Origin: Acidovorax sp. NO-1
GTDB lineage: Bacteria; Pseudomonadota; Gammaproteobacteria; Burkholderiales; Burkholderiaceae_C
Direction of reading: 5' to 3'
NCBI RefSeq assembly: GCF_000238595.1
Contig: NZ_AGTS01000077.1
Coordinates: forward strand, 62,001-126,000
DNA length: 64,000 bases
Each line of letters starts with the position of its first letter. The stretch's first letter is position 1. The notes beneath the pieces were generated by a model that saw only the letters and a list, made by a program, of their open reading frames with translations, had not been told where the DNA came from and searched no databases. Shown piece after piece: positions 1 through 64,000 of the stretch. A program made the position numbers and the translations under genes.

Positions 1-153
1 AACCCCCTGTGGCGCTGCGCGCCTTCCCCCTTCTCTCGAATGGCTGTGCCATTCGGGAAGGGGGACACCGCCAGCGCGGCGGGGCGGCCCTTGCGCGGCG
101 GTCCTGGCCTGGGGCCGCGCCAGTTGTAAAGAGCGTGAGCAACACCTAGCGTG
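1..153 (+). repeat. Dispersed repeat family A, copy 1
   Basis: A GC-rich non-coding block with two more copies at 17277-17462 and 18808-18935, all in the same orientation. Shared landmarks in order are a CCCCCTG start, a C-rich hairpin arm (GCGCCTTCCCCC), its partner (GGGGGACA/GGGGGACG), a GGCCCTTGCGCGG-like box, and GGCCGCGCCAG followed by TT. Similarity to copy 2 runs into AGCGTGATGG, so the first start codon of the next gene lies inside or at the edge of the repeat. Its left end may extend beyond the window. Confidence 0.7.
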
Positions 154-1458
154 ATGGATACCCACATGACCCAGCCCGATACGCCTTCATCTGATGCCCA
201 GCCGGTTGCAGCCGCGAACGCCCTGCAATTGCACGACGCGCGGCCTTTCTTTGAAAAGGCGCTGGTCTACGGTGTGCAGCACGGCTTCATTGATGCCGAC
301 CGGCTGGCCGCCATCAACACCGATGCGCCCAAGGGCATGGTTCAGATTGCCCGCTACTTTGGCAGCGAGTTCTTGCGGCCCGAGCTGGAGAAGGCGCGCG
401 ACCGCATGGTCAACCTCATCAGCCTGTACCTGCTGGAGACCACGGACGGCGACCTGGCCAAGGCGGCGGTCTCGCTGCGCGACAACTCGTTCCTTTCGCG
501 CTCCAAGGGTGGCTCAGACATGCTCAAGCGGCTGATTGCCATGCCCGAGAGCAGCAACTTTGGCATGGCGGGCTATGCCGATGCCGAGACGCAGCTTTTG
601 GCCGTGTGGTCGCTGCGCAGCCATGCTGACTACCGGGCCGAGCTGGCGCGCCGCTCACAGATTGCGCAGGCCATCCATGCCGCGCAGTGGTTGGCAGAGC
701 AGTTCGATCTGGACCCCGATGAGCTCGAAGCTGCAGGCGCCGACGCCGAGGCGGTCATCCGCACCGGGCTGCTCATGCTGGCGCTGGCGTCCAGGGCCAT
801 GGACCTGGGCGAATGGCCCAACACCGTGGCGTTTGAAAAATGGGTGCTTGCTCAGCGCAAGAAGAAGCTCGCTGCGCCTTCCCAGCTGCGTCTGCCCCCC
901 GGCCTGCCCGTGGAGCTGCGCGATTCAGTGCAGGCACACTGCGCCAGCGTGCTGGCCGACCTGCCCAAGGTACTGGATGCCGCCACACCGCTTCGCACGC
1001 TGCTGCGTCCCACGGGCGCTTTTCGCGCGCGCTACTTTCTGCTGGATGACCCGCTGGCCGAGGTGGACAGCTTCCACCGCAGCCTGGATGCGCTGGACGA
1101 GGGTGAAGAGCCCCCGCTGCCTGCCAGCAAGACCTGGACAAGAACCACCCAGGGCAACGACGATGAACATTCGCTGCTCACGCTGTTCCTGTGCCTGGCT
1201 GCGGGTGTGCCCAAGAAAACCCTGTTGACCGAAAAGACCGCGGCCAGCCTGGTGCGCAAGGTGCGCAAAGCGGGCCTGCAGCCCCAGCTCGCCACCGACT
1301 TCATCCGCGCGCACGCGCCCGGCGTGCACCAGCAGGACTACATCACGCTGTGGACGGGTTTCTTTCAGGACGCAGAAAAAATCTTGCTCAGCGACATGGA
1401 CTACCAGCTGCACGACGCTCTGGCCCTGCTGCGCCGGGAATGCAATGTGGTGGTTTAA
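154..1458 (+). CDS. Conserved hypothetical protein, 434 aa
   Basis: I do not recognise a family. The protein looks soluble: no signal peptide, no membrane segment, many Leu/Ala-rich amphipathic stretches and charged loops, so probably mostly alpha-helical and cytoplasmic. A run of Arg/Lys-rich segments appears in the middle (around residues 230-245) and near the C-terminus. Codon use is normal for the window and the frame is open with strong third-position GC, which supports a real gene. Three starts are possible: GTG at 151, ATG at 154 and ATG at 166. The first two lie at the border of repeat A, so 166 is a realistic alternative. No operon partner: the next gene is 121 bases downstream and unrelated. 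Confidence 0.75.
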   Translation: MDTHMTQPDTPSSDAQPVAAANALQLHDARPFFEKALVYGVQHGFIDADRLAAINTDAPKGMVQIARYFGSEFLRPELEKARDRMVNLISLYLLETTDGDLAKAAVSLRDNSFLSRSKGGSDMLKRLIAMPESSNFGMAGYADAETQLLAVWSLRSHADYRAELARRSQIAQAIHAAQWLAEQFDLDPDELEAAGADAEAVIRTGLLMLALASRAMDLGEWPNTVAFEKWVLAQRKKKLAAPSQLRLPPGLPVELRDSVQAHCASVLADLPKVLDAATPLRTLLRPTGAFRARYFLLDDPLAEVDSFHRSLDALDEGEEPPLPASKTWTRTTQGNDDEHSLLTLFLCLAAGVPKKTLLTEKTAASLVRKVRKAGLQPQLATDFIRAHAPGVHQQDYITLWTGFFQDAEKILLSDMDYQLHDALALLRRECNVVV

Positions 1459-1579
1459 AGAAGCCCGCAGTGAGAAGCGCCCCGCGCTGCTGCCAGCGCC
1501 TGTGCCATCCCGCGTGGGGCTGAACGATCTGCCGGGTCAGGCCGGTTAACATTCCAGCCGCCCGCCCTACACCCTCACA

Positions 1580-2785
1580 GTGCACACGCCCACACTTCTC
1601 ATCATTGCAGCGCTTCTGACGGGGCTTGTCACCGCCGTGCTGTATGCCGTGTGGTCGTTCAACCGGAATATCCCCGGACTGCGCCTTTGGATGCTTTCGT
1701 TCCTGACGGGTTCGGTGTTCGGTGTGAGCCTGCTGGTGCGGGAGCGGTTGCACGAGGTGGTGGCGGTGGTGGTGTCCCAGGCCACGGTATCGCTGGCAGC
1801 GTACTTTTGCCTGATGGCAAGCCGCGCCTACATGGGGCGGCGGCCTTTTTCGCATGTCTACGCGGTGGTGGCCATCGCTACGCTGGTGGCCTTGTCGGTG
1901 TTTTTCACGGTGGTGCATCCCCATCAGGGCATGCGTTTTGTGTTCGCGGGGCTGGGTGCCGGCATCTGCTACCTGCTGGCCGCAGCCACGCTGGCCCAAG
2001 GTGGTTTGCGCCGCGTTCCCGCGCGCTATCTGTTTGCCCTGGTGGCCGGGTTGCACGGGTTGTTTCTGTTGCTCCGTCCGGCGCTGTTCCAGCTGGGCGT
2101 GGCGGGGGCCCCCGGGGAGGCTGCGGGCGCCGGTCTGGTGGCGCAGCTTTCGCAGTTTGTGGTGCTCGAAGCCATTGTGGCGGTGGTCCTGCTGGCGTTT
2201 GGAGCGCTGATTCTGGCCAATGAATACATCACCACCGAGTTGCGGCACCTTGCCGAGGTGGACCCGCTGACCAGCGTTTTCAACCGCCGCGCGTTTCTCA
2301 CGTTACTCGACAAGGCCATCAGCAGTGCCCAGCGTACGCAGTCTGCGTTGCCCGTGATGGTGATCGACCTCGATCATTTCAAGAAGATCAACGACACGCG
2401 GGGCCACCGTGCGGGTGACGATGTGTTGCGCCACTTTGTGATGCTGGCTCTCCGCTGTCTGCGCAAGGAGGACGTGATGGGCCGCCTCGGAGGCGAGGAG
2501 TTCGCCATCTTCCTGCCGAATGCGGGCGATGGCGGAGCCCTTGCCGTGGCGGAGCGACTGCGTGCCCTGGTGCAAGCGCAGCCGCTGCTGGCAACGGACG
2601 CGTGCCCGATTCCGCTCACGGTGAGCGTGGGTGTCACGCTGTGCGCTGATGGCGACTCCGCAGACTCGGCCCTGCAGCGCGCCGACGAGGCCATGTACCT
2701 GGCCAAGGAGCGGGGTCGCAACCGGGTCGAGACGCTGGCCAAGCCCGCCGCCGCGCACGCCGTGCACGCCGCCACTGAGAGCTGA
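1580..2785 (+). CDS. Membrane-bound diguanylate cyclase (GGDEF)
   Basis: Makes cyclic di-GMP from two GTP. Residues 1-215 form six or seven hydrophobic segments, a membrane sensory module of unknown ligand. The GGDEF domain covers about residues 222-390 and has the active signature GGEEF at 304-308, a metal-binding region VIDLDHFKKIND (261-272), and an RxxD inhibitory site (RKED, 295-298) placed exactly five residues before GGEEF. It therefore should be an active cyclase subject to product inhibition. The start is GTG with no strong ribosome-binding site, so expression may be low. No EAL domain is present. The gene stands alone, and the input signal cannot be read from sequence. Confidence 0.9.
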   Translation: MHTPTLLIIAALLTGLVTAVLYAVWSFNRNIPGLRLWMLSFLTGSVFGVSLLVRERLHEVVAVVVSQATVSLAAYFCLMASRAYMGRRPFSHVYAVVAIATLVALSVFFTVVHPHQGMRFVFAGLGAGICYLLAAATLAQGGLRRVPARYLFALVAGLHGLFLLLRPALFQLGVAGAPGEAAGAGLVAQLSQFVVLEAIVAVVLLAFGALILANEYITTELRHLAEVDPLTSVFNRRAFLTLLDKAISSAQRTQSALPVMVIDLDHFKKINDTRGHRAGDDVLRHFVMLALRCLRKEDVMGRLGGEEFAIFLPNAGDGGALAVAERLRALVQAQPLLATDACPIPLTVSVGVTLCADGDSADSALQRADEAMYLAKERGRNRVETLAKPAAAHAVHAATES

Positions 2786-2885
2786 GTGCCGCCGGCCAGG
2801 GATGATAGCGACGGCTATCGCTGTGGTTTGCGCCTTGCCTGACAACGATTTCGATATTTTTTCACCGAACTTCCAACTCAGTGCA

Positions 2886-4160
2886 CTAGATGGACGTGAA
2901 ATCCACACTGCCAGGCCGTCCGTGCACCTGCAGCTGTGCCACGGGCGCCGGGCTGCTGGCCAGCCGCTTGCCGCGCCGCCACACCCCCAGCCGCACAGCG
3001 CGCAGGCGGATGGCCTCCACCGGGTTGCGCGCGTGCAGCAGCACAAAGTCGGCATGGCAGCCGGGCGCGATGCCGTAGTCCTCCAGCCCCAACAGGCGTG
3101 CAGGGTTCACCGTCACCGCATCGAAACACTGGCGCATTCCGGCCTGGCTGGTCATCTGGCCCACGTGCAGGCCCATGTGTGCGGCCTCCAGCATGTCGGC
3201 GCTGCCGCCGCTGTACCAGGGGTCGAGCACGCAGTCGTGGCCGAAAGCGACGGTGAGGCCCGCAGCCATCAGCTCGGGCACGCGGGTCATGCCCCGGCGC
3301 TTGGGGTAGGTGTCGTGGCGGCCCTGCAAGGTGATGTTGATGAGAGGGTTGGCCACCACGCCCAGATCGGCCTCGGCCATCAGGGGAATGAGCTTGCTCA
3401 CGTAGTAGTTGTCCATGCTGTGCATGGAGGTGAGATGCGAGCCCGTCACACGGCCGTGCAGGCCCAGGCGCTGGGTTTCAAAAGCCAGGGTTTCGACATG
3501 GCGCGAGTGCGGGTCGTCGGATTCGTCGCAGTGCATGTCCACGCGCTTGCCGCGTTCGGCGGCCAGCTCGCAGAGGATCTTCACGCTCTCGGCCCCCTGG
3601 GCCATCGTGCGTTCGAAGTGAGGAATGCCGCCCACCACGTCCACGCCCATATCCAGAGCCCGTTTCAGGTTGTCGAGCCCGCCCGGCGCGCGCAGCACGC
3701 CGTCTTGCGGGAAAGCCACCAACTGCAAATCCAGGTAGGGCGCCACGCGCTGTTTTACATCCAGCAGGGCCTGCACGGGCAGCAGGCTGGGGTGGCTCGT
3801 GTCCACGTGGCTGCGAATGGCCAGCAGTCCGCGCGCCACGGCCATGTCGCAATACCGCAGGGCGCGCTCCACGATGGACTCGTGCGTCAGCGTCGGCTTG
3901 AGCTCGCCCCACAGTGCAATGCCTTCGAGCAGCGTGCCACTCTCGTTCACGCGCGGCTGGCCGTAGCTCAGGGTCGAATCCATATGGAAATGCGCATCCA
4001 CAAACGGCGGGCTCACCAGCAGGCCACCGGCATCTACCGTCTCATGCGCGGGCGCTTGCAGGCCCTCGGTCACTTCGGCAATGCGGCCGTCCTGCACGGC
4101 GATGGACATGTTCTGGCGGCCATCGGGCAGGGTGACGTGGGTGATGAGCAGGTCGAGCAT
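2886..4160 (-). CDS. codA: Cytosine deaminase (CodA-type amidohydrolase)
   Basis: Hydrolyses cytosine to uracil and ammonia in the cytoplasm. 424 aa, as expected for CodA. The metal and catalytic residues known from the E. coli enzyme are present at a constant offset of four: His57 and His59 (DAHFHMD), Gln152 (FPQDG), His210 and Glu213 (MHCDES), His242 (SHLTSMHS) and Asp309 (FGHD). The motif LQGRHDTYPKRRG (278-290) is also typical. The product uracil is the substrate of the uracil phosphoribosyltransferase encoded at 11053-11685, and the ABC importer between them would bring in the base or nucleoside. Related isocytosine or creatinine deaminases are possible but less likely given the conserved motifs. 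Confidence 0.9.
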   Translation of the reverse strand: MLDLLITHVTLPDGRQNMSIAVQDGRIAEVTEGLQAPAHETVDAGGLLVSPPFVDAHFHMDSTLSYGQPRVNESGTLLEGIALWGELKPTLTHESIVERALRYCDMAVARGLLAIRSHVDTSHPSLLPVQALLDVKQRVAPYLDLQLVAFPQDGVLRAPGGLDNLKRALDMGVDVVGGIPHFERTMAQGAESVKILCELAAERGKRVDMHCDESDDPHSRHVETLAFETQRLGLHGRVTGSHLTSMHSMDNYYVSKLIPLMAEADLGVVANPLINITLQGRHDTYPKRRGMTRVPELMAAGLTVAFGHDCVLDPWYSGGSADMLEAAHMGLHVGQMTSQAGMRQCFDAVTVNPARLLGLEDYGIAPGCHADFVLLHARNPVEAIRLRAVRLGVWRRGKRLASSPAPVAQLQVHGRPGSVDFTSI

Positions 4161-4285
4161 GGCGTGGGCGGTTCAGGTAGTAGTGTCGGGTTTTTTCAAG
4201 ACGTGAGCGGGCTCTGTGCCTAAGCTCTGGGTCTCGCTTTGCGCATCAACGTTTTAGCGCATCCATTCTTACAAAGGCAGCTCTC

Positions 4286-4678
4286 ATGCAATTTGGCTAC
4301 ACGATTCTCTACGTCGAAGACGTTCCCAAGACCATCGCTTTTTATGAAGCCGCTTTTGGCTATGCTCGCCGCTTTGTGCACGAGGCAGGCGACTTTGGCG
4401 AGTTGGACACCGGCGCCACCGCGCTGGCGTTCTCGTCGCTGCGGCTGATGTCCGAGCTTGGCAAGAACCCGCAGCGCGCGTCGGCCGATGCGCCCAGTTT
4501 CGAGATCGCGTTCACCACGGCCGACGTGGCCGCCGCTGTGCAGCGCGCGGTGGATGCCGGTGGGCGCCTGGTGCAGGCGCCCGAGCAGATGCCCTGGGGC
4601 CAGACCGTGGCCTATGTGGCGGACATCAACGGGGCGCTGGTGGAGCTGTGCACGCCTGTGGCGCCCCCGGCCGCTTGA
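4286..4678 (+). CDS. VOC family protein (glyoxalase-like)
   Basis: A 130-residue single-module protein of the vicinal oxygen chelate superfamily. The typical beta-alpha-beta-beta-beta pattern is visible twice: YTILYVEDVPKTIAFYEAAF near the N-terminus and FTTADVAAAVQRAVDAGG followed by VAYVADINGALVEL near the C-terminus. Glu in ALVELCTP fits the usual last metal ligand. The usual first His is not obvious, so the substrate and even metal use are open: glyoxalase, dioxygenase or antibiotic-binding subfamilies are all possible. It is the only plus-strand gene inside a minus-strand salvage block, between codA and the AraC regulator. Confidence 0.8.
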   Translation: MQFGYTILYVEDVPKTIAFYEAAFGYARRFVHEAGDFGELDTGATALAFSSLRLMSELGKNPQRASADAPSFEIAFTTADVAAAVQRAVDAGGRLVQAPEQMPWGQTVAYVADINGALVELCTPVAPPAA

Positions 4679-4742
4679 ACTGTGGGGATCACTTTGGCGC
4701 TGGCAGCGTCGCCCCGTCATTGGCGCCAGGTGCACACAACAA

Positions 4743-5489
4743 TCAGGCATAGCCCGCCTGCGCCACCGTGGCCAGCAGTTGCGGTGCGCCGCGCAATGAC
4801 GCAGGTGTTTGCCCCAGCCAACGCAGGCAATCGCGGCTGAAGTGCGCCTGGTCGGCATAGCCGTGATCCGCGGCAATCTCGGCCAGCGGTTGCGTTGTGC
4901 CCAAGGCCAGTGCGGCTCTGCGCACCCGGGCCAGGGCGCGCCAGAAACGGGGCGTTTGGCCGGTGGTGCGATGGGTCAGGCGCTCCAGGCTGCGCTCTGA
5001 GACTCCCAGGCTGTGCGCCGCCGTGCCTACGGTTCGGCAATGCGCCAGCGAGCGGAGCGCTTCTTGCGCACGCGGGTCCGCGCGGGTGTGCTGGTCAATG
5101 GCTTCCAGCAACAAGGTTTCCGGCGCCGTTGTGCCACCACCGGCCAAGCTGGAGGAGGGCCGCCCTGCGCGGTGCTGGGCTTGCTGCCAATCCTGCCAAA
5201 TAGCTTGTGCAGACCTCAACAAGGCGGGCCCGTCAATGCGGGTGCCCGGTACAAGGCGAAAGCCCAGCCATTGTTCGCCCGCACGCCCCGGCACGACCAC
5301 TGCAGCATCGGCCAATGCAGAGATATGCCAGTCAGAGTGGCCGCGCGCATCGATATGCAAGATGAGGTCGCTGCAGCCATCGGGCAACACCGTGGTGGGG
5401 TTTGCGTCGGTGGTGTTGAACTGCCAACGCGCCAGCACCGTGGGGGGCAGCACAGGTAGTGCGATGCGATGAAGCGGCGTGGCGGGCAT
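4743..5489 (-). CDS. AraC family transcriptional regulator
   Basis: A 248-residue one-component regulator. The C-terminal third carries two helix-turn-helix motifs: one in AAHSLGVSERSLERLTHRTTG (about 158-178) and one in PLAEIAADHGYADQAHFSRDC (about 200-220), with the classical AraC signature ending in Trp-Leu-Gly-Gln-Thr-Pro. The N-terminal 120 residues resemble the beta-rich effector domain found in AraC regulators of unknown ligand. It is 15 bases downstream of the small secreted protein and in the same direction as the nucleoside importer, so it could be co-transcribed and regulate it. That role is inference. Confidence 0.85.
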   Translation of the reverse strand: MPATPLHRIALPVLPPTVLARWQFNTTDANPTTVLPDGCSDLILHIDARGHSDWHISALADAAVVVPGRAGEQWLGFRLVPGTRIDGPALLRSAQAIWQDWQQAQHRAGRPSSSLAGGGTTAPETLLLEAIDQHTRADPRAQEALRSLAHCRTVGTAAHSLGVSERSLERLTHRTTGQTPRFWRALARVRRAALALGTTQPLAEIAADHGYADQAHFSRDCLRWLGQTPASLRGAPQLLATVAQAGYA

Positions 5490-5503
5490 GGCAGGGTAGG
5501 GGC

Positions 5504-5977
5504 TTAGCGCCTTTGGGTGGTGCGAAAACGCACATCGCCTGGCTTGTGCCCTGCATCGATGGTGATGCGGAAAGCACGGTCTCCATGGCCGGACTCCGCC
5601 CGCGCGGTAAACCGAATGCCTCGGCGCGTGGGCTGACAGTTCATCTGGGTCAGGGTGATTTCGGCGTGGTCGTTGTTGATGGCGTCAAAGCTGTGTGTGT
5701 GCACCTCGCTCGCGCTGTCGTTGCCGTCGCGCACGATCCACTGCAGGTACACAAACGACTGCCCATAGCGCGTTGCGTGCACGATGCGATACATGCCTTG
5801 GCCTCCCCCGGGCTGCGTGGGCGCGTGCCATTCGCCACAGACCTTGATCCAGTCCACATCGGGCGCGGTGGCAAAGGATTCATACGGCATGTCCATGCCC
5901 AGCGCGTGGGCCTGGCCCGCGCAGGCCAGCAGAGCCGGGGCGAGCCAACGGGCAAAAGTCTGTGGAACCAGTTTCAT
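5504..5977 (-). CDS. Small secreted protein of unknown function, 157 aa
   Basis: The start codon overlaps the stop codon of the upstream permease by four bases (ATGA), so it is translationally coupled to the importer operon. A signal peptide is clear: basic Lys2 and Arg10, a hydrophobic core around LAPALLACAG and an AHA cleavage signal near residue 25. The mature part is about 130 residues, rich in aromatic and charged residues, with two cysteines (KVCGEWH and QMNCQPT) that could form a disulfide in the periplasm. I do not recognise the family. Position suggests an accessory periplasmic role in nucleoside uptake or an unrelated gene that joined the operon. Confidence 0.75.
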   Translation of the reverse strand: MKLVPQTFARWLAPALLACAGQAHALGMDMPYESFATAPDVDWIKVCGEWHAPTQPGGGQGMYRIVHATRYGQSFVYLQWIVRDGNDSASEVHTHSFDAINNDHAEITLTQMNCQPTRRGIRFTARAESGHGDRAFRITIDAGHKPGDVRFRTTQRR

Positions 5978-6897
5978 CGCTCTCCCTTGCGATACGGCTT
6001 CATCAGCGCCTGTGGATACGCCGCCTTGCGCGCCACCAGCACCAGCGCCAGGATGGACAGCAGGTAGGGCAGCATCAAATACACCTGGTACGGCAGCCAT
6101 GCATCGCCCGCCTGCTGAAGGCGCAGCTGCAGCGCATCGAAGAAGGCAAACAGCAGGGCGCCCAGCAACGCCTTGCCGGGCCGCCACGAGGCAAACACCA
6201 CCAGCGCCACACAGATCCAGCCCCGGCCGTTGATCATGTTGAAGAAAAACGCGTTGAAGGCCGACAGCGTGAGGAACGACCCCGCTACGCCCATCAGCGC
6301 CGACCCCGCCACGATGGCGCCCGTGCGTGTGGCCGCCACCGAGATGCCCTGGCCTTCGGCCGCTTGCGGGTTCTCGCCCACCATGCGCACGGCCAGGCCG
6401 AGCGGTGTGCGCATCAGCACCCAGGCCAATAGCGGCACCAGCAGCAGGGCCAGCAAGGTAAGTGGCGTCTGGGCAGAGAGGATGGGAATGCCCAGCCACT
6501 CCATGGACGCAAAGGGCTCAATGGTGGGCGGCGTGTTCACCTTGGGAAAGCTCACGCGATAACCGTAGTAGCTGAGCGCAGTGGCCAGCAGCGTGATGCC
6601 GAGCCCTGACACATGCTGCGACAGCGCCAGCCCCACGGTGAGCCACGCGTGCAGCAGGCCAAACACCGCGCCAGTCAGCGCCGCCACCAGCACCCCGGTC
6701 CACAGCCCGTAGCCCGCGTATACCGCCAGCCAGCCGGTGAAGGCGCCTGCGACCATGATCCCTTCAATGCCCAGGTTAAGCACGCCTGCGCGTTCGCACA
6801 GCAGCACCCCGAGCGTGCCCAGGACGAGCGGCGTGGCCACCCGCAGGGTGGCGATCCAGAAGGCAGGATTGGCGAGGATGTCGAGCAGTTCGGTCAT
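5974..6897 (-). CDS. Nucleoside ABC transporter permease, second subunit
   Basis: Inner-membrane permease of the BMP/nucleoside (YufQ-like) group, 307 aa with about eight to ten hydrophobic segments. Diagnostic stretches are the N-terminal CERAGVLNLGIEGIMV (about 34-49) and the cytoplasmic loop VRMVGENPQAAEGQGI that contacts the ATPase. The chosen start, ATG at 6897, begins MTELLDIL as usual for the family. A further in-frame upstream ATG would add 24 residues coded by repeat B at 6927-6972, which is very unlikely to be used. It pairs with the permease at 7012-8073 and the ATPase at 8129-9745. Confidence 0.9.
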   Translation of the reverse strand: MTELLDILANPAFWIATLRVATPLVLGTLGVLLCERAGVLNLGIEGIMVAGAFTGWLAVYAGYGLWTGVLVAALTGAVFGLLHAWLTVGLALSQHVSGLGITLLATALSYYGYRVSFPKVNTPPTIEPFASMEWLGIPILSAQTPLTLLALLLVPLLAWVLMRTPLGLAVRMVGENPQAAEGQGISVAATRTGAIVAGSALMGVAGSFLTLSAFNAFFFNMINGRGWICVALVVFASWRPGKALLGALLFAFFDALQLRLQQAGDAWLPYQVYLMLPYLLSILALVLVARKAAYPQALMKPYRKGER

Positions 6898-6926
6898 TTG
6901 CCCGCCTCGGCACTGGTTACTTTTAT

Positions 6927-6972
6927 TTTGATAGCTGCTAGCGCTTGATGGATAAGCGCTAGAGGCCAATTT
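6927..6972 (+). repeat. Dispersed repeat family B
   Basis: A short inverted repeat lying between the two permease genes. Core: GATAGCTGC, then stem TAGCGCTT (6939-6946), a 7-base loop, stem AAGCGCTA (6954-6961), then GAGGCC and AATTT. At least eight other copies with the same layout occur in this window in either orientation. Confidence 0.85.
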
Positions 6973-7011
6973 GGGTTGAAATTCTGGTGCGCGTGCTTGT
7001 TCATGGCGCTC

Positions 7012-8073
7012 TCATTTCCACCGCACACGGTATTGCGTGAGAAGCCCGGCCACCAGCACCGCAATCAGCGAGGTCGCAACGATTACATCCGCAATGTAGG
7101 TGGGCACACCCACCGCGCGGCTCATGCTGTCGGCCCCCACCAGCACGCCCGCCACAAAGGTGCCCGCTGCGATCACGCCCAGCGGGTGCAGCCCGGCCAG
7201 CATGGCGATCACGATGCCGCTGTAGCCGTAGCCCGGCGACATGTCGAGCGTTACATAACTCGTGCGGCCCGCCACCTCGATGGCGCCTGCCAGCCCGGCA
7301 AGCCCGCCCGAGAGCAGGGCGACCAGAACGACAGTGCGGGTGATGGGCACGCCTGCAAAGGCGGCAGCCCGCGCATTGGCCCCGGCAGCGCGAATGTCAA
7401 AGCCCGGCACCGTGCGCGCCAGCAGCGCCCACAGCATCACCGCCAGAGAGATGGCCCACAGCAGGCCGGTGTGCAGACGCGTCTGCGGCACCAGCTTGGA
7501 GAGTTCCAGGTCGCCCTGCAGCGCCACACTCTGCGGCCAGCCCATCGAGAGCGGGTCTTTCATCGGGCCATCGAGCAGGGCCGACACCAGCAGCAGCATG
7601 ATGAAGTTGAGCAGCAGCGTGGTGACCACCTCGTCCACCCCCAGCCGCGCCTTCATCAGCGCCGGGCCCAGCAGCAGCGCGGCGCCCGCCAGCGCGGCGG
7701 CCAGCATCATCAGCGGAAAGAGCACGTAGGGAGACCACTCCAGCCCCGTGCCGCCATGCATGCCGCCCACAGCCACGGCGGCCAGCGCCCCGGCGTAGAG
7801 CTGCCCCTCGGCCCCGATGTTGAACAGCCGCGCGCGGAAGGCCACGGCGGCGGCCAGCCCGGTCAGGATCAGCGGCGTGGCGCGGGTGAGGGTTTCGGTC
7901 AGCGCGAACACCGAGCCGAACGCGCCTTGGAGCAGCAGCGCATAAGTGCGGCCGACCGGCGCCCCGGCCCACAGCACCAGCAGGCCGCTGATCAGCAGCG
8001 TGAACACCACGGCGCCCACCGGCGCCAGCACGTAGGCGGCGGGGGAGGTGTGGTTGCGTTTTTCGAGTCGCAT
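7012..8073 (-). CDS. Nucleoside ABC transporter permease, first subunit
   Basis: Inner-membrane permease of the YufP/BMP importer group, 353 aa, about ten hydrophobic segments. The family hallmarks FRARLFNIGAEGQLYAGA and the loop IRAAGANARAAAFAGV are present; the latter is the coupling helix region that contacts the ATP-binding protein. The start ATG at 8073 gives MRLEKRNH and a first membrane segment near residue 12. A longer frame would run back into the repeat C region and is not credible. It lies 55 bases after the ATPase gene and 114 bases before the second permease, with repeat B in that gap. Confidence 0.9.
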   Translation of the reverse strand: MRLEKRNHTSPAAYVLAPVGAVVFTLLISGLLVLWAGAPVGRTYALLLQGAFGSVFALTETLTRATPLILTGLAAAVAFRARLFNIGAEGQLYAGALAAVAVGGMHGGTGLEWSPYVLFPLMMLAAALAGAALLLGPALMKARLGVDEVVTTLLLNFIMLLLVSALLDGPMKDPLSMGWPQSVALQGDLELSKLVPQTRLHTGLLWAISLAVMLWALLARTVPGFDIRAAGANARAAAFAGVPITRTVVLVALLSGGLAGLAGAIEVAGRTSYVTLDMSPGYGYSGIVIAMLAGLHPLGVIAAGTFVAGVLVGADSMSRAVGVPTYIADVIVATSLIAVLVAGLLTQYRVRWK

Positions 8074-8120
8074 GGGGTTGTTGCTTTTGGCGTGTTTTAT
8101 TGATCCGGCATCCGTCCACA

Positions 8121-8190
8121 CGAACCGTTCACGCTGAGCCTGTCGAAGCGCCACGCAGGGCTTCGACAGGCTCAGCCCGAACAGTGGGGG
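8121..8190. repeat. Dispersed inverted repeat family C, copy 1
   Basis: Two arms of about 25 bases (8125-8149 and 8160-8183) that are near-perfect reverse complements, separated by a loop of about 10 bases. Each arm carries GCTGAGCCTGTCGAAGC or its complement GCTTCGACAGGCTCAGC. The element overlaps the 3-prime end of the ATPase gene and provides its last codons and stop. Other copies are at 42426-42497 and 42860-42943. Confidence 0.9.
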
Positions 8191-9745
8191 GAGCGCCCGC
8201 CATGGCCAGGCCGATGGCTTCGCGTGTCCAGTCTTCGGCGCGTCGCGCCTCGCTCAGTTGTCCGTCGTGCATGACGGCCACACGGTCCCCCAGGGCCAGC
8301 ACTTCGTCGAGGTCGTCCGAAATCAGCAGCACCGCCGCACCGGCATCGCGCGCTGCAATGAGCTGCTGCTGCACAAACATCACTGCACCAATGTCCAGCC
8401 CCCAGGTCGGCTGGTGTGCCACGATGAGTTGGGGTGCGGGCGCTGTGTTGCCTGCATCGTCCTGCGGCGGCAACAGCGCCCGGCCCAGAATGAGCTTTTG
8501 CATGTTGCCGCCCGACAGCGACCGCGCGGGCGTATCCGGCCCGCCGCCGCGCACATCAAAGGTCTCGGCCACGCTCTGCGCATGCTGGCGCGCGGCGCGG
8601 CGTTTGACCCAGAAGGCGCGCAACCACGGGTGCGCAAACCAGGGGCCGCGCAGGCGTTCGGACACGGCGTTCTCCCACACCGGCAAGTCGCCCACCACGC
8701 CCACGGCGTGCCGGTCTTCGGGAATGCGGGCCACGCCCTGGCTCACCAGCCACGCGGGCCGGGCTTGCAGGGGGGCGCCACGCAGCGTGACCTGGCCGGC
8801 GGCGGCTGCACGCACGCCACACAACACATCGGCCAGCGCCACCTGGCCATTGCCGCTGACGCCTGCAATGGCCACGATCTCGCCTGCGCGCAGGGTGAGG
8901 GATACATCGTTCAGCCGGTCGCGCCCGGTGGGGGCGGTGCTGACGTTGCTCAGGGTGCAGATGGGCTCGCCCACGTTCTGCGCGGGGCGGCGTTCGGCCG
9001 CTTCGATCGCATGGCCCACCATCCACTGCGCCAATTGCCCTTGGGTCGTGCCCTGCGCTGGCGCCTCGGCCACCAGCTTGCCCTGGCGCAGCACGGCCAC
9101 CCGGTGCGATACACGCAGTACCTCGCCCAGCTTGTGGCTGATAAAGATGATGGACAGGCCCTGCGCCACCATCTGTGCCAGGGTGTCGAACAGTGCCTCG
9201 CTCTCCTGCGGGGTGAGCACGGCAGTGGGTTCATCCAGGATCAGAATGTGGGCGCCCCGGTAGAGCGCTTTCAAAATTTCCACCCGCTGGCGCTCGCCCA
9301 CCGAGAGACTGCCGACCTTCGCATCGGGGCTCACTGGCAGGCCAAACTGCTGCGACACGGCCAGCAGCTTGGCGCGTGCCTCGCTGCGGCGCGAAAAGGG
9401 CTGCCACAGCGGCTCGCTGCCCAGGAGCACGTTGTCCAGCACCGTGAGGTTGTCGGCCAGCGTGAAGTGCTGGTGCACCATACCAATGCCCGCAGCCAGC
9501 GCCGCACGCGGCTGGCCGGGGGGCAGGGGCCGGCCGAAGACTTCGATGCTGCCTTCGTCGGCCACGTAGTGCCCGAAGAGGATGGACATCAGCGTGGACT
9601 TGCCCGCGCCGTTTTCGCCCAGCAGGGCCAGCACTTCGCCGCGTGCGAGCGTCAGGCTGATGCTGTCGTTGGCAACGAGCTTTCCGAAGCGTTTGGTGAT
9701 GCCCGACAGACGCAGAACGGGTGTGTCGTTCGCGCTCGCCGCCAT
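8129..9745 (-). CDS. Nucleoside ABC transporter ATP-binding protein (two ATPase domains)
   Basis: Energises the importer. 538 aa with two ABC domains in tandem. The first has Walker A GENGAGKST (about 42-50), Q-loop VHQHFTL, signature LSVGERQRVEI and Walker B ILILDEPTAVLTP. The second is degenerate, as usual for this family: GVSGNGQ replaces Walker A, but the signature LSGGNMQKL is kept. The start ATG at 9745 overlaps the stop of the binding-protein gene (TGATG), with GTG at 9748 as alternative. The last 17 or so residues (from about VRAEPVEA) are encoded by inverted repeat C, so the natural C-terminus has been replaced or lengthened by repeat DNA. Confidence 0.92.
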   Translation of the reverse strand: MAASANDTPVLRLSGITKRFGKLVANDSISLTLARGEVLALLGENGAGKSTLMSILFGHYVADEGSIEVFGRPLPPGQPRAALAAGIGMVHQHFTLADNLTVLDNVLLGSEPLWQPFSRRSEARAKLLAVSQQFGLPVSPDAKVGSLSVGERQRVEILKALYRGAHILILDEPTAVLTPQESEALFDTLAQMVAQGLSIIFISHKLGEVLRVSHRVAVLRQGKLVAEAPAQGTTQGQLAQWMVGHAIEAAERRPAQNVGEPICTLSNVSTAPTGRDRLNDVSLTLRAGEIVAIAGVSGNGQVALADVLCGVRAAAAGQVTLRGAPLQARPAWLVSQGVARIPEDRHAVGVVGDLPVWENAVSERLRGPWFAHPWLRAFWVKRRAARQHAQSVAETFDVRGGGPDTPARSLSGGNMQKLILGRALLPPQDDAGNTAPAPQLIVAHQPTWGLDIGAVMFVQQQLIAARDAGAAVLLISDDLDEVLALGDRVAVMHDGQLSEARRAEDWTREAIGLAMAGAPPTVRAEPVEALRGASTGSA

Positions 9746-10755
9746 CACTTGGCGGTGGACTTGGGCTGGCTGTCGTCCACCTTCACGGTGAACTTGCCCG
9801 CCAGGATGTCCGCCTCTTTTGCCTTGACCTTGGCCACGATGTCAGCGGGCACCTTCTTCTCGAACGTGCCCAAGGGGGAAAGTTCAGAGCCCTTGTGCTT
9901 CATCATCGAATACGGGCCGTAATCCTCGGCGGTGAACTTGCCTTCCTTCACCAGCTTGAGCGCGCGGTCGATGCTGGGCTCCATGTGCCAGATGGCCGAG
10001 GCGACCACGGTGTCGGGATACTGTGGCTGGGTGTCGATCACGTTGCCGATGGCGAGCTTGCCTTTTTCCTTGGCGGCGTCGCTTACGCCAAAGCGCTCGG
10101 CGTAGAGCACATCGGCGCCCTTGTCGATCATGGCGAAGGTGGCTTCCTTGGCCTTGGGTGGATCAAACCAGCTGTTGATGAAGGTGACGGTGAACTCGAC
10201 CTTGGGGTTGGTTTCCTTGGCACCGGCCATGAAGGCGTGCATCAGGCGGTTGACCTCGGGGATGGGAAAGCCGCCCACCATGCCGATCTTGTTGGTCTTG
10301 GTCATGCCGCCGGCGATCATGCCGCTGAGGTACGCGGGCTCCTGGATGTAGTTGTCGAACACGCTGAAATTGGGCGCCTGCGGCTTGCCCGACGAGCCGA
10401 GCAGGAAGGAGGTCTTGGGAAAGTCCTTGGCCACCTTGCGGGCGGCGGCTTCCACCGCAAAGGCCTCGCCCACGATGAGCTGGTTGCCGCCGGTGGCGTA
10501 CTCGCGCATCACGCGCTCGTAGTCGGCGTTGCTCACGTTTTCGCTGGCCTTGTATTCGATCTCGCCACGCGATTCTGCGGCCTTGAGCGCCTTGTGGATG
10601 CGGCTGACCCATTGCTGCTCGAAAGGCACCGTGTAGATCGCCGCAACCTTGAGCTTGGACTGCGCGAAGGCCAGAGAGGGCGCCATCGCCATGGCGGCAG
10701 ATAGGGCCATGGAAGTGCAGAGCAGGCGTCCGGTGAAGATGCGGCGAGTGGTCAT
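9745..10755 (-). CDS. BMP family nucleoside-binding protein
   Basis: Periplasmic ligand-binding component of the nucleoside/purine importer, 336 aa. A signal peptide (MTTRRIFTGRLL, hydrophobic core, cleavage near SLAFA-QSK) precedes the BMP domain that starts with KVAAIYTVPFEQQWVSRIH. Family features are GSSGKPQAPNFSVFDNYIQEPAYLSGMIAGGMTK-like wording around residues 120-155 and GMVGGFPIPEVNRL. The chosen ATG has a good ribosome-binding site (GAAGGA, five to six bases upstream). It heads the operon binding protein-ATPase-permease-permease-secreted protein. The 297 bases between it and upp carry the upp terminator and presumably its promoter. Ligand (purine or pyrimidine nucleoside) cannot be decided from sequence. 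Confidence 0.92.
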   Translation of the reverse strand: MTTRRIFTGRLLCTSMALSAAMAMAPSLAFAQSKLKVAAIYTVPFEQQWVSRIHKALKAAESRGEIEYKASENVSNADYERVMREYATGGNQLIVGEAFAVEAAARKVAKDFPKTSFLLGSSGKPQAPNFSVFDNYIQEPAYLSGMIAGGMTKTNKIGMVGGFPIPEVNRLMHAFMAGAKETNPKVEFTVTFINSWFDPPKAKEATFAMIDKGADVLYAERFGVSDAAKEKGKLAIGNVIDTQPQYPDTVVASAIWHMEPSIDRALKLVKEGKFTAEDYGPYSMMKHKGSELSPLGTFEKKVPADIVAKVKAKEADILAGKFTVKVDDSQPKSTAK

Positions 10756-10987
10756 GGTGGGTCCTTCAGACAAGCGAACAAGGAGGTTGGGTGTGCTGCT
10801 ACCAAGCAAGGAGCGCGCCAGTCGGTGGCTGTGTAACTGCAAACCAGCGGCAAGTCTGCCAGAGGAAAGCCACCAGTTGGTAAAAAAATGGTGCATGCGT
10901 GCAGCGCATCCGGAAACCAGACCGGGGCACCCCACCACGGTAGGGCTCCCAATTGGCAGATGCGCATCGCAGCGAGACCCGGTGATG

Positions 10988-11026
10988 AAAAAAAGCCACC
11001 GCTGGGCGGCAAGCCCTGCGGTGGCT
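10988..11026 (-). terminator. Rho-independent terminator of upp
   Basis: Read on the minus strand, a 9-base stem AGCCACCGC / GCGGTGGCT (11018-11026 with 10994-11002), a 15-base loop and then a run of seven T. It lies 27 bases after the upp stop codon and separates upp from the importer operon. Confidence 0.88.
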
Positions 11027-11052
11027 GGTGCACGGGCGCTGCAGTTGTGCGC

Positions 11053-11685
11053 TTATTTGGTGCCAAAAATGCGGTCACCCGCATCGCCCAGGCCCGGCAG
11101 GATGTAGCCGTGGTCGTTCAGCTCGCGGTCGATGGCGGCGGTAAAGATCGGCACATCGGGGTGGGCCTTTTGCAGTGTGGCCACACCTTCGGGCGCGGCC
11201 AGCAGGCACACGAACTTGATGGAGCGGGGGTTGAGCTTCTTTAGGCGGTCCACACAGGCGGCGGCCGAGTTGCCGGTGGCCAGCATCGGGTCCACCACGA
11301 TGATGTCGCGCTCGTCCATCTCGGACGGCATCTTGAAGTAATACTCCACGGGCTGCAGCGTGGCGGGGTCGCGATACAGGCCGATGTGGCCCACGCGGGC
11401 GCCGGGCACCACGTTGAGCATGCCGTCCAGAAACCCGTTGCCTGCGCGCAGGATGGAGACCAGCACCAGCTTCTTGCCGTCGATGACCTTGCCGGTCATG
11501 GTTTCCAGCGGGGTTTCGATCTCGATGTCCTGCAGCGGCATGTCACGCGTCACTTCGTACGCCATCAGCGTGGACAGCTCGCCCAGCAGGCGGCGAAAGC
11601 TGTTGGTGCTGGCGTCTTTCTTGCGCATCAGCGTGAGCTTGTGCTGGACGAGGGGATGGGTGATGACGGTGACGTTGCTGTTCAT
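11053..11685 (-). CDS. upp: Uracil phosphoribosyltransferase
   Basis: Salvages uracil: uracil + PRPP gives UMP + pyrophosphate. 210 aa, the normal length. The PRPP-binding loop [11 protein letters not shown] (about 130-140), the conserved RDMPLQ/ETP region and the uracil-binding C-terminal stretch [16 protein letters not shown] are all intact. The start ATG at 11685 ([11 protein letters not shown]) matches the family, while upstream in-frame codons do not. It follows the dehydratase gene by 40 bases and ends in its own terminator. Together with cytosine deaminase and the nucleoside importer it makes a short pyrimidine salvage route. Confidence 0.96.
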
Positions 11686-11725
11686 GGCCTGGCCTGTGTT
11701 TTTTTGGGGGGAGAAGCGGGCAAGT

Positions 11726-12700
11726 CTAATCTGCAAGAAACCGCGCGTAGCGCGACAGATCCACGTTGCCGCCACTGATCAGGATGCCCACCCGCTTGCC
11801 GCGCACGTCCACACTGCCATGCTGGGCACCGGCAAAGGCCAGGGCGCCTGTGGGCTCAACCACGAGTTTCATGCGTTCGGCAAAAAACCGCAGTGCCTCG
11901 ACCAGTTGCGCATCGGTGGCGGTCACCATGTCGTCGGCCAGGCGCTGGATGATGGGGAAGGTGATTTGCCCCAGCGCCTGGGTTTGTGCGCCATCGGCAA
12001 TGGTGTGGGGTGTGGGGATCTGCACGATGTGGCCGGCGCGCACCGACTGCTGGCCATCGTTGCCGGCTTCGGGCTCCACGCCCACCACGCGGCAATGCGG
12101 TGCCAGTGCCTCGGCAGCCAGCAGGCTGCCCGCCAGCAGGCCGCCGCCGCCCACGCAGACAAAGAGGTAATCCAGGTCCGGCACATCTTCCAGCAGTTCC
12201 TTGGCGGCCGTGCCCTGGCCCGCGATGACATGGGGGTGGTCAAACGGGGGCACCAGGGTCATGCCACGCTCCAGCGCCAGCTGGCGGCTGATGCCCTCGC
12301 GGTCTTCGGTGTAGCGGTTGTAGGTGACGACCTGGGCTCCGTATTGCCGTGTGGCCGCCATCTTGGAGGCGGGCGCGTCTGCGGGCATGACGATGACGGC
12401 GGGCATGTCCAGCATCCGGGCCGACAGCGCGATGGCCTGCGCGTGGTTGCCGGCCGAAAAGGCCAGCACGCCGCGCTCGCGCTGCTCATCGGTAAACTGG
12501 GCCAGGGTGTTGAAGGCGCCCCGGAACTTGAAGGCGCCGGTGCGCTGCAGGTTCTCGCATTTGAAGAACAGTTGAGCACCCAGTAGGTCGTCGGCGGTGG
12601 TGGAGCGCAGCACCGGCGTGTGGTGCGCCATGCCCTTGAGCCGGTGCGCGGCGGCGGCCACGTCGTCGTAGGTGGGCGGGGTGAGGCTGGGCAAGGTCAT
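11726..12700 (-). CDS. Threonine/serine dehydratase (PLP-dependent)
   Basis: Fold-type II PLP enzyme, 324 aa, without the C-terminal ACT regulatory domain, so of the short catabolic TdcB/serine-racemase type rather than biosynthetic IlvA. PLP lysine is Lys58 in GAFKFRGA. The substrate loop SAGNHAQA and the phosphate-binding VGGGGLLAG are present. The likely reaction is threonine to 2-oxobutanoate or serine to pyruvate; threo-3-hydroxyaspartate ammonia-lyase is a close alternative. If it acts on threonine, 2-oxobutanoate would give propionyl-CoA, which feeds the methylmalonyl pathway encoded at 40-48 kb. That link is inference. Confidence 0.88.
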
Positions 12701-12784
12701 GGCGGCATCCCTGGTGGCGGGGCAAACGCTTGCCCCTTCAGCCCTCGGATGATAGCGGGTTGCCGCGTGGTTTCAATCCAAAAT

Positions 12785-12831
12785 GGCCTTATGCGCTTGT
12801 GTGGCAAGCGCGAGCAGCTATAGATTTTGAT
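12785..12831 (-). repeat. Dispersed repeat family B
   Basis: A copy in reverse orientation: GGCC, then stem GCGCTT / AAGCGC around a short loop, then GAGCAGCTAT. It lies between the dehydratase start and the crotonase stop. Confidence 0.7.
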
Positions 12832-12844
12832 GGTTGATGGCGGG

Positions 12845-13693
12845 TCAGCCCAGCTCGCTGAACCGTTGCAGCGGCGTCAGTGCCGGGAAGTCGCCCGCGC
12901 GCTTTTGCTTCATCGCCGTGACCGACTCGCGCACATGCTGGTTGCTCCAGATGGCGCCTTGCAGCCAGCCCATCTGGCGCAGGCTGTCTTCCACCGAATG
13001 GTCGCGCGCGTAGTTCACGGCCTGCTTGGTGCCCCAGATGGCCACAGGCGGCTTGCCGGCGATCTCTTGCGCACACTGCAGCGCGGCGGCCAGCATGGCC
13101 TCTTGTGTGTCGAACACCTCGTTGACCAGGCCGTAGCCAAGTGCTCTGGCTGCGCCCAGGCGGCGGCCGGTGTAGGCCAGCTCTTTCACCACGCCCAGCG
13201 GGATGAGCTTGGGCAGGCGCTGCAGGGTACCCACGTCGGCCACCATGCCAATGTTGATCTCCTGGATGCAAAAGAACGCGTCGGCCGTGGCGTACCGGAT
13301 GCAGCCTGCCGTGACCATGTCCACCGCGCCGCCAATGCAGCCGCCCTGGATGGCCATGATCACGGGGATGCGCAGGTTGTCGATGCGGGTGAAGGTGGCC
13401 TGCATGTCGGTGAGCAGGTCGAAGATGGCGGCGCGGCCTTCGGGGCTCTGGTCGTCCATGGTGATGGCGCCGCCAAAGGTCTCGAGCGCCATGCCAGCAC
13501 TGAAGTGCTTGCCCGTGCTGCTGATGACCAGCGCCCGCGCCTCGCCCCCTTGGTGCAGCCGGGCAAGCACCGCGTCCAGCTCGCGCCAGAACGTGGGGTG
13601 CATGGTGTTCATGGCCTCGGGTTTGTTCAGAACCAGATGGGCTACGTGGTCAGTGATGCTGAGGGAAAAGCAGGTGAGGGCAGGGGTATTCAT
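12845..13693 (-). CDS. Delta3,5-Delta2,4-dienoyl-CoA isomerase-like crotonase
   Basis: 282 aa crotonase-fold protein. Oxyanion-hole segments are HFSAGMALE (about 63-71) and the GGCIGGAVDM stretch (about 117-126). Three acidic residues correspond to the catalytic residues of rat dienoyl-CoA isomerase (Asp176, Glu196, Asp204) at a constant offset of 51: Asp125, Glu145 and Asp153. The stretch MVADVGTLQRLPK (150-162) and the later YARDHSVEDSL are also typical of that enzyme rather than of ordinary enoyl-CoA hydratase. The role would be beta-oxidation of odd-position unsaturated fatty acids. The start is ATG at 13693; upstream frame extension runs into repeat B. It is commonly annotated simply as enoyl-CoA hydratase. 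Confidence 0.85.
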   Translation of the reverse strand: MNTPALTCFSLSITDHVAHLVLNKPEAMNTMHPTFWRELDAVLARLHQGGEARALVISSTGKHFSAGMALETFGGAITMDDQSPEGRAAIFDLLTDMQATFTRIDNLRIPVIMAIQGGCIGGAVDMVTAGCIRYATADAFFCIQEINIGMVADVGTLQRLPKLIPLGVVKELAYTGRRLGAARALGYGLVNEVFDTQEAMLAAALQCAQEIAGKPPVAIWGTKQAVNYARDHSVEDSLRQMGWLQGAIWSNQHVRESVTAMKQKRAGDFPALTPLQRFSELG

Positions 13694-13757
13694 GGGGTGC
13701 CACTGTAGACCTGCTGGCGCGCGCCGTGTCGTCGCCTGGGCGACTTTGGGTGTTTTT

Positions 13758-13797
13758 GGCCTCTGGCGCTTATCCATAAAGCGCCAGCAGCTATCAA
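13758..13797 (-). repeat. Dispersed repeat family B
   Basis: Reverse-orientation copy: GGCCTCTGGCGCTT, loop, AAGCGCCAGCAGCTATC. It lies between the crotonase start and the stop of the Gly-rich protein gene. Confidence 0.85.
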
Positions 13798-13842
13798 TTC
13801 AGGAGTTCAAGGCTGCGCTGATGCCGCCTTTGTCGGCGCAAC

Positions 13843-14631
13843 TCAGTCCCCACCGCCGCCGCAACCGCCGCCATCTCCGCCCCCGTCGGAGCTGTCGGCC
13901 CCGCCGAAATCCCCTGAACTGCCGCTGTGGCTTCCGTCCGAAAAGCTGGTGCCGCAGTAGGTGCCGCCACCAGTGCCCCCCGCATCGCTTTTCTGGCCGA
14001 TGTCGGAGCAGTCCGGCACATACGTGAAGCCGTTGGGGATGGCGAATTTGGCATCGAGCGCAAACAGGAGCGGCAGGCGGCTGGGTGCCTTCGGGTCGAT
14101 CGACTCCTCCTTGCACGCCCAGTACCAGGCGCGGCGCAGCCCATCGTTGTGGCGGGCCTTCGGGCCCAGCGCCTCGGCGGGCGTGTGGTGCAGGAAGAAG
14201 CCCAGCGCGTCGCGGCACCAGTGTTTGTAGGCCTGGGTGTGCAGGATGAACTCGTGCCACAGCGCATCCACCGCGCGGGACGGCATGGCCACAAACTGCC
14301 TGTTGCTGTGCACGCAGGCAAGGAAGAACTGGCGCAGCCCGCGTTCGACGAGTTCGCAGTCGCGCGGGCTCAGGTGGGGGTAGGTCTCGCGCAACTTGCG
14401 CTGCAGAAAGCGGGGCAGGGGGGCTTCACGGATGTGGCGCCGGTGCATTGATTGCGCCCACTGGAGAACGAGTACGGAGAGCACTACCGTGCAGAACAGG
14501 TAAAAAAGCCAGATCCCGTGGAACCGCCAGACGGCTGCGAATATTCCGACGAAGGCCAGTGCCCAAGCCCCGACGGCGATCAGCCTGATGTTGTCCCCCA
14601 CGCGCATCAGCAGGTATTCGAATCGTGTCAT
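13843..14631 (-). CDS. Membrane protein with DUF1399-like core and Gly/Ser/Asp-rich tail
   Basis: 262 aa. Two hydrophobic segments (about 17-35 and 40-58) anchor the N-terminus. The middle (about 75-190) contains the VDALWHEFILHT...YKHWCRDALGFFLHH region with repeated His and Trp, as in glycine-rich-domain (DUF1399-like) proteins. The last 45 residues are low complexity (Gly, Ser, Asp, with Cys near the end, GGGCGGGGD). Function is unknown; the conserved His residues could bind metal, but that is a guess. A strong ribosome-binding site (AAGGAGGA) precedes the ATG, so it is probably well translated. It is monocistronic, with 315 non-coding bases upstream. Confidence 0.75.
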   Translation of the reverse strand: MTRFEYLLMRVGDNIRLIAVGAWALAFVGIFAAVWRFHGIWLFYLFCTVVLSVLVLQWAQSMHRRHIREAPLPRFLQRKLRETYPHLSPRDCELVERGLRQFFLACVHSNRQFVAMPSRAVDALWHEFILHTQAYKHWCRDALGFFLHHTPAEALGPKARHNDGLRRAWYWACKEESIDPKAPSRLPLLFALDAKFAIPNGFTYVPDCSDIGQKSDAGGTGGGTYCGTSFSDGSHSGSSGDFGGADSSDGGGDGGGCGGGGD

Positions 14632-14946
14632 CGCTCCTCCTTCTTGTTGTTATGTCTGGCGATTTCACGACCGTTGTATGACTGTTGGATGACACTTTTT
14701 GATGTGTCGTCGAATTGTCACGCGCGCACCCGCCAGCCCGGCACGGGCGGGCTGGAAGCGTGGTGGGGGAGAAATGATGAGCGGCGGGGGGAATCGCTCG
14801 ACGCGGGGCGCGCGCTTTTGGTTGGCGCGCGCGAAGGGGGTGGAGGGTGCGGCGCCACACCCAAGGCTTGTGGATGACCCGCAAACGCCGTGCGGCCCGT
14901 CCTGATCCGCGTTGCCGGAGACACGCGAGGGTGATGCAGGTGGTCC
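14632..14946. other. Non-coding stretch between two minus-strand genes
   Basis: 315 bases. The part next to 14631 is relatively AT-rich and holds the AAGGAGGA ribosome-binding site and presumably the promoter of the Gly-rich protein gene. Near 14731-14757 there is a small inverted repeat (CCAGCCC / GGGCTGG). The rest is GC-rich with no convincing gene, repeat family member or terminator with a T run. Confidence 0.5.
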
Positions 14947-16476
14947 TTAACGGCGCTTGCTGCCGCCAAAGATGCTGCCCAGCACACCGCGCAGGATTTC
15001 ACGCCCCAGGGTGGTGCCCATGGTGCGCACGGCGGATTTGGCCATGGTCTGGGCCAGACCATCCCGCTTTCCGCCCCGCGGGCCGGTGCTGCCAAACAGC
15101 ACATCGTTCAGCCCGCCCATCAGGCCGCCGCCGTCGCCATCGGCCGCCGCCCCCGTGGGGCCCGCCTTGCCGTTGTCCGCGGCCTGCGTGGCGGCGTCCT
15201 GGGCGCGGCCCTTGAGTTTTTCATAGGCGGACTCGCGGTCCACCATCTTTTCGTACACACCCGCCACCAGCGAACTGGCCATGAGCGCCTGGCGCTGCTG
15301 CGGCGTGATGGGGCCGAGCTGGCTGCCCGGGGGCAACACGAACACACGCTCGGTCACGCTGGGGCGACCCTTGGCGTCCAGAAAACTCACCAGCGCCTCG
15401 CCCACGGCCAGTTCGGTGATGGCGGTCTCGATGTCCAGCCCAGGCTTTTGCCGCATGGTGGTGGCCGTGGCTTTGACGGCCTTCTGGTCGCGGGGGGTGA
15501 AGGCGCGCAGCGCGTGCTGCACGCGGTTGCCCAGCTGGGCCAGCACGCTGTCGGGGATGTCCAGCGGGTTCTGCGTGACGAAGTACACCCCCACGCCTTT
15601 GGAGCGCACCAGGCGCACCACCAGCTCGATGCGCTCGATGAGCACCTTGGGCGCCTCGTTGAACAGCAGGTGCGCCTCATCAAAGAAGAACACCAGCTTG
15701 GGCTTTTCGGGGTCGCCGATCTCGGGCAGCGTCTCGAACAACTCGGACAGCATCCACAACAGAAAGGTGGCGTACAGCCGTGGCGAGTTCATGAGCCTGT
15801 CGGCCGCCAGGATGTTGACCACACCATGCCCGTTGGTGTCGGTCTGCATGAAGTCCTGGATGTCGAGCATGGGCTCGCCAAAGAACTTGTCGCCGCCCTG
15901 CTGCTCGATCTGCAGCAGGCCGCGCTGGATGGCGCCCACGCTGGCGGCACTGACGTTGCCGTATTCGGTGGTGAACTCCTTGGCGTTGTCACCCACGTAC
16001 TGCAGCATGGCACGCAGGTCTTTCAGGTCCAGCAGCAGCAGGCCGTTGTCGTCGGCAATCTTGAACACCAGGTTGAGCACGCCCAGCTGCGTCTCGTTCA
16101 GGTTGAGCATGCGGCCCAGCAGCAGCGGGCCCATGTCGGAAATGGTGGCGCGCACCGGGTGGCCCTGCTCTCCAAACACGTCCCACAACGTGGTGGGGCA
16201 GGCCAGCGGGGTGGGGAGGGGCAGCCCACGGTCCTTGAGCACCGCCGCCAGCTTGTCGCCGATCTTGCCGGGCTGGCTGGCACCTGTGAGGTCGCCTTTC
16301 ACGTCCGCCATGAACACCGGCACGCCGATGCGCGAGAAGTTCTCGGCCAGGGTCTGCAAGGTCACGGTCTTGCCCGTGCCGGTGGCGCCGGTGACAAGCC
16401 CGTGGCGGTTGGCCAGGCCAGGGAGCAGGTGGCATTCAATGGTGTCGTGCTTGGCAATCAGCAGGGGTTCGGCCAT
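14947..16476 (-). CDS. DUF853 family ATPase (YjgR/HerA-like)
   Basis: 509 aa P-loop ATPase related to HerA/FtsK-type DNA translocases. Walker A is GATGTGKT (about 29-36) and Walker [13 protein letters not shown] (about 237-248); an arginine-finger-like [20 protein letters not shown] segment follows. The C-terminus (from about 420) is low in complexity, Ala/Asp/Gly-rich, and ends [10 protein letters not shown]. Cellular role is not established for the family. The start ATG at 16476 gives [12 protein letters not shown], which matches the family start. It is divergent from yebC, with only 80 bases between the two starts. Confidence 0.9.
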
Positions 16477-16556
16477 TTCGGGTTTCCTCGGAGATCGGTG
16501 GCGGGCAAAAAGTAAAATCGCGCCCACTAGATTAAATCAATACAAAAGGACTTCCC

Positions 16557-17276
16557 GTGGCAGGACACAGCAAATGGGCGAATATCCAGCACCGCAAAGG
16601 GCGCCAGGATGAAAAACGCGGCAAGATCTGGACCCGCATCATTCGTGAAATCACTGTGGCTGCCCGCTCGGGCGGCGGCGACCTGTCGGCCAACCCCCGC
16701 CTGCGCCTTGCGGTGGACAAGGCCAAAGCGGCCAACATGCCCGCCGACCGCATCAAATACAACATCGACAAGGCCACGGGCAACGCCGAAGGCCTGACCT
16801 ACGAAGAAATTCGCTACGAGGGCTATGGCATCGGTGGCGCGGCCATCATGATCGACACCATGACCGACAACCGGGTGCGCACCGTGGCTGAAGTGCGCCA
16901 CGCATTCAGCAAGCACGGTGGCAACATGGGCACCGAGGGCTCGGTGGTGTTCCAGTTCAAGCACTGTGGCCAATTGATTTTTGCACCCGGCACCAGCGAA
17001 GACAAGGTGATGGAGGTGGCGCTGGAGGCGGGCGCCGAAGACGTGGTGACCGACGAAGACGGTGCGGTGGAGGTGTTGACCGCCCCGGCCGACTTTGAAG
17101 CCGTGAAGAACGCGCTGGAGGCCGCTGGCCTGACGGCCGAGGTGGCGGGCGTGACCATGCGGCCCGAGAACACCATCGAGCTGACCGGCGACGACGCCGC
17201 CAGGATGCAAAAGCTGCTGGATGTGCTGGAAGACCTCGACGATACGCAAGAGGTCTATCACAACGCTGCATTGTGA
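16557..17276 (+). CDS. yebC: YebC/PmpR family regulator
   Basis: 239 aa, full length. It begins with the signature [20 protein letters not shown] and continues with the family motif [15 protein letters not shown] and [17 protein letters not shown]. Members act as transcriptional regulators, and recent work on the family links them to relief of ribosome stalling at proline-rich stretches. GTG start preceded by AAAGGA. Repeat A directly follows the stop codon. Confidence 0.95.
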
Positions 17277-17462
17277 AGCTCCCCCTGAGGCGCTTCGCGC
17301 CTTCCCCCTCCGTCGCTGTGCTGCGCTTGCGGGAGGGGGACGCCACCAGCGCACGGAGCGTTAGCGACACGGAAGTGTCTTGGCGGCCCTTGCGCGGTGG
17401 CACTGGTCTGGGTCGCGCCAGTTTTGTCGGTTGTGGGTGTAGCACCCAGCGCGATGGGTTGC
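17277..17462 (+). repeat. Dispersed repeat family A, copy 2
   Basis: The longest copy, starting at the yebC stop. It shares CCCCCTGAGGCG, GCGCCTTCCCCC, GGGGGACG, GGCCCTTGCGCGG, CGCGCCAGTTTT and GCACCCAGCGCGATGG with copies 1 and 3, and carries an extra insert of about 25 bases (around 17350-17380). Confidence 0.85.
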
Positions 17463-17480
17463 TGAGATAGTTTTTTACGA

Positions 17481-17518
17481 ACCCCTGTGCTTTGGCTTTG
17501 TGCCAGGCAGGGGTTCAC
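17481..17518 (+). promoter_or_regulatory. Leader hairpin upstream of purD
   Basis: Perfect 9-base inverted repeat GAACCCCTG (17481-17489) / CAGGGGTTC (17510-17518) with a 20-base loop that itself can pair (GGC / GCC). It ends just before the AAAGG ribosome-binding site of purD and 11 bases before its ATG. No T run follows, so it is not a simple terminator; a translational or attenuation role is possible but unproven. Confidence 0.5.
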
Positions 17519-17529
17519 CAAAGGTTCCT

Positions 17530-18807
17530 ATGAAAGTACTTGTGATTGGTGGCGGCGGCCGTGAACACGCGATGGCGTGGAAACTGAGCCAGTCCCCCAA
17601 GGTGACCAAGGTGTTTGTGGCGCCTGGCAACGGTGGCACCGCCTTGAACTCCAAGCTGGAAAATGTGGCGATCTCCGACGTGCGCGAGCTGCGCATGTGG
17701 GCGCAGGCCGAGAAAATCGCGCTGACGGTGGTGGGCCCCGAGGCGCCGCTGGCCGCCGGCGTGGTCGATGAGTTCCGTGCCAACAGCCTGCGCATCTTTG
17801 GCCCCACCAAGGCTGCGGCGCAGCTCGAGAGTTCCAAGGCGTTTTCCAAGGCCTTCATGCGCCGCCACGGTATCCCCACCGCCGACTACGACACCTTCAC
17901 CGACCCGGCTGCCGCCCACGCGTTTGTGGACCGGCTGGGCGCGCCCATCGTCATCAAGGCCGACGGCCTGGCGGCAGGCAAGGGCGTGGTCGTGGCCATG
18001 ACGCTGCAGGAGGCCCACGATGCCGTGGACTTCATGCTGGTGGACAACAAATACGGCGTGACCCACAACGAAGGTGGCGCGCGCGTGGTGATCGAGGAGT
18101 TCCTCGAAGGCGAGGAAGCCTCCTTCATCGTGCTGTGCGACGGCAAGAACGTGCTGGCGCTGGCCACCAGCCAGGACCACAAGCGCCTGAAGGACGGCGA
18201 CGAAGGCCCCAACACCGGTGGTATGGGGGCCTATTCGCCCGCGCCGGTGGTCACGGCCGATGTGCACGCCCGCGCGATGCGCGAAATCATCCTGCCCACC
18301 ATCCGTGGCATGGAAAAGGACGGCATTCCCTACACCGGTTTTCTGTATGCCGGCCTGATGATTGATGCCAAGGGGCATCCCAAGACGCTCGAATTCAATT
18401 GCCGCATGGGCGACCCCGAAACCCAACCCATTTTCATGCGCCTCAAAAGCGATTTGGCCGATGTGCTGGGTGCTGGCGCCGATGGGAAACTCGATCAGGT
18501 GGAACTGGAATGGGACCGTCGCACCGCTTTAGGCGTGGTCATGGCGGCCCTTGGCTACCCGGAAAACCCCCGCAAGGGCGACCCCATCACCGGCTTGCCC
18601 GCCGAGGCGGACGATGCCATGGTGTTCCATGCGGGCACACAGCTGAAAGACGGTGTGGTCAGCGTGACCGGTGGTCGGGTGTTGTGCGTGACCGTGCTGG
18701 CCGACAGCGTGAAGCAGGCGCAGCAACGTGCGTATGACGTGGCACGCGGCATTCACTTTGATGGTGCGCAGTACCGCCGCGACATTGGCTTCCGGGCGGT
18801 GAAATAG
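17530..18807 (+). CDS. purD: Phosphoribosylamine-glycine ligase (GARS)
   Basis: Second step of de novo purine synthesis: phosphoribosylamine + glycine + ATP gives GAR. 425 aa, normal for monofunctional PurD. N-domain start MKVLVIGGGGREHAMAWKL, ATP-grasp domain with IVIKADGLAAGKGVVVA (about 140-156), the GEEASF stretch, SQDHKRLKDGDEGPNTGGMGAY (split here as SQDHKRLKDGD and GPNTGGMGAY) and the metal-binding EFNCRMGDPETQ. All key motifs are intact. A hairpin and repeat A lie upstream, and another repeat A copy starts at its stop codon. Confidence 0.97.
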   Translation: MKVLVIGGGGREHAMAWKLSQSPKVTKVFVAPGNGGTALNSKLENVAISDVRELRMWAQAEKIALTVVGPEAPLAAGVVDEFRANSLRIFGPTKAAAQLESSKAFSKAFMRRHGIPTADYDTFTDPAAAHAFVDRLGAPIVIKADGLAAGKGVVVAMTLQEAHDAVDFMLVDNKYGVTHNEGGARVVIEEFLEGEEASFIVLCDGKNVLALATSQDHKRLKDGDEGPNTGGMGAYSPAPVVTADVHARAMREIILPTIRGMEKDGIPYTGFLYAGLMIDAKGHPKTLEFNCRMGDPETQPIFMRLKSDLADVLGAGADGKLDQVELEWDRRTALGVVMAALGYPENPRKGDPITGLPAEADDAMVFHAGTQLKDGVVSVTGGRVLCVTVLADSVKQAQQRAYDVARGIHFDGAQYRRDIGFRAVK

Positions 18808-18935
18808 CCCCCCCTGAGTCGCCTGCGGCGCCTTCCCCCCACAGGGGGACAACGCCCTCGCTGCGGTGCGGCACTTGCTTGGCGTCCCTGGCCTGGGCCG
18901 CGCCAGTTTTACCGGCAGCGCATGGCGCCGATGGC
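18808..18935 (+). repeat. Dispersed repeat family A, copy 3
   Basis: Starts at the purD stop codon. It contains CCCCCCTGAGTCGCC, the hairpin CTTCCCCCC / GGGGGACAA, GGCGTCCCTGGCCTGGG and CCGCGCCAGTTTTACC. It occupies almost the whole purD-hemF gap. Confidence 0.85.
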
Positions 18936-18949
18936 AATGGATAACTGAA

Positions 18950-19927
18950 ATGCAACAACCTGGATTGAATCCGGCCACTACCGTGGCGACCGTAAGCAGC
19001 TACTTGCAGGGCCTGCAGGCGCGCATCACCGATGCACTCGAAGCCGTGGAAGCCGCACAAGGCGAGGGCGGCGCCCGCTTTCTGGCCGACGCCTGGAGCA
19101 AACCGCCCGGCGAGATGCTGCAGGGCGACGGCATCACGAAGATCATGGAAGGCGGTCTGGTGTTTGAACGCGCGGGCTGTGGCTTCAGCCATGTGCGCGG
19201 CCCCCAGCTTCCGCCGTCGGCCACGCAGCATCGGCCAGAGCTGGCGGGGGCCCCGTTCGAGGCCATGGGCGTGTCGCTGGTGTTCCACCCGCGAAATCCA
19301 TATGTGCCCACCGTGCACATGAACGTGCGCATGATCGCGGCCGGCCACCCCGGCCAGGCGCCGACCTGCTGGTTTGGCGGTGGCATGGACCTCACGCCGT
19401 ACTACGGCTTTGAGGAAGACGCAGTGCACTTTCACCGCACGTGCCGCGATGCATTGGCGCCTTTTGGCGATGACAAGTACCCGCGCTTCAAGCAGTGGTG
19501 CGACGAATACTTCTACCTCAAGCACCGCAGCGAGCAGCGCGGCGTGGGGGGCGTGTTCTATGACGACTTCTCGGAACTGGGCTTCGAGCAGAGCCTGGCC
19601 ATGACGCAGTCGGTGGGCGACGCGTTCTTGAGCGCCTATCTGCCCATCGTCGAGAAACGCCAGGGCACTGCTTACGGCGAGCGCGAACGCGACTTCCAGC
19701 TCTACCGCCGCGGGCGCTACGTGGAGTTCAACCTGGTGTGGGACCGCGGCACGCACTTTGGCTTGCAGTCGGGCGGGCGCACCGAGTCGATCCTGCTCTC
19801 CATGCCGCCGCTGGTGTCGTGGTCCTACCAGCGCGCTGACGCTGCCGACTCGGCTGAAGCCGACCTCACGCAGCGCTTTCTGGTGCGGCGCGACTGGCTC
19901 GCAGATGGGGCCGTCACCACGCCCTGA
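18950..19927 (+). CDS. hemF: Oxygen-dependent coproporphyrinogen III oxidase
   Basis: Heme synthesis: oxidative decarboxylation of coproporphyrinogen III to protoporphyrinogen IX with O2. 325 aa, slightly longer than the E. coli enzyme. Conserved stretches are [59 protein letters not shown] and [18 protein letters not shown]. The start ATG at 18950 is just outside repeat A. In many Burkholderiales nadD follows hemF; here a repeat B copy and then rsfS follow. Confidence 0.96.
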
Positions 19928-19954
19928 ATGCTGCGAGAAGCGCAAAAGCTATAA

Positions 19955-20000
19955 TTTCAATAGCTGCCTGCGCTTTTCAGATGAGCGCCAGAGGCCAAAA
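19955..20000 (+). repeat. Dispersed repeat family B
   Basis: Copy between hemF and rsfS: CAATAGCTGC, stem TGCGCTT / GAGCGCC with imperfect pairing, then AGAGGCC and AAAA. Confidence 0.75.
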
Positions 20001-20120
20001 ACACCTCACATTGCTGCAGCGCCCCAGCACGACACCCGCGCAACACCCAAGGCTCAGCCCGCTGGCTGTGCGCTGCGTTGCACGCTATATTGATTCCATT
20101 CCCTTTCTAATCACCGCCTG

Positions 20121-20987
20121 ATGACCACCTCCACCAAATCGGAAACCGCCGCCAAAAAAGACGTTACGAAACTCCAGCGCGCCATCGTTGATGGCCTGGA
20201 GGACGTCAAGGCGCAAGACATTCAGGTCTTCAACACCGAGCATCTCTCGCCGCTGTTTGAACGCGTGATCGTGGCATCGGGCACCTCCAACCGCCAGACC
20301 AAGGCCCTGGCCGCCAGCGTGCGCGACGCGGTGAAAGAAGCGGGCTTTACCAAGCCGCGCATCGAAGGCGAAGACAACGGCGAATGGATCATCGTGGACT
20401 GCGGCGCGGCCGTGGCGCACATCATGCAGCCCGCCATCCGCCAGTACTACCGACTGGAAGAGCTGTGGGGCGACACGCCCGTGCGCCTGAAGCTGGGTGC
20501 CGCCAAGCCGGTCTCCAGCGCTGCCACCGAACTGGCCGAGAAGAAATCGGCCCAGAAGGCTGCCAAGTCGGACGCCAAGGCCGCTGGCAAGGCGCCCGCC
20601 AAGAAGGCAGCCGCGGCACCTGCGGTGCCTGCGCGATCGGGCAAAGCCACGGTGAAGGCCGTTGCCAAGACAGCCGCCAAGCCGGTAGCCGCTGCCTCCA
20701 AATCTGCTCCAAAGCCCGCAGCCAAAACAACAGCCAAAGCGCCCGCCAAAGCCCCCGCAAAGAGCAGCAGCACGGCCAAGGCCACACCGGCCAAAACTAC
20801 CGCAAAGCCAACCACTGCTGCCAAGAAGCCGGCGGCCACCAAGGCACCGATCAAGACCGTGGTGGTCAAGCCATCGGCTCCCCGCGGCAAATCCGCAGCT
20901 GCTGCCAAGGCGGGTGCCAAGCCCACCGCAGCACGTGGCGGCGCTGCCGCCAAACCTGCAGCCAAGAGGGCACCGGGCCGCAAGTGA
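20121..20987 (+). CDS. rsfS: Ribosome silencing factor RsfS with long Lys/Ala-rich tail
   Basis: Residues about 14-126 are a complete RsfS (Iojap/YbeB) domain: KLQRAIVDGLEDVKAQDI, VIVASGTSNRQTKALA, EWIIVDCGAAVAHIM and the ending YYRLEELWGDTP. The family binds ribosomal protein L14 and blocks subunit joining during starvation. Residues about 130-288 form a strongly basic, low-complexity tail made of Lys, Ala, Pro and Thr repeats (AAKPAAK-like units), resembling histone H1-type and AlgP tails; normal RsfS is about 105-120 aa. The tail probably binds nucleic acid or rRNA non-specifically; this is inference. Start ATG at 20121; rlmH follows 65 bases later. Confidence 0.94.
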   Translation: MTTSTKSETAAKKDVTKLQRAIVDGLEDVKAQDIQVFNTEHLSPLFERVIVASGTSNRQTKALAASVRDAVKEAGFTKPRIEGEDNGEWIIVDCGAAVAHIMQPAIRQYYRLEELWGDTPVRLKLGAAKPVSSAATELAEKKSAQKAAKSDAKAAGKAPAKKAAAAPAVPARSGKATVKAVAKTAAKPVAAASKSAPKPAAKTTAKAPAKAPAKSSSTAKATPAKTTAKPTTAAKKPAATKAPIKTVVVKPSAPRGKSAAAAKAGAKPTAARGGAAAKPAAKRAPGRK

Positions 20988-21052
20988 TTGCAGCCTTGGT
21001 CCATCGACGGCCCTCCCGCACCCGCTCACCCGCGCACCGCGCCTGAGTTGCC

Positions 21053-21520
21053 ATGAAGCTGCTGATCGTGGCCGTGGGCCAGCGCGTGCCCGACTGGGCG
21101 CAGACCGCCTACGACGATTACGCCAAACGGTTTCCCCCGGAGCTCAAGGTCGAGCTCAAAGCCGTCAAGACGGAGCCGCGCGGCTCCAAGACGCTGGAGA
21201 CGCTGTATGCCGCCGAGCGTGAGCGCATCGAATCGGCCATCCCCCGTGGCACGCGCGTGGTGGCGCTGGACGAACGCGGCACCAACCTCACCACCAAGGC
21301 CCTGGCAGAACGCCTGAAAGGCTGGCAGCTGGGCGGCGACGATGTGGCGCTGGTCATCGGCGGGCCGGATGGACTGGACCCCGCCTTTCGGCAGGCGGCG
21401 CACGAACGCATCCGCCTGTCGGATCTGACCTTGCCCCACGCCATGGTGCGCGTGCTGCTCATCGAGCAGCTGTACCGCGCCTGGTCCGTGAATGCCGGGC
21501 ACCCCTACCACCGCGAATGA
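21053..21520 (+). CDS. rlmH: 23S rRNA pseudouridine-1915 N3-methyltransferase
   Basis: 155 aa SPOUT methyltransferase. Motifs: [15 protein letters not shown] start, [14 protein letters not shown], the SAM-binding trefoil-knot segment [10 protein letters not shown], and the C-terminal [18 protein letters not shown] with NAGHPYHRE. It methylates m3-pseudouridine in helix 69 of assembled ribosomes. It follows rsfS, the usual arrangement. Confidence 0.97.
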
Positions 21521-21556
21521 GGTGGTGCCAGCGGGTGTGCTGATGCGTTACTATTT

Positions 21557-21603
21557 TATTGATAGCTACTAGCGCATGATGGATAAGCGCTAGAGCCGAT
21601 TTT
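21557..21603 (+). repeat. Dispersed repeat family B
   Basis: Copy between rlmH and maf: GATAGCTAC, stem TAGCGC(A)T / ATAAGCGCTA, then GAGCC and ATTT. It ends 17 bases before the maf ATG. Confidence 0.85.
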
Positions 21604-21619
21604 GACCATAAATCTGTTC

Positions 21620-22234
21620 ATGCCTGACTTCATCTACCTCGCCTCCCAAAGCCCGCGCCGCCGTCAGCTGCTTGAACAACTGGGCGTGCGCCACGAGCTG
21701 CTGTTGCCCAATGTGGAGGGCGACGAGGCCGAAGACGCCGAGGCCATCGAGGTAGTGCTGCCCGGCGAAGCGCCCACGGCCTATGTGGAGCGCGTGACCG
21801 CCCTCAAGCTTGATGCCGCTGTGGCCCGGCGCGCAAGGCGCCAATTGCCGCAGGCGCCCATCCTGTGCTCGGACACCACAGTGGCGCTGGGCCGCACCAT
21901 CTACGGCAAGCCCGATGATGCCGCCCATGCGGCGTGCATGCTGGCCGAGCTGGCGGGCCACGAGCACCGTGTGCTCACCGCCGTGGCGCTGCAAGTGGGT
22001 CCCAAGCGCCTTTCGGCGCTGTCGGTGTCGCGTGTCACGTTTGCTGCCATGACGCCCGCGCAGATCGATGCCTACGTGGCCAGCGGCGAACCGCTGGGCA
22101 AGGCGGGTGCCTATGGCATCCAGGGCCGTGCAGCGGCCTATGTGGAGCACATGGCGGGCAGTTATTCGGGCATCATGGGCCTGCCCATGTACGAGACGGC
22201 GCAACTGCTGCGTGCGGCGGGCTTCCCTCTATAA
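21620..22234 (+). CDS. maf: Maf family nucleotide pyrophosphatase
   Basis: 204 aa. Typical start [18 protein letters not shown], then CSDTTVALG, the [26 protein letters not shown] region and [19 protein letters not shown] with [13 protein letters not shown]. Maf proteins hydrolyse non-canonical or modified nucleoside triphosphates (dTTP/UTP or m7GTP subfamilies) and affect septation when overproduced. The start ATG at 21620 (MPDFIYLA) is preferred over TTG at 21602, which lies at the end of repeat B. rng follows 24 bases later, as is common. Confidence 0.93.
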
Positions 22235-22258
22235 GCAAAAGAACATGGTGACGCTGTC

Positions 22259-23746
22259 ATGCAACAAGACATCCTGATCAACTGGTCGCCCCAGGAAACC
22301 CGTGTGGCTGTGGTGGAGCATGGCGCCGTGCAGGAGCTGCATGTGGAGCGCACGCTGGAGCGTGGCCTGGTGGGCAACGTCTATCTGGGCAAGGTTTCGC
22401 GCGTCTTGCCCGGCATGCAGTCGGCCTTTATCGACATTGGCCTGGAACGTGCTGCGTTTTTGCATGTGGCCGATGTGTGGCAGCGCCAGCCAGACGGCGA
22501 GCCGCCTGCATTCGCCCGCAAGAACGAGCCGCAGGTGCCGATTGAAAAGCAGGTGTTCGAGGGACAGTCGCTCATGGTGCAGGTCATCAAGGACCCGATT
22601 GGCACCAAGGGCGCGCGGCTGTCCACGCAGATCAGCGTGGCCGGGCGCCTGCTGGTGTTCTTGCCGCAGGACGACCATGTGGGCGTGTCGCAGAAGATTC
22701 CGCCCGCCGAGCGTGATGCCCTGCGCGCGCGGCTGCAGGCGCTGGTGGGCGACAAATCCACGGGCGGTGGCGGCGGCTTCATCCTGCGCACCAACGGTGA
22801 GGATTCGACCGATGCCGAACTGGCCGAAGACATTGCCTACCTGCGCAAGACCTGGGCGCGCATCAAGGAGGCATCTCTCAAGCTGCCCGCCATGTCGCTG
22901 CTGCACCAGGACCTGGATCTGCTGCAGCGCGTGCTGCGCGATCTGGTGGGCGACCACACGCAGACCATCCGTATCGATTCGATGGAGCAGTTCCAGCGCC
23001 TGCGCGCGTTTGGTCAGGAATTCATGCCCGCTGCCGTGGGCAAGCTGCAGCATTACAAGGGCGAGCGGCCCATCTTTGACCTGTATTCCATCGACGAGGA
23101 AGTGGCCAAGGCCCTGGGCCGCCGGGTCGATCTGAAATCGGGCGGCTACCTCATCGTGGACCAGACCGAGGCGCTCACCACCATCGACGTGAACACCGGT
23201 GGCTATGTGGGCGCACGCAATTTTGACGACACGATCTTCAAGACCAACCTGGAGGCCGCCCAGGCCATTGCGCGCCAGCTGCGCCTGCGCAATCTGGGCG
23301 GCATCATCATCGTGGACTTCATCGACATGGTGCGCGACGACCACCAGCAGGCCGTGCTGGCAGAGTTCAAAAAACAGCTCGCCCGCGACCGCGTGAAGAC
23401 CATGGCGGGCGGCTTCTCGCAGCTGGGCTTGGTGGAGATGACGCGCAAGCGCACCCGCGAATCCCTGGCCCACATGTTGTGCGAGCCCTGCGAAGCCTGC
23501 CAGGGCAAAGGTAGCGTGAAGACCGCGCGCAGCGTGTGCTACGACATCCTGCGCGAGATCCTGCGCGAAGCCCGCCAGTTCAACCCGCGCGAGTTCCGCG
23601 TGGTGGCTTCACCCCGTGTGGTGGAGCTGTTTCTGGACGAGGAAAGCCAGCACCTGGCCGGCCTCTCGGACTTCATCAGGAAGCCGATCTCGCTGCAGTC
23701 AGAAAGTGCGATGGGGCAGGAGCAGTACGACATCGTGCTGCTGTAG
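22259..23746 (+). CDS. rng: Ribonuclease G
   Basis: Endoribonuclease that matures the 5-prime end of 16S rRNA and decays some mRNAs. 495 aa, the RNase G length without the RNase E scaffold region. An S1 domain is near residues 35-125 (GNVYLGKVSRVLPGMQSAFIDIG). The catalytic DNase I-like part contains LTTIDVNTGGYVG and IIIVDFIDM, each with a metal-binding Asp, and the Zn-link cysteines appear in CEPCEACQGKG. Ends normally. Operon-like with maf. Confidence 0.96.
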   Translation: MQQDILINWSPQETRVAVVEHGAVQELHVERTLERGLVGNVYLGKVSRVLPGMQSAFIDIGLERAAFLHVADVWQRQPDGEPPAFARKNEPQVPIEKQVFEGQSLMVQVIKDPIGTKGARLSTQISVAGRLLVFLPQDDHVGVSQKIPPAERDALRARLQALVGDKSTGGGGGFILRTNGEDSTDAELAEDIAYLRKTWARIKEASLKLPAMSLLHQDLDLLQRVLRDLVGDHTQTIRIDSMEQFQRLRAFGQEFMPAAVGKLQHYKGERPIFDLYSIDEEVAKALGRRVDLKSGGYLIVDQTEALTTIDVNTGGYVGARNFDDTIFKTNLEAAQAIARQLRLRNLGGIIIVDFIDMVRDDHQQAVLAEFKKQLARDRVKTMAGGFSQLGLVEMTRKRTRESLAHMLCEPCEACQGKGSVKTARSVCYDILREILREARQFNPREFRVVASPRVVELFLDEESQHLAGLSDFIRKPISLQSESAMGQEQYDIVLL

Positions 23747-23781
23747 GCCGCGGCCGCCTGTGTGACAGCCATGGGCCTCGG

Positions 23782-24390
23782 TCAGGCGTCGATCTGCATC
23801 GCAGGGCGCGCCTGTACCCGGTCCAGCCAGGCCTGCACATGCGGGTGCGCATGGACGGGCGCGCCCAGGTACACGCTGTAGCCCAGCACCGAGCCCACTA
23901 CTAAATCCACCAGCGAATAGTCGGCACCCAGCATCCAGGGTTGCAGGACCAGCCGGGCGTCCAGCACTTCCAACAGCTCGTTCAGCTGACGCATGACTGC
24001 TTCTGCCTGGGCGGTGTTGCGCCACACCTCTTCGCCCTGGGTGGCGACATGCAGGCGCCCCACCAGCGCGCCATAGGTCACATACGACCACGTGCACCAC
24101 GACAGGGCCTGCAACGCCTCGGGTGTGCCGCCTGCGGGCCACAGGCCACGGTCCACACCATAGCGATGGCCCAGCCACAAATGGATGGCCAGGGCTTCGA
24201 ACATGGGCGCGCCGTCCACCGTCAACGTGGGCACCTTGCCGTTCGGGTTGAGGGCCAGGTACTCCGGGCGGCGCTGTTCGCCGGTGCGGATGTCGATCTT
24301 CACGCGCTCATGCGGCACACCCAGTTCGGTGAGGGCGCATGCGATAGGGGTGGCGCTGGACATGGGGTGCCAGTAAAGGACGATGGACAT
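23782..24390 (-). CDS. Glutathione S-transferase family protein
   Basis: 202 aa, two-domain GST. The N-terminal thioredoxin fold (1-78) has NPNGKVPTL with the cis-Pro and FEALAIHLWLG at the glutathione-binding site. The C-terminal helical domain has the usual YSLVDLVVGSVLGY segment. A candidate catalytic Ser/Tyr lies near residues 6-12 (YWHPMSSAT). The substrate is unknown. It converges with rng and is divergent from the WYL regulator, which probably controls it. Confidence 0.88.
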   Translation of the reverse strand: MSIVLYWHPMSSATPIACALTELGVPHERVKIDIRTGEQRRPEYLALNPNGKVPTLTVDGAPMFEALAIHLWLGHRYGVDRGLWPAGGTPEALQALSWCTWSYVTYGALVGRLHVATQGEEVWRNTAQAEAVMRQLNELLEVLDARLVLQPWMLGADYSLVDLVVGSVLGYSVYLGAPVHAHPHVQAWLDRVQARPAMQIDA

Positions 24391-24483
24391 GGAGAACTCC
24401 TTGGTAGTGGTGGAAAAAAGGTGGAGTCACTGTAAGAATCATTGCGGACAATTTCAGTCCTCGATCCACCGTACAGTGGCGCC

Positions 24484-25437
24484 ATGCTGACCTCCTCAAT
24501 CCGACTGTTGCGCCTGCTGTCTCTATTGCAAACCCGCAGCCACTGGATGGGGCCCGAACTTGCCGAACGCCTGGAGGTGCACCCGCGCACGCTGCGGCGC
24601 GACATCGACCGCCTGCGCCAATTGGGCTACCCGGTGCAGGCCAGCAGTGGCGTGGCGGGCGGGTATGCCTTCCGCGCGGGGCAGGCGTTGCCGCCATTAC
24701 TGCTGGACGACGATGAAGCGCTAGCCGTGTCGATTGCGCTGCGCACCGCCACTGCGGGTGCCGTGGGCGGCATTGAAGAACCCGCCTTGCGCGCCTTGGT
24801 GAAACTGGAGCACGCCATGCCCCTGCGGCTGCGCGAACAGGTGGACGCGTTGCGCTCCACCATCCTGCCGCTGGACCGCACCGGGCCGGTGGTGGAAGCC
24901 TCGCTGCTGGCCACGCTGGCGTCGGCCTGCCGCGACCAGTTGCGGCTCGGGTTCTCGTACGAGGACGGCAAGGGGCGCACCACCCAGCGCACGGTGGAGC
25001 CGCAGGGCGTGGTGCACACGGGCATGCGCTGGTACCTGGTGGCCTGGGACTGCGGCCGCAGCGACTGGCGCACCTTCCGCATCGACCGCATGGTGGCAAA
25101 GCTGGAAGTCGGCGCGCATTTCACGCCGCGCCCCGGGCCGGATGGCGGAGATCTCAAGGCCTATGTGGCGCGCTCCATCACTTTGGCGCCGCATGCCGAC
25201 CAGGCCCGGGTGGTGCTGCTCGCACCTTACGCAGAAATGGCGCGCCGCATTCCGCCGTCAGCGGGCGTGGTCACGGCGCTGGGGAATGGGCAGCGGTGCC
25301 AGCTGGAATGCGCCGCCAGTGATGCGCTGGTGTTCTGGCTCATGGCGCTGGAGGTCGATTTTGAGGTGCTGGCACCTGTGTCGCTGAGGGAGCGCCTGCG
25401 CGTGGCGGGCGAGCGGGCGTTGCGATGCACGCGGTGA
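24484..25437 (+). CDS. HTH-WYL (YafY-type) transcriptional regulator
   Basis: 317 aa. An N-terminal winged helix-turn-helix (about 1-60) with LAERLEVHPRTLRRDIDRLRQLG, a middle region with the conserved YRAGQALPPLLLDDDEALAV-type stretch, and a WYL domain around residues 140-215 containing YLVAWDCGRSDWRTFRIDRM. WYL domains sense nucleic-acid or nucleotide-type ligands in other systems. Start ATG at 24484. The 93-base gap to the divergent GST gene suggests shared control. Confidence 0.88.
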   Translation: MLTSSIRLLRLLSLLQTRSHWMGPELAERLEVHPRTLRRDIDRLRQLGYPVQASSGVAGGYAFRAGQALPPLLLDDDEALAVSIALRTATAGAVGGIEEPALRALVKLEHAMPLRLREQVDALRSTILPLDRTGPVVEASLLATLASACRDQLRLGFSYEDGKGRTTQRTVEPQGVVHTGMRWYLVAWDCGRSDWRTFRIDRMVAKLEVGAHFTPRPGPDGGDLKAYVARSITLAPHADQARVVLLAPYAEMARRIPPSAGVVTALGNGQRCQLECAASDALVFWLMALEVDFEVLAPVSLRERLRVAGERALRCTR

Positions 25438-25826
25438 GCGGATTGGGACTTTGGCGCCCACCGGTAACCCATCTCTGGGGCCGTCGCTGCTCTATGGTGA
25501 ATGTTCGGTCCATATCCACCAATATCCACCTCTATGACGCGTGGCACGGGCAGGGACAGTTTTAAAGTGCTTCAAAATATATAGCTACTAGCGCTTTACG
25601 GGCGTGCGCTAGAGGCCAATTCGTTGCAAAACTTCTATCTGAGCCAGCGTTGCAGAGGTCGGCCTGGCCCTCGTTGTCCCCGCGGCACGTGAGCTCGCAG
25701 CGAGAACTTGCTCAAGGTGCGATCATGGGCACCCCGCGCCTTTTTGCTGTGCCCCGCCATCGCTCTTCCAGCTTCTATGGTTTCTGCGACGGTCGCGCGC
25801 TTCGGCACATTCCGTTCCTATTTCTC
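25438..25826. other. Intergenic region holding one repeat B copy
   Basis: 389 bases between the WYL regulator and the transporter. A plus-oriented repeat B sits at 25573-25620 (ATAGCTACTAGCGCTT, loop, GTGCGCTAGAGGCC). The frame of the next gene stays open back to about 25650, but this part has unusual composition and no family resemblance, so I regard it as leader sequence. No terminator with a T run seen. Confidence 0.55.
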
Positions 25827-26729
25827 ATGACCCAGGCCACTCCGCTTCGTCCACGCGCTTCCAGTCAGCTCGATTCCCTCGTCCCTCTGCTGTTTGTGGC
25901 GCTCTGGAGCACCGGTTTTATCGGCGCCAAGCTGGGGCTGCCGTTTGTGGAGCCGCTGACCTTTCTGGCGCTGCGGTTTGCCATCGTCATCGTGCTCATG
26001 CTCGCGGTGGTCGCCGTGGCGCGTGCGCCGTGGCCGCCAACGGGCAGGGCCTGGCTGCACATCGGGGTGTCGGGCCTGCTGGTGCACGGCGTGTACCTGG
26101 GCGGGGTGTTCATGGCCATCGGGCATGGGCTGCCGTCGGGCATCACGGCGCTGGTGGTGGGGTTGCAGCCACTGCTGACCGCCCTGGTGGCCGGGGCTTT
26201 GCTGGGCGAGAAGGTGCGGCCGGCCCAGTGGGCGGGCCTGGCCCTGGGCTTTACCGGCGTGGCGCTGGTGGTGGCCGGCAAGGTGGCCACCGTGCCGGCC
26301 GGAGCGCTGTTGGGCATGCTGCTGCCCGCTGTGGTCGCGCTGCTGGGCATCACGGCCGGCACGCTGTACCAAAAGCGGTTCTGCCCCTCGTTCGACTTGC
26401 GCACGGGCTCCGTCATTCAGTATCTGCCCTGTGCGGTGGCGATGGCTGCGGCCGCCTACGCCACCGAATCCATGGCCATATCGTGGACCGGCAAATTTGT
26501 GTTTGCGCTGGGGTGGCTGGTGCTGGTGCTCTCGCTGGGGGCCGTGAGCCTGCTGAACCTGCTCATTCGCCGGGGCGGCGCGGTGAACGTGGCCAGCCTG
26601 TTTTACCTGACCCCGCCCACCACCGCGCTGATCGCCTGGGCGATGTTTGGCGAGACGCTCAGCGGCTGGGCGCTGGTGGGGATGGCGTTGGCAGTGGCGG
26701 GGGTGTGGCTGGCGCGGCAGACGAGGTAG
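25827..26729 (+). CDS. DMT superfamily (EamA) transporter
   Basis: 300 aa with ten hydrophobic segments in two EamA halves. The first half carries LWSTGFIGAKLGLPFVEPL and FLALRFAIVIVLML, typical of metabolite exporters; the second carries SLGAVSLLNLLIRRGGAVNVASLFYLTPPTTA and ends GMALAVAGVWLARQ. Likely exports a small metabolite or amino acid; substrate unknown. ATG at 25827 is chosen because it gives a normal family N-terminus. Confidence 0.9.
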   Translation: MTQATPLRPRASSQLDSLVPLLFVALWSTGFIGAKLGLPFVEPLTFLALRFAIVIVLMLAVVAVARAPWPPTGRAWLHIGVSGLLVHGVYLGGVFMAIGHGLPSGITALVVGLQPLLTALVAGALLGEKVRPAQWAGLALGFTGVALVVAGKVATVPAGALLGMLLPAVVALLGITAGTLYQKRFCPSFDLRTGSVIQYLPCAVAMAAAAYATESMAISWTGKFVFALGWLVLVLSLGAVSLLNLLIRRGGAVNVASLFYLTPPTTALIAWAMFGETLSGWALVGMALAVAGVWLARQTR

Positions 26730-26750
26730 GGCCTCAATAGGCCCTGCAGA

Positions 26751-27923
26751 TCAGAGCTTGCGCAGCCGCTCCAGCGCTGCACGCAGCGTTTCGTCCTTCT
26801 TGGCAAAGCAGAACCGCACCACCCGCTGGTCAAACCCGTCGCCATAGAACGCCGACAGCGGAATCGCCGCCACGCCCACCTCACGGGTGAGCCACTGGCA
26901 GAAATCGGCCTCGTTCAAATCGCTGATGGCCGAGATGTCCACGCACTGGAAGTAGCTGCCGGTGCTGGGCAGCAGCTTGAAGCGCGAGCCCTCCAAACCT
27001 TGGCGGAACAGGTCGCGCTTGGCCTGGTAGAACGCGGGCAGTTGCAGGTAGGGCGTGGGGTCTTGCAGGTAGGCAGCCAGGCCGTGCTGCATGGGCGTGT
27101 TGACGGTGAACACGTTGAACTGGTGCACCTTGCGGAACTCGGCCGTCAGGGCGGCGGGGGCCGCCACGGTGCCGACCTTCCAGCCCGTGACGTGGAAGGT
27201 CTTGCCAAAGCTCGACACGATGAACGCGCGGGCAGCCAGGCCTGCAAAGCGCGCGGCGCTCTGGTGCTCGGCGCCGTCGAACACCATGTGTTCGTACACC
27301 TCGTCGCTGATGAGCAGGATGTCGGTGGGCGCCAGCAGGTCCTCCAGCTGGCGCATTTCCTCGGCCGTCCAGATGGTGGCGCTGGGGTTGTGCGGGCTGT
27401 TGATGAGGATGGCGCGGGTGCGGGGCGTGATGGCCGCGCTGATCCTGGCGAAGTCGGGCCGGAAGGTGCCGGGTGTGAGCGGCACGCGCACCGCCTTGCC
27501 ACCGGCCAGCTCGATGTTGGGCACATAGCTGTCGTAGCAGGGGTCGAGCACGATCACCTCGTCGCCAGCATGCACGATGGCCAGGATGGCGGTGATGATG
27601 GCCTGCGTGGCGCCAGCGGTGATGGTGATTTCGGTGTTGGGGTTGTAGGCGCGGCCGTGCAGCGCCTCGATCTTGCGGGCCACGGCCTCGCGCAGCGCCG
27701 GGATGCCAGGCATGGGCGGGTACTGGTTGTGCCCGGCCTGCATGGCGGCGGTGACGGCGTTCACCAGGTCGGGGGCGCATTCAAAGTCTGGAAAGCCCTG
27801 GCCCAGGTTGACGGCCTTGTGTTCGGTGGCCAGGGCCGACATCACGGTGAAGATGGTGGTGCCGACGTGGGGCAGCTTGCTGGGGAAGGCTGGGGTGCGG
27901 GCGGCAGCGTTAGCTTGGGTCAT
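26751..27923 (-). CDS. Methionine/kynurenine-type aminotransferase (YbdL-like)
   Basis: 390 aa, fold-type I PLP aminotransferase of class I. PLP lysine is Lys241 in SSFGKTFHVTGWKVG, a wording typical of YbdL-like methionine aminotransferases. Other motifs are NLGQGFPDF, ITAGATQAI, INSPHNPSATIW and FAKKDETL. Probably transaminates methionine, phenylalanine or kynurenine with a 2-oxo acid. It is encoded next to a CysB-type regulator on the same strand, 55 bases apart, with the aminotransferase downstream, so both may be co-transcribed; a link to sulfur amino acids is plausible but inferred. Confidence 0.9.
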   Translation of the reverse strand: MTQANAAARTPAFPSKLPHVGTTIFTVMSALATEHKAVNLGQGFPDFECAPDLVNAVTAAMQAGHNQYPPMPGIPALREAVARKIEALHGRAYNPNTEITITAGATQAIITAILAIVHAGDEVIVLDPCYDSYVPNIELAGGKAVRVPLTPGTFRPDFARISAAITPRTRAILINSPHNPSATIWTAEEMRQLEDLLAPTDILLISDEVYEHMVFDGAEHQSAARFAGLAARAFIVSSFGKTFHVTGWKVGTVAAPAALTAEFRKVHQFNVFTVNTPMQHGLAAYLQDPTPYLQLPAFYQAKRDLFRQGLEGSRFKLLPSTGSYFQCVDISAISDLNEADFCQWLTREVGVAAIPLSAFYGDGFDQRVVRFCFAKKDETLRAALERLRKL

Positions 27924-27978
27924 GGCGCAACAACGTAAAAATCAAAGGTGTTTCAGGGGCAGGTGGATCACGACGCAA

Positions 27979-28920
27979 TCACAGCTCGTAGTCGTTGACA
28001 TGGCCGGTCATCGCGCGGGCGATAAGGTCGCGGCTCAGGCGGTCGCTGAGCAGTTCGGCAAACTTGTAGACAAAATTGCGCAGGTAAGCGCTGCGTTTGA
28101 AAGCCACACGGGCCACGCTTTGGCCAAAAAGGTGCCCCACCGGGCGCACGGCCAGGTCGCCCACCGGGTCGTCGCGCATGGCCATCTCGGCCACGATGCC
28201 GATGCCCAGGCCCAGGCGCACGTAGGTCTTGATCACGTCGGAGTCGATGGCTTCGAGCACGATGCGGGGCGTGAGCTTGCGCGCCGCAAAGGCGTGGTCG
28301 ATCTTGCCCCGGCCGGTGAAGGAGGGGTGGTAGGTGATGAGGGATTCGTGGGCCAGGTCGTCCAGGCCGATGCGTTCCTTTTGCGCCAGCGGGTGGTCGT
28401 TGGGCACGACCAGCACGTGCTGCCATTCGTAGCAGGGCAGGGTGACGAGGTCGGGGTAGTCGGCCAGCGATTCGGTGGCCATGCCGATCTCGGCCACTTC
28501 GTCGATCACCATGCGCGCCACCTCGTGCGGTGTGGCCTGGTGCAGGCTGATGTTGACCTTGGGGTAGGCCTCGCGCAGCCGGGCCACAGGCACCGGCAGC
28601 ACATAGCGGGCCTGGGTGTGGGTGGTGGCGATGCTCAAGGTGCCGCTGTCCTGCGCGCTGAACTGCTCGCCAATGCGCTTCAGGTTACCCACCTCGCGCA
28701 TGATGACTTCAATGCTTTTGAGCACGTGCTGGCCGGGCTCGGTGATGCGCTTGAGGCGTTTGCCGTGGCGGGCAAAGATGTCCACGCCCAATTCTTCTTC
28801 CAGCTCGATGATGGCTTTGGAGACCCCGGGCTGCGAGGTATGCAGGGCCTTGGCGGCCTCGGTCAGGTTGAGGTTGCGGCGCGCCGCCTCTTGAACGAAG
28901 CGGAATTGGTGCAGGTTCAT
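27979..28920 (-). CDS. cysB: CysB-type LysR regulator
   Basis: 313 aa, close in length and wording to CysB/Cbl. The N-terminal helix-turn-helix is NLTEAAKALHTSQPGVSKAIIELEEELG (about 18-45; shown here across HTSQPGVSKAIIELE). The effector domain has TTHTQARYVLP (sulfate/acetylserine site) and YVRLGLGIGIVAEMA. CysB activates sulfate uptake and assimilation in response to acetylserine. A sirohydrochlorin-chelatase-like gene lies upstream on the same strand, which fits siroheme supply for sulfite reductase. Confidence 0.9.
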   Translation of the reverse strand: MNLHQFRFVQEAARRNLNLTEAAKALHTSQPGVSKAIIELEEELGVDIFARHGKRLKRITEPGQHVLKSIEVIMREVGNLKRIGEQFSAQDSGTLSIATTHTQARYVLPVPVARLREAYPKVNISLHQATPHEVARMVIDEVAEIGMATESLADYPDLVTLPCYEWQHVLVVPNDHPLAQKERIGLDDLAHESLITYHPSFTGRGKIDHAFAARKLTPRIVLEAIDSDVIKTYVRLGLGIGIVAEMAMRDDPVGDLAVRPVGHLFGQSVARVAFKRSAYLRNFVYKFAELLSDRLSRDLIARAMTGHVNDYEL

Positions 28921-28989
28921 ATCTGATATCGCCTAAAGGGTTGCATCATTATGCTGCAACCGTCTAAGCGATTCGATGAAAACTCCACG

Positions 28990-29370
28990 TCAGTTGGGTG
29001 GGGCCTCGCAAGCAATTTCGGCCATCAATGCCGTCATGCGCGGGTCTTCGCCAATGGCAGCCTGCACATGAAATTCAATAGCCGGGTGGGTGTTGCGCAA
29101 ATCCTGCACCAGCAGGGGGAGGTCTTCCCGGGCATGCTTGCCGGTGCCCAGGAACATGGGAACTACGGTGATCTGCGTTGCGCCCTGGGCCGCGAGTTGG
29201 CGGCAGGCATCGGCCAGCGATGGGGTGCACAGCTCCAGATAGGCACACACCACAAGCCGGTCGGGCTGCTGCGCAGCGATGCGCGCCGCTACCGCCTCCA
29301 GCGGCACGCGCCAAAGTACATCACGTGAACCGTGGGCAAACAAAATGATAGCTGCTTGCGCTTGCTGCAT
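28990..29370 (-). CDS. cbiX: CbiX/SirB-type sirohydrochlorin chelatase
   Basis: 126 aa, a single-domain (half-size) class II chelatase that inserts Fe or Co into sirohydrochlorin. The two metal-binding His residues are in ILFAHGSRD (about residues 9-17) and GTGKHARED (about 76-84). Its start is inside repeat B: the ATG and roughly the first ten codons are read from the repeat, and the core IILFAHGSR only follows from there. No alternative downstream start would keep the first His, so the repeat must be part of the gene. CysB-type regulator downstream. Confidence 0.88.
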   Translation of the reverse strand: MQQAQAAIILFAHGSRDVLWRVPLEAVAARIAAQQPDRLVVCAYLELCTPSLADACRQLAAQGATQITVVPMFLGTGKHAREDLPLLVQDLRNTHPAIEFHVQAAIGEDPRMTALMAEIACEAPPN

Positions 29371-29389
29371 AAGCGTTAGAGGCCTAAAA
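29341..29389 (+). repeat. Dispersed repeat family B overlapping the cbiX start
   Basis: AAAATGATAGCTGC, stem TGCGCTT / ATAAGCGTTA, AGAGGCC. The minus-strand start codon of cbiX (29368-29370) is in the loop region, so half of the repeat is coding. Confidence 0.85.
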
Positions 29390-29399
29390 GACTAAAAAA

Positions 29400-30506
29400 C
29401 TACCGGCGAAGCACCAGCCACCCAAAGGCGGCCAGCGAGAGCGCCGAGTAAATGAGCCCGGGCGCTGCGGCGGTGAGCCACGGCGACCAGTTCTGAAGAT
29501 TGCCCGCGTAACCGAAAACGTTGTTCAGCAGGAAGAAGCTGATACCCGCCATGACCCCGCCAAACACGTAGCCCGCGATGCCCCCCGAGCGGAAGTGCAG
29601 GTAGGCAAAGGGCAGCGCCAGCACCACCATCACCAGGCAGGAGAGCGGATAAAACACCTTGCGCCAGAACTCGATCTCATACCGCTGGGCCGACTGGCCA
29701 TTGGCATCGAGGTGCCGGATGTACTGGAACAGGTCGATGGTGGCCATGCGATCGGGCTTGAGCAGCGAGGCGGCCACCATGTCGGCGCTGATCCGGGTGG
29801 GCCATTGCAGCGAAGGAATCTGCAGGTGTTCCACATGCGCCTGGTCCGCATCGCGCTGCTCGAAGCGGCTGGTTTGCACGTTTTCAAGGGTCCATGCGCC
29901 ATCTGCTGCGAACTGGCCCGAAGCGGCACGGGTCTGCGAGGCCAGCCGGCCCTGGGCGTCGAACTCGAAGATGCGCACATCCTGCATGCCCCCATTGGGC
30001 GTGAGCGCGCGTACGTTAACGGCATACGAGCGGTCCTCCTGGCGCTCCTTGAGCCAGGCGCCCGTGGCTCCCGTGGTCAGCCTGCCCAGGTATTTCGCCT
30101 TGACCAGCTGGGCGGCGCGGTCGGTGGCTGGGGCAATGTAGTCTCCGATGGCAAAGGTCAGCAGCACAAAAAAGCCGCCCAGCGCCAGCAAGGTGCGCAA
30201 GGCCTGCCAGGGGCCCATCCCGCTCGTGCGCATGATGGTGAACTCAGAACTCTGCGCAAGGCGTGCCATTACGAAGATGGTGCCGATCAGGACCGTGATG
30301 GGCAGCAGCTCGTACAGATGGCTGGGTATGCTCAGCACCACGAACAGGAATGCGTGGGAGAGCTGGTAGCCTTCCGGGCCCCTGCGCCCCACCGAGCGCA
30401 GCTCATCGACCAGATCAAAGAAAAAGAACATTGCCAGAAACCCCACCGTGACAAAAGCGACGGCAAACAGGGCTTCGCGGTGGATCAGTCGTCGAAGGGT
30501 TTTCAT
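29400..30506 (-). CDS. lptG: LPS export permease LptG
   Basis: 368 aa. Three N-terminal membrane segments, a periplasmic beta-jellyroll domain (about 130-270) and three C-terminal segments, as in LptG. Typical stretches: YLLP-like YELLPITVLIGT, FTIMRTSGM and FWRKVFYPLSCLVMVVLALPFAYLHFR near residue 290. With LptF and LptB it extracts lipopolysaccharide from the inner membrane into the Lpt bridge. Its start overlaps the lptF stop by four bases. Confidence 0.95.
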   Translation of the reverse strand: MKTLRRLIHREALFAVAFVTVGFLAMFFFFDLVDELRSVGRRGPEGYQLSHAFLFVVLSIPSHLYELLPITVLIGTIFVMARLAQSSEFTIMRTSGMGPWQALRTLLALGGFFVLLTFAIGDYIAPATDRAAQLVKAKYLGRLTTGATGAWLKERQEDRSYAVNVRALTPNGGMQDVRIFEFDAQGRLASQTRAASGQFAADGAWTLENVQTSRFEQRDADQAHVEHLQIPSLQWPTRISADMVAASLLKPDRMATIDLFQYIRHLDANGQSAQRYEIEFWRKVFYPLSCLVMVVLALPFAYLHFRSGGIAGYVFGGVMAGISFFLLNNVFGYAGNLQNWSPWLTAAAPGLIYSALSLAAFGWLVLRR

Positions 30507-31606
30507 GCTGCGCTCCGGGCGAGCCTGCGTTGCCAGATGCTTCGCACGGACCAGTGGTTGTGGCGCGCAGCCAGGATCAGCAGCGACGTCAGCAGCATGC
30601 CGCCGTGCAGCAGCAGCATGAAACTGGCCAGCCCCAGACGGCCGGCGCCCACCCAGCTTTGTCCGAGCGTCATCAGGTTGTAGTAAACGATGAATGCAAA
30701 GAGGGCAAACACCAGGCTGGTGCTGCGTGCCGCGCGGGGGTTTACGCTGGCCACCGCCAGGCCCAGCACCACAAAGTTGATGGCGGCCAGTGCCAGCCCC
30801 AGGCGCCAGCCGAGCTCGGCGCGGTAGGCCGGAGTCGGCTTCATGAGCAGTTCGTGCGTGGCGCGGGTCTTCACTGAAAACTCTTCCGGCGAGCCGGACG
30901 GCGCAGACCCGATGCGCGTGCCGTATTCGGCAAACTCGCTGATCTTGACGCCGGGTTGATCGCGCGAGGTTTCCAGTCGCTGGCCATCACTCAGCACGGC
31001 AATGCGATCGCCGTCGCGGATCTCCAGCCGCGCGCTGCGGGCAGAGGTGACCGATTCGCGCGCGCCTTCGGTGGCCGCAATGAAGATGTTGTTGCCCGCC
31101 TGGGTGTCCGGGCTGTCCTTGTCGATGAAAAACACCCGGCTGCCGTTGGAGGATTCCTGAAACTCGCCGGGAGCGATGCGGTCGATGTCGCTGCGCTGTT
31201 CGTAGCGCGTTTTCAGTTCCTGGATCTGGGAGTTGGCCCAGGGCCATACCAGAAGGGACAGCACGGCAATCACCACCATCACCGGCCAGGCAAACCGCAG
31301 CAACGGGCGCAAAAGGCTGATCAGGCCGCGGCCACTGGCAAACCAGATGACCATTTCGCTGTCGCGGTACATGCGCGACAGCGTGCCCACGACGGCAATG
31401 AAGAGGCTCAGGCTAAGGATCGTCGGCAGCTGGCCCAGCACGGTGAAGCCCATGACCAGCATCACATCCGAAGGGCTCACGCTGCCCTTGGATGCCTGCC
31501 CCAGCGTGCGGATGAGCATCATGGTCATGACCACGGTCACCAGCACCACAAGCGTCGCGCCGAAGCTGCGCGCCAGCTCCTTGCGGATGGATGAATCGAA
31601 TAACAT
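30503..31606 (-). CDS. lptF: LPS export permease LptF
   Basis: 367 aa, same architecture as LptG: N-terminal MLFDSSIRKELARSFGATLVVL start, membrane segments around 15-35, 55-75 and 100-120, a periplasmic domain about 130-265, then three more membrane segments with YNLMTLGQSWV. The start ATG at 31606 is only 23 bases from the divergent pepA start, so the two promoters must lie in this gap or inside the opposite genes. Confidence 0.95.
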   Translation of the reverse strand: MLFDSSIRKELARSFGATLVVLVTVVMTMMLIRTLGQASKGSVSPSDVMLVMGFTVLGQLPTILSLSLFIAVVGTLSRMYRDSEMVIWFASGRGLISLLRPLLRFAWPVMVVIAVLSLLVWPWANSQIQELKTRYEQRSDIDRIAPGEFQESSNGSRVFFIDKDSPDTQAGNNIFIAATEGARESVTSARSARLEIRDGDRIAVLSDGQRLETSRDQPGVKISEFAEYGTRIGSAPSGSPEEFSVKTRATHELLMKPTPAYRAELGWRLGLALAAINFVVLGLAVASVNPRAARSTSLVFALFAFIVYYNLMTLGQSWVGAGRLGLASFMLLLHGGMLLTSLLILAARHNHWSVRSIWQRRLARSAA

Positions 31607-31629
31607 TGGCTCGAAGGAAAACACCAATT

Positions 31630-33128
<1,499 letters not shown>

Positions 33129-33134
33129 TTCGCC

Positions 33135-33569
33135 ATGACCGAAGTTGCGTTTCACTTCAACGCACCGGACAAGCTGGCCTACGCCTGCCGCTTTGCCCGC
33201 AAGGTGACGCGCAGCGGGGCGCGCCTTGTGATTGCTGCACCAACGGACACGCTGGCCTTGCTGGACCGCCAGCTGTGGAATCTGGCACCCCAGGACTTCG
33301 TAGCCCATTGCATGGCCGATGCGGATGAAGATCTGGTTCTTGCATCGCCTGTGCTTCTTGCGACGGATATCCGCTCTGTGCCGCACCACGATGTGCTGCT
33401 GAACCTGCACGCGGACGTGCTGGAAGGATTTGGCCAGTTTGGCCGGCTGGTGGAGGTGGTGAGCGCACACGATGAAATCGACCGGGGACAGGCGCGAGCG
33501 CGCTGGCGCCACTACGCCTCGCGCGGCTACGCCATCACCCGCCATGATCTTGTATTGAAAGCTGGCTGA
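33135..33569 (+). CDS. holC: DNA polymerase III chi subunit
   Basis: 144 aa. Begins with TEVAFHFNAPDKLAYACRFARKV and contains LWNLAPQDFVAHC and HHDVLLNLHADVLEGFGQF, as in HolC. Chi with psi links the clamp loader to single-strand DNA-binding protein. It sits directly after pepA, a conserved pairing in proteobacteria, six bases downstream. Confidence 0.95.
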   Translation: MTEVAFHFNAPDKLAYACRFARKVTRSGARLVIAAPTDTLALLDRQLWNLAPQDFVAHCMADADEDLVLASPVLLATDIRSVPHHDVLLNLHADVLEGFGQFGRLVEVVSAHDEIDRGQARARWRHYASRGYAITRHDLVLKAG

Positions 33570-34161
33570 TGGCTCTGCCTCCTCCCAAAACACCCCCGCG
33601 CTTTGTGCCCACACTCACCGAAGTGGTGCAGATGCCGGAGTCCGGGCGCTCACCGGTGCCGGCCGCTGCACCAACGCGTACCACGGTCATGTCGCCAGCG
33701 GCAGCAGCGGGTGCAAGGCCAGCGGCTGCAACTGTTTCAGCAGGGCAACCGGCGGTACGCCCCCGAGCCCTTCACCCTTGCCTGCTGCCCGCCCCATGGC
33801 TCCCCCGGCATTCAGCTCAACCAGCCCACGGATACCGCCCGCCGTGGCGATGCCCCCGCCCAAGCCCGTGGCACCGATGGCAGCACCCGCACCAGCACCG
33901 GCAAGAGCACCCGCCCGCCCCATGTTGAACCGCCCGCTGCCGGAAGGCATGGAGGAATACATGGTGCACCGAGTCATGCAGCGGGTGGATGTTGTCCTTG
34001 ATCAACGCCTGCGCGAGGCAATCGCCACGGTGGTGCAGGAGCAGACCCGATCCGTGCTTCCGCGCCTGCGCGAGGAGATTGAATCTGTCGTGCGGCACGC
34101 CGTCTATGAAGCGGTCGCCGACGAGCTTGCGAGTGGCGCACCCACAGCCACAAAGGGATGA
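33569..34161 (+). pseudogene. Small Pro-rich protein gene with apparent one-base frameshift
   Basis: The gene starts at 33569, overlapping the holC stop (TGATGG). The first frame gives MALPPPKTPPRFVPTLTEVVQMP and an Ala/Pro-rich stretch, then after about 33760 it turns into unlikely Trp/His/Arg-rich sequence. A second frame from about there gives Pro-rich sequence followed by a clear helical domain with MVHRVMQRVDVVLDQRLREA and RLREEIESVVRHAVYEAV, ending at 34161. Inserting one C in the run of five C at 33760-33764 would join them into a 197-residue protein. Function is unknown; the C-terminal half resembles an uncharacterised coiled-coil protein that follows holC in related bacteria, as I recall. 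Confidence 0.6.
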
Positions 34162-34242
34162 CAGGGTATTCCCCTGTGGTTTCCCTCGCATTTAATCGTG
34201 TTCCCTAATGATCTGGCCCGTAAATTGCGATATGTTCGCCTG

Positions 34243-34269
34243 CGTTGAGACACAAGAATATTCTCAGCG
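34243..34269 (+). promoter_or_regulatory. Imperfect dyad upstream of the Liv-type binding protein
   Basis: CGTTGAGA (34243-34250) and TCTCAGCG (34262-34269) form a near-palindrome (one mismatch) with an 11-base spacer, ending 22 bases before the ATG and upstream of the GGAG ribosome-binding site. It could be an operator; the regulator is unknown. Confidence 0.35.
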
Positions 34270-34291
34270 TTTATCTTTACTGGAGATTGAT

Positions 34292-35419
34292 ATGCAATTG
34301 AAGTTGAAACTGACCGTGGTTGCTGCTATCGCGGCTGCTGCTGGTGTGGCCTCTGCACAAGAGCAGGTGGTCAAGATCGGCCACGTGGCTCCGGTTTCCG
34401 GCGCCCAAGCCCACTACGGCAAGGACAACGAAAATGGCGCCCGCATGGCCATTGAAGAGCTGAACGCTCAAGGCATCACCATCGGTGGCAAGAAGATCAA
34501 GTTTGAACTTCAGGCTGAAGATGATGCTGCGGATCCGAAGCAAGGCACGGCCGCTGCGCAAAAGCTGTGCGACTCCAAGGTCGCGGGCGTTGTGGGTCAC
34601 CTCAACTCCGGAACCACGATCCCTGCTTCCAAGGTCTACAACGACTGCGGTATTCCGATGGTGACGGGCGCGGCAACGAACCCCAACCTGACCAAGCCCG
34701 GCTACAAGACCACCTTCCGCATCATCGCCAACGACAACGCACTGGGCGCTGGTCTGGCGTTCTATGCCGTGGATACGCTGAAGCTCAAGACCGTGGCCAT
34801 CATCGACGACCGTACTGCTTACGGCCAAGGTGTGGCAGACGTGTTCAAGAAGACGGCTGCTGCCAAGGGCATGAAAGTGGTTGACGAGCAGTTCACCACC
34901 GACAAGGCAACCGACTTCATGGCCATCCTGACCGCCATCAAGTCCAAGAATCCTGATGCCGTGTTCTTCGGCGGCATGGACCCTCAAGCCGGCCCCATGC
35001 TGCGCCAGATGGAACAGCTGGGCATGGGCAACGTCAAGTACTTCGGTGGTGACGGCGTCTGCACGTCTGAAATCGCCAAGCTGGCAGCCGGTGCCAAGAC
35101 CCTGGGCAACGTGATCTGCGCTGAAGGCGGTTCTTCGCTGGCCAAGATGCCTGGCGGTACGGCCTGGAAGGCCAAGTACGATGCCAAGTACCCAGGCCAG
35201 TTCCAGGTCTACAGCCCCTACACCTACGACGCCACGTTCCTGCTGGTCGACGCCATGAAGCGGGCCAACTCCGTGGACCCCAAGGTGTATGTGAACGAGC
35301 TGGCCAAGTCCAACTTCAAGGGCGTCACGTCCACCATCGCTTTTGAACCCAACGGCGAAATGAAGAACCCTGCCATCACGCTGTACGTGTACAAGGACGG
35401 CAAGAAGACTCCTCTGTAA
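34292..35419 (+). CDS. Branched-chain amino acid ABC transporter binding protein
   Basis: Periplasmic LivJ/LivK-type binding protein, 375 aa. Signal peptide MQLKLKLTVVAAIAAAAG with cleavage near ASA-QEQ, then VVKIGHVAPVSGAQAHYGKDNENGARMA (start of the type I periplasmic-binding fold; shown as GHVAPVSGAQAHYGKDNENG). Two cysteines (KLCDSK and YNDCGIP) probably form the conserved disulfide. The permease and ATPase genes are not in this window, so it is an orphan binding protein. Strong ribosome-binding site and terminator suggest high expression as a single transcript. Confidence 0.93.
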   Translation: MQLKLKLTVVAAIAAAAGVASAQEQVVKIGHVAPVSGAQAHYGKDNENGARMAIEELNAQGITIGGKKIKFELQAEDDAADPKQGTAAAQKLCDSKVAGVVGHLNSGTTIPASKVYNDCGIPMVTGAATNPNLTKPGYKTTFRIIANDNALGAGLAFYAVDTLKLKTVAIIDDRTAYGQGVADVFKKTAAAKGMKVVDEQFTTDKATDFMAILTAIKSKNPDAVFFGGMDPQAGPMLRQMEQLGMGNVKYFGGDGVCTSEIAKLAAGAKTLGNVICAEGGSSLAKMPGGTAWKAKYDAKYPGQFQVYSPYTYDATFLLVDAMKRANSVDPKVYVNELAKSNFKGVTSTIAFEPNGEMKNPAITLYVYKDGKKTPL

Positions 35420-35464
35420 TCAGGAGCATTCTCTGGCGGGTGCCTCGCAGCATCTGCCAATTGC

Positions 35465-35494
35465 AAAAAAGGGCTTCCACAAGGAAGCCCTTTT
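35465..35494 (+). terminator. Rho-independent terminator after the binding protein
   Basis: Stem AAGGGCTTCC / GGAAGCCCTT around the loop ACAA, followed by TTTT. Located 46 bases after the stop codon at 35419. Confidence 0.88.
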
Positions 35495-35625
35495 GCATTG
35501 GTACCCGGTGTTGATGGCGGCTGCCTCAATGTCCTGAAGGCGGCTTTTCTGATCAAAAAGCCTTGAATCGCTTGACTGTAAAGCGCTACCAGCTACTGAA
35601 TGTATAGCATCACTCCAGTTGCCTG

Positions 35626-36078
35626 CTATGAACCCACGCTGCGGCGGTCGATCTTGCGGCTGAGCACGATGCTGGTCTGCGTCTGGTGCACGCCGTCCAG
35701 TTGGCCCACCTTGTCGAGCAGGGTGTCGAGCTGCTCGTGGCTGGTGCATCGCAAGAACACCAGGTAGTCAAACGACCCGCTCACGGCCGATACCTCTTCG
35801 ACCTCGGCCATGGCCTCCAGCGCGCGCAGCACAGCGGGCGCTGTCTTGGGCAGCACGCTGATGCTGCACCAGGCCCGCACGGTGGTGGCGTCAAGCCGCG
35901 TACCCAGCCGCACCCCGTAGCCCGCCACCACGCCCGAGCGCTCCAGCCGCGCAATACGCGCCACCACGGTGGTGCGGGCCAAGCCCAGCTTGCGCGCCAG
36001 CGTGGCCGTGCCCTCGCGCGCATTGGCCTGCAACAGGCTGAGCAGTTGCCGGTCGGTGTCGTCCAGGGCTTGGGTCAT
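35626..36078 (-). CDS. Lrp/AsnC family regulator
   Basis: 150 aa. N-terminal winged helix (DDTDRQLLSLLQANAREG, then LARKLGLARTTVVARIARLERSG) and a C-terminal RAM effector domain with VEEVSAVSGSFDYLVFLRC. Typical for single-target Lrp-type regulators. It is divergent from the saccharopine-dehydrogenase-like gene, with 169 bases between starts, so it likely controls that gene and itself, possibly with an amino acid (lysine or related) as ligand. Confidence 0.92.
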   Translation of the reverse strand: MTQALDDTDRQLLSLLQANAREGTATLARKLGLARTTVVARIARLERSGVVAGYGVRLGTRLDATTVRAWCSISVLPKTAPAVLRALEAMAEVEEVSAVSGSFDYLVFLRCTSHEQLDTLLDKVGQLDGVHQTQTSIVLSRKIDRRSVGS

Positions 36079-36098
36079 GAGGGCTCCGTCCAGAAAGT

Positions 36099-36126
36099 CA
36101 TAACGCCCATCATATTCGTCGTTATG
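36099..36126. promoter_or_regulatory. Dyad in the Lrp divergon
   Basis: Perfect inverted repeat CATAACG (36099-36105) / CGTTATG (36120-36126) with a 14-base AT-richer spacer, just upstream of the regulator start. A candidate Lrp-type operator. Confidence 0.5.
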
Positions 36127-36207
36127 GCAAAACAAAGAGCTGGTTTCGACGTTTTTGAAGCTACACATTGACAGTGCTGTTGCCTAGCATCAAGGCATTC
36201 ACAACAC

Positions 36208-36228
36208 CTCGCCGCTGCATGCGGCGAG
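36208..36228 (+). promoter_or_regulatory. Leader hairpin before the dehydrogenase
   Basis: Perfect 8-base stem CTCGCCGC / GCGGCGAG with a 5-base loop (TGCAT), ending 19 bases before the ATG at 36248 and just before the GGGAG ribosome-binding site. No T run follows. Confidence 0.45.
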
Positions 36229-36247
36229 CACTACCGGGAGCGCTGCC

Positions 36248-37369
36248 ATGACCACCTTTGCCACTATCTCGAACTCCACCGCCCGCCGCGCCATCACCAT
36301 CCTGGGGGCGGGTCACATCGGCTTTGCGATGGCGCTCTTGCTGCAGCAGTCGGGCGACTACGACATCCTGGTGGCGGACCGTGATCCGGCCCGCTTGGCC
36401 GAGGTGGCGGCTTTGGGCATCTCCACCCGGTTGGTCACAGACGACGCGAGCCTGCAGGCCGCCATCGACCGTCGCTTTGCCGTGCTGAACGCATTGCCGT
36501 TCCATCGCGCTGTTCCCGTGGCCACGTTGTGCGCACGCGCAGGTGTGCATTATTTTGACCTGACCGAGGACGTGGCCAGCACCCAGGCCATCCGCGCGCT
36601 GGCCGCCAACGCCCCCAGCGTGCTCATGCCGCAGTGTGGCCTCGCCCCCGGCTTCATCGGCGTTGTGGGCAACGACCTGGCCCGGCGCTTTGACACCCTG
36701 AACACGCTGAGCATGCGGGTGGGGGCGCTGCCCCGCTACCCGCAGGGTGCCCTGCGCTACAACCTGACGTGGAGCACCGAGGGCCTCATCAACGAGTATT
36801 GCAACCCCTGCGAAGCCATTGTGGACGGCGTGCGCACCACGGTGCCCGCGCTGGAGGGGCTGGAAACCTTTGCGCTGGACGGCGTGGAGTACGAGGCCTT
36901 CAACACCTCGGGTGGGCTGGGCACGCTGACCGAAACGCTGGCAGGCAAGGCCCGGCAGGTGGACTACCAGTCCATCCGCTACCCCGGCCACAACGCCATC
37001 CTCAAGCTGCTGCTCAACGACCTGCGCCTGCGCGACCGGCGCGATCTTCTCAAGGACATTCTGGAAACCGCCATCCCCACCACGGACCAGGATGTGATCG
37101 TGGTGTTTGCCACCGCATCGGGCCTCAAGGGCGGGCGGCTGGTGCAGGACTCATACTCCGCCCGCATCATGGGCACTAAGCTGGCAGGGCACACGTTGAG
37201 CGCCATTCAGCTCACCACAGCCGCGGGCATCTGCACGGCGTTGGATCTGGTGGCAGCGGGGCGTTTGCCGCAGTGCGGCTTCGTGGGCCAGGAGTCCGTG
37301 GCACTTCCTGATTTCCTGGCGAACCGGTTTGGCGCCGCCTACGCCACCGAAGGAGAGCTGGTGCTTTGA
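36248..37369 (+). CDS. Saccharopine dehydrogenase-family oxidoreductase
   Basis: 373 aa. An N-terminal Rossmann domain starts ITILGAGHIGFAMALLLQQ (dinucleotide motif GAGHIG), followed by the family segment CGLAPGFIGVVGNDLARRF and the substrate domain with YNLTWSTEGLINEYCNP. This length and layout fit saccharopine dehydrogenase relatives such as L-lysine 6-dehydrogenase and lysine-pathway enzymes. The exact substrate is not readable. The Lrp regulator divergent from it supports an amino acid substrate. Confidence 0.85.
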   Translation: MTTFATISNSTARRAITILGAGHIGFAMALLLQQSGDYDILVADRDPARLAEVAALGISTRLVTDDASLQAAIDRRFAVLNALPFHRAVPVATLCARAGVHYFDLTEDVASTQAIRALAANAPSVLMPQCGLAPGFIGVVGNDLARRFDTLNTLSMRVGALPRYPQGALRYNLTWSTEGLINEYCNPCEAIVDGVRTTVPALEGLETFALDGVEYEAFNTSGGLGTLTETLAGKARQVDYQSIRYPGHNAILKLLLNDLRLRDRRDLLKDILETAIPTTDQDVIVVFATASGLKGGRLVQDSYSARIMGTKLAGHTLSAIQLTTAAGICTALDLVAAGRLPQCGFVGQESVALPDFLANRFGAAYATEGELVL

Positions 37370-37381
37370 ACGAGCCCGGTC

Positions 37382-39241
37382 TCAGCGCACCGGCTTCTGG
37401 TACATGCCTTCGATGGCTTCGGCAAAGTGCGCCATCAGGTTGTTGCGCTTGAGCTTGAGCGTGGGCGTCATGAAGGTGTTTTCAATCGTCCAAGGCGTTA
37501 GCGTCAGGTGCACCGTGCGCGGCACGGCATAGCGGGCAAAGCTGGCGGTGTTCTTTTCGATGCGCGCCAGCACGGCGCGGTGCACGCTGGGGTGGCTCAG
37601 GCTGTCAGCCGCCTGGGGGTTCAGGCCCAGGTCAGCGGCGAGCCGCTGCCACTCGCTCGGGTTCAGCACGGCCACACAGGCGATGAAGGGGCGGTTTTCG
37701 CCCACCACAAAGGCCTGCTCCAGCAGCGGGTCGGCCAGCAGGGCCAGTTCCAGGTCGCCCGGCGGGATCTTTTCGCCAGTGGATGTGACGATGATTTCCT
37801 TGATGCGGCCTTTGATGTAGATGCGGCCGTTCACGATGTCGGCCTGGTCGCCGGTGCCCAGCCAGCCGTCGGTGCTCAGGATGCGCGCGGTGTCTTCGAG
37901 GCGCTTCCAGTAGCCCTTCATCACGATGGGGCCGCGCACCTGCAGCTCGTGGTTGTCGCCGATGCGCACCTCCACGCCGGGCAGGGCCTTGCCCACGCAG
38001 GCGGGGTCGTTGTCGTCCAATGCGTTGACCGACACCACCGGTGCGGTCTCGGTCATGCCGTAGCCCTGGATCAGCGGCAGCCCCAGGCCCAGAAAACACT
38101 TGGCAATGGTGGGCGACAGCGGGGCGCCACCACTCACCGCCACGCGCACACGGCCGCCAAACTGGGCCAGCAAAGGCTTGGCCACCAGGGCCTGCAGCAC
38201 GGGCCAGGGCAGGGCGGCCATCCAGCCTGCGGCCTGGCTGCTGGCGTCCGGCGTGGGGGCAGCCAGCCCCTGGGCTGCACAAAACCGGGCCCAGCCCTTG
38301 TTCTGCGCGGCTTCGTACAGCTGCACCTTCCAGGGCGTGGGCGAGAGTTTTTCGAGCAGCTTGGCGTGGATGCGCTCGTAAATGCGCGGCACCGACACCA
38401 GCACCGTGGGGCGTATGGTTTTCAGGTCTTCGGCCAACTGGGCCACCGAGCGCGCATAGGCCACGCAACTGCCCGCTGCAATCGGAAGGTAATAGCCGCC
38501 CGTGCGCTCAAACGTGTGCGACAGCGGCAGGAAAGACAGGAACACGTCGTCCACCGTGGGTGCAATGCGCTCGAGCACCGCCTTCACGTCGCTGACCACG
38601 TTGCGGTGGGTCAACATCACGCCTTTGGGTTTGCCGGTGGTGCCTGAGGTGTAGACGATGGCGGCCAGGTCATCCTCACCCGGTGGCGTCCAGGTACGCA
38701 GCGCGGCCGCATGCTCCGCGCCGGAGAGCCACTGCGCCAGCGTACCGACCACAGGGCCATCGTCGCCAGTCGCAAGCGTCACCATAGCGGCTTCGTCGGC
38801 GTCAGTGACGACCACGGCGCGCAGGGCCGGGAACGGCGTGCCCACGGTGCGGATCTTTTCCCACTGCTCGGCCTGGCTCACGATCAGCATCGATGCCTCG
38901 CAGTCCGCCAGGATGTAGGCGATGCTGCCGGGGTTGTCGATGGCGTGCAGCGGCACGGGCACGCCACAAGTGGCCAGCGTGGCCTGGTCGGCGCACATGG
39001 CGTGGAGGCCGTTGGGCAGCAAGATGGCCACGCGGGCTGCCCGGGGCAACTGCATGGCTGCCAGGGCCTGGGCCCACGTGCTCACACGCTCTGCGGTTTG
39101 TGCCCAGGTAAGGCTGGCCCATGCCTGGCGGGCGGGATCAAAAGCCCGGTAGGCCTCGGCATGGGGGGTACGCGCGGCGCGGTAGGCCAGGAGCTGGGGC
39201 AGCGTTTGCACGCTGGCGATATCGGCGGGGGTAGAAGTCAT
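37382..39241 (-). CDS. AMP-dependent long-chain acyl-CoA ligase
   Basis: 619 aa adenylate-forming enzyme. P-loop YTSGTTGKPKGVMLTHRN (about 196-213), the A5-like GYGMTETAPVVS, and the A7/A8 region with GWLGTGDQADI and IKGRIKEII are all intact, and the Lys near IPPGDLE can serve as the A10 region. It activates fatty acids, and may also accept long-chain or aromatic acids. Start ATG at 39241, with TTG at 39244 just upstream. It converges with the dehydrogenase; 12 bases separate their stops. Confidence 0.92.
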   Translation of the reverse strand: MTSTPADIASVQTLPQLLAYRAARTPHAEAYRAFDPARQAWASLTWAQTAERVSTWAQALAAMQLPRAARVAILLPNGLHAMCADQATLATCGVPVPLHAIDNPGSIAYILADCEASMLIVSQAEQWEKIRTVGTPFPALRAVVVTDADEAAMVTLATGDDGPVVGTLAQWLSGAEHAAALRTWTPPGEDDLAAIVYTSGTTGKPKGVMLTHRNVVSDVKAVLERIAPTVDDVFLSFLPLSHTFERTGGYYLPIAAGSCVAYARSVAQLAEDLKTIRPTVLVSVPRIYERIHAKLLEKLSPTPWKVQLYEAAQNKGWARFCAAQGLAAPTPDASSQAAGWMAALPWPVLQALVAKPLLAQFGGRVRVAVSGGAPLSPTIAKCFLGLGLPLIQGYGMTETAPVVSVNALDDNDPACVGKALPGVEVRIGDNHELQVRGPIVMKGYWKRLEDTARILSTDGWLGTGDQADIVNGRIYIKGRIKEIIVTSTGEKIPPGDLELALLADPLLEQAFVVGENRPFIACVAVLNPSEWQRLAADLGLNPQAADSLSHPSVHRAVLARIEKNTASFARYAVPRTVHLTLTPWTIENTFMTPTLKLKRNNLMAHFAEAIEGMYQKPVR

Positions 39242-39462
39242 CAAACTCGGCGGTAGAGGCTGCGGTGGCGAGCGGCGCCACGGCCTCGGTGGAAACCCGA
39301 AGGATGATAACGAGCGAAGCCGTGACCGGGCTGCGAGCGATCACCCCATGTGTTGCAAATGGTGCGTTCCTGTTTGCGGAATGATCGTGGTCGCACCGGT
39401 GCGGCTTGGCACGGCCTGGCTGAGACCGTAAACACGTTCTGACGCGTGCGGGTTGGACCTTT

Positions 39463-40098
39463 TCAGGTTGCCGCTTCCAGCCCTTGCGCAAAGTGCGCCT
39501 TCATCGCCTTCACCGTGGCCTTGGCGTCACGCGTGACCATCGCGGCCAGAATGGCGCGGTGTTCGCTCAAGGAATCTTCAATGCGCCCTTGTTTGAACAA
39601 GGAGTTGTGGCGGTTGAGCTTCATCACCTTGCGCAGGTCGGCCACCATCTGGCTGCGCCAGCGGTTGTCGGCCAGCTCCAGCAGCAGCATGTGAAAGCGC
39701 TCGTTGATGGCAAAGAACTTCTCGCGGTCGGCGGCTGCCGCTTCCAGCTCGGCGTGCAGATCCTGCAATTCTTTCAGTTGTTCAGGTGTGGCCGTGGTGG
39801 CCACCACGCCAGCGGCGTCGCTCTCCAGCAGGCTGAGCAGGTGGTACACGTCGCGCAGGTCTTTTTCGCTCATCTCCGTTACATAGGCGCCACGGCGCAC
39901 CTTCATCGTGACCAGGCCCTCTGCGGCCAGCACCTTCAAAGCCTCGCGCAAGGGGGTGCGGCTGATGCCGAATTCCTCGGCAATCTTGAGTTCGTCGATC
40001 CAGCTGCCTGGCTCCAGCTCGCGGCGGAAGATGCGCTGGCGCAATTGCTCGGCCACCTCTTCATACAGCGCGCGGGGAGTGAGGGTGAGGGCAGACAT
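39463..40098 (-). CDS. GntR family regulator (FCD domain)
   Basis: 211 aa. Winged helix-turn-helix at about 10-75 with LKIAEEFGISRTPLREALKVLAAEGLV, then an all-helical FCD ligand-binding domain with ERFHMLLLELADN and the metal-binding-type His in SLSEHRAIL. It is divergent from methylmalonyl-CoA mutase with 131 bases between starts. The intergenic part next to the regulator (about 40120-40155) is AT-rich (AATAATTATGAATGATG) and is the likely operator-promoter zone. It probably responds to a propionate or methylmalonate-pathway acyl-CoA or acid. Confidence 0.9.
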   Translation of the reverse strand: MSALTLTPRALYEEVAEQLRQRIFRRELEPGSWIDELKIAEEFGISRTPLREALKVLAAEGLVTMKVRRGAYVTEMSEKDLRDVYHLLSLLESDAAGVVATTATPEQLKELQDLHAELEAAAADREKFFAINERFHMLLLELADNRWRSQMVADLRKVMKLNRHNSLFKQGRIEDSLSEHRAILAAMVTRDAKATVKAMKAHFAQGLEAAT

Positions 40099-40229
40099 GG
40101 GTCGGATTGTAAGCTGCGAAGAATATTTTGAATCAATAATTATGAATGATGTAAACTCGCCGCCACATCGGGATTAGCCCGAGCGCCGTTCTGCGCCCAC
40201 ACACCGCCATCTTCGGAGAAGCCCTTGCC

Positions 40230-42401
<2,172 letters not shown>

Positions 42402-42425
42402 TGGAACGCATTTCCATAACCACAA

Positions 42426-42497
42426 CCGTTCGGGCTGAGCTTGTCGAAGCCGGGGCACTGACCTGTGCGGGCCTTCGACAGGCTCAGGCTGAACGGT
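42426..42497. repeat. Dispersed inverted repeat family C, copy 2
   Basis: Arms at 42426-42450 and 42471-42497, near reverse complements (CGGGCTGAGCTTGTCGAAGC and GCCTTCGACAGGCTCAGGC), separated by about 20 bases. It fills the gap between the mutase stop and the GIY-YIG start. Confidence 0.9.
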
Positions 42498-42562
42498 CGT
42501 GGCTGGTTCGGGCTGAAGAGTTTGATGCAATCAAGGGCCCGATCCAATTCAACGCCTGAAAC

Positions 42563-43978
42563 ATGCGCCCGTTTTACGTTTACATCCTGCGCTGCGCCGA
42601 CGGTTCTTACTACGTCGGCCACACCGATGACATGGAGCTGCGCATGCAGCAGCATCAAAACGGTGACGTGGGCTACACAGCGCTGCGAAAGCCCATAGAG
42701 CTTCTCTGGCAAGGTGAGTTTGAGACCCGCGAGGGCGCGCTGGCTTTCGAGCTGCAGGTCAAGGGCTGGTCGCGGGCTAAGAAGGAAGCATTGATTGCGG
42801 GGGATTGGGAACGAGTGCAAGAGTTGGCGCAGTCGCGCGGAAAATCCACCAGTGCACCCCGGCTTCGACTGGCTCAGCCCGAACGGGTGGGGGGAGACGA
42901 AGCCAGCACACCCCCAGCCGTTCGGGCTGAGCCTGTCGAAGGCTGGGTGAAAACTGTCCCAAACCTGCTCCAAGGAATCATTGGCCAGCCCGGCACTCTC
43001 CAGCGCCGCGCCATGTCCAAAGCCATCACGCTGCTCGAATCAACGCGGGTGGACCACCGCGCCCAGGCCGACGAGCTGCTGACCCAGCTGCTCCCGCACA
43101 CCGGCAAAGCCTTCCGCCTCGGCATCAGTGGCGTGCCCGGCGTGGGCAAATCCACCTTCATCGAAGCCCTGGGCCTGTACCTGATCGGCCAGGGCCACCG
43201 CGTGGCCGTGCTCACCATCGATCCGTCCAGCACCGTCTCGGGCGGATCCATCCTGGGCGACAAGACGCGCATGGAACACCTGTCGGTGCATGAAAAGGCC
43301 TACATCCGCCCCAGCCCGTCGAGCGGCACGCTGGGCGGCGTGGCCGAGAAGACGCGTGAAGCCATGCTGGTCTGCGAAGCCGCAGGCTACGACTTGGTCA
43401 TCGTCGAGACCGTAGGCGTGGGCCAGAGCGAGATTGCAGTGGCAGGCATGACGGACATGTTCGTGCTGATGCAGCTGCCCAACGCGGGCGACGACCTGCA
43501 GGCCATCAAGAAGGGCGTGATGGAGATTGCCGATCTGGTCGTCATCAACAAGGCCGACATCGACAAGAACGCCGCCACACGGGCGGAGGCGCAGATCACG
43601 TCGAGCCTGCGCCTGCTCAGCCAACACGGCAACCCCGAGAACGCCCACCACGACGAAACGCTGTGGCACCCGAAGGTCGTGCAAATGAGCGCGCTGCTGG
43701 GGCAGGGCGTAGACAGCTTCTGGGCCGCCGTCACGCAGTTCCGCCAGCTGCAAACCGCCAACGGCCGCCTGGCCACGCGGCGCGAGAAGCAGGCGCTGTC
43801 ATGGATGTGGGAGCGCATCGACGCGGGCCTCAAGCTCGCGTTTCGCCAGCATCCAGAGGTCAAAGCGTTGCTGCCGCAAATGCAGGCCGATGTGGCCGCG
43901 GGGCGCATCGCGGCATCGACTGCAGCACGAAATCTGCTGCTGGCGCAATCCAATCATGCGCCAGCAGCTATCAAATAA
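42563..43978 (+). CDS. meaB: GIY-YIG nuclease domain joined in frame to MeaB GTPase
   Basis: One uninterrupted frame of 471 aa. Residues 1-95 are a GIY-YIG domain of the small YhbQ type ([20 protein letters not shown], then the conserved Arg and Glu). Residues about 100-128 are read from inverted repeat C. Residues about 129-471 are a full Mea[19 protein letters not shown] (Walker A), [28 protein letters not shown] and NKADIDKN. MeaB protects and reloads methylmalonyl-CoA mutase in a GTP-dependent way. An internal GTG at 42947 gives a 343-residue MeaB of normal length with GAAGG four bases upstream, so MeaB may be made separately. The last codons overlap a repeat B-like end. Confidence 0.85.
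42860..42943. repeat. Dispersed inverted repeat family C, copy 3 (inside coding frame)
   Basis: Arms at 42860-42886 and 42918-42943 in the opposite order to copies 1 and 2 (CTTCGACTGGCTCAGCCCG first, then CGGGCTGAGCCTGTCGAAG), with a 31-base loop. It lies exactly between the GIY-YIG domain and MeaB and contains no stop in their frame. Confidence 0.9.
43937..43976 (-). repeat. Partial repeat B-like hairpin at the meaB end
   Basis: CTGCTGGCGC (43937-43946) pairs with GCGCCAGCAG (43959-43968), followed by the reverse-orientation repeat B ending CTATCAAAT. The hairpin includes the last codons and stop of meaB (APAAIK then TAA). Confidence 0.6.
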
Positions 43979-44013
43979 ATAGTAGACACAACCCCATTCA
44001 CCAAAGGACGACC

Positions 44014-45546
<1,533 letters not shown>

Positions 45547-45567
45547 GCAGGGCATCGGCAGCAGGCA

Positions 45568-46023
45568 ATGGCACAGATCCGCGCGTTCTTCCCATCCAGA
45601 GTGGACTCATGGCTTGTTGCCATCGGCCCGCTCGCGGCATTGACGGCAGCAACCGCAGTAGCAGGGCTTGCGGGGCCGTTCGTGCTGAACTCTGGTGGCA
45701 CGCCACCGATGCTTGCGCTGTTGGCGGTCATCGTGGCCCTTACGCTGCTGCTGCCGCTGTGGTTGGTACTGGACACCAACTACACACTCACGGCGGACGA
45801 TCTGCTGATTCGCAGTGGTCCGTTTCGCTGGCGCATTGTGCTGGGCGATGTACGCGAGGTCTCGCCATCGCGCAGTTGGATTTCGTCGCCTGCGCTGTCG
45901 CTCGACCGCTTGAGCATTCGCTATGGGGCAGACCGAAGCATTTTGGTGTCGCCGCGTGAGAAGCAGCGCTTCATTGACGCTTTGCGCCAGCGCTGTCCTT
46001 CCGTCTTAGTTACTGGTTTTTGA
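45568..46023 (+). CDS. Membrane protein with PH-like domain (YyaB type)
   Basis: 151 aa. Two hydrophobic segments (about 16-38 and 47-67), then a bacterial PH-like beta-rich domain (about 70-150) with LDTNYTLTADDLLIRSGPFRWRI, VREVSPSRSW and LSIRYGADRSILVSPREKQRFIDAL (seen as ILVSPREKQRFIDAL). The family is widespread and of unknown function. Its gene lies between the two carboxylase subunits: 21 bases after pccB and ending inside the run-up to pccA, so it is almost certainly co-transcribed with them. A link to the carboxylase or to membrane homeostasis is a guess. Confidence 0.8.
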   Translation: MAQIRAFFPSRVDSWLVAIGPLAALTAATAVAGLAGPFVLNSGGTPPMLALLAVIVALTLLLPLWLVLDTNYTLTADDLLIRSGPFRWRIVLGDVREVSPSRSWISSPALSLDRLSIRYGADRSILVSPREKQRFIDALRQRCPSVLVTGF

Positions 46024-46046
46024 AATTTCCTTTTGAGGAACTTGTT

Positions 46047-48095
46047 ATGTTCACCAAAATCCTGATCGCCAACCGTGGCGAAATCGCCTGCCGAGTGATT
46101 GCAACGGCCAAGAAAATGGGCATCGCCACCGTCGCCGTCTATTCCGACGCCGACAAGGAAGCCCGGCACGTCAAGCTGGCCGACGAGGCCGTGCACATTG
46201 GTGCCGCGCCCTCGCGCGAGTCGTACCTGCTGGCCGACAAAATCATCGCTGCCTGCAAGCAGACTGGCGCGCAGGCCGTGCACCCCGGCTACGGCTTCCT
46301 CTCGGAAAACGAAGCTTTTTCCAAGCGCTGCGAAGACGAGGGCATTGCGTTCATCGGCCCCAAGGCGCATTCCATTGCGGCCATGGGCGACAAGATCGCG
46401 TCCAAGAAGCTGGCCAACGAGGCCAAGGTCAACACGATTCCTGGCTACAACGACGCCATCGCTGGCCCTGAGCAGGCGGTGGAGATCGCCAAGGGCATTG
46501 GCTACCCCGTGATGATCAAGGCCTCGGCCGGGGGCGGCGGCAAGGGTCTGCGCGTGGCGTTCAACGACAAGGAAGCGTTTGAAGGCTTCGCTAGCTGCCA
46601 GAACGAAGCTCGCAACAGCTTTGGCGACGACCGCATCTTCATCGAGAAGTTTGTGCAGGAGCCGCGCCACATCGAGATCCAGATCCTGGGCGACAGCCAC
46701 GGCAACGTGATCTACCTAAACGAGCGCGAGTGCTCCATCCAGCGCCGCCACCAGAAGGTGATTGAAGAGGCGCCATCGCCCTTCATCTCTGACGCCACGC
46801 GCAAGGCCATGGGCGAGCAGGCCGTGCAGCTGGCAAAGGCCGTGAAGTACCAGAGCGCGGGCACGGTGGAGTTCGTGGTCGGCAAGGACCAGGACTTTTA
46901 CTTTCTGGAGATGAACACCCGCCTGCAGGTGGAGCACCCGGTGACGGAATGCATCACCGGCCTGGACCTGGTGGAGCTGATGATCCGCGTGGCGGCGGGC
47001 GAGAAGCTGCCCCTGACGCAAGCCGATGTGAAGCGCGACGGCTGGGCCATAGAGTGCCGCATCAACGCCGAAGACCCGTTCCGCAACTTTTTGCCGTCCA
47101 CCGGCCGTCTGGTGCGCTTTCAGCCGCCAGAGGAATCCATGTTCCAGTCCGATACGACCAAAAAATGGGGCGTGCGGGTGGACACGGGCGTGTATGAGGG
47201 CGGCGAGATCCCCATGTACTACGACTCGATGATTGCCAAGCTCATCGTGCACGGCACCGACCGCAACGACGCCATTGCCAAGATGCGCGCGGCGCTGAAC
47301 GGCTTTGTGATTCGTGGCATCAGCAGCAACATCCCGTTCCAGGCGGCGCTGCTGGCGCACCCCAAATTCGTGACGGGCGACTTCAACACCGGCTTCATCG
47401 CCGAGAACTACGGCAAGGGCTTTCACGCCGAAGACGTGCCGCACAGCGACCCGCTGTTCCTGGTGGCCCTGGCGGCCTTCATGCACCGCCGGTACCGCGC
47501 ACGCGCCTCGGGCATCAGCGGGCAGCTGGCCGGGCATGAGGTGAAGGTGGGCGAGCAGTTTGTGGTGGTGACGCTGGGCGCCGAAGGGCAGAACCAGCAC
47601 CACGAAGTGACGGTGTCCGACTTTGAAGACAAATCGGGCTCCAGCGCTGTACTGGTGGGCGGTACCAGCTATCAGATCAGTAGCAACGCCACGCTGGGCC
47701 AGATCCGCGTGCAGGGCGCGTGCAACGGCCAGGGCTTCACGGCCCAGGTGGAGCGCGGTGTGGGCAAGAACCCGCTGGCGCTGCGCATTGCGCACAACGG
47801 CACGCAGGTGGACACACTGGTGCTGTCGCCCCTGGGCGCGCGCCTGCACAAGCTCATGCCCTTCAAGGCGCCGCCAGATCTGTCCAAGTTCCTGCTCTCG
47901 CCCATGCCCGGCCTGCTGGTGGACGTGGCGGTGCAGCCTGGCCAGAAGGTGCAGGCAGGTGAAAAGCTGGCGGTGATCGAGGCCATGAAGATGGAGAACA
48001 TCCTCTTTGCCGCGCAGGACGGCGTGGTGGGCAAGATCACGGCGGGCAAGGGCGAATCACTCTCGGTGGACCAGATCATTCTGGAATTCCAGTGA
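46047..48095 (+). CDS. pccA: Propionyl-CoA carboxylase alpha chain (biotin carboxylase/BCCP)
   Basis: 682 aa. Biotin carboxylase domain (1-450: KILIANRGEIACRVIATAKKMG, VMIKASAGGGGKGLRVAFN, FLEMNTRLQVEHPVTE), a PCC BT-like linker, and a C-terminal biotinyl domain with the biotin Lys in EAMKMEN. ATP-dependent carboxylation of biotin for the PccB step. ATG at 46047 with GAGG eight bases upstream is chosen; a longer frame overlaps the previous gene. Followed by a terminator at 48139-48161. Biotin synthase is encoded 1 kb further on. Confidence 0.96.
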   Translation: MFTKILIANRGEIACRVIATAKKMGIATVAVYSDADKEARHVKLADEAVHIGAAPSRESYLLADKIIAACKQTGAQAVHPGYGFLSENEAFSKRCEDEGIAFIGPKAHSIAAMGDKIASKKLANEAKVNTIPGYNDAIAGPEQAVEIAKGIGYPVMIKASAGGGGKGLRVAFNDKEAFEGFASCQNEARNSFGDDRIFIEKFVQEPRHIEIQILGDSHGNVIYLNERECSIQRRHQKVIEEAPSPFISDATRKAMGEQAVQLAKAVKYQSAGTVEFVVGKDQDFYFLEMNTRLQVEHPVTECITGLDLVELMIRVAAGEKLPLTQADVKRDGWAIECRINAEDPFRNFLPSTGRLVRFQPPEESMFQSDTTKKWGVRVDTGVYEGGEIPMYYDSMIAKLIVHGTDRNDAIAKMRAALNGFVIRGISSNIPFQAALLAHPKFVTGDFNTGFIAENYGKGFHAEDVPHSDPLFLVALAAFMHRRYRARASGISGQLAGHEVKVGEQFVVVTLGAEGQNQHHEVTVSDFEDKSGSSAVLVGGTSYQISSNATLGQIRVQGACNGQGFTAQVERGVGKNPLALRIAHNGTQVDTLVLSPLGARLHKLMPFKAPPDLSKFLLSPMPGLLVDVAVQPGQKVQAGEKLAVIEAMKMENILFAAQDGVVGKITAGKGESLSVDQIILEFQ

Positions 48096-48138
48096 TCTGC
48101 CGCCTGGTTCGTTGACTTGTTGTCGCTAACCCATCCAG

Positions 48139-48161
48139 AGGGGCCTTGCGCCCCTTTTTTT
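48139..48161 (+). terminator. Rho-independent terminator after pccA
   Basis: Stem AGGGGC / GCCCCT around a 5-base loop, then a run of seven T. It lies 43 bases after the pccA stop and upstream of repeat B and the epimerase-like gene. Confidence 0.9.
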
Positions 48162-48165
48162 AGCC

Positions 48166-48214
48166 TTTTTGGCCTCTGGCGCTTGAGGAGTAAGCGCTGG
48201 CAGCTATCAAATAT
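48166..48214 (-). repeat. Dispersed repeat family B
   Basis: Reverse-orientation copy: TTTGGCCTCTGGCGCTT, loop, TAAGCGCTGGCAGCTATC. It ends ten bases before the ATG of the epimerase-like gene. Confidence 0.85.
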
Positions 48215-48223
48215 GGAGCATTC

Positions 48224-48694
48224 ATGAGCACGACCCAACGCCCCTTCAAAGTGCTGGGCATCCAGCAGGTCGCCATTGGCGGCACCGACAAGCAACGCAT
48301 GAAGACCTTGTGGGTGGACATGCTGGGCCTGGAACAGACCGGCACCTTCCAGAGCGAACGTGAGAACGTCGATGAAGACATCCTGGCCATGGGCAAAGGG
48401 GCCTTCAAGGTGGAGGTGGACATCATGCAGCCGCTGGACATCGACAAGAAGCCCGCCGTGCACACCACGCCGCTCAACCACATTGGCCTGTGGATCGATG
48501 ACCTGCCCAGGGCGGTGGAATGGCTCACTGCCAAGGGCGTGCGCTTTGCGTCTGGCGGCATCCGCAAGGGGGCTGCGGGGTATGACATCACCTTCTTGCA
48601 CCCCAAGAGCAACGACGAGTTTCCGATTGCAGGCGAAGGCGTGCTGATCGAACTGGTGCAGGCCCCGGCGGACGTCATTGCCGCCCTGGGCTGA
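48224..48694 (+). CDS. Methylmalonyl-CoA epimerase-like VOC protein
   Basis: 156 aa. It aligns with methylmalonyl-CoA epimerase at ITFLHPKS and GVLIELVQ near the C-terminus, and the second His (His86, LNHIGLW) and Glu143 metal ligands are kept. The first metal His of the family (IDHVA in the Propionibacterium enzyme, as I recall) is replaced by Gln (IQQVAI, Gln15). Its place after the carboxylase and mutase genes strongly suggests it handles the (S)/(R) methylmalonyl-CoA step. It is separated from pccA by a terminator, so it may have its own promoter. Confidence 0.8.
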
Positions 48695-49128
48695 GTGTTC
48701 TGCTACACTTTGTCCGGCCAGCGCGCTTCAAGCCCCTCGGCAACAGCGCTTATCTCCCGACGGGGGCAGCTCACTAGCGCAGCAGTTAACTTCAGATGTC
48801 AGCTGGTTGCCAACGGGTGGTGCGTGCTGGCAGGCAGCGACATGCAATGGCCGCCAAATTTCTGGAAATGCCCGTCTTCTGCGCGCAAAAAAATTTGTAC
48901 TTCCGAGCCGTTACGCCCGCCGTTTTGTTGGCGCTTTTTGTGACCCCGCAGCGTGCGTTTGTGCCGTTTTCTCCTCCAGAATCCGCCCCAGCCGCTGCGC
49001 ACCCAGCCCGAACCCCATGGCGCGGCTGGCGCGTGCCGATGAACGATGACTAAGTAAGCAACCCTGGCCCACCGCTGGCATCCCGCCGCTGCAGGGCCAA
49101 TGCCTTGACTGTTGAAGGAACCCACCCG
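48695..49128. other. Long intergenic region before bioB
   Basis: 434 bases. No convincing gene: a small frame at 48796-49053 (85 codons) has a weak start and no family resemblance, though it contains one hydrophobic stretch (VTPAVLLALFV). A G/C-rich inverted element is seen around 48740-48790. The last part holds the GAAGGAA ribosome-binding site of bioB. No BirA-type operator or known riboswitch signature was recognised. Confidence 0.45.
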
Positions 49129-50190
49129 ATGTCCGCCACCATGGCTCCAGCCGCTCCCGCCACCGTACAGACCACGCAACCGGTTCAGTTGCACCGCCGC
49201 AACCCAGCCCCCGCGGCCCAAGGCCCCTGGTCGGTAGAGGCCATCCAGGCGCTACTCGACAAGCCCCTGATGGACCTGCTGTTCGAAGCGCAAACCGTGC
49301 ACCGCCAGCACTGGCCCGCAGGCGACATCGAACTGGCGACGCTGCTTTCCGTCAAGACCGGCGGCTGCCCTGAAAACTGCGGCTACTGCCCGCAGGCGGC
49401 CGAGTTCGACACGGGCGTAAAGGCTGAAAAGCTGATGGAGGTGGACGAGGTAGTACGCGCAGCCCAGGCCGCCAAGGACGCGGGCGCAACGCGGTTTTGC
49501 ATGGGCGCTGCCTGGCGTGCGCCCAAGGACCGCGACATCGAAAAAGTCAGCGCCTTGATTGGCGCGGTGAAAGGCCTGGGCCTGCAGACCTGCGCCACGC
49601 TGGGCATGCTCGAGTCGCACCAGGCGCAGGCGCTCAAAGATGCGGGCCTGGACTACTACAACCACAACCTGGACACGGCCCCCGAGTACTACACCGACGT
49701 GGTGAGCACCCGTGCCTACCAGGACCGGCTGGACACGCTGCAGAACGTGCGCGATGCCGGCATCAGCGTGTGCTGCGGCGGCATTGTGGGCATGGGCGAG
49801 GCGCCCGTGCACCGCGCAGGCCTGATTGCGCAGCTGGCCAACCTTCAGCCCTATCCGGAATCGGTGCCCATCAACAGCCTGGTGCGCGTGCCGGGCACAC
49901 CGCTGGCCGACAGCGAACCCATCGACCCGTTCGACTTTGTGCGCGTGATTGCGGTGGCCCGTATCACCATGCCCAAGGCGCGCGTGCGCCTGTCGGCAGG
50001 CCGCCAGCAATTGGGCGAGGCCGTACAGGCCTTGTGCTTCCTGGCCGGGGCCAACTCGATTTTTTACGGCGACAAGCTGCTGGTGACCGGCAACCCTGAC
50101 GTGGACGCCGACGTGCAACTGCTTGCCAAGCTGGGGCTGAATGGCCACCGCACCGCGAGCACAGAGGCTGGCCCCACGCACTGCGCCTGA
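49129..50190 (+). CDS. bioB: Biotin synthase
   Basis: Radical SAM enzyme that inserts sulfur into dethiobiotin. 353 aa. The SAM [4Fe-4S] cysteines are Cys80, Cys84 and Cys87 in [14 protein letters not shown], and the auxiliary cluster region includes CATLGMLES and [12 protein letters not shown], plus RVRLSAGR with the conserved Arg. Start ATG at 49129 with GAAGGAA eight bases upstream; a longer frame from TTG at 49105 includes that ribosome-binding site and is unlikely. Other bio genes are not in the window. Confidence 0.96.
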
Positions 50191-50236
50191 CGCCACCCCG
50201 TAGAAAGGCAGCGGCACTGCCTGTGCGGCGCCCGAG

Positions 50237-51400
50237 TCACTGGGGCTCTGCAGGAAGGCCGGCGGCCAGGCGGTCCAGCTGCGCCAGCCGGGTGGGTTCC
50301 GCATCGGCAAACCGCTGCGCGATGCGCCTGAATTCTTCCGACAGGGTCAGGAAGGCATCGACGATGTCCGGGTCGAAATGGCTGCCCCTGCCATCGGTGA
50401 TGATTTCCACGGCTTTTTCGTGCGTGTACGCAGCTTTGTAGACGCGCTCCGAGATGAGCGCGTCATACACATCGGCCACCGCCATCAGACGCGCTGACAG
50501 CGGGATGGTGTTGCCGGCCAGGCCCTCTGGGTAGCCCGAGCCATCCCATTTCTCCTGGTGACTGTAGGCAATCTCCTTGGCGTAGCGGAAGAACGGGTTG
50601 TCCTGCGTGGTGCCGGTTTCGGCCGCAATGATGGCGTCGCGCCCCAGGGTGGTGTGCGTCTTCATGATCTCGAACTCTTCCGGCGTCAGCTTGCCGGGCT
50701 TGAGCAGGATGCGGTCGGGGATGCCCACCTTGCCAATGTCATGCAGCGGGGCCGACTTGAAGATGGTTTCGATGGCTGTGTCGGTGAGTTCGGGTTGGAA
50801 TCGCGGGTGGTTTTGCAGGTGGCGGGCCAGGGCTTCCATGTAGTGCTGCGTGCGCCGGATGTGGTTGCCTGTTTCGTTGTCACGCGTTTCCGCGAGAGAT
50901 GCCATCGCGCGGATGGTGGCATCCTGCAATTCGGCCATGGCGCGTGTGCGGTTGGCCACCTCCTGCTCCAGAAACTGGTTGTGCTGTGCCAGAAAATCCC
51001 GTGCGCGCTTGAGCTGCAGGTGGTTGCGCACCCGCGCCATCACGATCGCGGGGTTGATGGGCTTGGTGATGTAGTCCACCGCGCCCAGCTCCAGGCCGAT
51101 GCTTTCGTCCTCGGCAGCACTCATGGCGGTGAGGAAGATCACGGGGATGTCTTCCGTCTCGGGGTTGAACTGCAGGCGCCGCAGCACTTCATAGCCGTCC
51201 ATGTCCGGCATCATGATGTCCAGCAGGATGAGGTCGGGCTTGCTCTCGCCTGCCACGATCTGCAACGCGCGCTCTCCGCCGGGGGCCAGTTTGACCTTGT
51301 AGTCCGTGCGCAGCAGGTCGCTCATCAACGACAGGTTGTCGGGCGTATCGTCAACGACCAGCACCGTGCATCGCCCGCTGGGCGCGAAAGGGCTATTCAT
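50237..51400 (-). CDS. Response regulator with HD-GYP phosphodiesterase domain
   Basis: 387 aa. REC domain (about 11-130) with phosphoacceptor Asp61 ([11 protein letters not shown]), a short helical linker, then an HD-GYP domain with HD at His220-Asp221 ([14 protein letters not shown]) and GYP at 289-291 ([11 protein letters not shown]). It should hydrolyse cyclic di-GMP when phosphorylated. Its start overlaps the 3-prime end of the hybrid kinase gene by eight bases, so it is the likely output of that kinase. Confidence 0.93.
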
Positions 51401-54400
51401 GGTGGGGCTCCTTATTGTTGCGAATGTCTGTCGGGGCCGTCTGGCGCAGTGCAGCCAGGGCCTCCAGGAAATCGTAGCTGTCGAGCGCGCGTTTGATCTG
51501 GCCGTATGCAGGCCCCAGGTGCGCGTGCAGAGGGCCTGCAGATTCTTTGAAGAGCTCGATGGCATCGGAGTCGTCCTCCGCCAGCAAGGCGGCGAGCCGG
51601 TGCACCAGCTGTTGCGCCGCTGCAGCGTCCACCGGCATGCCGTCGCTCGCACCGCCAGGGGGCGTTGCCTCCTCAGCGGGCAGGGCAGCCTGCAAAGCAG
51701 CCACCAATGCATTGCATGCTGCTTCGACAGGGTGGAGCACCGAGTCCACTTCATCGATGGGCAAGTTTTGCGCTATGGCCTTTTCGGCCTTTTGCGCCTG
51801 GGCAGCCAGGGCCGTTGCGCCAATGGTGCCTGCGGTGCCTTTGAGGGTGTGCATGGCACGCAGTGCGTCCGGCTGCTGGCCCGCAGCCAGTGCGGCGCGG
51901 GTGGTCTGCACGGCATTCGCCTGCCCGTGGATGAACTTGCGCAAAAGGCTCTCGTAGGCAATGCGTTTGCCCAGCACACGCCGCAGTCCGGCTGATACGT
52001 CGAGTCCGTCAATCTGCCGCAGGGCATCGTCGGGTGCAGGATCGGGAGCAGATTCGGAATTGGGGTGGCGCGCGCCAGAGTATTCATTTGGAACGTCACC
52101 AATGGCATGCGCTCGAACAGCTTGGTCGAGGTCCTCACGTGCGTTGCCTGTGGCGCGCGGCCGGATCCACTGCAGCAGGGTGGCAAAAAGTGCATCCGGG
52201 TCGATGGGTTTGGCCAGGTGGCCGTTCATGCCCGCTGCAATGCACAGGTCGCGGTCGTGGCTCATGGCGTTGGCGGTCATCGCCAGCACGGGCAGGTCCG
52301 CCCAGGCAGGGTTCTGGCGCAGGTGCCGTGTAGCAGTCAGGCCATCCATCACGGGCATCTGCATGTCCATCAGCACCAGGTCATAGGAGGTTTGGGCCAG
52401 CATGTCGAGCGCCACCTGCCCGTTGTGGGCCACGTCCACCGCCAGGCCCGCGCCGCTCAGCAGTTCGGCGCCCACCTGCTGGTTCAGGTCGTTGTCGTCC
52501 ACCAGCAGCACGCGGGCCCCCGCGATGGCCGACAGATGTGTAGCGTGGCGTGGCGCGTGCGCCGCGCGTCCGTCGGCCGACCGGGCCTGCCCCCCTAGTG
52601 CCTGCATGGCGGCGTCAAACATGGCAGAGGGGCTGACAGGCTTGGACAGCATCAGCGTGAGCCCGGCACGCTGCAGCTCGTCTTGCACATCGTCGCGCCC
52701 GGCCGCCGTGACGATGATGGTGTGGGGCGGGCGCTGCAGGCTGGCCAGCGCGCGGTGGGTGTCAAACCCGTCCATTCCCGGCATCATCCAGTCGAGAAAC
52801 GCGAGCTCGCAGGGGCGCCCGGCCTGTTCGGCGGCCCGCGCCAGGGCAACCGCCTCCTTGCCAGACGATGCCGTGGTGACCGTAAAGCTCATGCGGGTCA
52901 GCATTTCACCCAGGATATGCCGTGCCTGCTCGCTGTCATCCACCACCAGCACATGCCGCCCCCGCAGGTCGGGGGTGGGCAGCAGCGGTGCATGGTGCGC
53001 GGTACCCAGGCCCAGACGGGCGGTGAACCAGAAGGTGCTGCCCACACCGGCCTGGCTTTGCACTCCCACCTCGCCCCCCATGAGCCCGGCGAGCTTCCTG
53101 GAGATTGCCAGGCCCAGGCCGGTGCCGCCGTATTTGCGGGTGGTGGACGTGTCGGCCTGTTCGAACGACCTAAATAGCCGCGATTGCTGCTCTGACGTGA
53201 GGCCTATTCCCGTATCCTGGACCTCGAACCGCAGGAGGACGCCGGTGTCGTCGCGCACGGTTTCGGTCACCCGCACGATGATCTCGCCGCGCTCGGTGAA
53301 CTTGACCGCATTGTTGGCGTAGTTCACCAGGATCTGCCCCAGCCGCAGCGGATCGCCGCGCAAGTGGTCGGGAAGGGCAGGGTCTACGTCGAAGAGCAGC
53401 TCCAGGCCTTTGTGGGCGCACTTTTCGCTGACCAGATTGGCCACGTTGTCCAGCACGCCGCGCAGGTCAAAGTCCACCACTTCCACTTCCAGTTTGCCTG
53501 CTTCGATCTTGCTGAAGTCCAGGATGTCGTTGATCAGGCCGAGCAGGTGCTGGCCCGAGCGCTGGATTTTTTCTACATAGTCTCGCTGGCGTGGGGTGAG
53601 GTCAGTGGCGAGGGCCAGGTGGCTCATGCCGATCACCGCGTTCATGGGGGTGCGTATTTCGTGGCTCATATTGGCCAGGAAGTCCGATTTCATCTGCGAG
53701 GCATCTTCGGCGCGGGCGCGGGCAATCTCCAGTTCGTCTTCGTGCTCGCGCAGGGCGGTGTTCACCTTCTGCAGCTCCAGGGTGCGCTCGGCCACCCTGG
53801 CTTCCAGGGCCTCTTCGTTGCGTTTGAGGGCTTCCACCAGCTCGTTTTGCGCGGCCAGCGCCTGGGACGCGGCCTTCTCGCGCTGCAGAAACTGCCGTGC
53901 CATCGCAAACGCCAGAAGAAAGGTGAGCAGCGCCTGGAACACGGTGAGCCCGGTGGTCAACAGTGTCTGGCGCTTAACCTCGGCGTTGCGTGAATCGCCC
54001 AGCATGGCCGACACGCGTGAGGCGTCGAGAGAAAGCTCCTGCACAGTCTCGCGAAGGGCGTCCAGTTCGGTGCGCAAGAGCCGCATGTTCTCAAGGCTGG
54101 AGGCTGCATCCACGCTGGCGCCGAAGTAGCTGTCGCCCGCGGCCACGAACCGCTGCAGTGCCGACAGGGCCTTGTCGTAGATCGGCTCCTCCTGCATCAG
54201 CGTGCGGGACGTGCCGCTCTCCAATGCACTGAAGCGGCTCAAAAACAGGTCATACCGCAGCTCCAGCCTGTCCAGGGTAATGCTGGCCGGGTCCAGCTCG
54301 AACTGGTGCAGCGCATGGTCCAGCTTTTCGTATTCGACGTTGAGTTGCAGGAAGGACCAGAGCGCATTTACATCGCCGCGTCGCATCACCGCCTCTACGT

Positions 54401-54494
54401 TGCGGTACTGGCTGTATTGCACAGCCGCAATCGCGACATACGCGAACACCAGTCCCGTAACAATCAGCGGCAGGATGTGTTTGCTGCGCAGCAT
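51393..54494 (-). CDS. Hybrid sensor histidine kinase with two receiver domains and Hpt
   Basis: 1033 aa. Two membrane segments (about 9-27 and 180-199) flank a helical periplasmic domain of about 150 residues. A coiled coil (205-265) leads to HisKA with His278 ([14 protein letters not shown]), HATPase with N-box [10 protein letters not shown] (391-400) and G boxes VQDTGIGL and [14 protein letters not shown]1 with Asp568 ([11 protein letters not shown]), REC2 with Asp710 ([11 protein letters not shown]) and a C-terminal Hpt domain with His882 ([10 protein letters not shown]). This is a complete phosphorelay in one chain. The periplasmic SUOX-like protein is encoded immediately upstream, the HD-GYP response regulator immediately downstream. 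Confidence 0.95.
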
Positions 54495-54523
54495 GCTGGG
54501 GATAGGTGGGGAGGAGCCAGGCG

Positions 54524-55054
54524 TTACCGGATGCGTAACGCGTTGAGCTGCCAGGCTGCCCGGTTGTAGTAAAGCTCGCTGCGCAGCTCTGCCTTGGTGT
54601 CAAAGGGGTAGACGATGAAAAGCGGGCCTTTTTCGCGGATGCGCATGGGCCGGTTGTTCATGAGCCGGGCGACGATGACATCGTGTCGCGTTGCGTCTTC
54701 CGCCGGTATCTCTGTCCTGTAGTCGTTCAGGGCCACGGCCGTGATCCTGGTGCCCTGTGCGCCCACGGCGGCCAGTACGTCGCGCAGCAAGGGCCCGGTG
54801 AACGTGACTGCGTTCGGGTACCAGGGTGTCTGGGTGGTGAAACTGTGCTGGGGCAATTTTTCCAGCATCTGCATGTCGAACTGCGCCTGGGCGCCGACAT
54901 TGGTCTGGCTGATAGCCCCTTCAACAGTGAGTACGACGGGCCCGCCCGGCTTGTCCAGCGCGTGTGCGCCCAAGCCGATGAACGCCGCCAAAAACGCAGC
55001 GGATCGGCATGCCCCGCCGGCAACCGCGCGTATCCCCGAAAGACGAGCAGACAT
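54524..55054 (-). CDS. Periplasmic SUOX-fold protein without the cofactor cysteine
   Basis: 176 aa with an N-terminal signal peptide (cleavage near GAHA-LDK) followed by a domain that resembles the molybdopterin-binding fold of sulfite oxidase: [13 protein letters not shown], the [12 protein letters not shown] stretch, [16 protein letters not shown] and FIVYPFDTK. The cysteine that ligates molybdenum in enzymes of this fold is absent; the only Cys (16) is in the signal peptide. It therefore probably binds a ligand rather than catalysing. Thirty bases upstream of the hybrid kinase gene, it is a good candidate for a periplasmic sensor partner. Confidence 0.75.
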
Positions 55055-55191
55055 GGCGCCCCCTTTTTTTGCAACAGTCTCATGGACTGGTGCTCAAAAT
55101 GTAAACCGATTTGCGGTGGGGCGCAGAGCTTTACGGTTGCTGATGTCAGTGAGGGGCGGGGCCGCTCAGATGGGGCGTTGGTCAGGGTCGG

Positions 55192-55551
55192 TCAGTTGCC
55201 GCCGCTGGCCGCGGCCATGGTGTCCCACGCCTTCAGCGTCTCCGCTGCGTACATGAGTGCAGGGCCCCCGCCCATGTAAACACAGACGGCCAGCATTTCC
55301 TCCAGCTCATTGCGGGTGGCGCCCAGTTTTTGCAGTGCCTTGACATGAAAGCCGATGCAGCCGGAGCACCGCTGTGTGACGCCGATGGCCAGTGCAATCA
55401 GCTCCTTGTGCTTGGCGCTCAGCGTACCCTCTGCCATGGACGCTTGTGCGAGCTGGGCAAAACCCCGCATGGCATCCGGCTGCGCCTTGCGGAAAGGTGC
55501 CAAGCTTTCATTGATGCCTTGGATCAGGCCTGCGTGATCAAACGTACTCAT
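55192..55551 (-). CDS. AhpD-like carboxymuconolactone decarboxylase family protein
   Basis: 119 aa. The CxxC motif with nearby His is Cys62, Cys65 and His69 in QRCSGCIGFHVKAL, the signature of AhpD-type peroxidase partners; such proteins reduce peroxiredoxin-like partners or act on peroxides. Fourth gene of the minus arm of the sulfide locus, 64 bases after the DUF2892 gene. Its reductive cysteines fit a persulfide or peroxide defence role. Start ATG at 55551; upstream frame extension is not credible. Confidence 0.88.
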   Translation of the reverse strand: MSTFDHAGLIQGINESLAPFRKAQPDAMRGFAQLAQASMAEGTLSAKHKELIALAIGVTQRCSGCIGFHVKALQKLGATRNELEEMLAVCVYMGGGPALMYAAETLKAWDTMAAASGGN

Positions 55552-55615
55552 CGAAGGGGTCCTTCCTCGAACGTTGCAGGGGCATGCACGCATTGGCGCA
55601 ATGCCTTCGGGTGAT

Positions 55616-55807
55616 TCATTTCTTCATGGGGCAGGTGTTGACGCCCAACAAGGTATAGGCCGGGCAAAATCGAAACAGGCCGGTGGCCAGGGGCACCACG
55701 CCCAGCCATCCCCACCAGCCGACAGTGCCCGTGGCTGCCAGTGCTATCAGGACCAGCCCTGCCACGACGCGCAGCGCGCGATCCAACGTTCCAACATTGA
55801 CTTTCAT
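55616..55807 (-). CDS. DUF2892 membrane protein (YgaP-type)
   Basis: 63 aa. N-terminal NVGTLDRALRVVAGLVLIAL, one or two hydrophobic stretches and the family cysteines FRFCPAYTLLGVNTCPMKK. In E. coli YgaP this part is the membrane half fused to a rhodanese; here the rhodanese is a separate neighbouring gene. Located in the inner membrane, it may anchor or channel sulfur-transfer partners. Confidence 0.92.
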   Translation of the reverse strand: MKVNVGTLDRALRVVAGLVLIALAATGTVGWWGWLGVVPLATGLFRFCPAYTLLGVNTCPMKK

Positions 55808-55893
55808 GATGACTCCTTGGGTTAATTTACCGGCCCCATGTGGGGCCCCTGTTTGACCTGGGCAGTAGGTGCGGCATGCACGCACTGCACAGG

Positions 55894-56274
55894 TCAATCG
55901 AAAGCCGGAGATTCCGGCACCACGACGGGCTTGCCGGCCGCGAGCCAAGCGTCAAAGCCGCCGGCGATGGACTGCACCTGGAGGTAGCCCATATCGTGCA
56001 TGGCGCGCGCCGCCAGCGCAGCTCGCCCGCTGGTTTTGCAATACACCACCACCTTCAGGTCGCGCGGGGTGAGTGCGGGCGTGCTGCTGAGTTTGAACTC
56101 CAGCACACCGCGTGAGGCATGGATTGCGCCGGGGATGTGTCCCGCCTGGTATTCATCGGCTTCCCGGACATCGATCAACACGTCGGCTGCACGAATGGCT
56201 TGCTCGGCCTCGTCCACCGGGGTTTCCTGGATCTGGGCTTTGGCTGCAGCGACAAGGTCATGGGCAGTTTTCAT
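55894..56274 (-). CDS. Rhodanese-like sulfurtransferase
   Basis: 126 aa single rhodanese domain. Active-site Cys79 in VVYCKTSGRAA, with the CH2A region VLIDVREADEYQAGHIPGA. It can transfer sulfane sulfur, for example from persulfides to cyanide, thiols or proteins. Thirty bases after the ETHE1-like gene, in the minus arm of the BigR-controlled locus. Confidence 0.92.
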   Translation of the reverse strand: MKTAHDLVAAAKAQIQETPVDEAEQAIRAADVLIDVREADEYQAGHIPGAIHASRGVLEFKLSSTPALTPRDLKVVVYCKTSGRAALAARAMHDMGYLQVQSIAGGFDAWLAAGKPVVVPESPAFD

Positions 56275-56304
56275 GGCGTGGTCCTTGGATTGGATTTGAG
56301 CGTG

Positions 56305-57165
56305 TCACAGCGCGTTGACGGGAATCTTGAGATAAGTCACGCCATTGGCTTCCGGTGGCGGCATTTCTCCCGCCCTGATGTTGACCTGCACCGAGGGCAG
56401 GATGAGCACGGGCATCTGCAGCGTTGCATCGCGCTGGGTGCGCAGTGCCACGAAAGCCTCCTCGATCACTCCGTCGTGGATGTGGATGTTCCTGGCACGC
56501 TGGTCCGCAACAGTGGTTTGCCAAGCTACGGGGCGCCCTGCGGGAGGGTAGTCGTGGCACATGAACAGGCGGGTTTCATCCGGCAGGCTGAGCAATTTGC
56601 GCACTGACTGGTACAGCGTATGGGCATTGCCGCCGGGAAAGTCGCAGCGCGCGGTGCCCACGTCGGGCATGAAGAGGGTGTCACCCACGAACACCGCGTC
56701 GCCCACCTGGTAGGCCATGCAGGCGGGGGTATGGCCGGGCACTGCCAGCGCATGTGCTTCCAGCTGGCCGATGTGGAACACCTCGTTGTCGTGCAGCAGC
56801 TGGTCGAACTGGGTGCCATCCGGACGGAACTCGGGCTCCAGATGAAAGACCTTCTTGAACACGTCCTGCACCTGGGTGATCGACGCGCCAATGGCAATTT
56901 TTCCCCCCAGCTTGTCGCGAAGGTAGTGTGCGGCCGACAGATGGTCTGCGTGGGCATGGGTCTCCAGAATCCATTGCACTGTCAGCCCCTGGCTCTGCAC
57001 AAACGACACGATCTTGTCGGCAGACCGCGTGCGGGTGCGGCCCGACTTCGGGTCGTAGTCCAGCACCGAATCCACCACGGCGCAGTGGCCGCCAGGCTGA
57101 TCGAACACCACATAGCTCACCGTCCAGGTGGCGTCATCAAAGAAGGCTTCTATCTGGGGTTTCAT
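56305..57165 (-). CDS. ETHE1-like persulfide dioxygenase (MBL fold, Blh C-terminal half)
   Basis: 286 aa metallo-beta-lactamase fold. Metal-binding HxHxDH is His70-His72-Asp74-His75 in ETHAHADHLSAA, with a later PGHTPACMAY and the GDTLFMPDVGTARCDFPGG segment. It oxidises persulfide (for example GSSH) to sulfite. In Agrobacterium and Xylella the Blh protein is a fusion of a DUF442 domain with this part; here the DUF442 part is a separate gene at 58507-58863. First gene of the minus arm; ATG at 57165 is the real start, TTG at 57168 just upstream. Confidence 0.93.
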   Translation of the reverse strand: MKPQIEAFFDDATWTVSYVVFDQPGGHCAVVDSVLDYDPKSGRTRTRSADKIVSFVQSQGLTVQWILETHAHADHLSAAHYLRDKLGGKIAIGASITQVQDVFKKVFHLEPEFRPDGTQFDQLLHDNEVFHIGQLEAHALAVPGHTPACMAYQVGDAVFVGDTLFMPDVGTARCDFPGGNAHTLYQSVRKLLSLPDETRLFMCHDYPPAGRPVAWQTTVADQRARNIHIHDGVIEEAFVALRTQRDATLQMPVLILPSVQVNIRAGEMPPPEANGVTYLKIPVNAL

Positions 57166-57197
57166 CAAAGGGCTCCGTATCTAATTTCCATGCAGAT

Positions 57198-57232
57198 AGT
57201 TTATTGACAAATATAATGTATGTCAATAGAAT
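57198..57232. promoter_or_regulatory. Symmetric divergent promoter and operator of the BigR locus
   Basis: TTGACA (57204-57209) and TGTCAA (57221-57226) form a perfect 6-base inverted repeat with an 11-base AT spacer. On the plus strand TTGACA is followed after 17 bases by TAGAAT (57227-57232); on the minus strand the other arm reads TTGACA and is followed after 17 bases by TAAACT (57203-57198). Each is a sigma70-type promoter, so both promoters overlap and share one operator. Confidence 0.7.
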
Positions 57233-57265
57233 ATCGACATCGAATTTGAAAAGGAGTGCGCCACC

Positions 57266-57601
57266 ATGCACGCAGAGATACAAATGGACCTGGAAGCCTT
57301 GCGCAGGTCCGCCGACAGCGCTTGCCGCTTGATGAAAGTTTTGTCCAACCCCGACCGCCTGCTGCTGCTGTGTCAGCTGACCCAGGGTGAAAAGCGGGTG
57401 GGTGAACTGGAAGAACTGGTGGGCATTTCCCAGCCCACCTTGTCGCAGCAACTGGGCGTATTGCGCGATGAGGCACTCGTCAACACGCGACGCGAGGGCA
57501 AAAACATCTATTACGAGATCGCCAGTCCCCAGGCCCTGGCGGTGATGAACGTGCTGTTTGAGCAATTTTGTGGCCCCGCCCAGGAGAGCGCACCATGCTG
57601 A
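57266..57601 (+). CDS. bigR: BigR-type ArsR repressor (persulfide sensor)
   Basis: 111 aa winged helix protein: MKVLSNPDRLLLLCQLTQGE, the recognition helix ISQPTLSQQLGVLRDEALV, and an extended wing. Cys36 and Cys102 are 66 residues apart, exactly as the sensing cysteines Cys42 and Cys108 of BigR that form a disulfide or tetrasulfide on persulfide exposure. Ribosome-binding site AAGGAG. Its start is 34 bases after the operator, so it represses itself and the divergent arm. Confidence 0.94.
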   Translation: MHAEIQMDLEALRRSADSACRLMKVLSNPDRLLLLCQLTQGEKRVGELEELVGISQPTLSQQLGVLRDEALVNTRREGKNIYYEIASPQALAVMNVLFEQFCGPAQESAPC

Positions 57602-58026
57602 TCGATTGGACCCATTTCACCCCCTGGGCTGCCCTTGCGGGCGGCGTTTTGCTGGGGCTTGCCTCGGCGCTTTTTGTGCTCCTCAATGGTCGCATTCTGG
57701 GCATCAGCGGCATTGTGGGAGGGCTGCTGCGCCCCCGCGATGGTGACATTGGCTGGCGCGTGGCTTTTGTACTGGGCATGCTGGTGGCTCCTGGCCTCTA
57801 CTGGCTGGTGATCGGCCCCACGCAGCCGCGCATTGACGCGACCTGGGCCATGGTGGTGATCGCCGGCCTGCTGGTGGGTGTCGGCACCCGTTACGGATCG
57901 GGCTGCACGAGCGGCCACGGCGTGTGCGGGCTCTCGCGCATGTCTCCCCGGTCCCTGGTCGCCACCCTGGCCTTCATGGGTGCCGGGTTCGTCACCGTCT
58001 TCCTCATCCGGCACGTGCTGGCCTGA
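57595..58026 (+). CDS. YeeE/YedE family channel, first half (PmpA type)
   Basis: 143 aa inner-membrane protein with about four hydrophobic segments. The thiosulfate-channel motif with cysteines is [15 protein letters not shown] (Cys104, Cys111). It overlaps the bigR stop by seven bases (ATGCTGA), so it is translationally coupled. Together with the next protein it forms a two-part sulfur-compound transporter. Confidence 0.92.
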
Positions 58027-58055
58027 CCTCCCATCCCATCGGAGCATTGATCGTT

Positions 58056-58505
58056 ATGAAAAATCGTATTTCAGAGTTTGTGGTGGGCCTGATCTTCGGA
58101 CTGGGCCTGATCGTCTCGGGCATGACCGACCCCGGCAAGGTGCTGGGCTTTCTGGACCTGGCGGGCTTGTGGGACCCATCGCTGGCCTTCGTGATGGGCG
58201 GCGCGATTGCGGTGGGCGTCTTTGCGTTTGCCGCGGCCAAGAAGCGCACCACCAGTTTCCTGGGGGGCGCCATGCATTTGCCCACGTCGCGCGACATTGA
58301 TCGCCGCCTGGTGATCGGAAGCCTCATCTTCGGCGCAGGCTGGGGTATTGCGGGCTTCTGCCCCGGCCCGGCCATCGTTTCGGCGGGCGCAGGCCAGCCC
58401 AAAGCCATCGTGTTCGTGATCGCCATGCTGGCAGGCATGTGGCTGTTTGAACTGGCCGAACGCATGTCACGCCGCACCCCATCCACCCGGACCGGAGCCC
58501 GCTGA
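58056..58505 (+). CDS. YeeE/YedE family channel, second half (PmpB type)
   Basis: 149 aa inner-membrane protein with about four hydrophobic segments. The counterpart motif is [17 protein letters not shown] (Cys102). In larger YeeE proteins both halves are in one chain. Start ATG at 58056. It ends one base before the next gene. Confidence 0.92.
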
Positions 58506-58506
58506 C

Positions 58507-58863
58507 ATGCCGCTGCAGATCATTGCCCTGACCCCCGACTTCGCAGTGTCTCCCCAGCTCGCCACTACGGACTTTGCCTCTTTGGCCCAGCAGGGCTTCA
58601 AGACCATCATCAACAACCGGCCGGACGGGGAGGGCGGTGGCGCACAACCCACCAGCCCTGAAATGGAGCGCGCTGCCACAGTCGCAGGGCTGCACTATGT
58701 GTACCTGCCCGTAGTGAGTGGCTCCATCACGCCGGAACAGGTGCAGGCCATGCACAAGGTCCTGATCACCGCCCCCAAGCCCACGTTGGCGTTTTGCCGT
58801 TCGGGCGCCCGGTCTGCCCAGTTGTTCGGGCTGGCGCAGAACCTGGACGCCGACGCGTCCTGA
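58507..58863 (+). CDS. DUF442/TIGR01244 phosphatase-like protein (Blh N-terminal half)
   Basis: 118 aa with a cysteine-phosphatase-like loop FCRSGARSAQL (Cys97, Arg102). This domain forms the N-terminal half of Blh in Agrobacterium and Xylella; it has been proposed to act as a sulfurtransferase or phosphatase in persulfide handling. It is directly downstream of the YeeE pair and the ETHE1-like partner is on the other arm of the divergon. Start ATG at 58507. Confidence 0.92.
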   Translation: MPLQIIALTPDFAVSPQLATTDFASLAQQGFKTIINNRPDGEGGGAQPTSPEMERAATVAGLHYVYLPVVSGSITPEQVQAMHKVLITAPKPTLAFCRSGARSAQLFGLAQNLDADAS

Positions 58864-58879
58864 TCACCCGGGAACCACG

Positions 58880-60616
58880 ATGCACCTCATCCCCGGCTGG
58901 ATCCGCAACTACCAGAAGTCCTGGCTCTCCGGAGACATGGTCGCCGGGGTGATTGTTACGGTGATGCTGATCCCGCAGAGCCTGGCCTACGCGCTTTTGG
59001 CGGGCTTGCCCCCCGAGGTGGGCTTGTACGCCAGCATCCTGCCCATCATTGCCTATGCCGCGCTGGGCTCCAGCATGACGCTGGCTGTGGGGCCCGTGGC
59101 GGTGGCCTCGCTCATGACGGCGAGCGCCCTGCAGCCGCTGGCTGCCGCTGGCTCGCCCGACTACATTGCGCTGGCCATGCTGCTGTCACTGCTCTCAGGG
59201 GGCATGTTGCTGCTGTTTGGCGTATTGCGGTTGGGTTTTCTGGCGCACTTTCTGAGCCATCCTGTGATCAGCGGGTTTATCTCTGGCTCGGCAGTGCTCA
59301 TCGCTGTGGGGCAGGTCAAGCACCTGCTGGGCGTGAAGGCCGGTGGTACCGATGTCTTTGACACCGTGGTGCAACTGGCCCACGCAGCGCCCGGAATCAA
59401 CCTGGTCACTCTGGGCATCGGCGCCGGCAGCGTGTTGTTTCTGGTGCTTGCGCGCAGGTCCTTGTCCCCATGGCTGGTCCGTCTGGGCGCCAGCCAACGC
59501 TTGGCAGACATCGCATCCAAACTGGCGCCGATGCTGGCGGTAATGGTCTCCACCGCCTTGGTGGCCGCCATGCGGTGGGACCAGACGGCGGGGGTCAGCA
59601 TTGTGGGCACGGTGCCCCAGGGCCTGCCGCAGCTCGGGCTGCCGGCGGTGTCGATGGCGTCCGTGGGCTCGCTGTGGCTGCCTGCGCTGCTGATCTCGCT
59701 GGTGGGCTTTGTGGAAAGCGTGTCGGTAGCGCAGTCTCTGGCGCTCAAGCGGCAGCAGCGCATTCAGCCCAACCGTGAGCTGCTGGGTCTGGGGGCTGCC
59801 AATGTCGCCAGTGCGCTGTCGGGTGGTTTCCCCGTCACGGGCGGCTTTGCGCGGTCTGTCGTCAATTTTGCGGCGGGTGCAAATACGCCCCTGGCAGGCG
59901 TCATTTCGGCCGTGCTGATGGGTGTGGTGATCGCAGCGCTGACCGGGCTTTTTCACTATCTGCCCCATGCCGTGCTGGCAGCCACCATCATCGTGGCGGT
60001 GGTTTCCCTGATCGATATGGAGACGCTGCGCGAAGCCTGGCACTACGACAAGGCCGACGCCATGGCCCTGCTGGCCACAGCAGGGGGCGTGATCGCTTTT
60101 GGCGTGGAAGCCGGCATCCTGATGGGGGTGGCGTTGTCGCTGGGCACCTTGGTGTGGCGCAGCAGCCATCCGCACATCGCGGTGGTGGGGCGCGTGCCAG
60201 GTACGGAGCACTTTCGCAACGTGACCCGACACACGGTGAACACAGAGCCGGGCCTGATTGCCGTGCGGGTGGATGAAAGCCTGTATTTCGCCAACTCCGA
60301 CGCTTTGCTGGACCGTGTGGAGGAATTGGTGGGCGCCCAACCCGATACCCGCCATGTGCTTCTGGTGTGCTCAGCCATCAACCAGATCGACACCACTGCA
60401 TTGGGCGTACTGACCGATCTGGAGCGCAGTCTGGCCCAGCGCGGCGTGGCGCTCCTCCTGGCAGAAGTCAAAGGGCCAGTGCTGGATCGCCTGCAGACCA
60501 CTCAGCTCGGGCAGCGTCTGGAGGGCAGGGTGTTTATGAGCACCCATGCGGCGTTTGAGTTTGCACACCACAGGGCGAATGCCCCGTCAATTCCATCACC
60601 ATCGTTGGCCCCATAG
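58880..60616 (+). CDS. SulP family inorganic anion transporter with STAS domain
   Basis: 578 aa. Membrane domain (about 1-440) starting MLIPQSLAYALLAGLPPEVGLYA with further SulP segments such as RSVVNFAAGANTPLAGVISA; C-terminal STAS domain (about 445-560) with SAINQIDTTALGVL. It probably exports or imports sulfate, sulfite or another anion made by persulfide oxidation. It is the last gene of the plus arm, 16 bases after the DUF442 gene. Confidence 0.94.
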   Translation: MHLIPGWIRNYQKSWLSGDMVAGVIVTVMLIPQSLAYALLAGLPPEVGLYASILPIIAYAALGSSMTLAVGPVAVASLMTASALQPLAAAGSPDYIALAMLLSLLSGGMLLLFGVLRLGFLAHFLSHPVISGFISGSAVLIAVGQVKHLLGVKAGGTDVFDTVVQLAHAAPGINLVTLGIGAGSVLFLVLARRSLSPWLVRLGASQRLADIASKLAPMLAVMVSTALVAAMRWDQTAGVSIVGTVPQGLPQLGLPAVSMASVGSLWLPALLISLVGFVESVSVAQSLALKRQQRIQPNRELLGLGAANVASALSGGFPVTGGFARSVVNFAAGANTPLAGVISAVLMGVVIAALTGLFHYLPHAVLAATIIVAVVSLIDMETLREAWHYDKADAMALLATAGGVIAFGVEAGILMGVALSLGTLVWRSSHPHIAVVGRVPGTEHFRNVTRHTVNTEPGLIAVRVDESLYFANSDALLDRVEELVGAQPDTRHVLLVCSAINQIDTTALGVLTDLERSLAQRGVALLLAEVKGPVLDRLQTTQLGQRLEGRVFMSTHAAFEFAHHRANAPSIPSPSLAP

Positions 60617-60834
60617 CTCAGCCGCAGGTGATGGGCGACGGGCTGCATTCCTCCTTTGAAGGCGCTCGACGGCCTACGTGGGAGCTGCCTGTGTTCGCCA
60701 TCGAACAGACCGGCCCCGAACCGCTGCTTACATTCCGTCTCACATCCCTGCAGGGTGTGACGTAACGGGTTCGCAAGAAGCCGCCACCCATCCTTTGCGC
60801 CGGGTCCTGCGATGGTCGAAGCAAAAGGCGTTCT

Positions 60835-62304
60835 ATGCACTTGAATCGAGAGAGGCGGCGGCTTGGTGCCGCTGAGCGCAGCGGTGCAACCCACACCCGC
60901 CCTGCGATGTGGCGGTGGAGCGCGACGGCGTTTGCCACCATGGTGGGAGGCTCCAATGGATGGGCTGCCGCGTTAGCGCAGCCCCTCAACTCTTCGGAAG
61001 GACTGGCACAACGGTGGGTACCAGGGCCAGTGGCTTACGCTGCACTGTCCACCATGGCGGCGCTGCTGGCCATGATCATCTTGGTGATGATGGTGTATGC
61101 CGCACGGCACGGTGTACTGACACTCAACCGACTGCTGGGGCACCAGCGCCATCCGTACCTGGACATCGACCAGGCAGACTGGCCGCTTATCACGGTGTTC
61201 ATTGCCGCCCATAACGAGGAACAGGTGATCGCCGGGTGCCTGCATGCCCTGCTGGACACCAATTACCCGCTCGACCGGCTGAAGGTGGTTCCGGTGAACG
61301 ACCGCTCTACCGATGGCACACGCGCCATCATCGACGACTGGGTAGGCCGGTACCCGGGGCGCATCGTGCCGTTTCACCGCACCAAGGGAAAGCCAGGCAA
61401 GGCCGCAGCGCTCAAGGATGCCCTGCAGCACGCGCAGGGCGACATTGTGATCATCTTCGATGCCGACTATGTGCCTGGCCGTGGGCTGCTCAAGCAGTTG
61501 GTGGCGCCGTTTTTTGACCCCGAGGTGGGAGCGGTGATGGGCCGTGTGGTGCCAGTGAATACGGGGGTGAATCTGCTCACGCGCATGCTGGACCTCGAGC
61601 GCAGCGGCGGCTACCAGGTGGACCAGCAGGCCCGTATGAACCTGCGCCTGGTGCCCCAGTACGGCGGTACCGTGGGCGGCGTGCGCTGCTCAGCCGTGGC
61701 TGCGGTGGGTGGCTGGCACGACGATACGCTGGCCGAAGACACGGACATCACCTACCGCCTGTTGCTCAACGGCTGGAAGACCGTCTACACCAACCGGTCC
61801 GAGTGCTACGAGGAGGTGCCGCAGGACTGGCAGGTACGCATCAAGCAGATCAAGCGCTGGGCCAAGGGGCACAACCAGGTGATGGTGCGCTATGGCTTGC
61901 GCTTTGCGTTCAGTCCTTATTTGAGCTGGCGCGAACGTCTGGATGGGCTGCTGCTTTTGTTTGTTTTTGTGCTGCCGCCGTTGCTGCTGATGGGCTGGCT
62001 GCTGGCACTGGGCCTGTATTTCTTCAATGCTGGGGACATGCTGACGGGGCTGATCTCCTTGTTTGCGCTGATGGCCTACGGCACGCTGGGCAACTTTGCA
62101 GCGTTCTTCGAGATTGCCGTGGCGGTCCTGTTGGACGGCAAACGCAGGCGGTTGCGGCTGCTGCCCCTCAGCTTGCTGGGCTTCGTGATCAGCCTGTTTG
62201 CCATATCGTCATCGGTATGGGGGCAGTTGATGGACAAACTCCTGCGCCGCGACATGGTATGGGATAAGACGGTGCGTTACCGCCAACCGAGCGTCGAACA
62301 ATGA
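60835..62304 (+). CDS. Family 2 glycosyltransferase, PgaC/cellulose-synthase-like
   Basis: 489 aa. Membrane segment at about 66-90, GT2 domain with DAD at 209-211 (IIFDADYVPG), the acceptor Asp in EDTD (301-304) and QIKRW (338-342), then four or so C-terminal membrane segments. Such processive enzymes polymerise sugars into exopolysaccharide. The N-terminal 60 residues are odd (basic, then a hydrophobic Ala-rich stretch ending ALAQ) and may be a misassigned start; ATG at 60907 is an alternative. Its stop overlaps the next gene by four bases. Confidence 0.9.
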   Translation: MHLNRERRRLGAAERSGATHTRPAMWRWSATAFATMVGGSNGWAAALAQPLNSSEGLAQRWVPGPVAYAALSTMAALLAMIILVMMVYAARHGVLTLNRLLGHQRHPYLDIDQADWPLITVFIAAHNEEQVIAGCLHALLDTNYPLDRLKVVPVNDRSTDGTRAIIDDWVGRYPGRIVPFHRTKGKPGKAAALKDALQHAQGDIVIIFDADYVPGRGLLKQLVAPFFDPEVGAVMGRVVPVNTGVNLLTRMLDLERSGGYQVDQQARMNLRLVPQYGGTVGGVRCSAVAAVGGWHDDTLAEDTDITYRLLLNGWKTVYTNRSECYEEVPQDWQVRIKQIKRWAKGHNQVMVRYGLRFAFSPYLSWRERLDGLLLLFVFVLPPLLLMGWLLALGLYFFNAGDMLTGLISLFALMAYGTLGNFAAFFEIAVAVLLDGKRRRLRLLPLSLLGFVISLFAISSSVWGQLMDKLLRRDMVWDKTVRYRQPSVEQ

Positions 62305-63338
62305 ACACCGCCTTGCTCTACCTGGCCTTTGTGTTGATCAGCATGGGATTGATGGTGATTGCCTTCGGGCCCACCTGGCGGGAGTGGCGGCACCCCACCG
62401 ATACCGAGGCGTTGCAGGTGTTGCCACACTACACCACCGACATCGACCATTTCGCTGACCGGTTTCGCGCGCTGGTGCAGGCACACCAGGGACAAGTGCC
62501 GGGTCCTTCTGCCAACGAGTTTGATTTTGCGCCGGTGTCACTGGAGGGTGTGGACTGGGGCGGCATGCTGCGACCCCTGGTTTGCCTTGGCTCGGTCAAG
62601 CCGCAGACAGCGATTCAATGTGCTGCGCCGCTGTTCGTGCATGGTGACTTCGAAGCGCCAGCCCATAGCCGCTTTGTGGGCCTCTTGGCGCAGGGCCGTA
62701 TCCGGCTCGGCGCGGGCAGTGATGTGGGGCAATGGGTACATGCCGATGCATCCCTGCATCTGGCCCAGGGCTGTTCGGGGCTGCGACGCCTGTCTTCGTC
62801 GACCGCCGTGGAGCTGGAGGCCGACTGCTGTTTTGAGCGGATCCAGGCGCCACACATCCGCTTTGGTGGTGATGCGGCCCTGCAGGCTGAGCGCGAGCAT
62901 GCGCCTTTGATCGAGGCGAGCTTTGACCGGTTGGAAGGTGCTCTGCGCCAGAGCGAGCATGTGACGCTCGTGCGCGGCGACTGCAAATTGCCGCGCATGC
63001 ACCGGTATCACGGCTCGCTGGTGGTCACGGGGCGTTTGCTCATTGGGGCTAGCACCGTGATCGAAGGCGACGTGAAAGCCCGTGGCGGCATCGTCATGGG
63101 CGTCAACGCGCGGGTGCAGGGCTCGCTGTGCAGTGAAAAGCAGATCCAGCTCCTGGACCATGCCCGGGTGGCGGGGCCCGTGGTGTCCGAGTCGGGCATC
63201 CTGCTCGGCGCCGGGGTGCATGTGGGCTCGCCACAGGCCCTCACCACGGTCAGCGCAGAAACCATCATGGCGGAGGCGGGCGCCCGGGCGCATGGCACCG
63301 TGTGGGCCCGCCAACTGGGCATAGTGTGGTCGGCCTGA
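62301..63338 (+). CDS. Polymer-forming (bactofilin-like) membrane-anchored beta-helix protein
   Basis: 345 aa. One N-terminal membrane segment (about 5-22), a middle domain of unknown fold, and from about residue 230 a repetitive, Gly/Val-rich beta-helix with LIGASTVIEGDVKARGGIVMG and VAGPVVSESGILLGAGVHVG, as in bactofilins and polymer-forming cytoskeletal proteins. Start ATG overlaps the glycosyltransferase stop (ATGA). It could scaffold an exopolysaccharide machine; that is inference from neighbours. Confidence 0.8.
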   Translation: MNTALLYLAFVLISMGLMVIAFGPTWREWRHPTDTEALQVLPHYTTDIDHFADRFRALVQAHQGQVPGPSANEFDFAPVSLEGVDWGGMLRPLVCLGSVKPQTAIQCAAPLFVHGDFEAPAHSRFVGLLAQGRIRLGAGSDVGQWVHADASLHLAQGCSGLRRLSSSTAVELEADCCFERIQAPHIRFGGDAALQAEREHAPLIEASFDRLEGALRQSEHVTLVRGDCKLPRMHRYHGSLVVTGRLLIGASTVIEGDVKARGGIVMGVNARVQGSLCSEKQIQLLDHARVAGPVVSESGILLGAGVHVGSPQALTTVSAETIMAEAGARAHGTVWARQLGIVWSA

Positions 63339-63424
63339 ACGCGGCGCACCCGCAGTGCACGGCTGGTTGGCGGCCCGCACCCTCCCATTGTTCGATCCGC
63401 TGAACCGCCACAGAGGGCCTCCCC

Positions 63425-64000
63425 TTGCCACACCCCACTGTCACTTCTCACAGCCGCCAAGACCGCGAGCTGGCTTTCAATGCTGCGCGCGGCCTGTTGG
63501 CGCAGGCCCAACAAGCACACAGCCACCAGTTGCCCCACCGCGCGCTCAGCCGCATCAGGCTCAACCCATGGCTGCTCTTGCAAATGGCAGGGCTGCCGGT
63601 GGTTTGGTTATTTCTGATCTACGGGTTGCGGGAACCTCTTTACGATTTTTGGCGCAGCTACTTGCTCACCTGGGCGCGCTGGCTGCAGGTGCCACTGCAG
63701 CCAGCGGCAGTGTCATCACGCCAAGACCTGTTGGGAATGAGCTGGTTGCCCGGCGCGGGCGACCTGGGGCTGTCCATCACCACCGGTGCGGCATTGGCTG
63801 CCGTGCTGACGGTGGTGGCCTGGGGGCTGGCAATGCGCCTGCGAGGGCGATGGCTTCCAGCGCAGTATCTGGTGCGGGTGCTGTGCGTGGTGCAGGCGCT
63901 GGCGCTGCTGTACTTCTGGTTTGCGCCGATGCCGTTCCCGCACCTGGTGCTGAACCATGTGATGGACTTGCTGAATGCTGGCTATCTGCTCATTCTGGCC
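63425..64000 (+). CDS. Multispan membrane protein, truncated by window end
   Basis: Open frame from TTG at 63425 (GAGGG seven bases upstream) to the end of the window, at least 192 codons. N-terminal hydrophilic part rich in Gln/His, then strong hydrophobic segments (PWLLLQMAGLPVVWLFLIYG, then LAAVLTVVAWGLAMRL and VLCVVQALALLYFWF). Possibly a polysaccharide-export or exosortase-like membrane protein; no family recognised. It follows the glycosyltransferase and bactofilin-like genes by 86 bases. Confidence 0.65.
   Translation, partial: MPHPTVTSHSRQDRELAFNAARGLLAQAQQAHSHQLPHRALSRIRLNPWLLLQMAGLPVVWLFLIYGLREPLYDFWRSYLLTWARWLQVPLQPAAVSSRQDLLGMSWLPGAGDLGLSITTGAALAAVLTVVAWGLAMRLRGRWLPAQYLVRVLCVVQALALLYFWFAPMPFPHLVLNHVMDLLNAGYLLILA

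Follow-up and report, generated by a model that had tools for sequence, protein, structure and literature searches.

YgaP of E. coli is a fusion of a rhodanese with a DUF2892 membrane part. The protein has been described as rhodanese-like and is controlled by YgaV, a homologue of BigR (PMC9774250). In Xylella and Agrobacterium, BigR carries Cys42 and Cys108 at a spacing of 66, and both BigR sensing and the chemistry of Blh have been described; the DUF442 and ETHE1 domains of Blh, when purified separately, couple in vitro through GSH/GSSH, so that a physical interaction of these parts is not required (PMC5823870). A standalone dioxygenase under BigR has already been published in Acinetobacter, where the Acinetobacter baumannii BigR operon (yeeE-yedE-pdo2), known from Serratia too, encodes a separate PDO2 (PMC7315123). 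Furthermore, YedE1E2 is reported to import zero-valent sulfur and to require YedE1 Cys104 and YedE2 Cys101 (PMC10812762), and DUF442 is described as a sulfurtransferase that needs its loop Cys and Arg (PMC6441731; PMC8533005).

The window analysed here, a stretch of 64,000 nucleotides from Acidovorax sp. NO-1 (contig NZ_AGTS01000077.1, positions 62,001 to 126,000), was shown to harbour a locus of nine ORFs in two divergent arms, and all nine matched their expected families in profile scans (Table 1). The minus arm consists of SDO, rhodanese, DUF2892 and, as the last gene, an AhpD-like gene, while the plus arm consists of the ArsR-family repressor, YedE1, YedE2, DUF442 and, as the last gene, SulP-STAS; the stop codons of the AhpD-like and SulP genes represent the ends of the locus (55192 and 60616). 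As had been predicted, the modules are encoded by separate genes, with DUF442 on the plus arm, the dioxygenase on the minus arm, and rhodanese and DUF2892 as neighbouring single genes, and a single operator-like dyad is located between the arms. The locus most probably represents a completely equipped Acidovorax form of the usual, unfused type of BigR/SqrR-controlled system for persulfide uptake and detoxification (probability of roughly 0.85), based on its protein families and residues, the conserved dyad and promoters, the rule that SDOs are unfused, the SDO and DUF442 trees, recurrence within the genus and the published functions of homologues.

Table 1. Features of the persulfide locus of Acidovorax sp. 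NO-1 (positions refer to the window)
Feature	Coordinates	Strand	Supporting evidence
AhpD-like CMD-family protein, 119 aa	55192..55551	-	PF02627, TIGR00778; CxxC..H core C62, C65, H69
DUF2892 / YgaP-like transmembrane protein, 63 aa	55616..55807	-	PF11127
Single-domain rhodanese, 126 aa	55894..56274	-	PF00581; active loop CKTSGR
Unfused ETHE1/SdoA-like persulfide dioxygenase (SDO), 286 aa	56305..57165	-	HxHxDH motif, Blh-model match, 4ysk
39-bp near-palindrome, proposed operator with both divergent promoters	57196..57234	.	30/39 positions self-complementary
Sigma-70 promoter-like site, SDO arm: TTGACA-17-TAAACT	57198..57226	-	10/12 matches
Sigma-70 promoter-like site, BigR arm: TTGACA-17-TAGAAT	57204..57232	+	11/12 matches
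BigR/SqrR-type ArsR-family repressor, 111 aa, Cys36/Cys102	57266..57601	+	3pqj match, cysteines
YedE1 (PmpA-like) half of proposed zero-valent-sulfur transporter	57595..58026	+	PF04143; C104
YedE2 (PmpB-like, DUF6691) half of proposed transporter	58056..58505	+	PF20398; C102
Standalone DUF442 sulfurtransferase, 118 aa	58507..58863	+	PF04273, TIGR01244; active loop CRSGAR
SulP-STAS anion carrier, 578 aa	58880..60616	+	TIGR00815

The repressor possesses cysteines at positions 20, 36, 102 and 111, in agreement with the predicted Cys36/Cys102 spacing of 66. Among 150 BigR-type proteins from the loci surveyed, C36 is retained in 149, as is C102. The best-matching solved chain was 3pqj, 'Biofilm growth-associated repressor' (E 2e-25), HTH_5 scored over its cut-off, and the combination of an ArsR fold with two cysteines 66 apart places the protein among the BigR/SqrR-type dithiol ArsR repressors. 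Since its score against the BigR equivalog NF040642 (98.7 bits) lies below the NCBIfam cut-off of 155, it is designated here as BigR/SqrR-type rather than as an NCBI-called BigR.

Both sigma-70 promoter-like sites lie inside the near-palindrome and overlap by 23 bp, and the dyad is proposed to be the binding site of the repressor. Its inner part, TATTGACA-N11-TGTCAATA (27 bp), has two exact copies in the 5.0-Mb genome, one in the window and the other at a second BigR locus. The closest remaining site differs at 2 positions, and at 3 mismatches or fewer six sites were found versus one for the reversed control pattern. When the search pattern derived from the window was then tested on other loci, the 7+7-bp dyad was found with 0-1 mismatch in 65 of 127 SDO-BigR intergenic regions (60 of 120 unique regions) and in none of 2540 dinucleotide shuffles. 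The overlapping promoter pair was present in 64 of these 65 regions and in 74 of the 127 overall, compared with 10 of 2540 shuffles; the operator-promoter design of the locus is widely conserved. In 40 of the 127 regions the dyad had at least four mismatches, suggesting that more distant loci use a different spacing or sequence. A third, weaker promoter match (9/12) was observed on the minus strand at 57237-57210. The arrangement resembles the bidirectional promoters described in E. coli, where pseudo-symmetrical DNA is read by the polymerase in either direction, one at a time; however, those promoters share a -10 element, whereas the window contains two full promoters that together form the proposed repressor dyad (PMC12825309). 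The E. coli ygaVP repressor is likewise reported to bind the polymerase recognition site, as would be the case for the proposed operator of the window (PMC9774250).

By analogy with the named published homologues, the reduced repressor would occupy the one near-palindrome holding both promoters and keep both arms off, until persulfide or polysulfide cross-links Cys36 to Cys102, upon which the repressor would be released and both arms transcribed. YedE1/YedE2 would import zero-valent sulfur, DUF442 and rhodanese (with DUF2892 as membrane partner, as in YgaP) would move sulfane sulfur to or from glutathione, and SDO would convert glutathione persulfide to sulfite. For SulP and the AhpD-like CxxC protein, whose substrates we infer, the roles would be export of a sulfur oxyanion and, probably, that of a thiol reductase or peroxidase accessory, respectively. 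The genome also holds genes for an SQR-like protein and cytochrome bd, which could supply zero-valent sulfur.

YedE1 scored 30.4 bits against PF04143, just above the cut-off of 27, and YedE2 matched PF20398 (DUF6691) at 1e-61 with PF04143 below cut-off; C104 of YedE1 is present in 124 of 124 proteins and C102 of YedE2 in 121 of 122. The two are paired half-size YedE proteins with one conserved cysteine each, as in YedE1E2, provided that the YedE2 cysteine, whose number differs by one from the published C101, is its equivalent. DUF442 scored over the PF04273 cut-off and reached 117.8 versus 85.85 bits for TIGR01244, and C97 and R102 of its CxxxxR loop are kept in 47 of 48 proteins, as expected of a DUF442 sulfurtransferase. 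In Cupriavidus pinatubonensis, a zero-valent sulfur importer with conserved cysteines, a DUF442 sulfurtransferase and a PDO are described as in the window, except that DUF442 is there a domain of SQR, whereas it stands alone in the Acidovorax locus, with an SQR-like protein encoded at another site of the genome (PMC10812762, PMC6441731). Rhodanese (PF00581, 3e-22) has C79 and R84 in 20 of 20 proteins, and DUF2892 (PF11127, 2e-25, over cut-off) has C48 in 43 of 43 and C59 in 42 of 43. In contrast to the single fused YgaP of E. coli, the rhodanese and the DUF2892 membrane part are two genes 86 bp apart. The predicted comparison with YgaP is nevertheless supported by the account of ygaVP, in which a BigR/SqrR homologue, YgaV, controls a rhodanese (PMC9774250).

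The original prediction regarded the locus as a split form of Blh and YgaP. The SDO, however, aligned only to positions 141-423 of the Blh fusion model, with 404 bits versus a cut-off of 625, and DUF442, encoded on the opposite strand, matched positions 4-109 (84.5 bits), so that neither attained the 625 bits of NF040641, which describes DUF442 and ETHE1 in one protein. The best solved chain for the SDO was 4ysk (E 5e-125), which we take to be SdoA of Pseudomonas putida, and ETHE1 (4chl) matched at E 3e-17. The metal motif (H70, H72, D74 and H75) is present in 151 of 153 SDOs, the other two having gaps, and this HxHxDH motif together with the similarity to solved dioxygenases identifies the protein as an ETHE1/SdoA-type persulfide dioxygenase. 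Among 274 genomes of the host's class, 46 of 47 Blh-like SDO matches (E 1e-60 or better) lacked a DUF442 fusion; in the host's phylum, a match was found in 146 of 398 genomes, six of which contained one over the cut-off for the fused protein.

Phylogenetic comparison of the SDOs (177 rows, reduced to 115 by thinning those more than 82% identical) placed nine fused Blh SDOs, out of ten fused matches (nine from the phylum search, one from the class search), with nine unfused ones in an 18-row set with a support of 100. The remaining 97 rows are all unfused and include the same-species copy (L205) that represents the window SDO. A fully supported branch separates the SDOs of the window type from the fused Blh SDOs. 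The same module set does surround one operator, as would be expected if the Blh and YgaP fusions had been taken apart with their separate parts still working as complexes, yet the prevalence of unfused SDOs in the class and the position of the window type outside the Blh-containing set render such an origin highly improbable. Unfused enzyme genes are the usual arrangement in relatives, and the locus is a known system in a well-equipped version, not a new kind. The prediction thus held as far as it describes a persulfide locus of the BigR type that has modules resembling Blh and YgaP and recurrent AhpD and SulP genes, but not in that these modules are 'split'. This indicates that genes of the 'split' type prevail and that Blh fusions are the minority form, so that Blh should not serve as the template for BigR loci.

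The DUF442 tree also bears on this question, as the window clade joined standalone DUF442 genes (support 92/90), although an AU test did not reject a clade of window and Blh DUF442 (p 0.17). The careful version of this tree omits the long-branch rows L185, L244, L245, L092 and L196 as well as 13 of 25 standalone rows, and from a quick version 22 of 47 standalone DUF442 proteins were left out beforehand. Gene order hinted at a different source, namely that the window DUF442 is what remains of a DUF442-SQR fusion after loss of the quinone-oxidoreductase half: DUF442-SQR-like fusions take the corresponding position ahead of SulP in the related loci L053, L072 and L162, and the DUF442 of the second locus of Acidovorax sp. 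NO-1 groups with the SQR-fused clade (97/89). A tree that joins the window clade to 10 of the 15 SQR-fused rows, those from betaproteobacteria, was nevertheless rejected (AU p 1.5e-10), which makes this derivation very unlikely for the window gene; it may apply to the DUF442 of the second locus (L006). A first, broad DUF442 survey yielded a match in 56 of 120 family genomes, mostly in genes outside BigR loci, and conclusions on the locus therefore rest on the BigR and SDO searches.

The AhpD-like protein matched PF02627 (5e-22) and TIGR00778 (48.2 versus 27.8 bits, scanned with the longer start at 55593; the start at 55551 is likelier, being preceded by an AGGAAGG ribosome site). Its nearest solved chain was 5dik, 'Alkyl hydroperoxide reductase AhpD', and C62, C65 and H69, i.e. 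the AhpD core of CxxC plus His, are present in 25 of 25 proteins; as no other matched NCBIfam model reached its cut-off, it is named 'AhpD-like' only. SulP scored 452 bits against TIGR00815 (cut-off 380). Consistent with the expectation that close relatives share both genes, AhpD was present in all five nearest relatives (BigR at least 94% identical, one of the same species) and SulP in the four of these whose contig reaches far enough.

Both genes are patchy. Only in Acidovorax is AhpD frequent, with 20 of 36 genus loci, as against 4 of the 61 named and 3 of the 59 family loci. Such a pattern would suit passengers, neighbours that serve housekeeping (uptake of sulfate or bicarbonate for SulP, general defence against peroxide for AhpD) and happen to share the operator. 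This explanation appears doubtful, since SulP, the final gene of a tightly packed arm, lies 16 bp from DUF442 and turns up on the BigR arm of 18 of the 61 named and 15 of the 59 family loci, AhpD accompanies DUF2892 in 20 of 20 complete loci, and SulP was never found with TauE. Among 111 complete loci, 42 had SulP only, 26 TauE only and none both, TauE being called by a profile grown from a single TauE protein (L239), with its hits taken as they stood. The exclusion gave a Fisher p of 8.7e-7, which ignores kinship, with too few independent pairs to decide. In tree simulations with fixed frequencies, zero overlap arose in 3.9% of 4000 runs (p about 0.04), and in none of the 1035 runs in which SulP numbered 32 or more and TauE 18 or more; a Pagel-type test gave p 0.012 but is not relied on, as its single-trait gain rates went to zero. 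For co-occurrence of SulP with DUF442, p was 3.5e-5 uncorrected and 0.15 by the Pagel-type test, which is doubtful.

That SulP may substitute for TauE is a new, testable idea with moderate support from these gene distributions. More tentatively, SulP might replace TauE as a persulfide-controlled efflux pump for sulfite or another sulfur oxyanion while the BigR site acts as a symmetrical bidirectional promoter whose arms compete for polymerase. The Xylella/Agrobacterium bigR operon resembles the window in cysteine spacing, DUF442/ETHE1 chemistry and the presence of a sulfur-oxyanion transporter, but is described with DUF442-ETHE1 as one protein and a TauE-related exporter, whereas the window has separate proteins, another SDO lineage and SulP (PMC5823870). 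Similarly, the A. baumannii operon shares the BigR-type repressor, paired YeeE/YedE proteins and a standalone persulfide dioxygenase, whereas the Acidovorax locus has two divergent arms and, in addition, DUF442, SulP, rhodanese, DUF2892 and AhpD-like genes (PMC7315123).

With regard to gene content within the genus, the 36 Acidovorax BigR loci contained divergent SDO in 32 cases, DUF442 in 20, SulP in 19, and AhpD and rhodanese, patchy even here, in 20 and 15; all nine genes were found in ten loci, and a partial paralogue is present at the second BigR locus of the Acidovorax sp. NO-1 genome. This likely names the full sulfur gene set for Acidovorax and relatives. The BigR survey comprised, besides the window and three other regions, 60 regions taken from 104 listed matches, with 40 left out, and the SDO-seeded survey the best 80 of 588 relatives, which, having started from the window SDO, favours window-type SDOs; at least seven loci belong to more than one of the genus, named and family sets, which were counted as they stand. 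AhpD without DUF2892 was observed in L053 (on a short contig, outside the count of complete loci), L062 and L119. Locus L062 (G134), absent from most counts by oversight, carries the exact dyad, with SDO divergent from BigR-YedE1-YedE2-DUF442-SulP and its AhpD gene located beyond SulP.

The nine genes of the locus are arranged in two divergent arms (table below), with tight spacing on the plus arm (-7, 29, 1 and 16 bp between successive genes) and intervals of 30, 86 and 64 bp on the minus arm. As the original prediction had stated, the four modules known from Blh (the DUF442-ETHE1 fusion protein of Agrobacterium and Xylella) and YgaP were found as separate genes, with DUF442 on the plus arm, the ETHE1-like persulfide dioxygenase (SDO) on the minus arm, and the rhodanese and DUF2892 as single genes. 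Among the matches listed, the closest named SDO was that of Acidovorax delafieldii DSM 64 (96% identity), and two named Acidovorax loci are identical over their entire intergenic sequence to loci of the window's genus, which identifies that genus as Acidovorax. The CxxC motif and a histidine of the AhpD-like protein were shown to be conserved in 25/25. The cysteines of the repressor, Cys36 and Cys102, have the predicted spacing of 66 and are each conserved in 149/150 homologues of the surveyed loci; its closest solved structure is BigR (3pqj), and its score lies under the NCBIfam BigR cut-off (98.7 vs 155 bits).

Features of the locus, its flank and the related regions of contig C145 (same genome)
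Feature	Position	Strand	Content
Complete locus	55192-60616		nine genes, two divergent arms
Minus arm		-	from centre outward: SDO, rhodanese, 63-aa DUF2892 membrane protein, AhpD-like
Plus arm		+	from centre outward: ArsR-family repressor, YedE1, YedE2 (DUF6691), DUF442, SulP-STAS
Near-palindrome between arms	57196-57234		39 bp, self-complementary at 30/39 positions
Sigma-70 promoter-like site	within 57196-57234	+	TTGACA-17-TAGAAT, 11/12 matches
Sigma-70 promoter-like site	within 57196-57234	-	TTGACA-17-TAAACT, 10/12 matches
Neighbouring pair	51393-55054	-	176-aa sulfite-oxidase fold family protein, then 1033-aa hybrid histidine kinase
Paralogous locus L006	C145, 15.6-20.2 kb		DUF2892-SDO divergent from BigR-YedE1-YedE2-DUF442-SulP
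Region L236	C145, 2-8523		successively: SulP, rhodanese, short MBL-like frame, SQR-like protein, cytochrome bd genes

The two promoter-like sites within the near-palindrome overlap by 23 bp, their -35 boxes forming the inner parts of both dyad arms and their -10 boxes lying in the outer parts; an additional, weaker match (9/12, third overall) was observed on the minus strand. Using a pattern derived from the window itself, 127 SDO-BigR intergenic regions (120 unique) from three overlapping samples were surveyed, and TATTGAC-N13-GTCAATA was found exactly in 53/127 and with at most one mismatch in 65/127, compared with 0/2540 shuffles. The overlapping promoter pair was present in 64 of these 65 regions and in 74/127 overall, compared with 10/2540 shuffles of all regions. 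The exact form of the dyad is not universal, as 40/127 regions carry four or more mismatches. Within the genome, the 27-bp inner dyad occurs exactly at two places, which are both BigR loci, the next best site having two mismatches, and six sites were found at three or fewer mismatches vs one for a reversed control pattern. These dyad, promoter and genome-site results indicate that both arms are most likely under the control of a single predicted site and that the window locus and the second BigR locus probably share regulators. The SDO-BigR intergenic region of surveyed locus L066 contains a perfect dyad with 9-bp arms and a spacer of 9 vs 13 in the window (four bases less), which would alter the promoter overlap.

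Several parts of the mechanism have been reported. BigR is inactivated by H2S and polysulfides via its two cysteines (PMC5823870). With YedE1E2, zero-valent sulfur is imported into glutathione persulfide more rapidly; the transporter requires one cysteine per half (PMC10812762), and both cysteines are apparently present in the window. DUF442 is a sulfurtransferase with a required loop Cys and Arg (PMC6441731, PMC8533005), again both present. A BigR homologue controls E. coli YgaP (PMC9774250), consistent with the presence of rhodanese and DUF2892 genes in the window. BigR with a standalone dioxygenase has already been published (PMC7315123), and as a class, bidirectional promoters have also been studied (PMC12825309). 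Among the papers listed in full-text searches of open-licence literature, none was found to describe the window's gene set, a replacement of TauE by SulP, or a BigR site with the architecture of a bidirectional promoter.

The original prediction had also described the modules as split, which was not borne out. When 274 genomes of the class were searched with the Blh model, 43 gave a total of 47 matches with E values of 1e-60 or lower; 46 of these were unfused, and one covered both Blh domains. In the phylum, 146/398 genomes matched, with six above the fused-protein cut-off and at least nine fused proteins, which ranked first among the matches listed; no SDO-DUF442 fusion was found among the 80 named loci (best 80 of 588 by likeness to the window SDO). 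In an SDO tree of 115 rows after thinning, including nine of the ten Blh SDOs found, these nine and nine unfused SDOs formed one fully supported set, the remaining 97 rows, the window's type among them, all being unfused. In a DUF442 tree of 64 rows, the window clade grouped with standalone DUF442 (support 92/90). Tree tests were compatible with joining it to standalone DUF442 (p 0.44) or to Blh (p 0.17) and rejected joining it to betaproteobacterial SQR-fused rows (p 1.5e-10). The DUF442 of L006 grouped with the SQR-fused clade (support 97/89), so that DUF442 genes of different lineages occupy matching slots of one genome. From these trees, the locus looks like interchangeable parts recruited, rather than a fusion taken apart. 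The DUF442 and ETHE1 domains, purified separately, couple through GSH/GSSH, the full-length protein being faster (PMC5823870), from which it follows that neither a physical fusion nor a stable complex would be needed.

DUF442 fused to an SQR-like flavoprotein was observed in related sulfur loci (L022, for which alone the family match was confirmed, and L044, L045, L049, L053, L058, L072, L140, L151, L152, L162, L163, L180, L188 and L189), and several Pseudomonas and Achromobacter loci carry the SQR-like part alone, beside BigR.

Among 111 complete loci (of 126), SulP was present in 42, TauE in 26, neither in 43 and both in none (Fisher p 8.7e-7, ignoring kinship). Independent evolution simulated on the SDO tree gave zero overlap in 3.9% of runs; pair tests were underpowered, and a Pagel-type test was discarded owing to degenerate rates. 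In Xylella and Agrobacterium, sulfite export in this pathway is attributed to a transporter related to TauE (PMC5823870), so that the pattern would most simply be read as substitution of TauE by SulP.

In the genus sample, 35 of the 47 genomes yielded BigR matches (E 1e-30 or better). Inspection covered all 36 of these matches, a few of which lie in loci cut by contig ends: divergent SDO was found in 32, YedE1 in 32, DUF2892 on the SDO arm in 25, DUF442 in 20, rhodanese in 15 and all nine genes in 10. The AhpD-like and SulP genes, proposed to belong to the system, recurred in 20/36 and 19/36, respectively. The 61 named loci with BigR (of the best 80 of 588) comprised 58 with divergent SDO, four with AhpD and four with rhodanese, and on the BigR arm 18 with SulP and 16 with DUF442; of 62 family loci, 59 contained BigR, and in these the counts were SDO 43, SulP 15, DUF442 5, AhpD 3 and rhodanese on the SDO arm 1. 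Thus, the core is SDO with BigR-YedE1-YedE2, SulP and DUF442 are frequent additions, and AhpD and rhodanese are common in Acidovorax only. AhpD was accompanied by DUF2892 in 20/20 complete loci; outside that count, it occurs without DUF2892 in L053, L119 and L062, the last not being included in the genus, named or family counts.

The 176-aa protein encoded beside the minus arm has a single cysteine, Cys16, in its leader region, and is closest to the solved 'pterin binding proteins' 7rkb and 7kos; it and the kinase are likely a PruR/DTB-type pterin-sensing pair (PMC13259868). A PruR-like gene lies near BigR in 20/36 genus loci. In genus loci L061 (G085) and L229 (G604), BigR still adjoins the PruR-like gene and kinase, with no SDO or YedE within 6.5 kb and a best upstream dyad of five mismatches; their BigR is possibly an orphan repressor.

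L006 lacks rhodanese and AhpD, and its identity to the window is 68% for SDO, 76% for BigR, 42% for DUF442 and 55% for SulP. Its presence appears to be strain-variable, since a same-species genome yielded one BigR match (E 1e-30 or better) and no counterpart of L006 among its matches. IS66 genes lie ~3 kb beyond L006, and L236 lies ~10 kb from it, its SulP truncated by the contig end; the MBL-like frame of L236 (222 aa) falls short of SDO length and possibly represents a broken copy.
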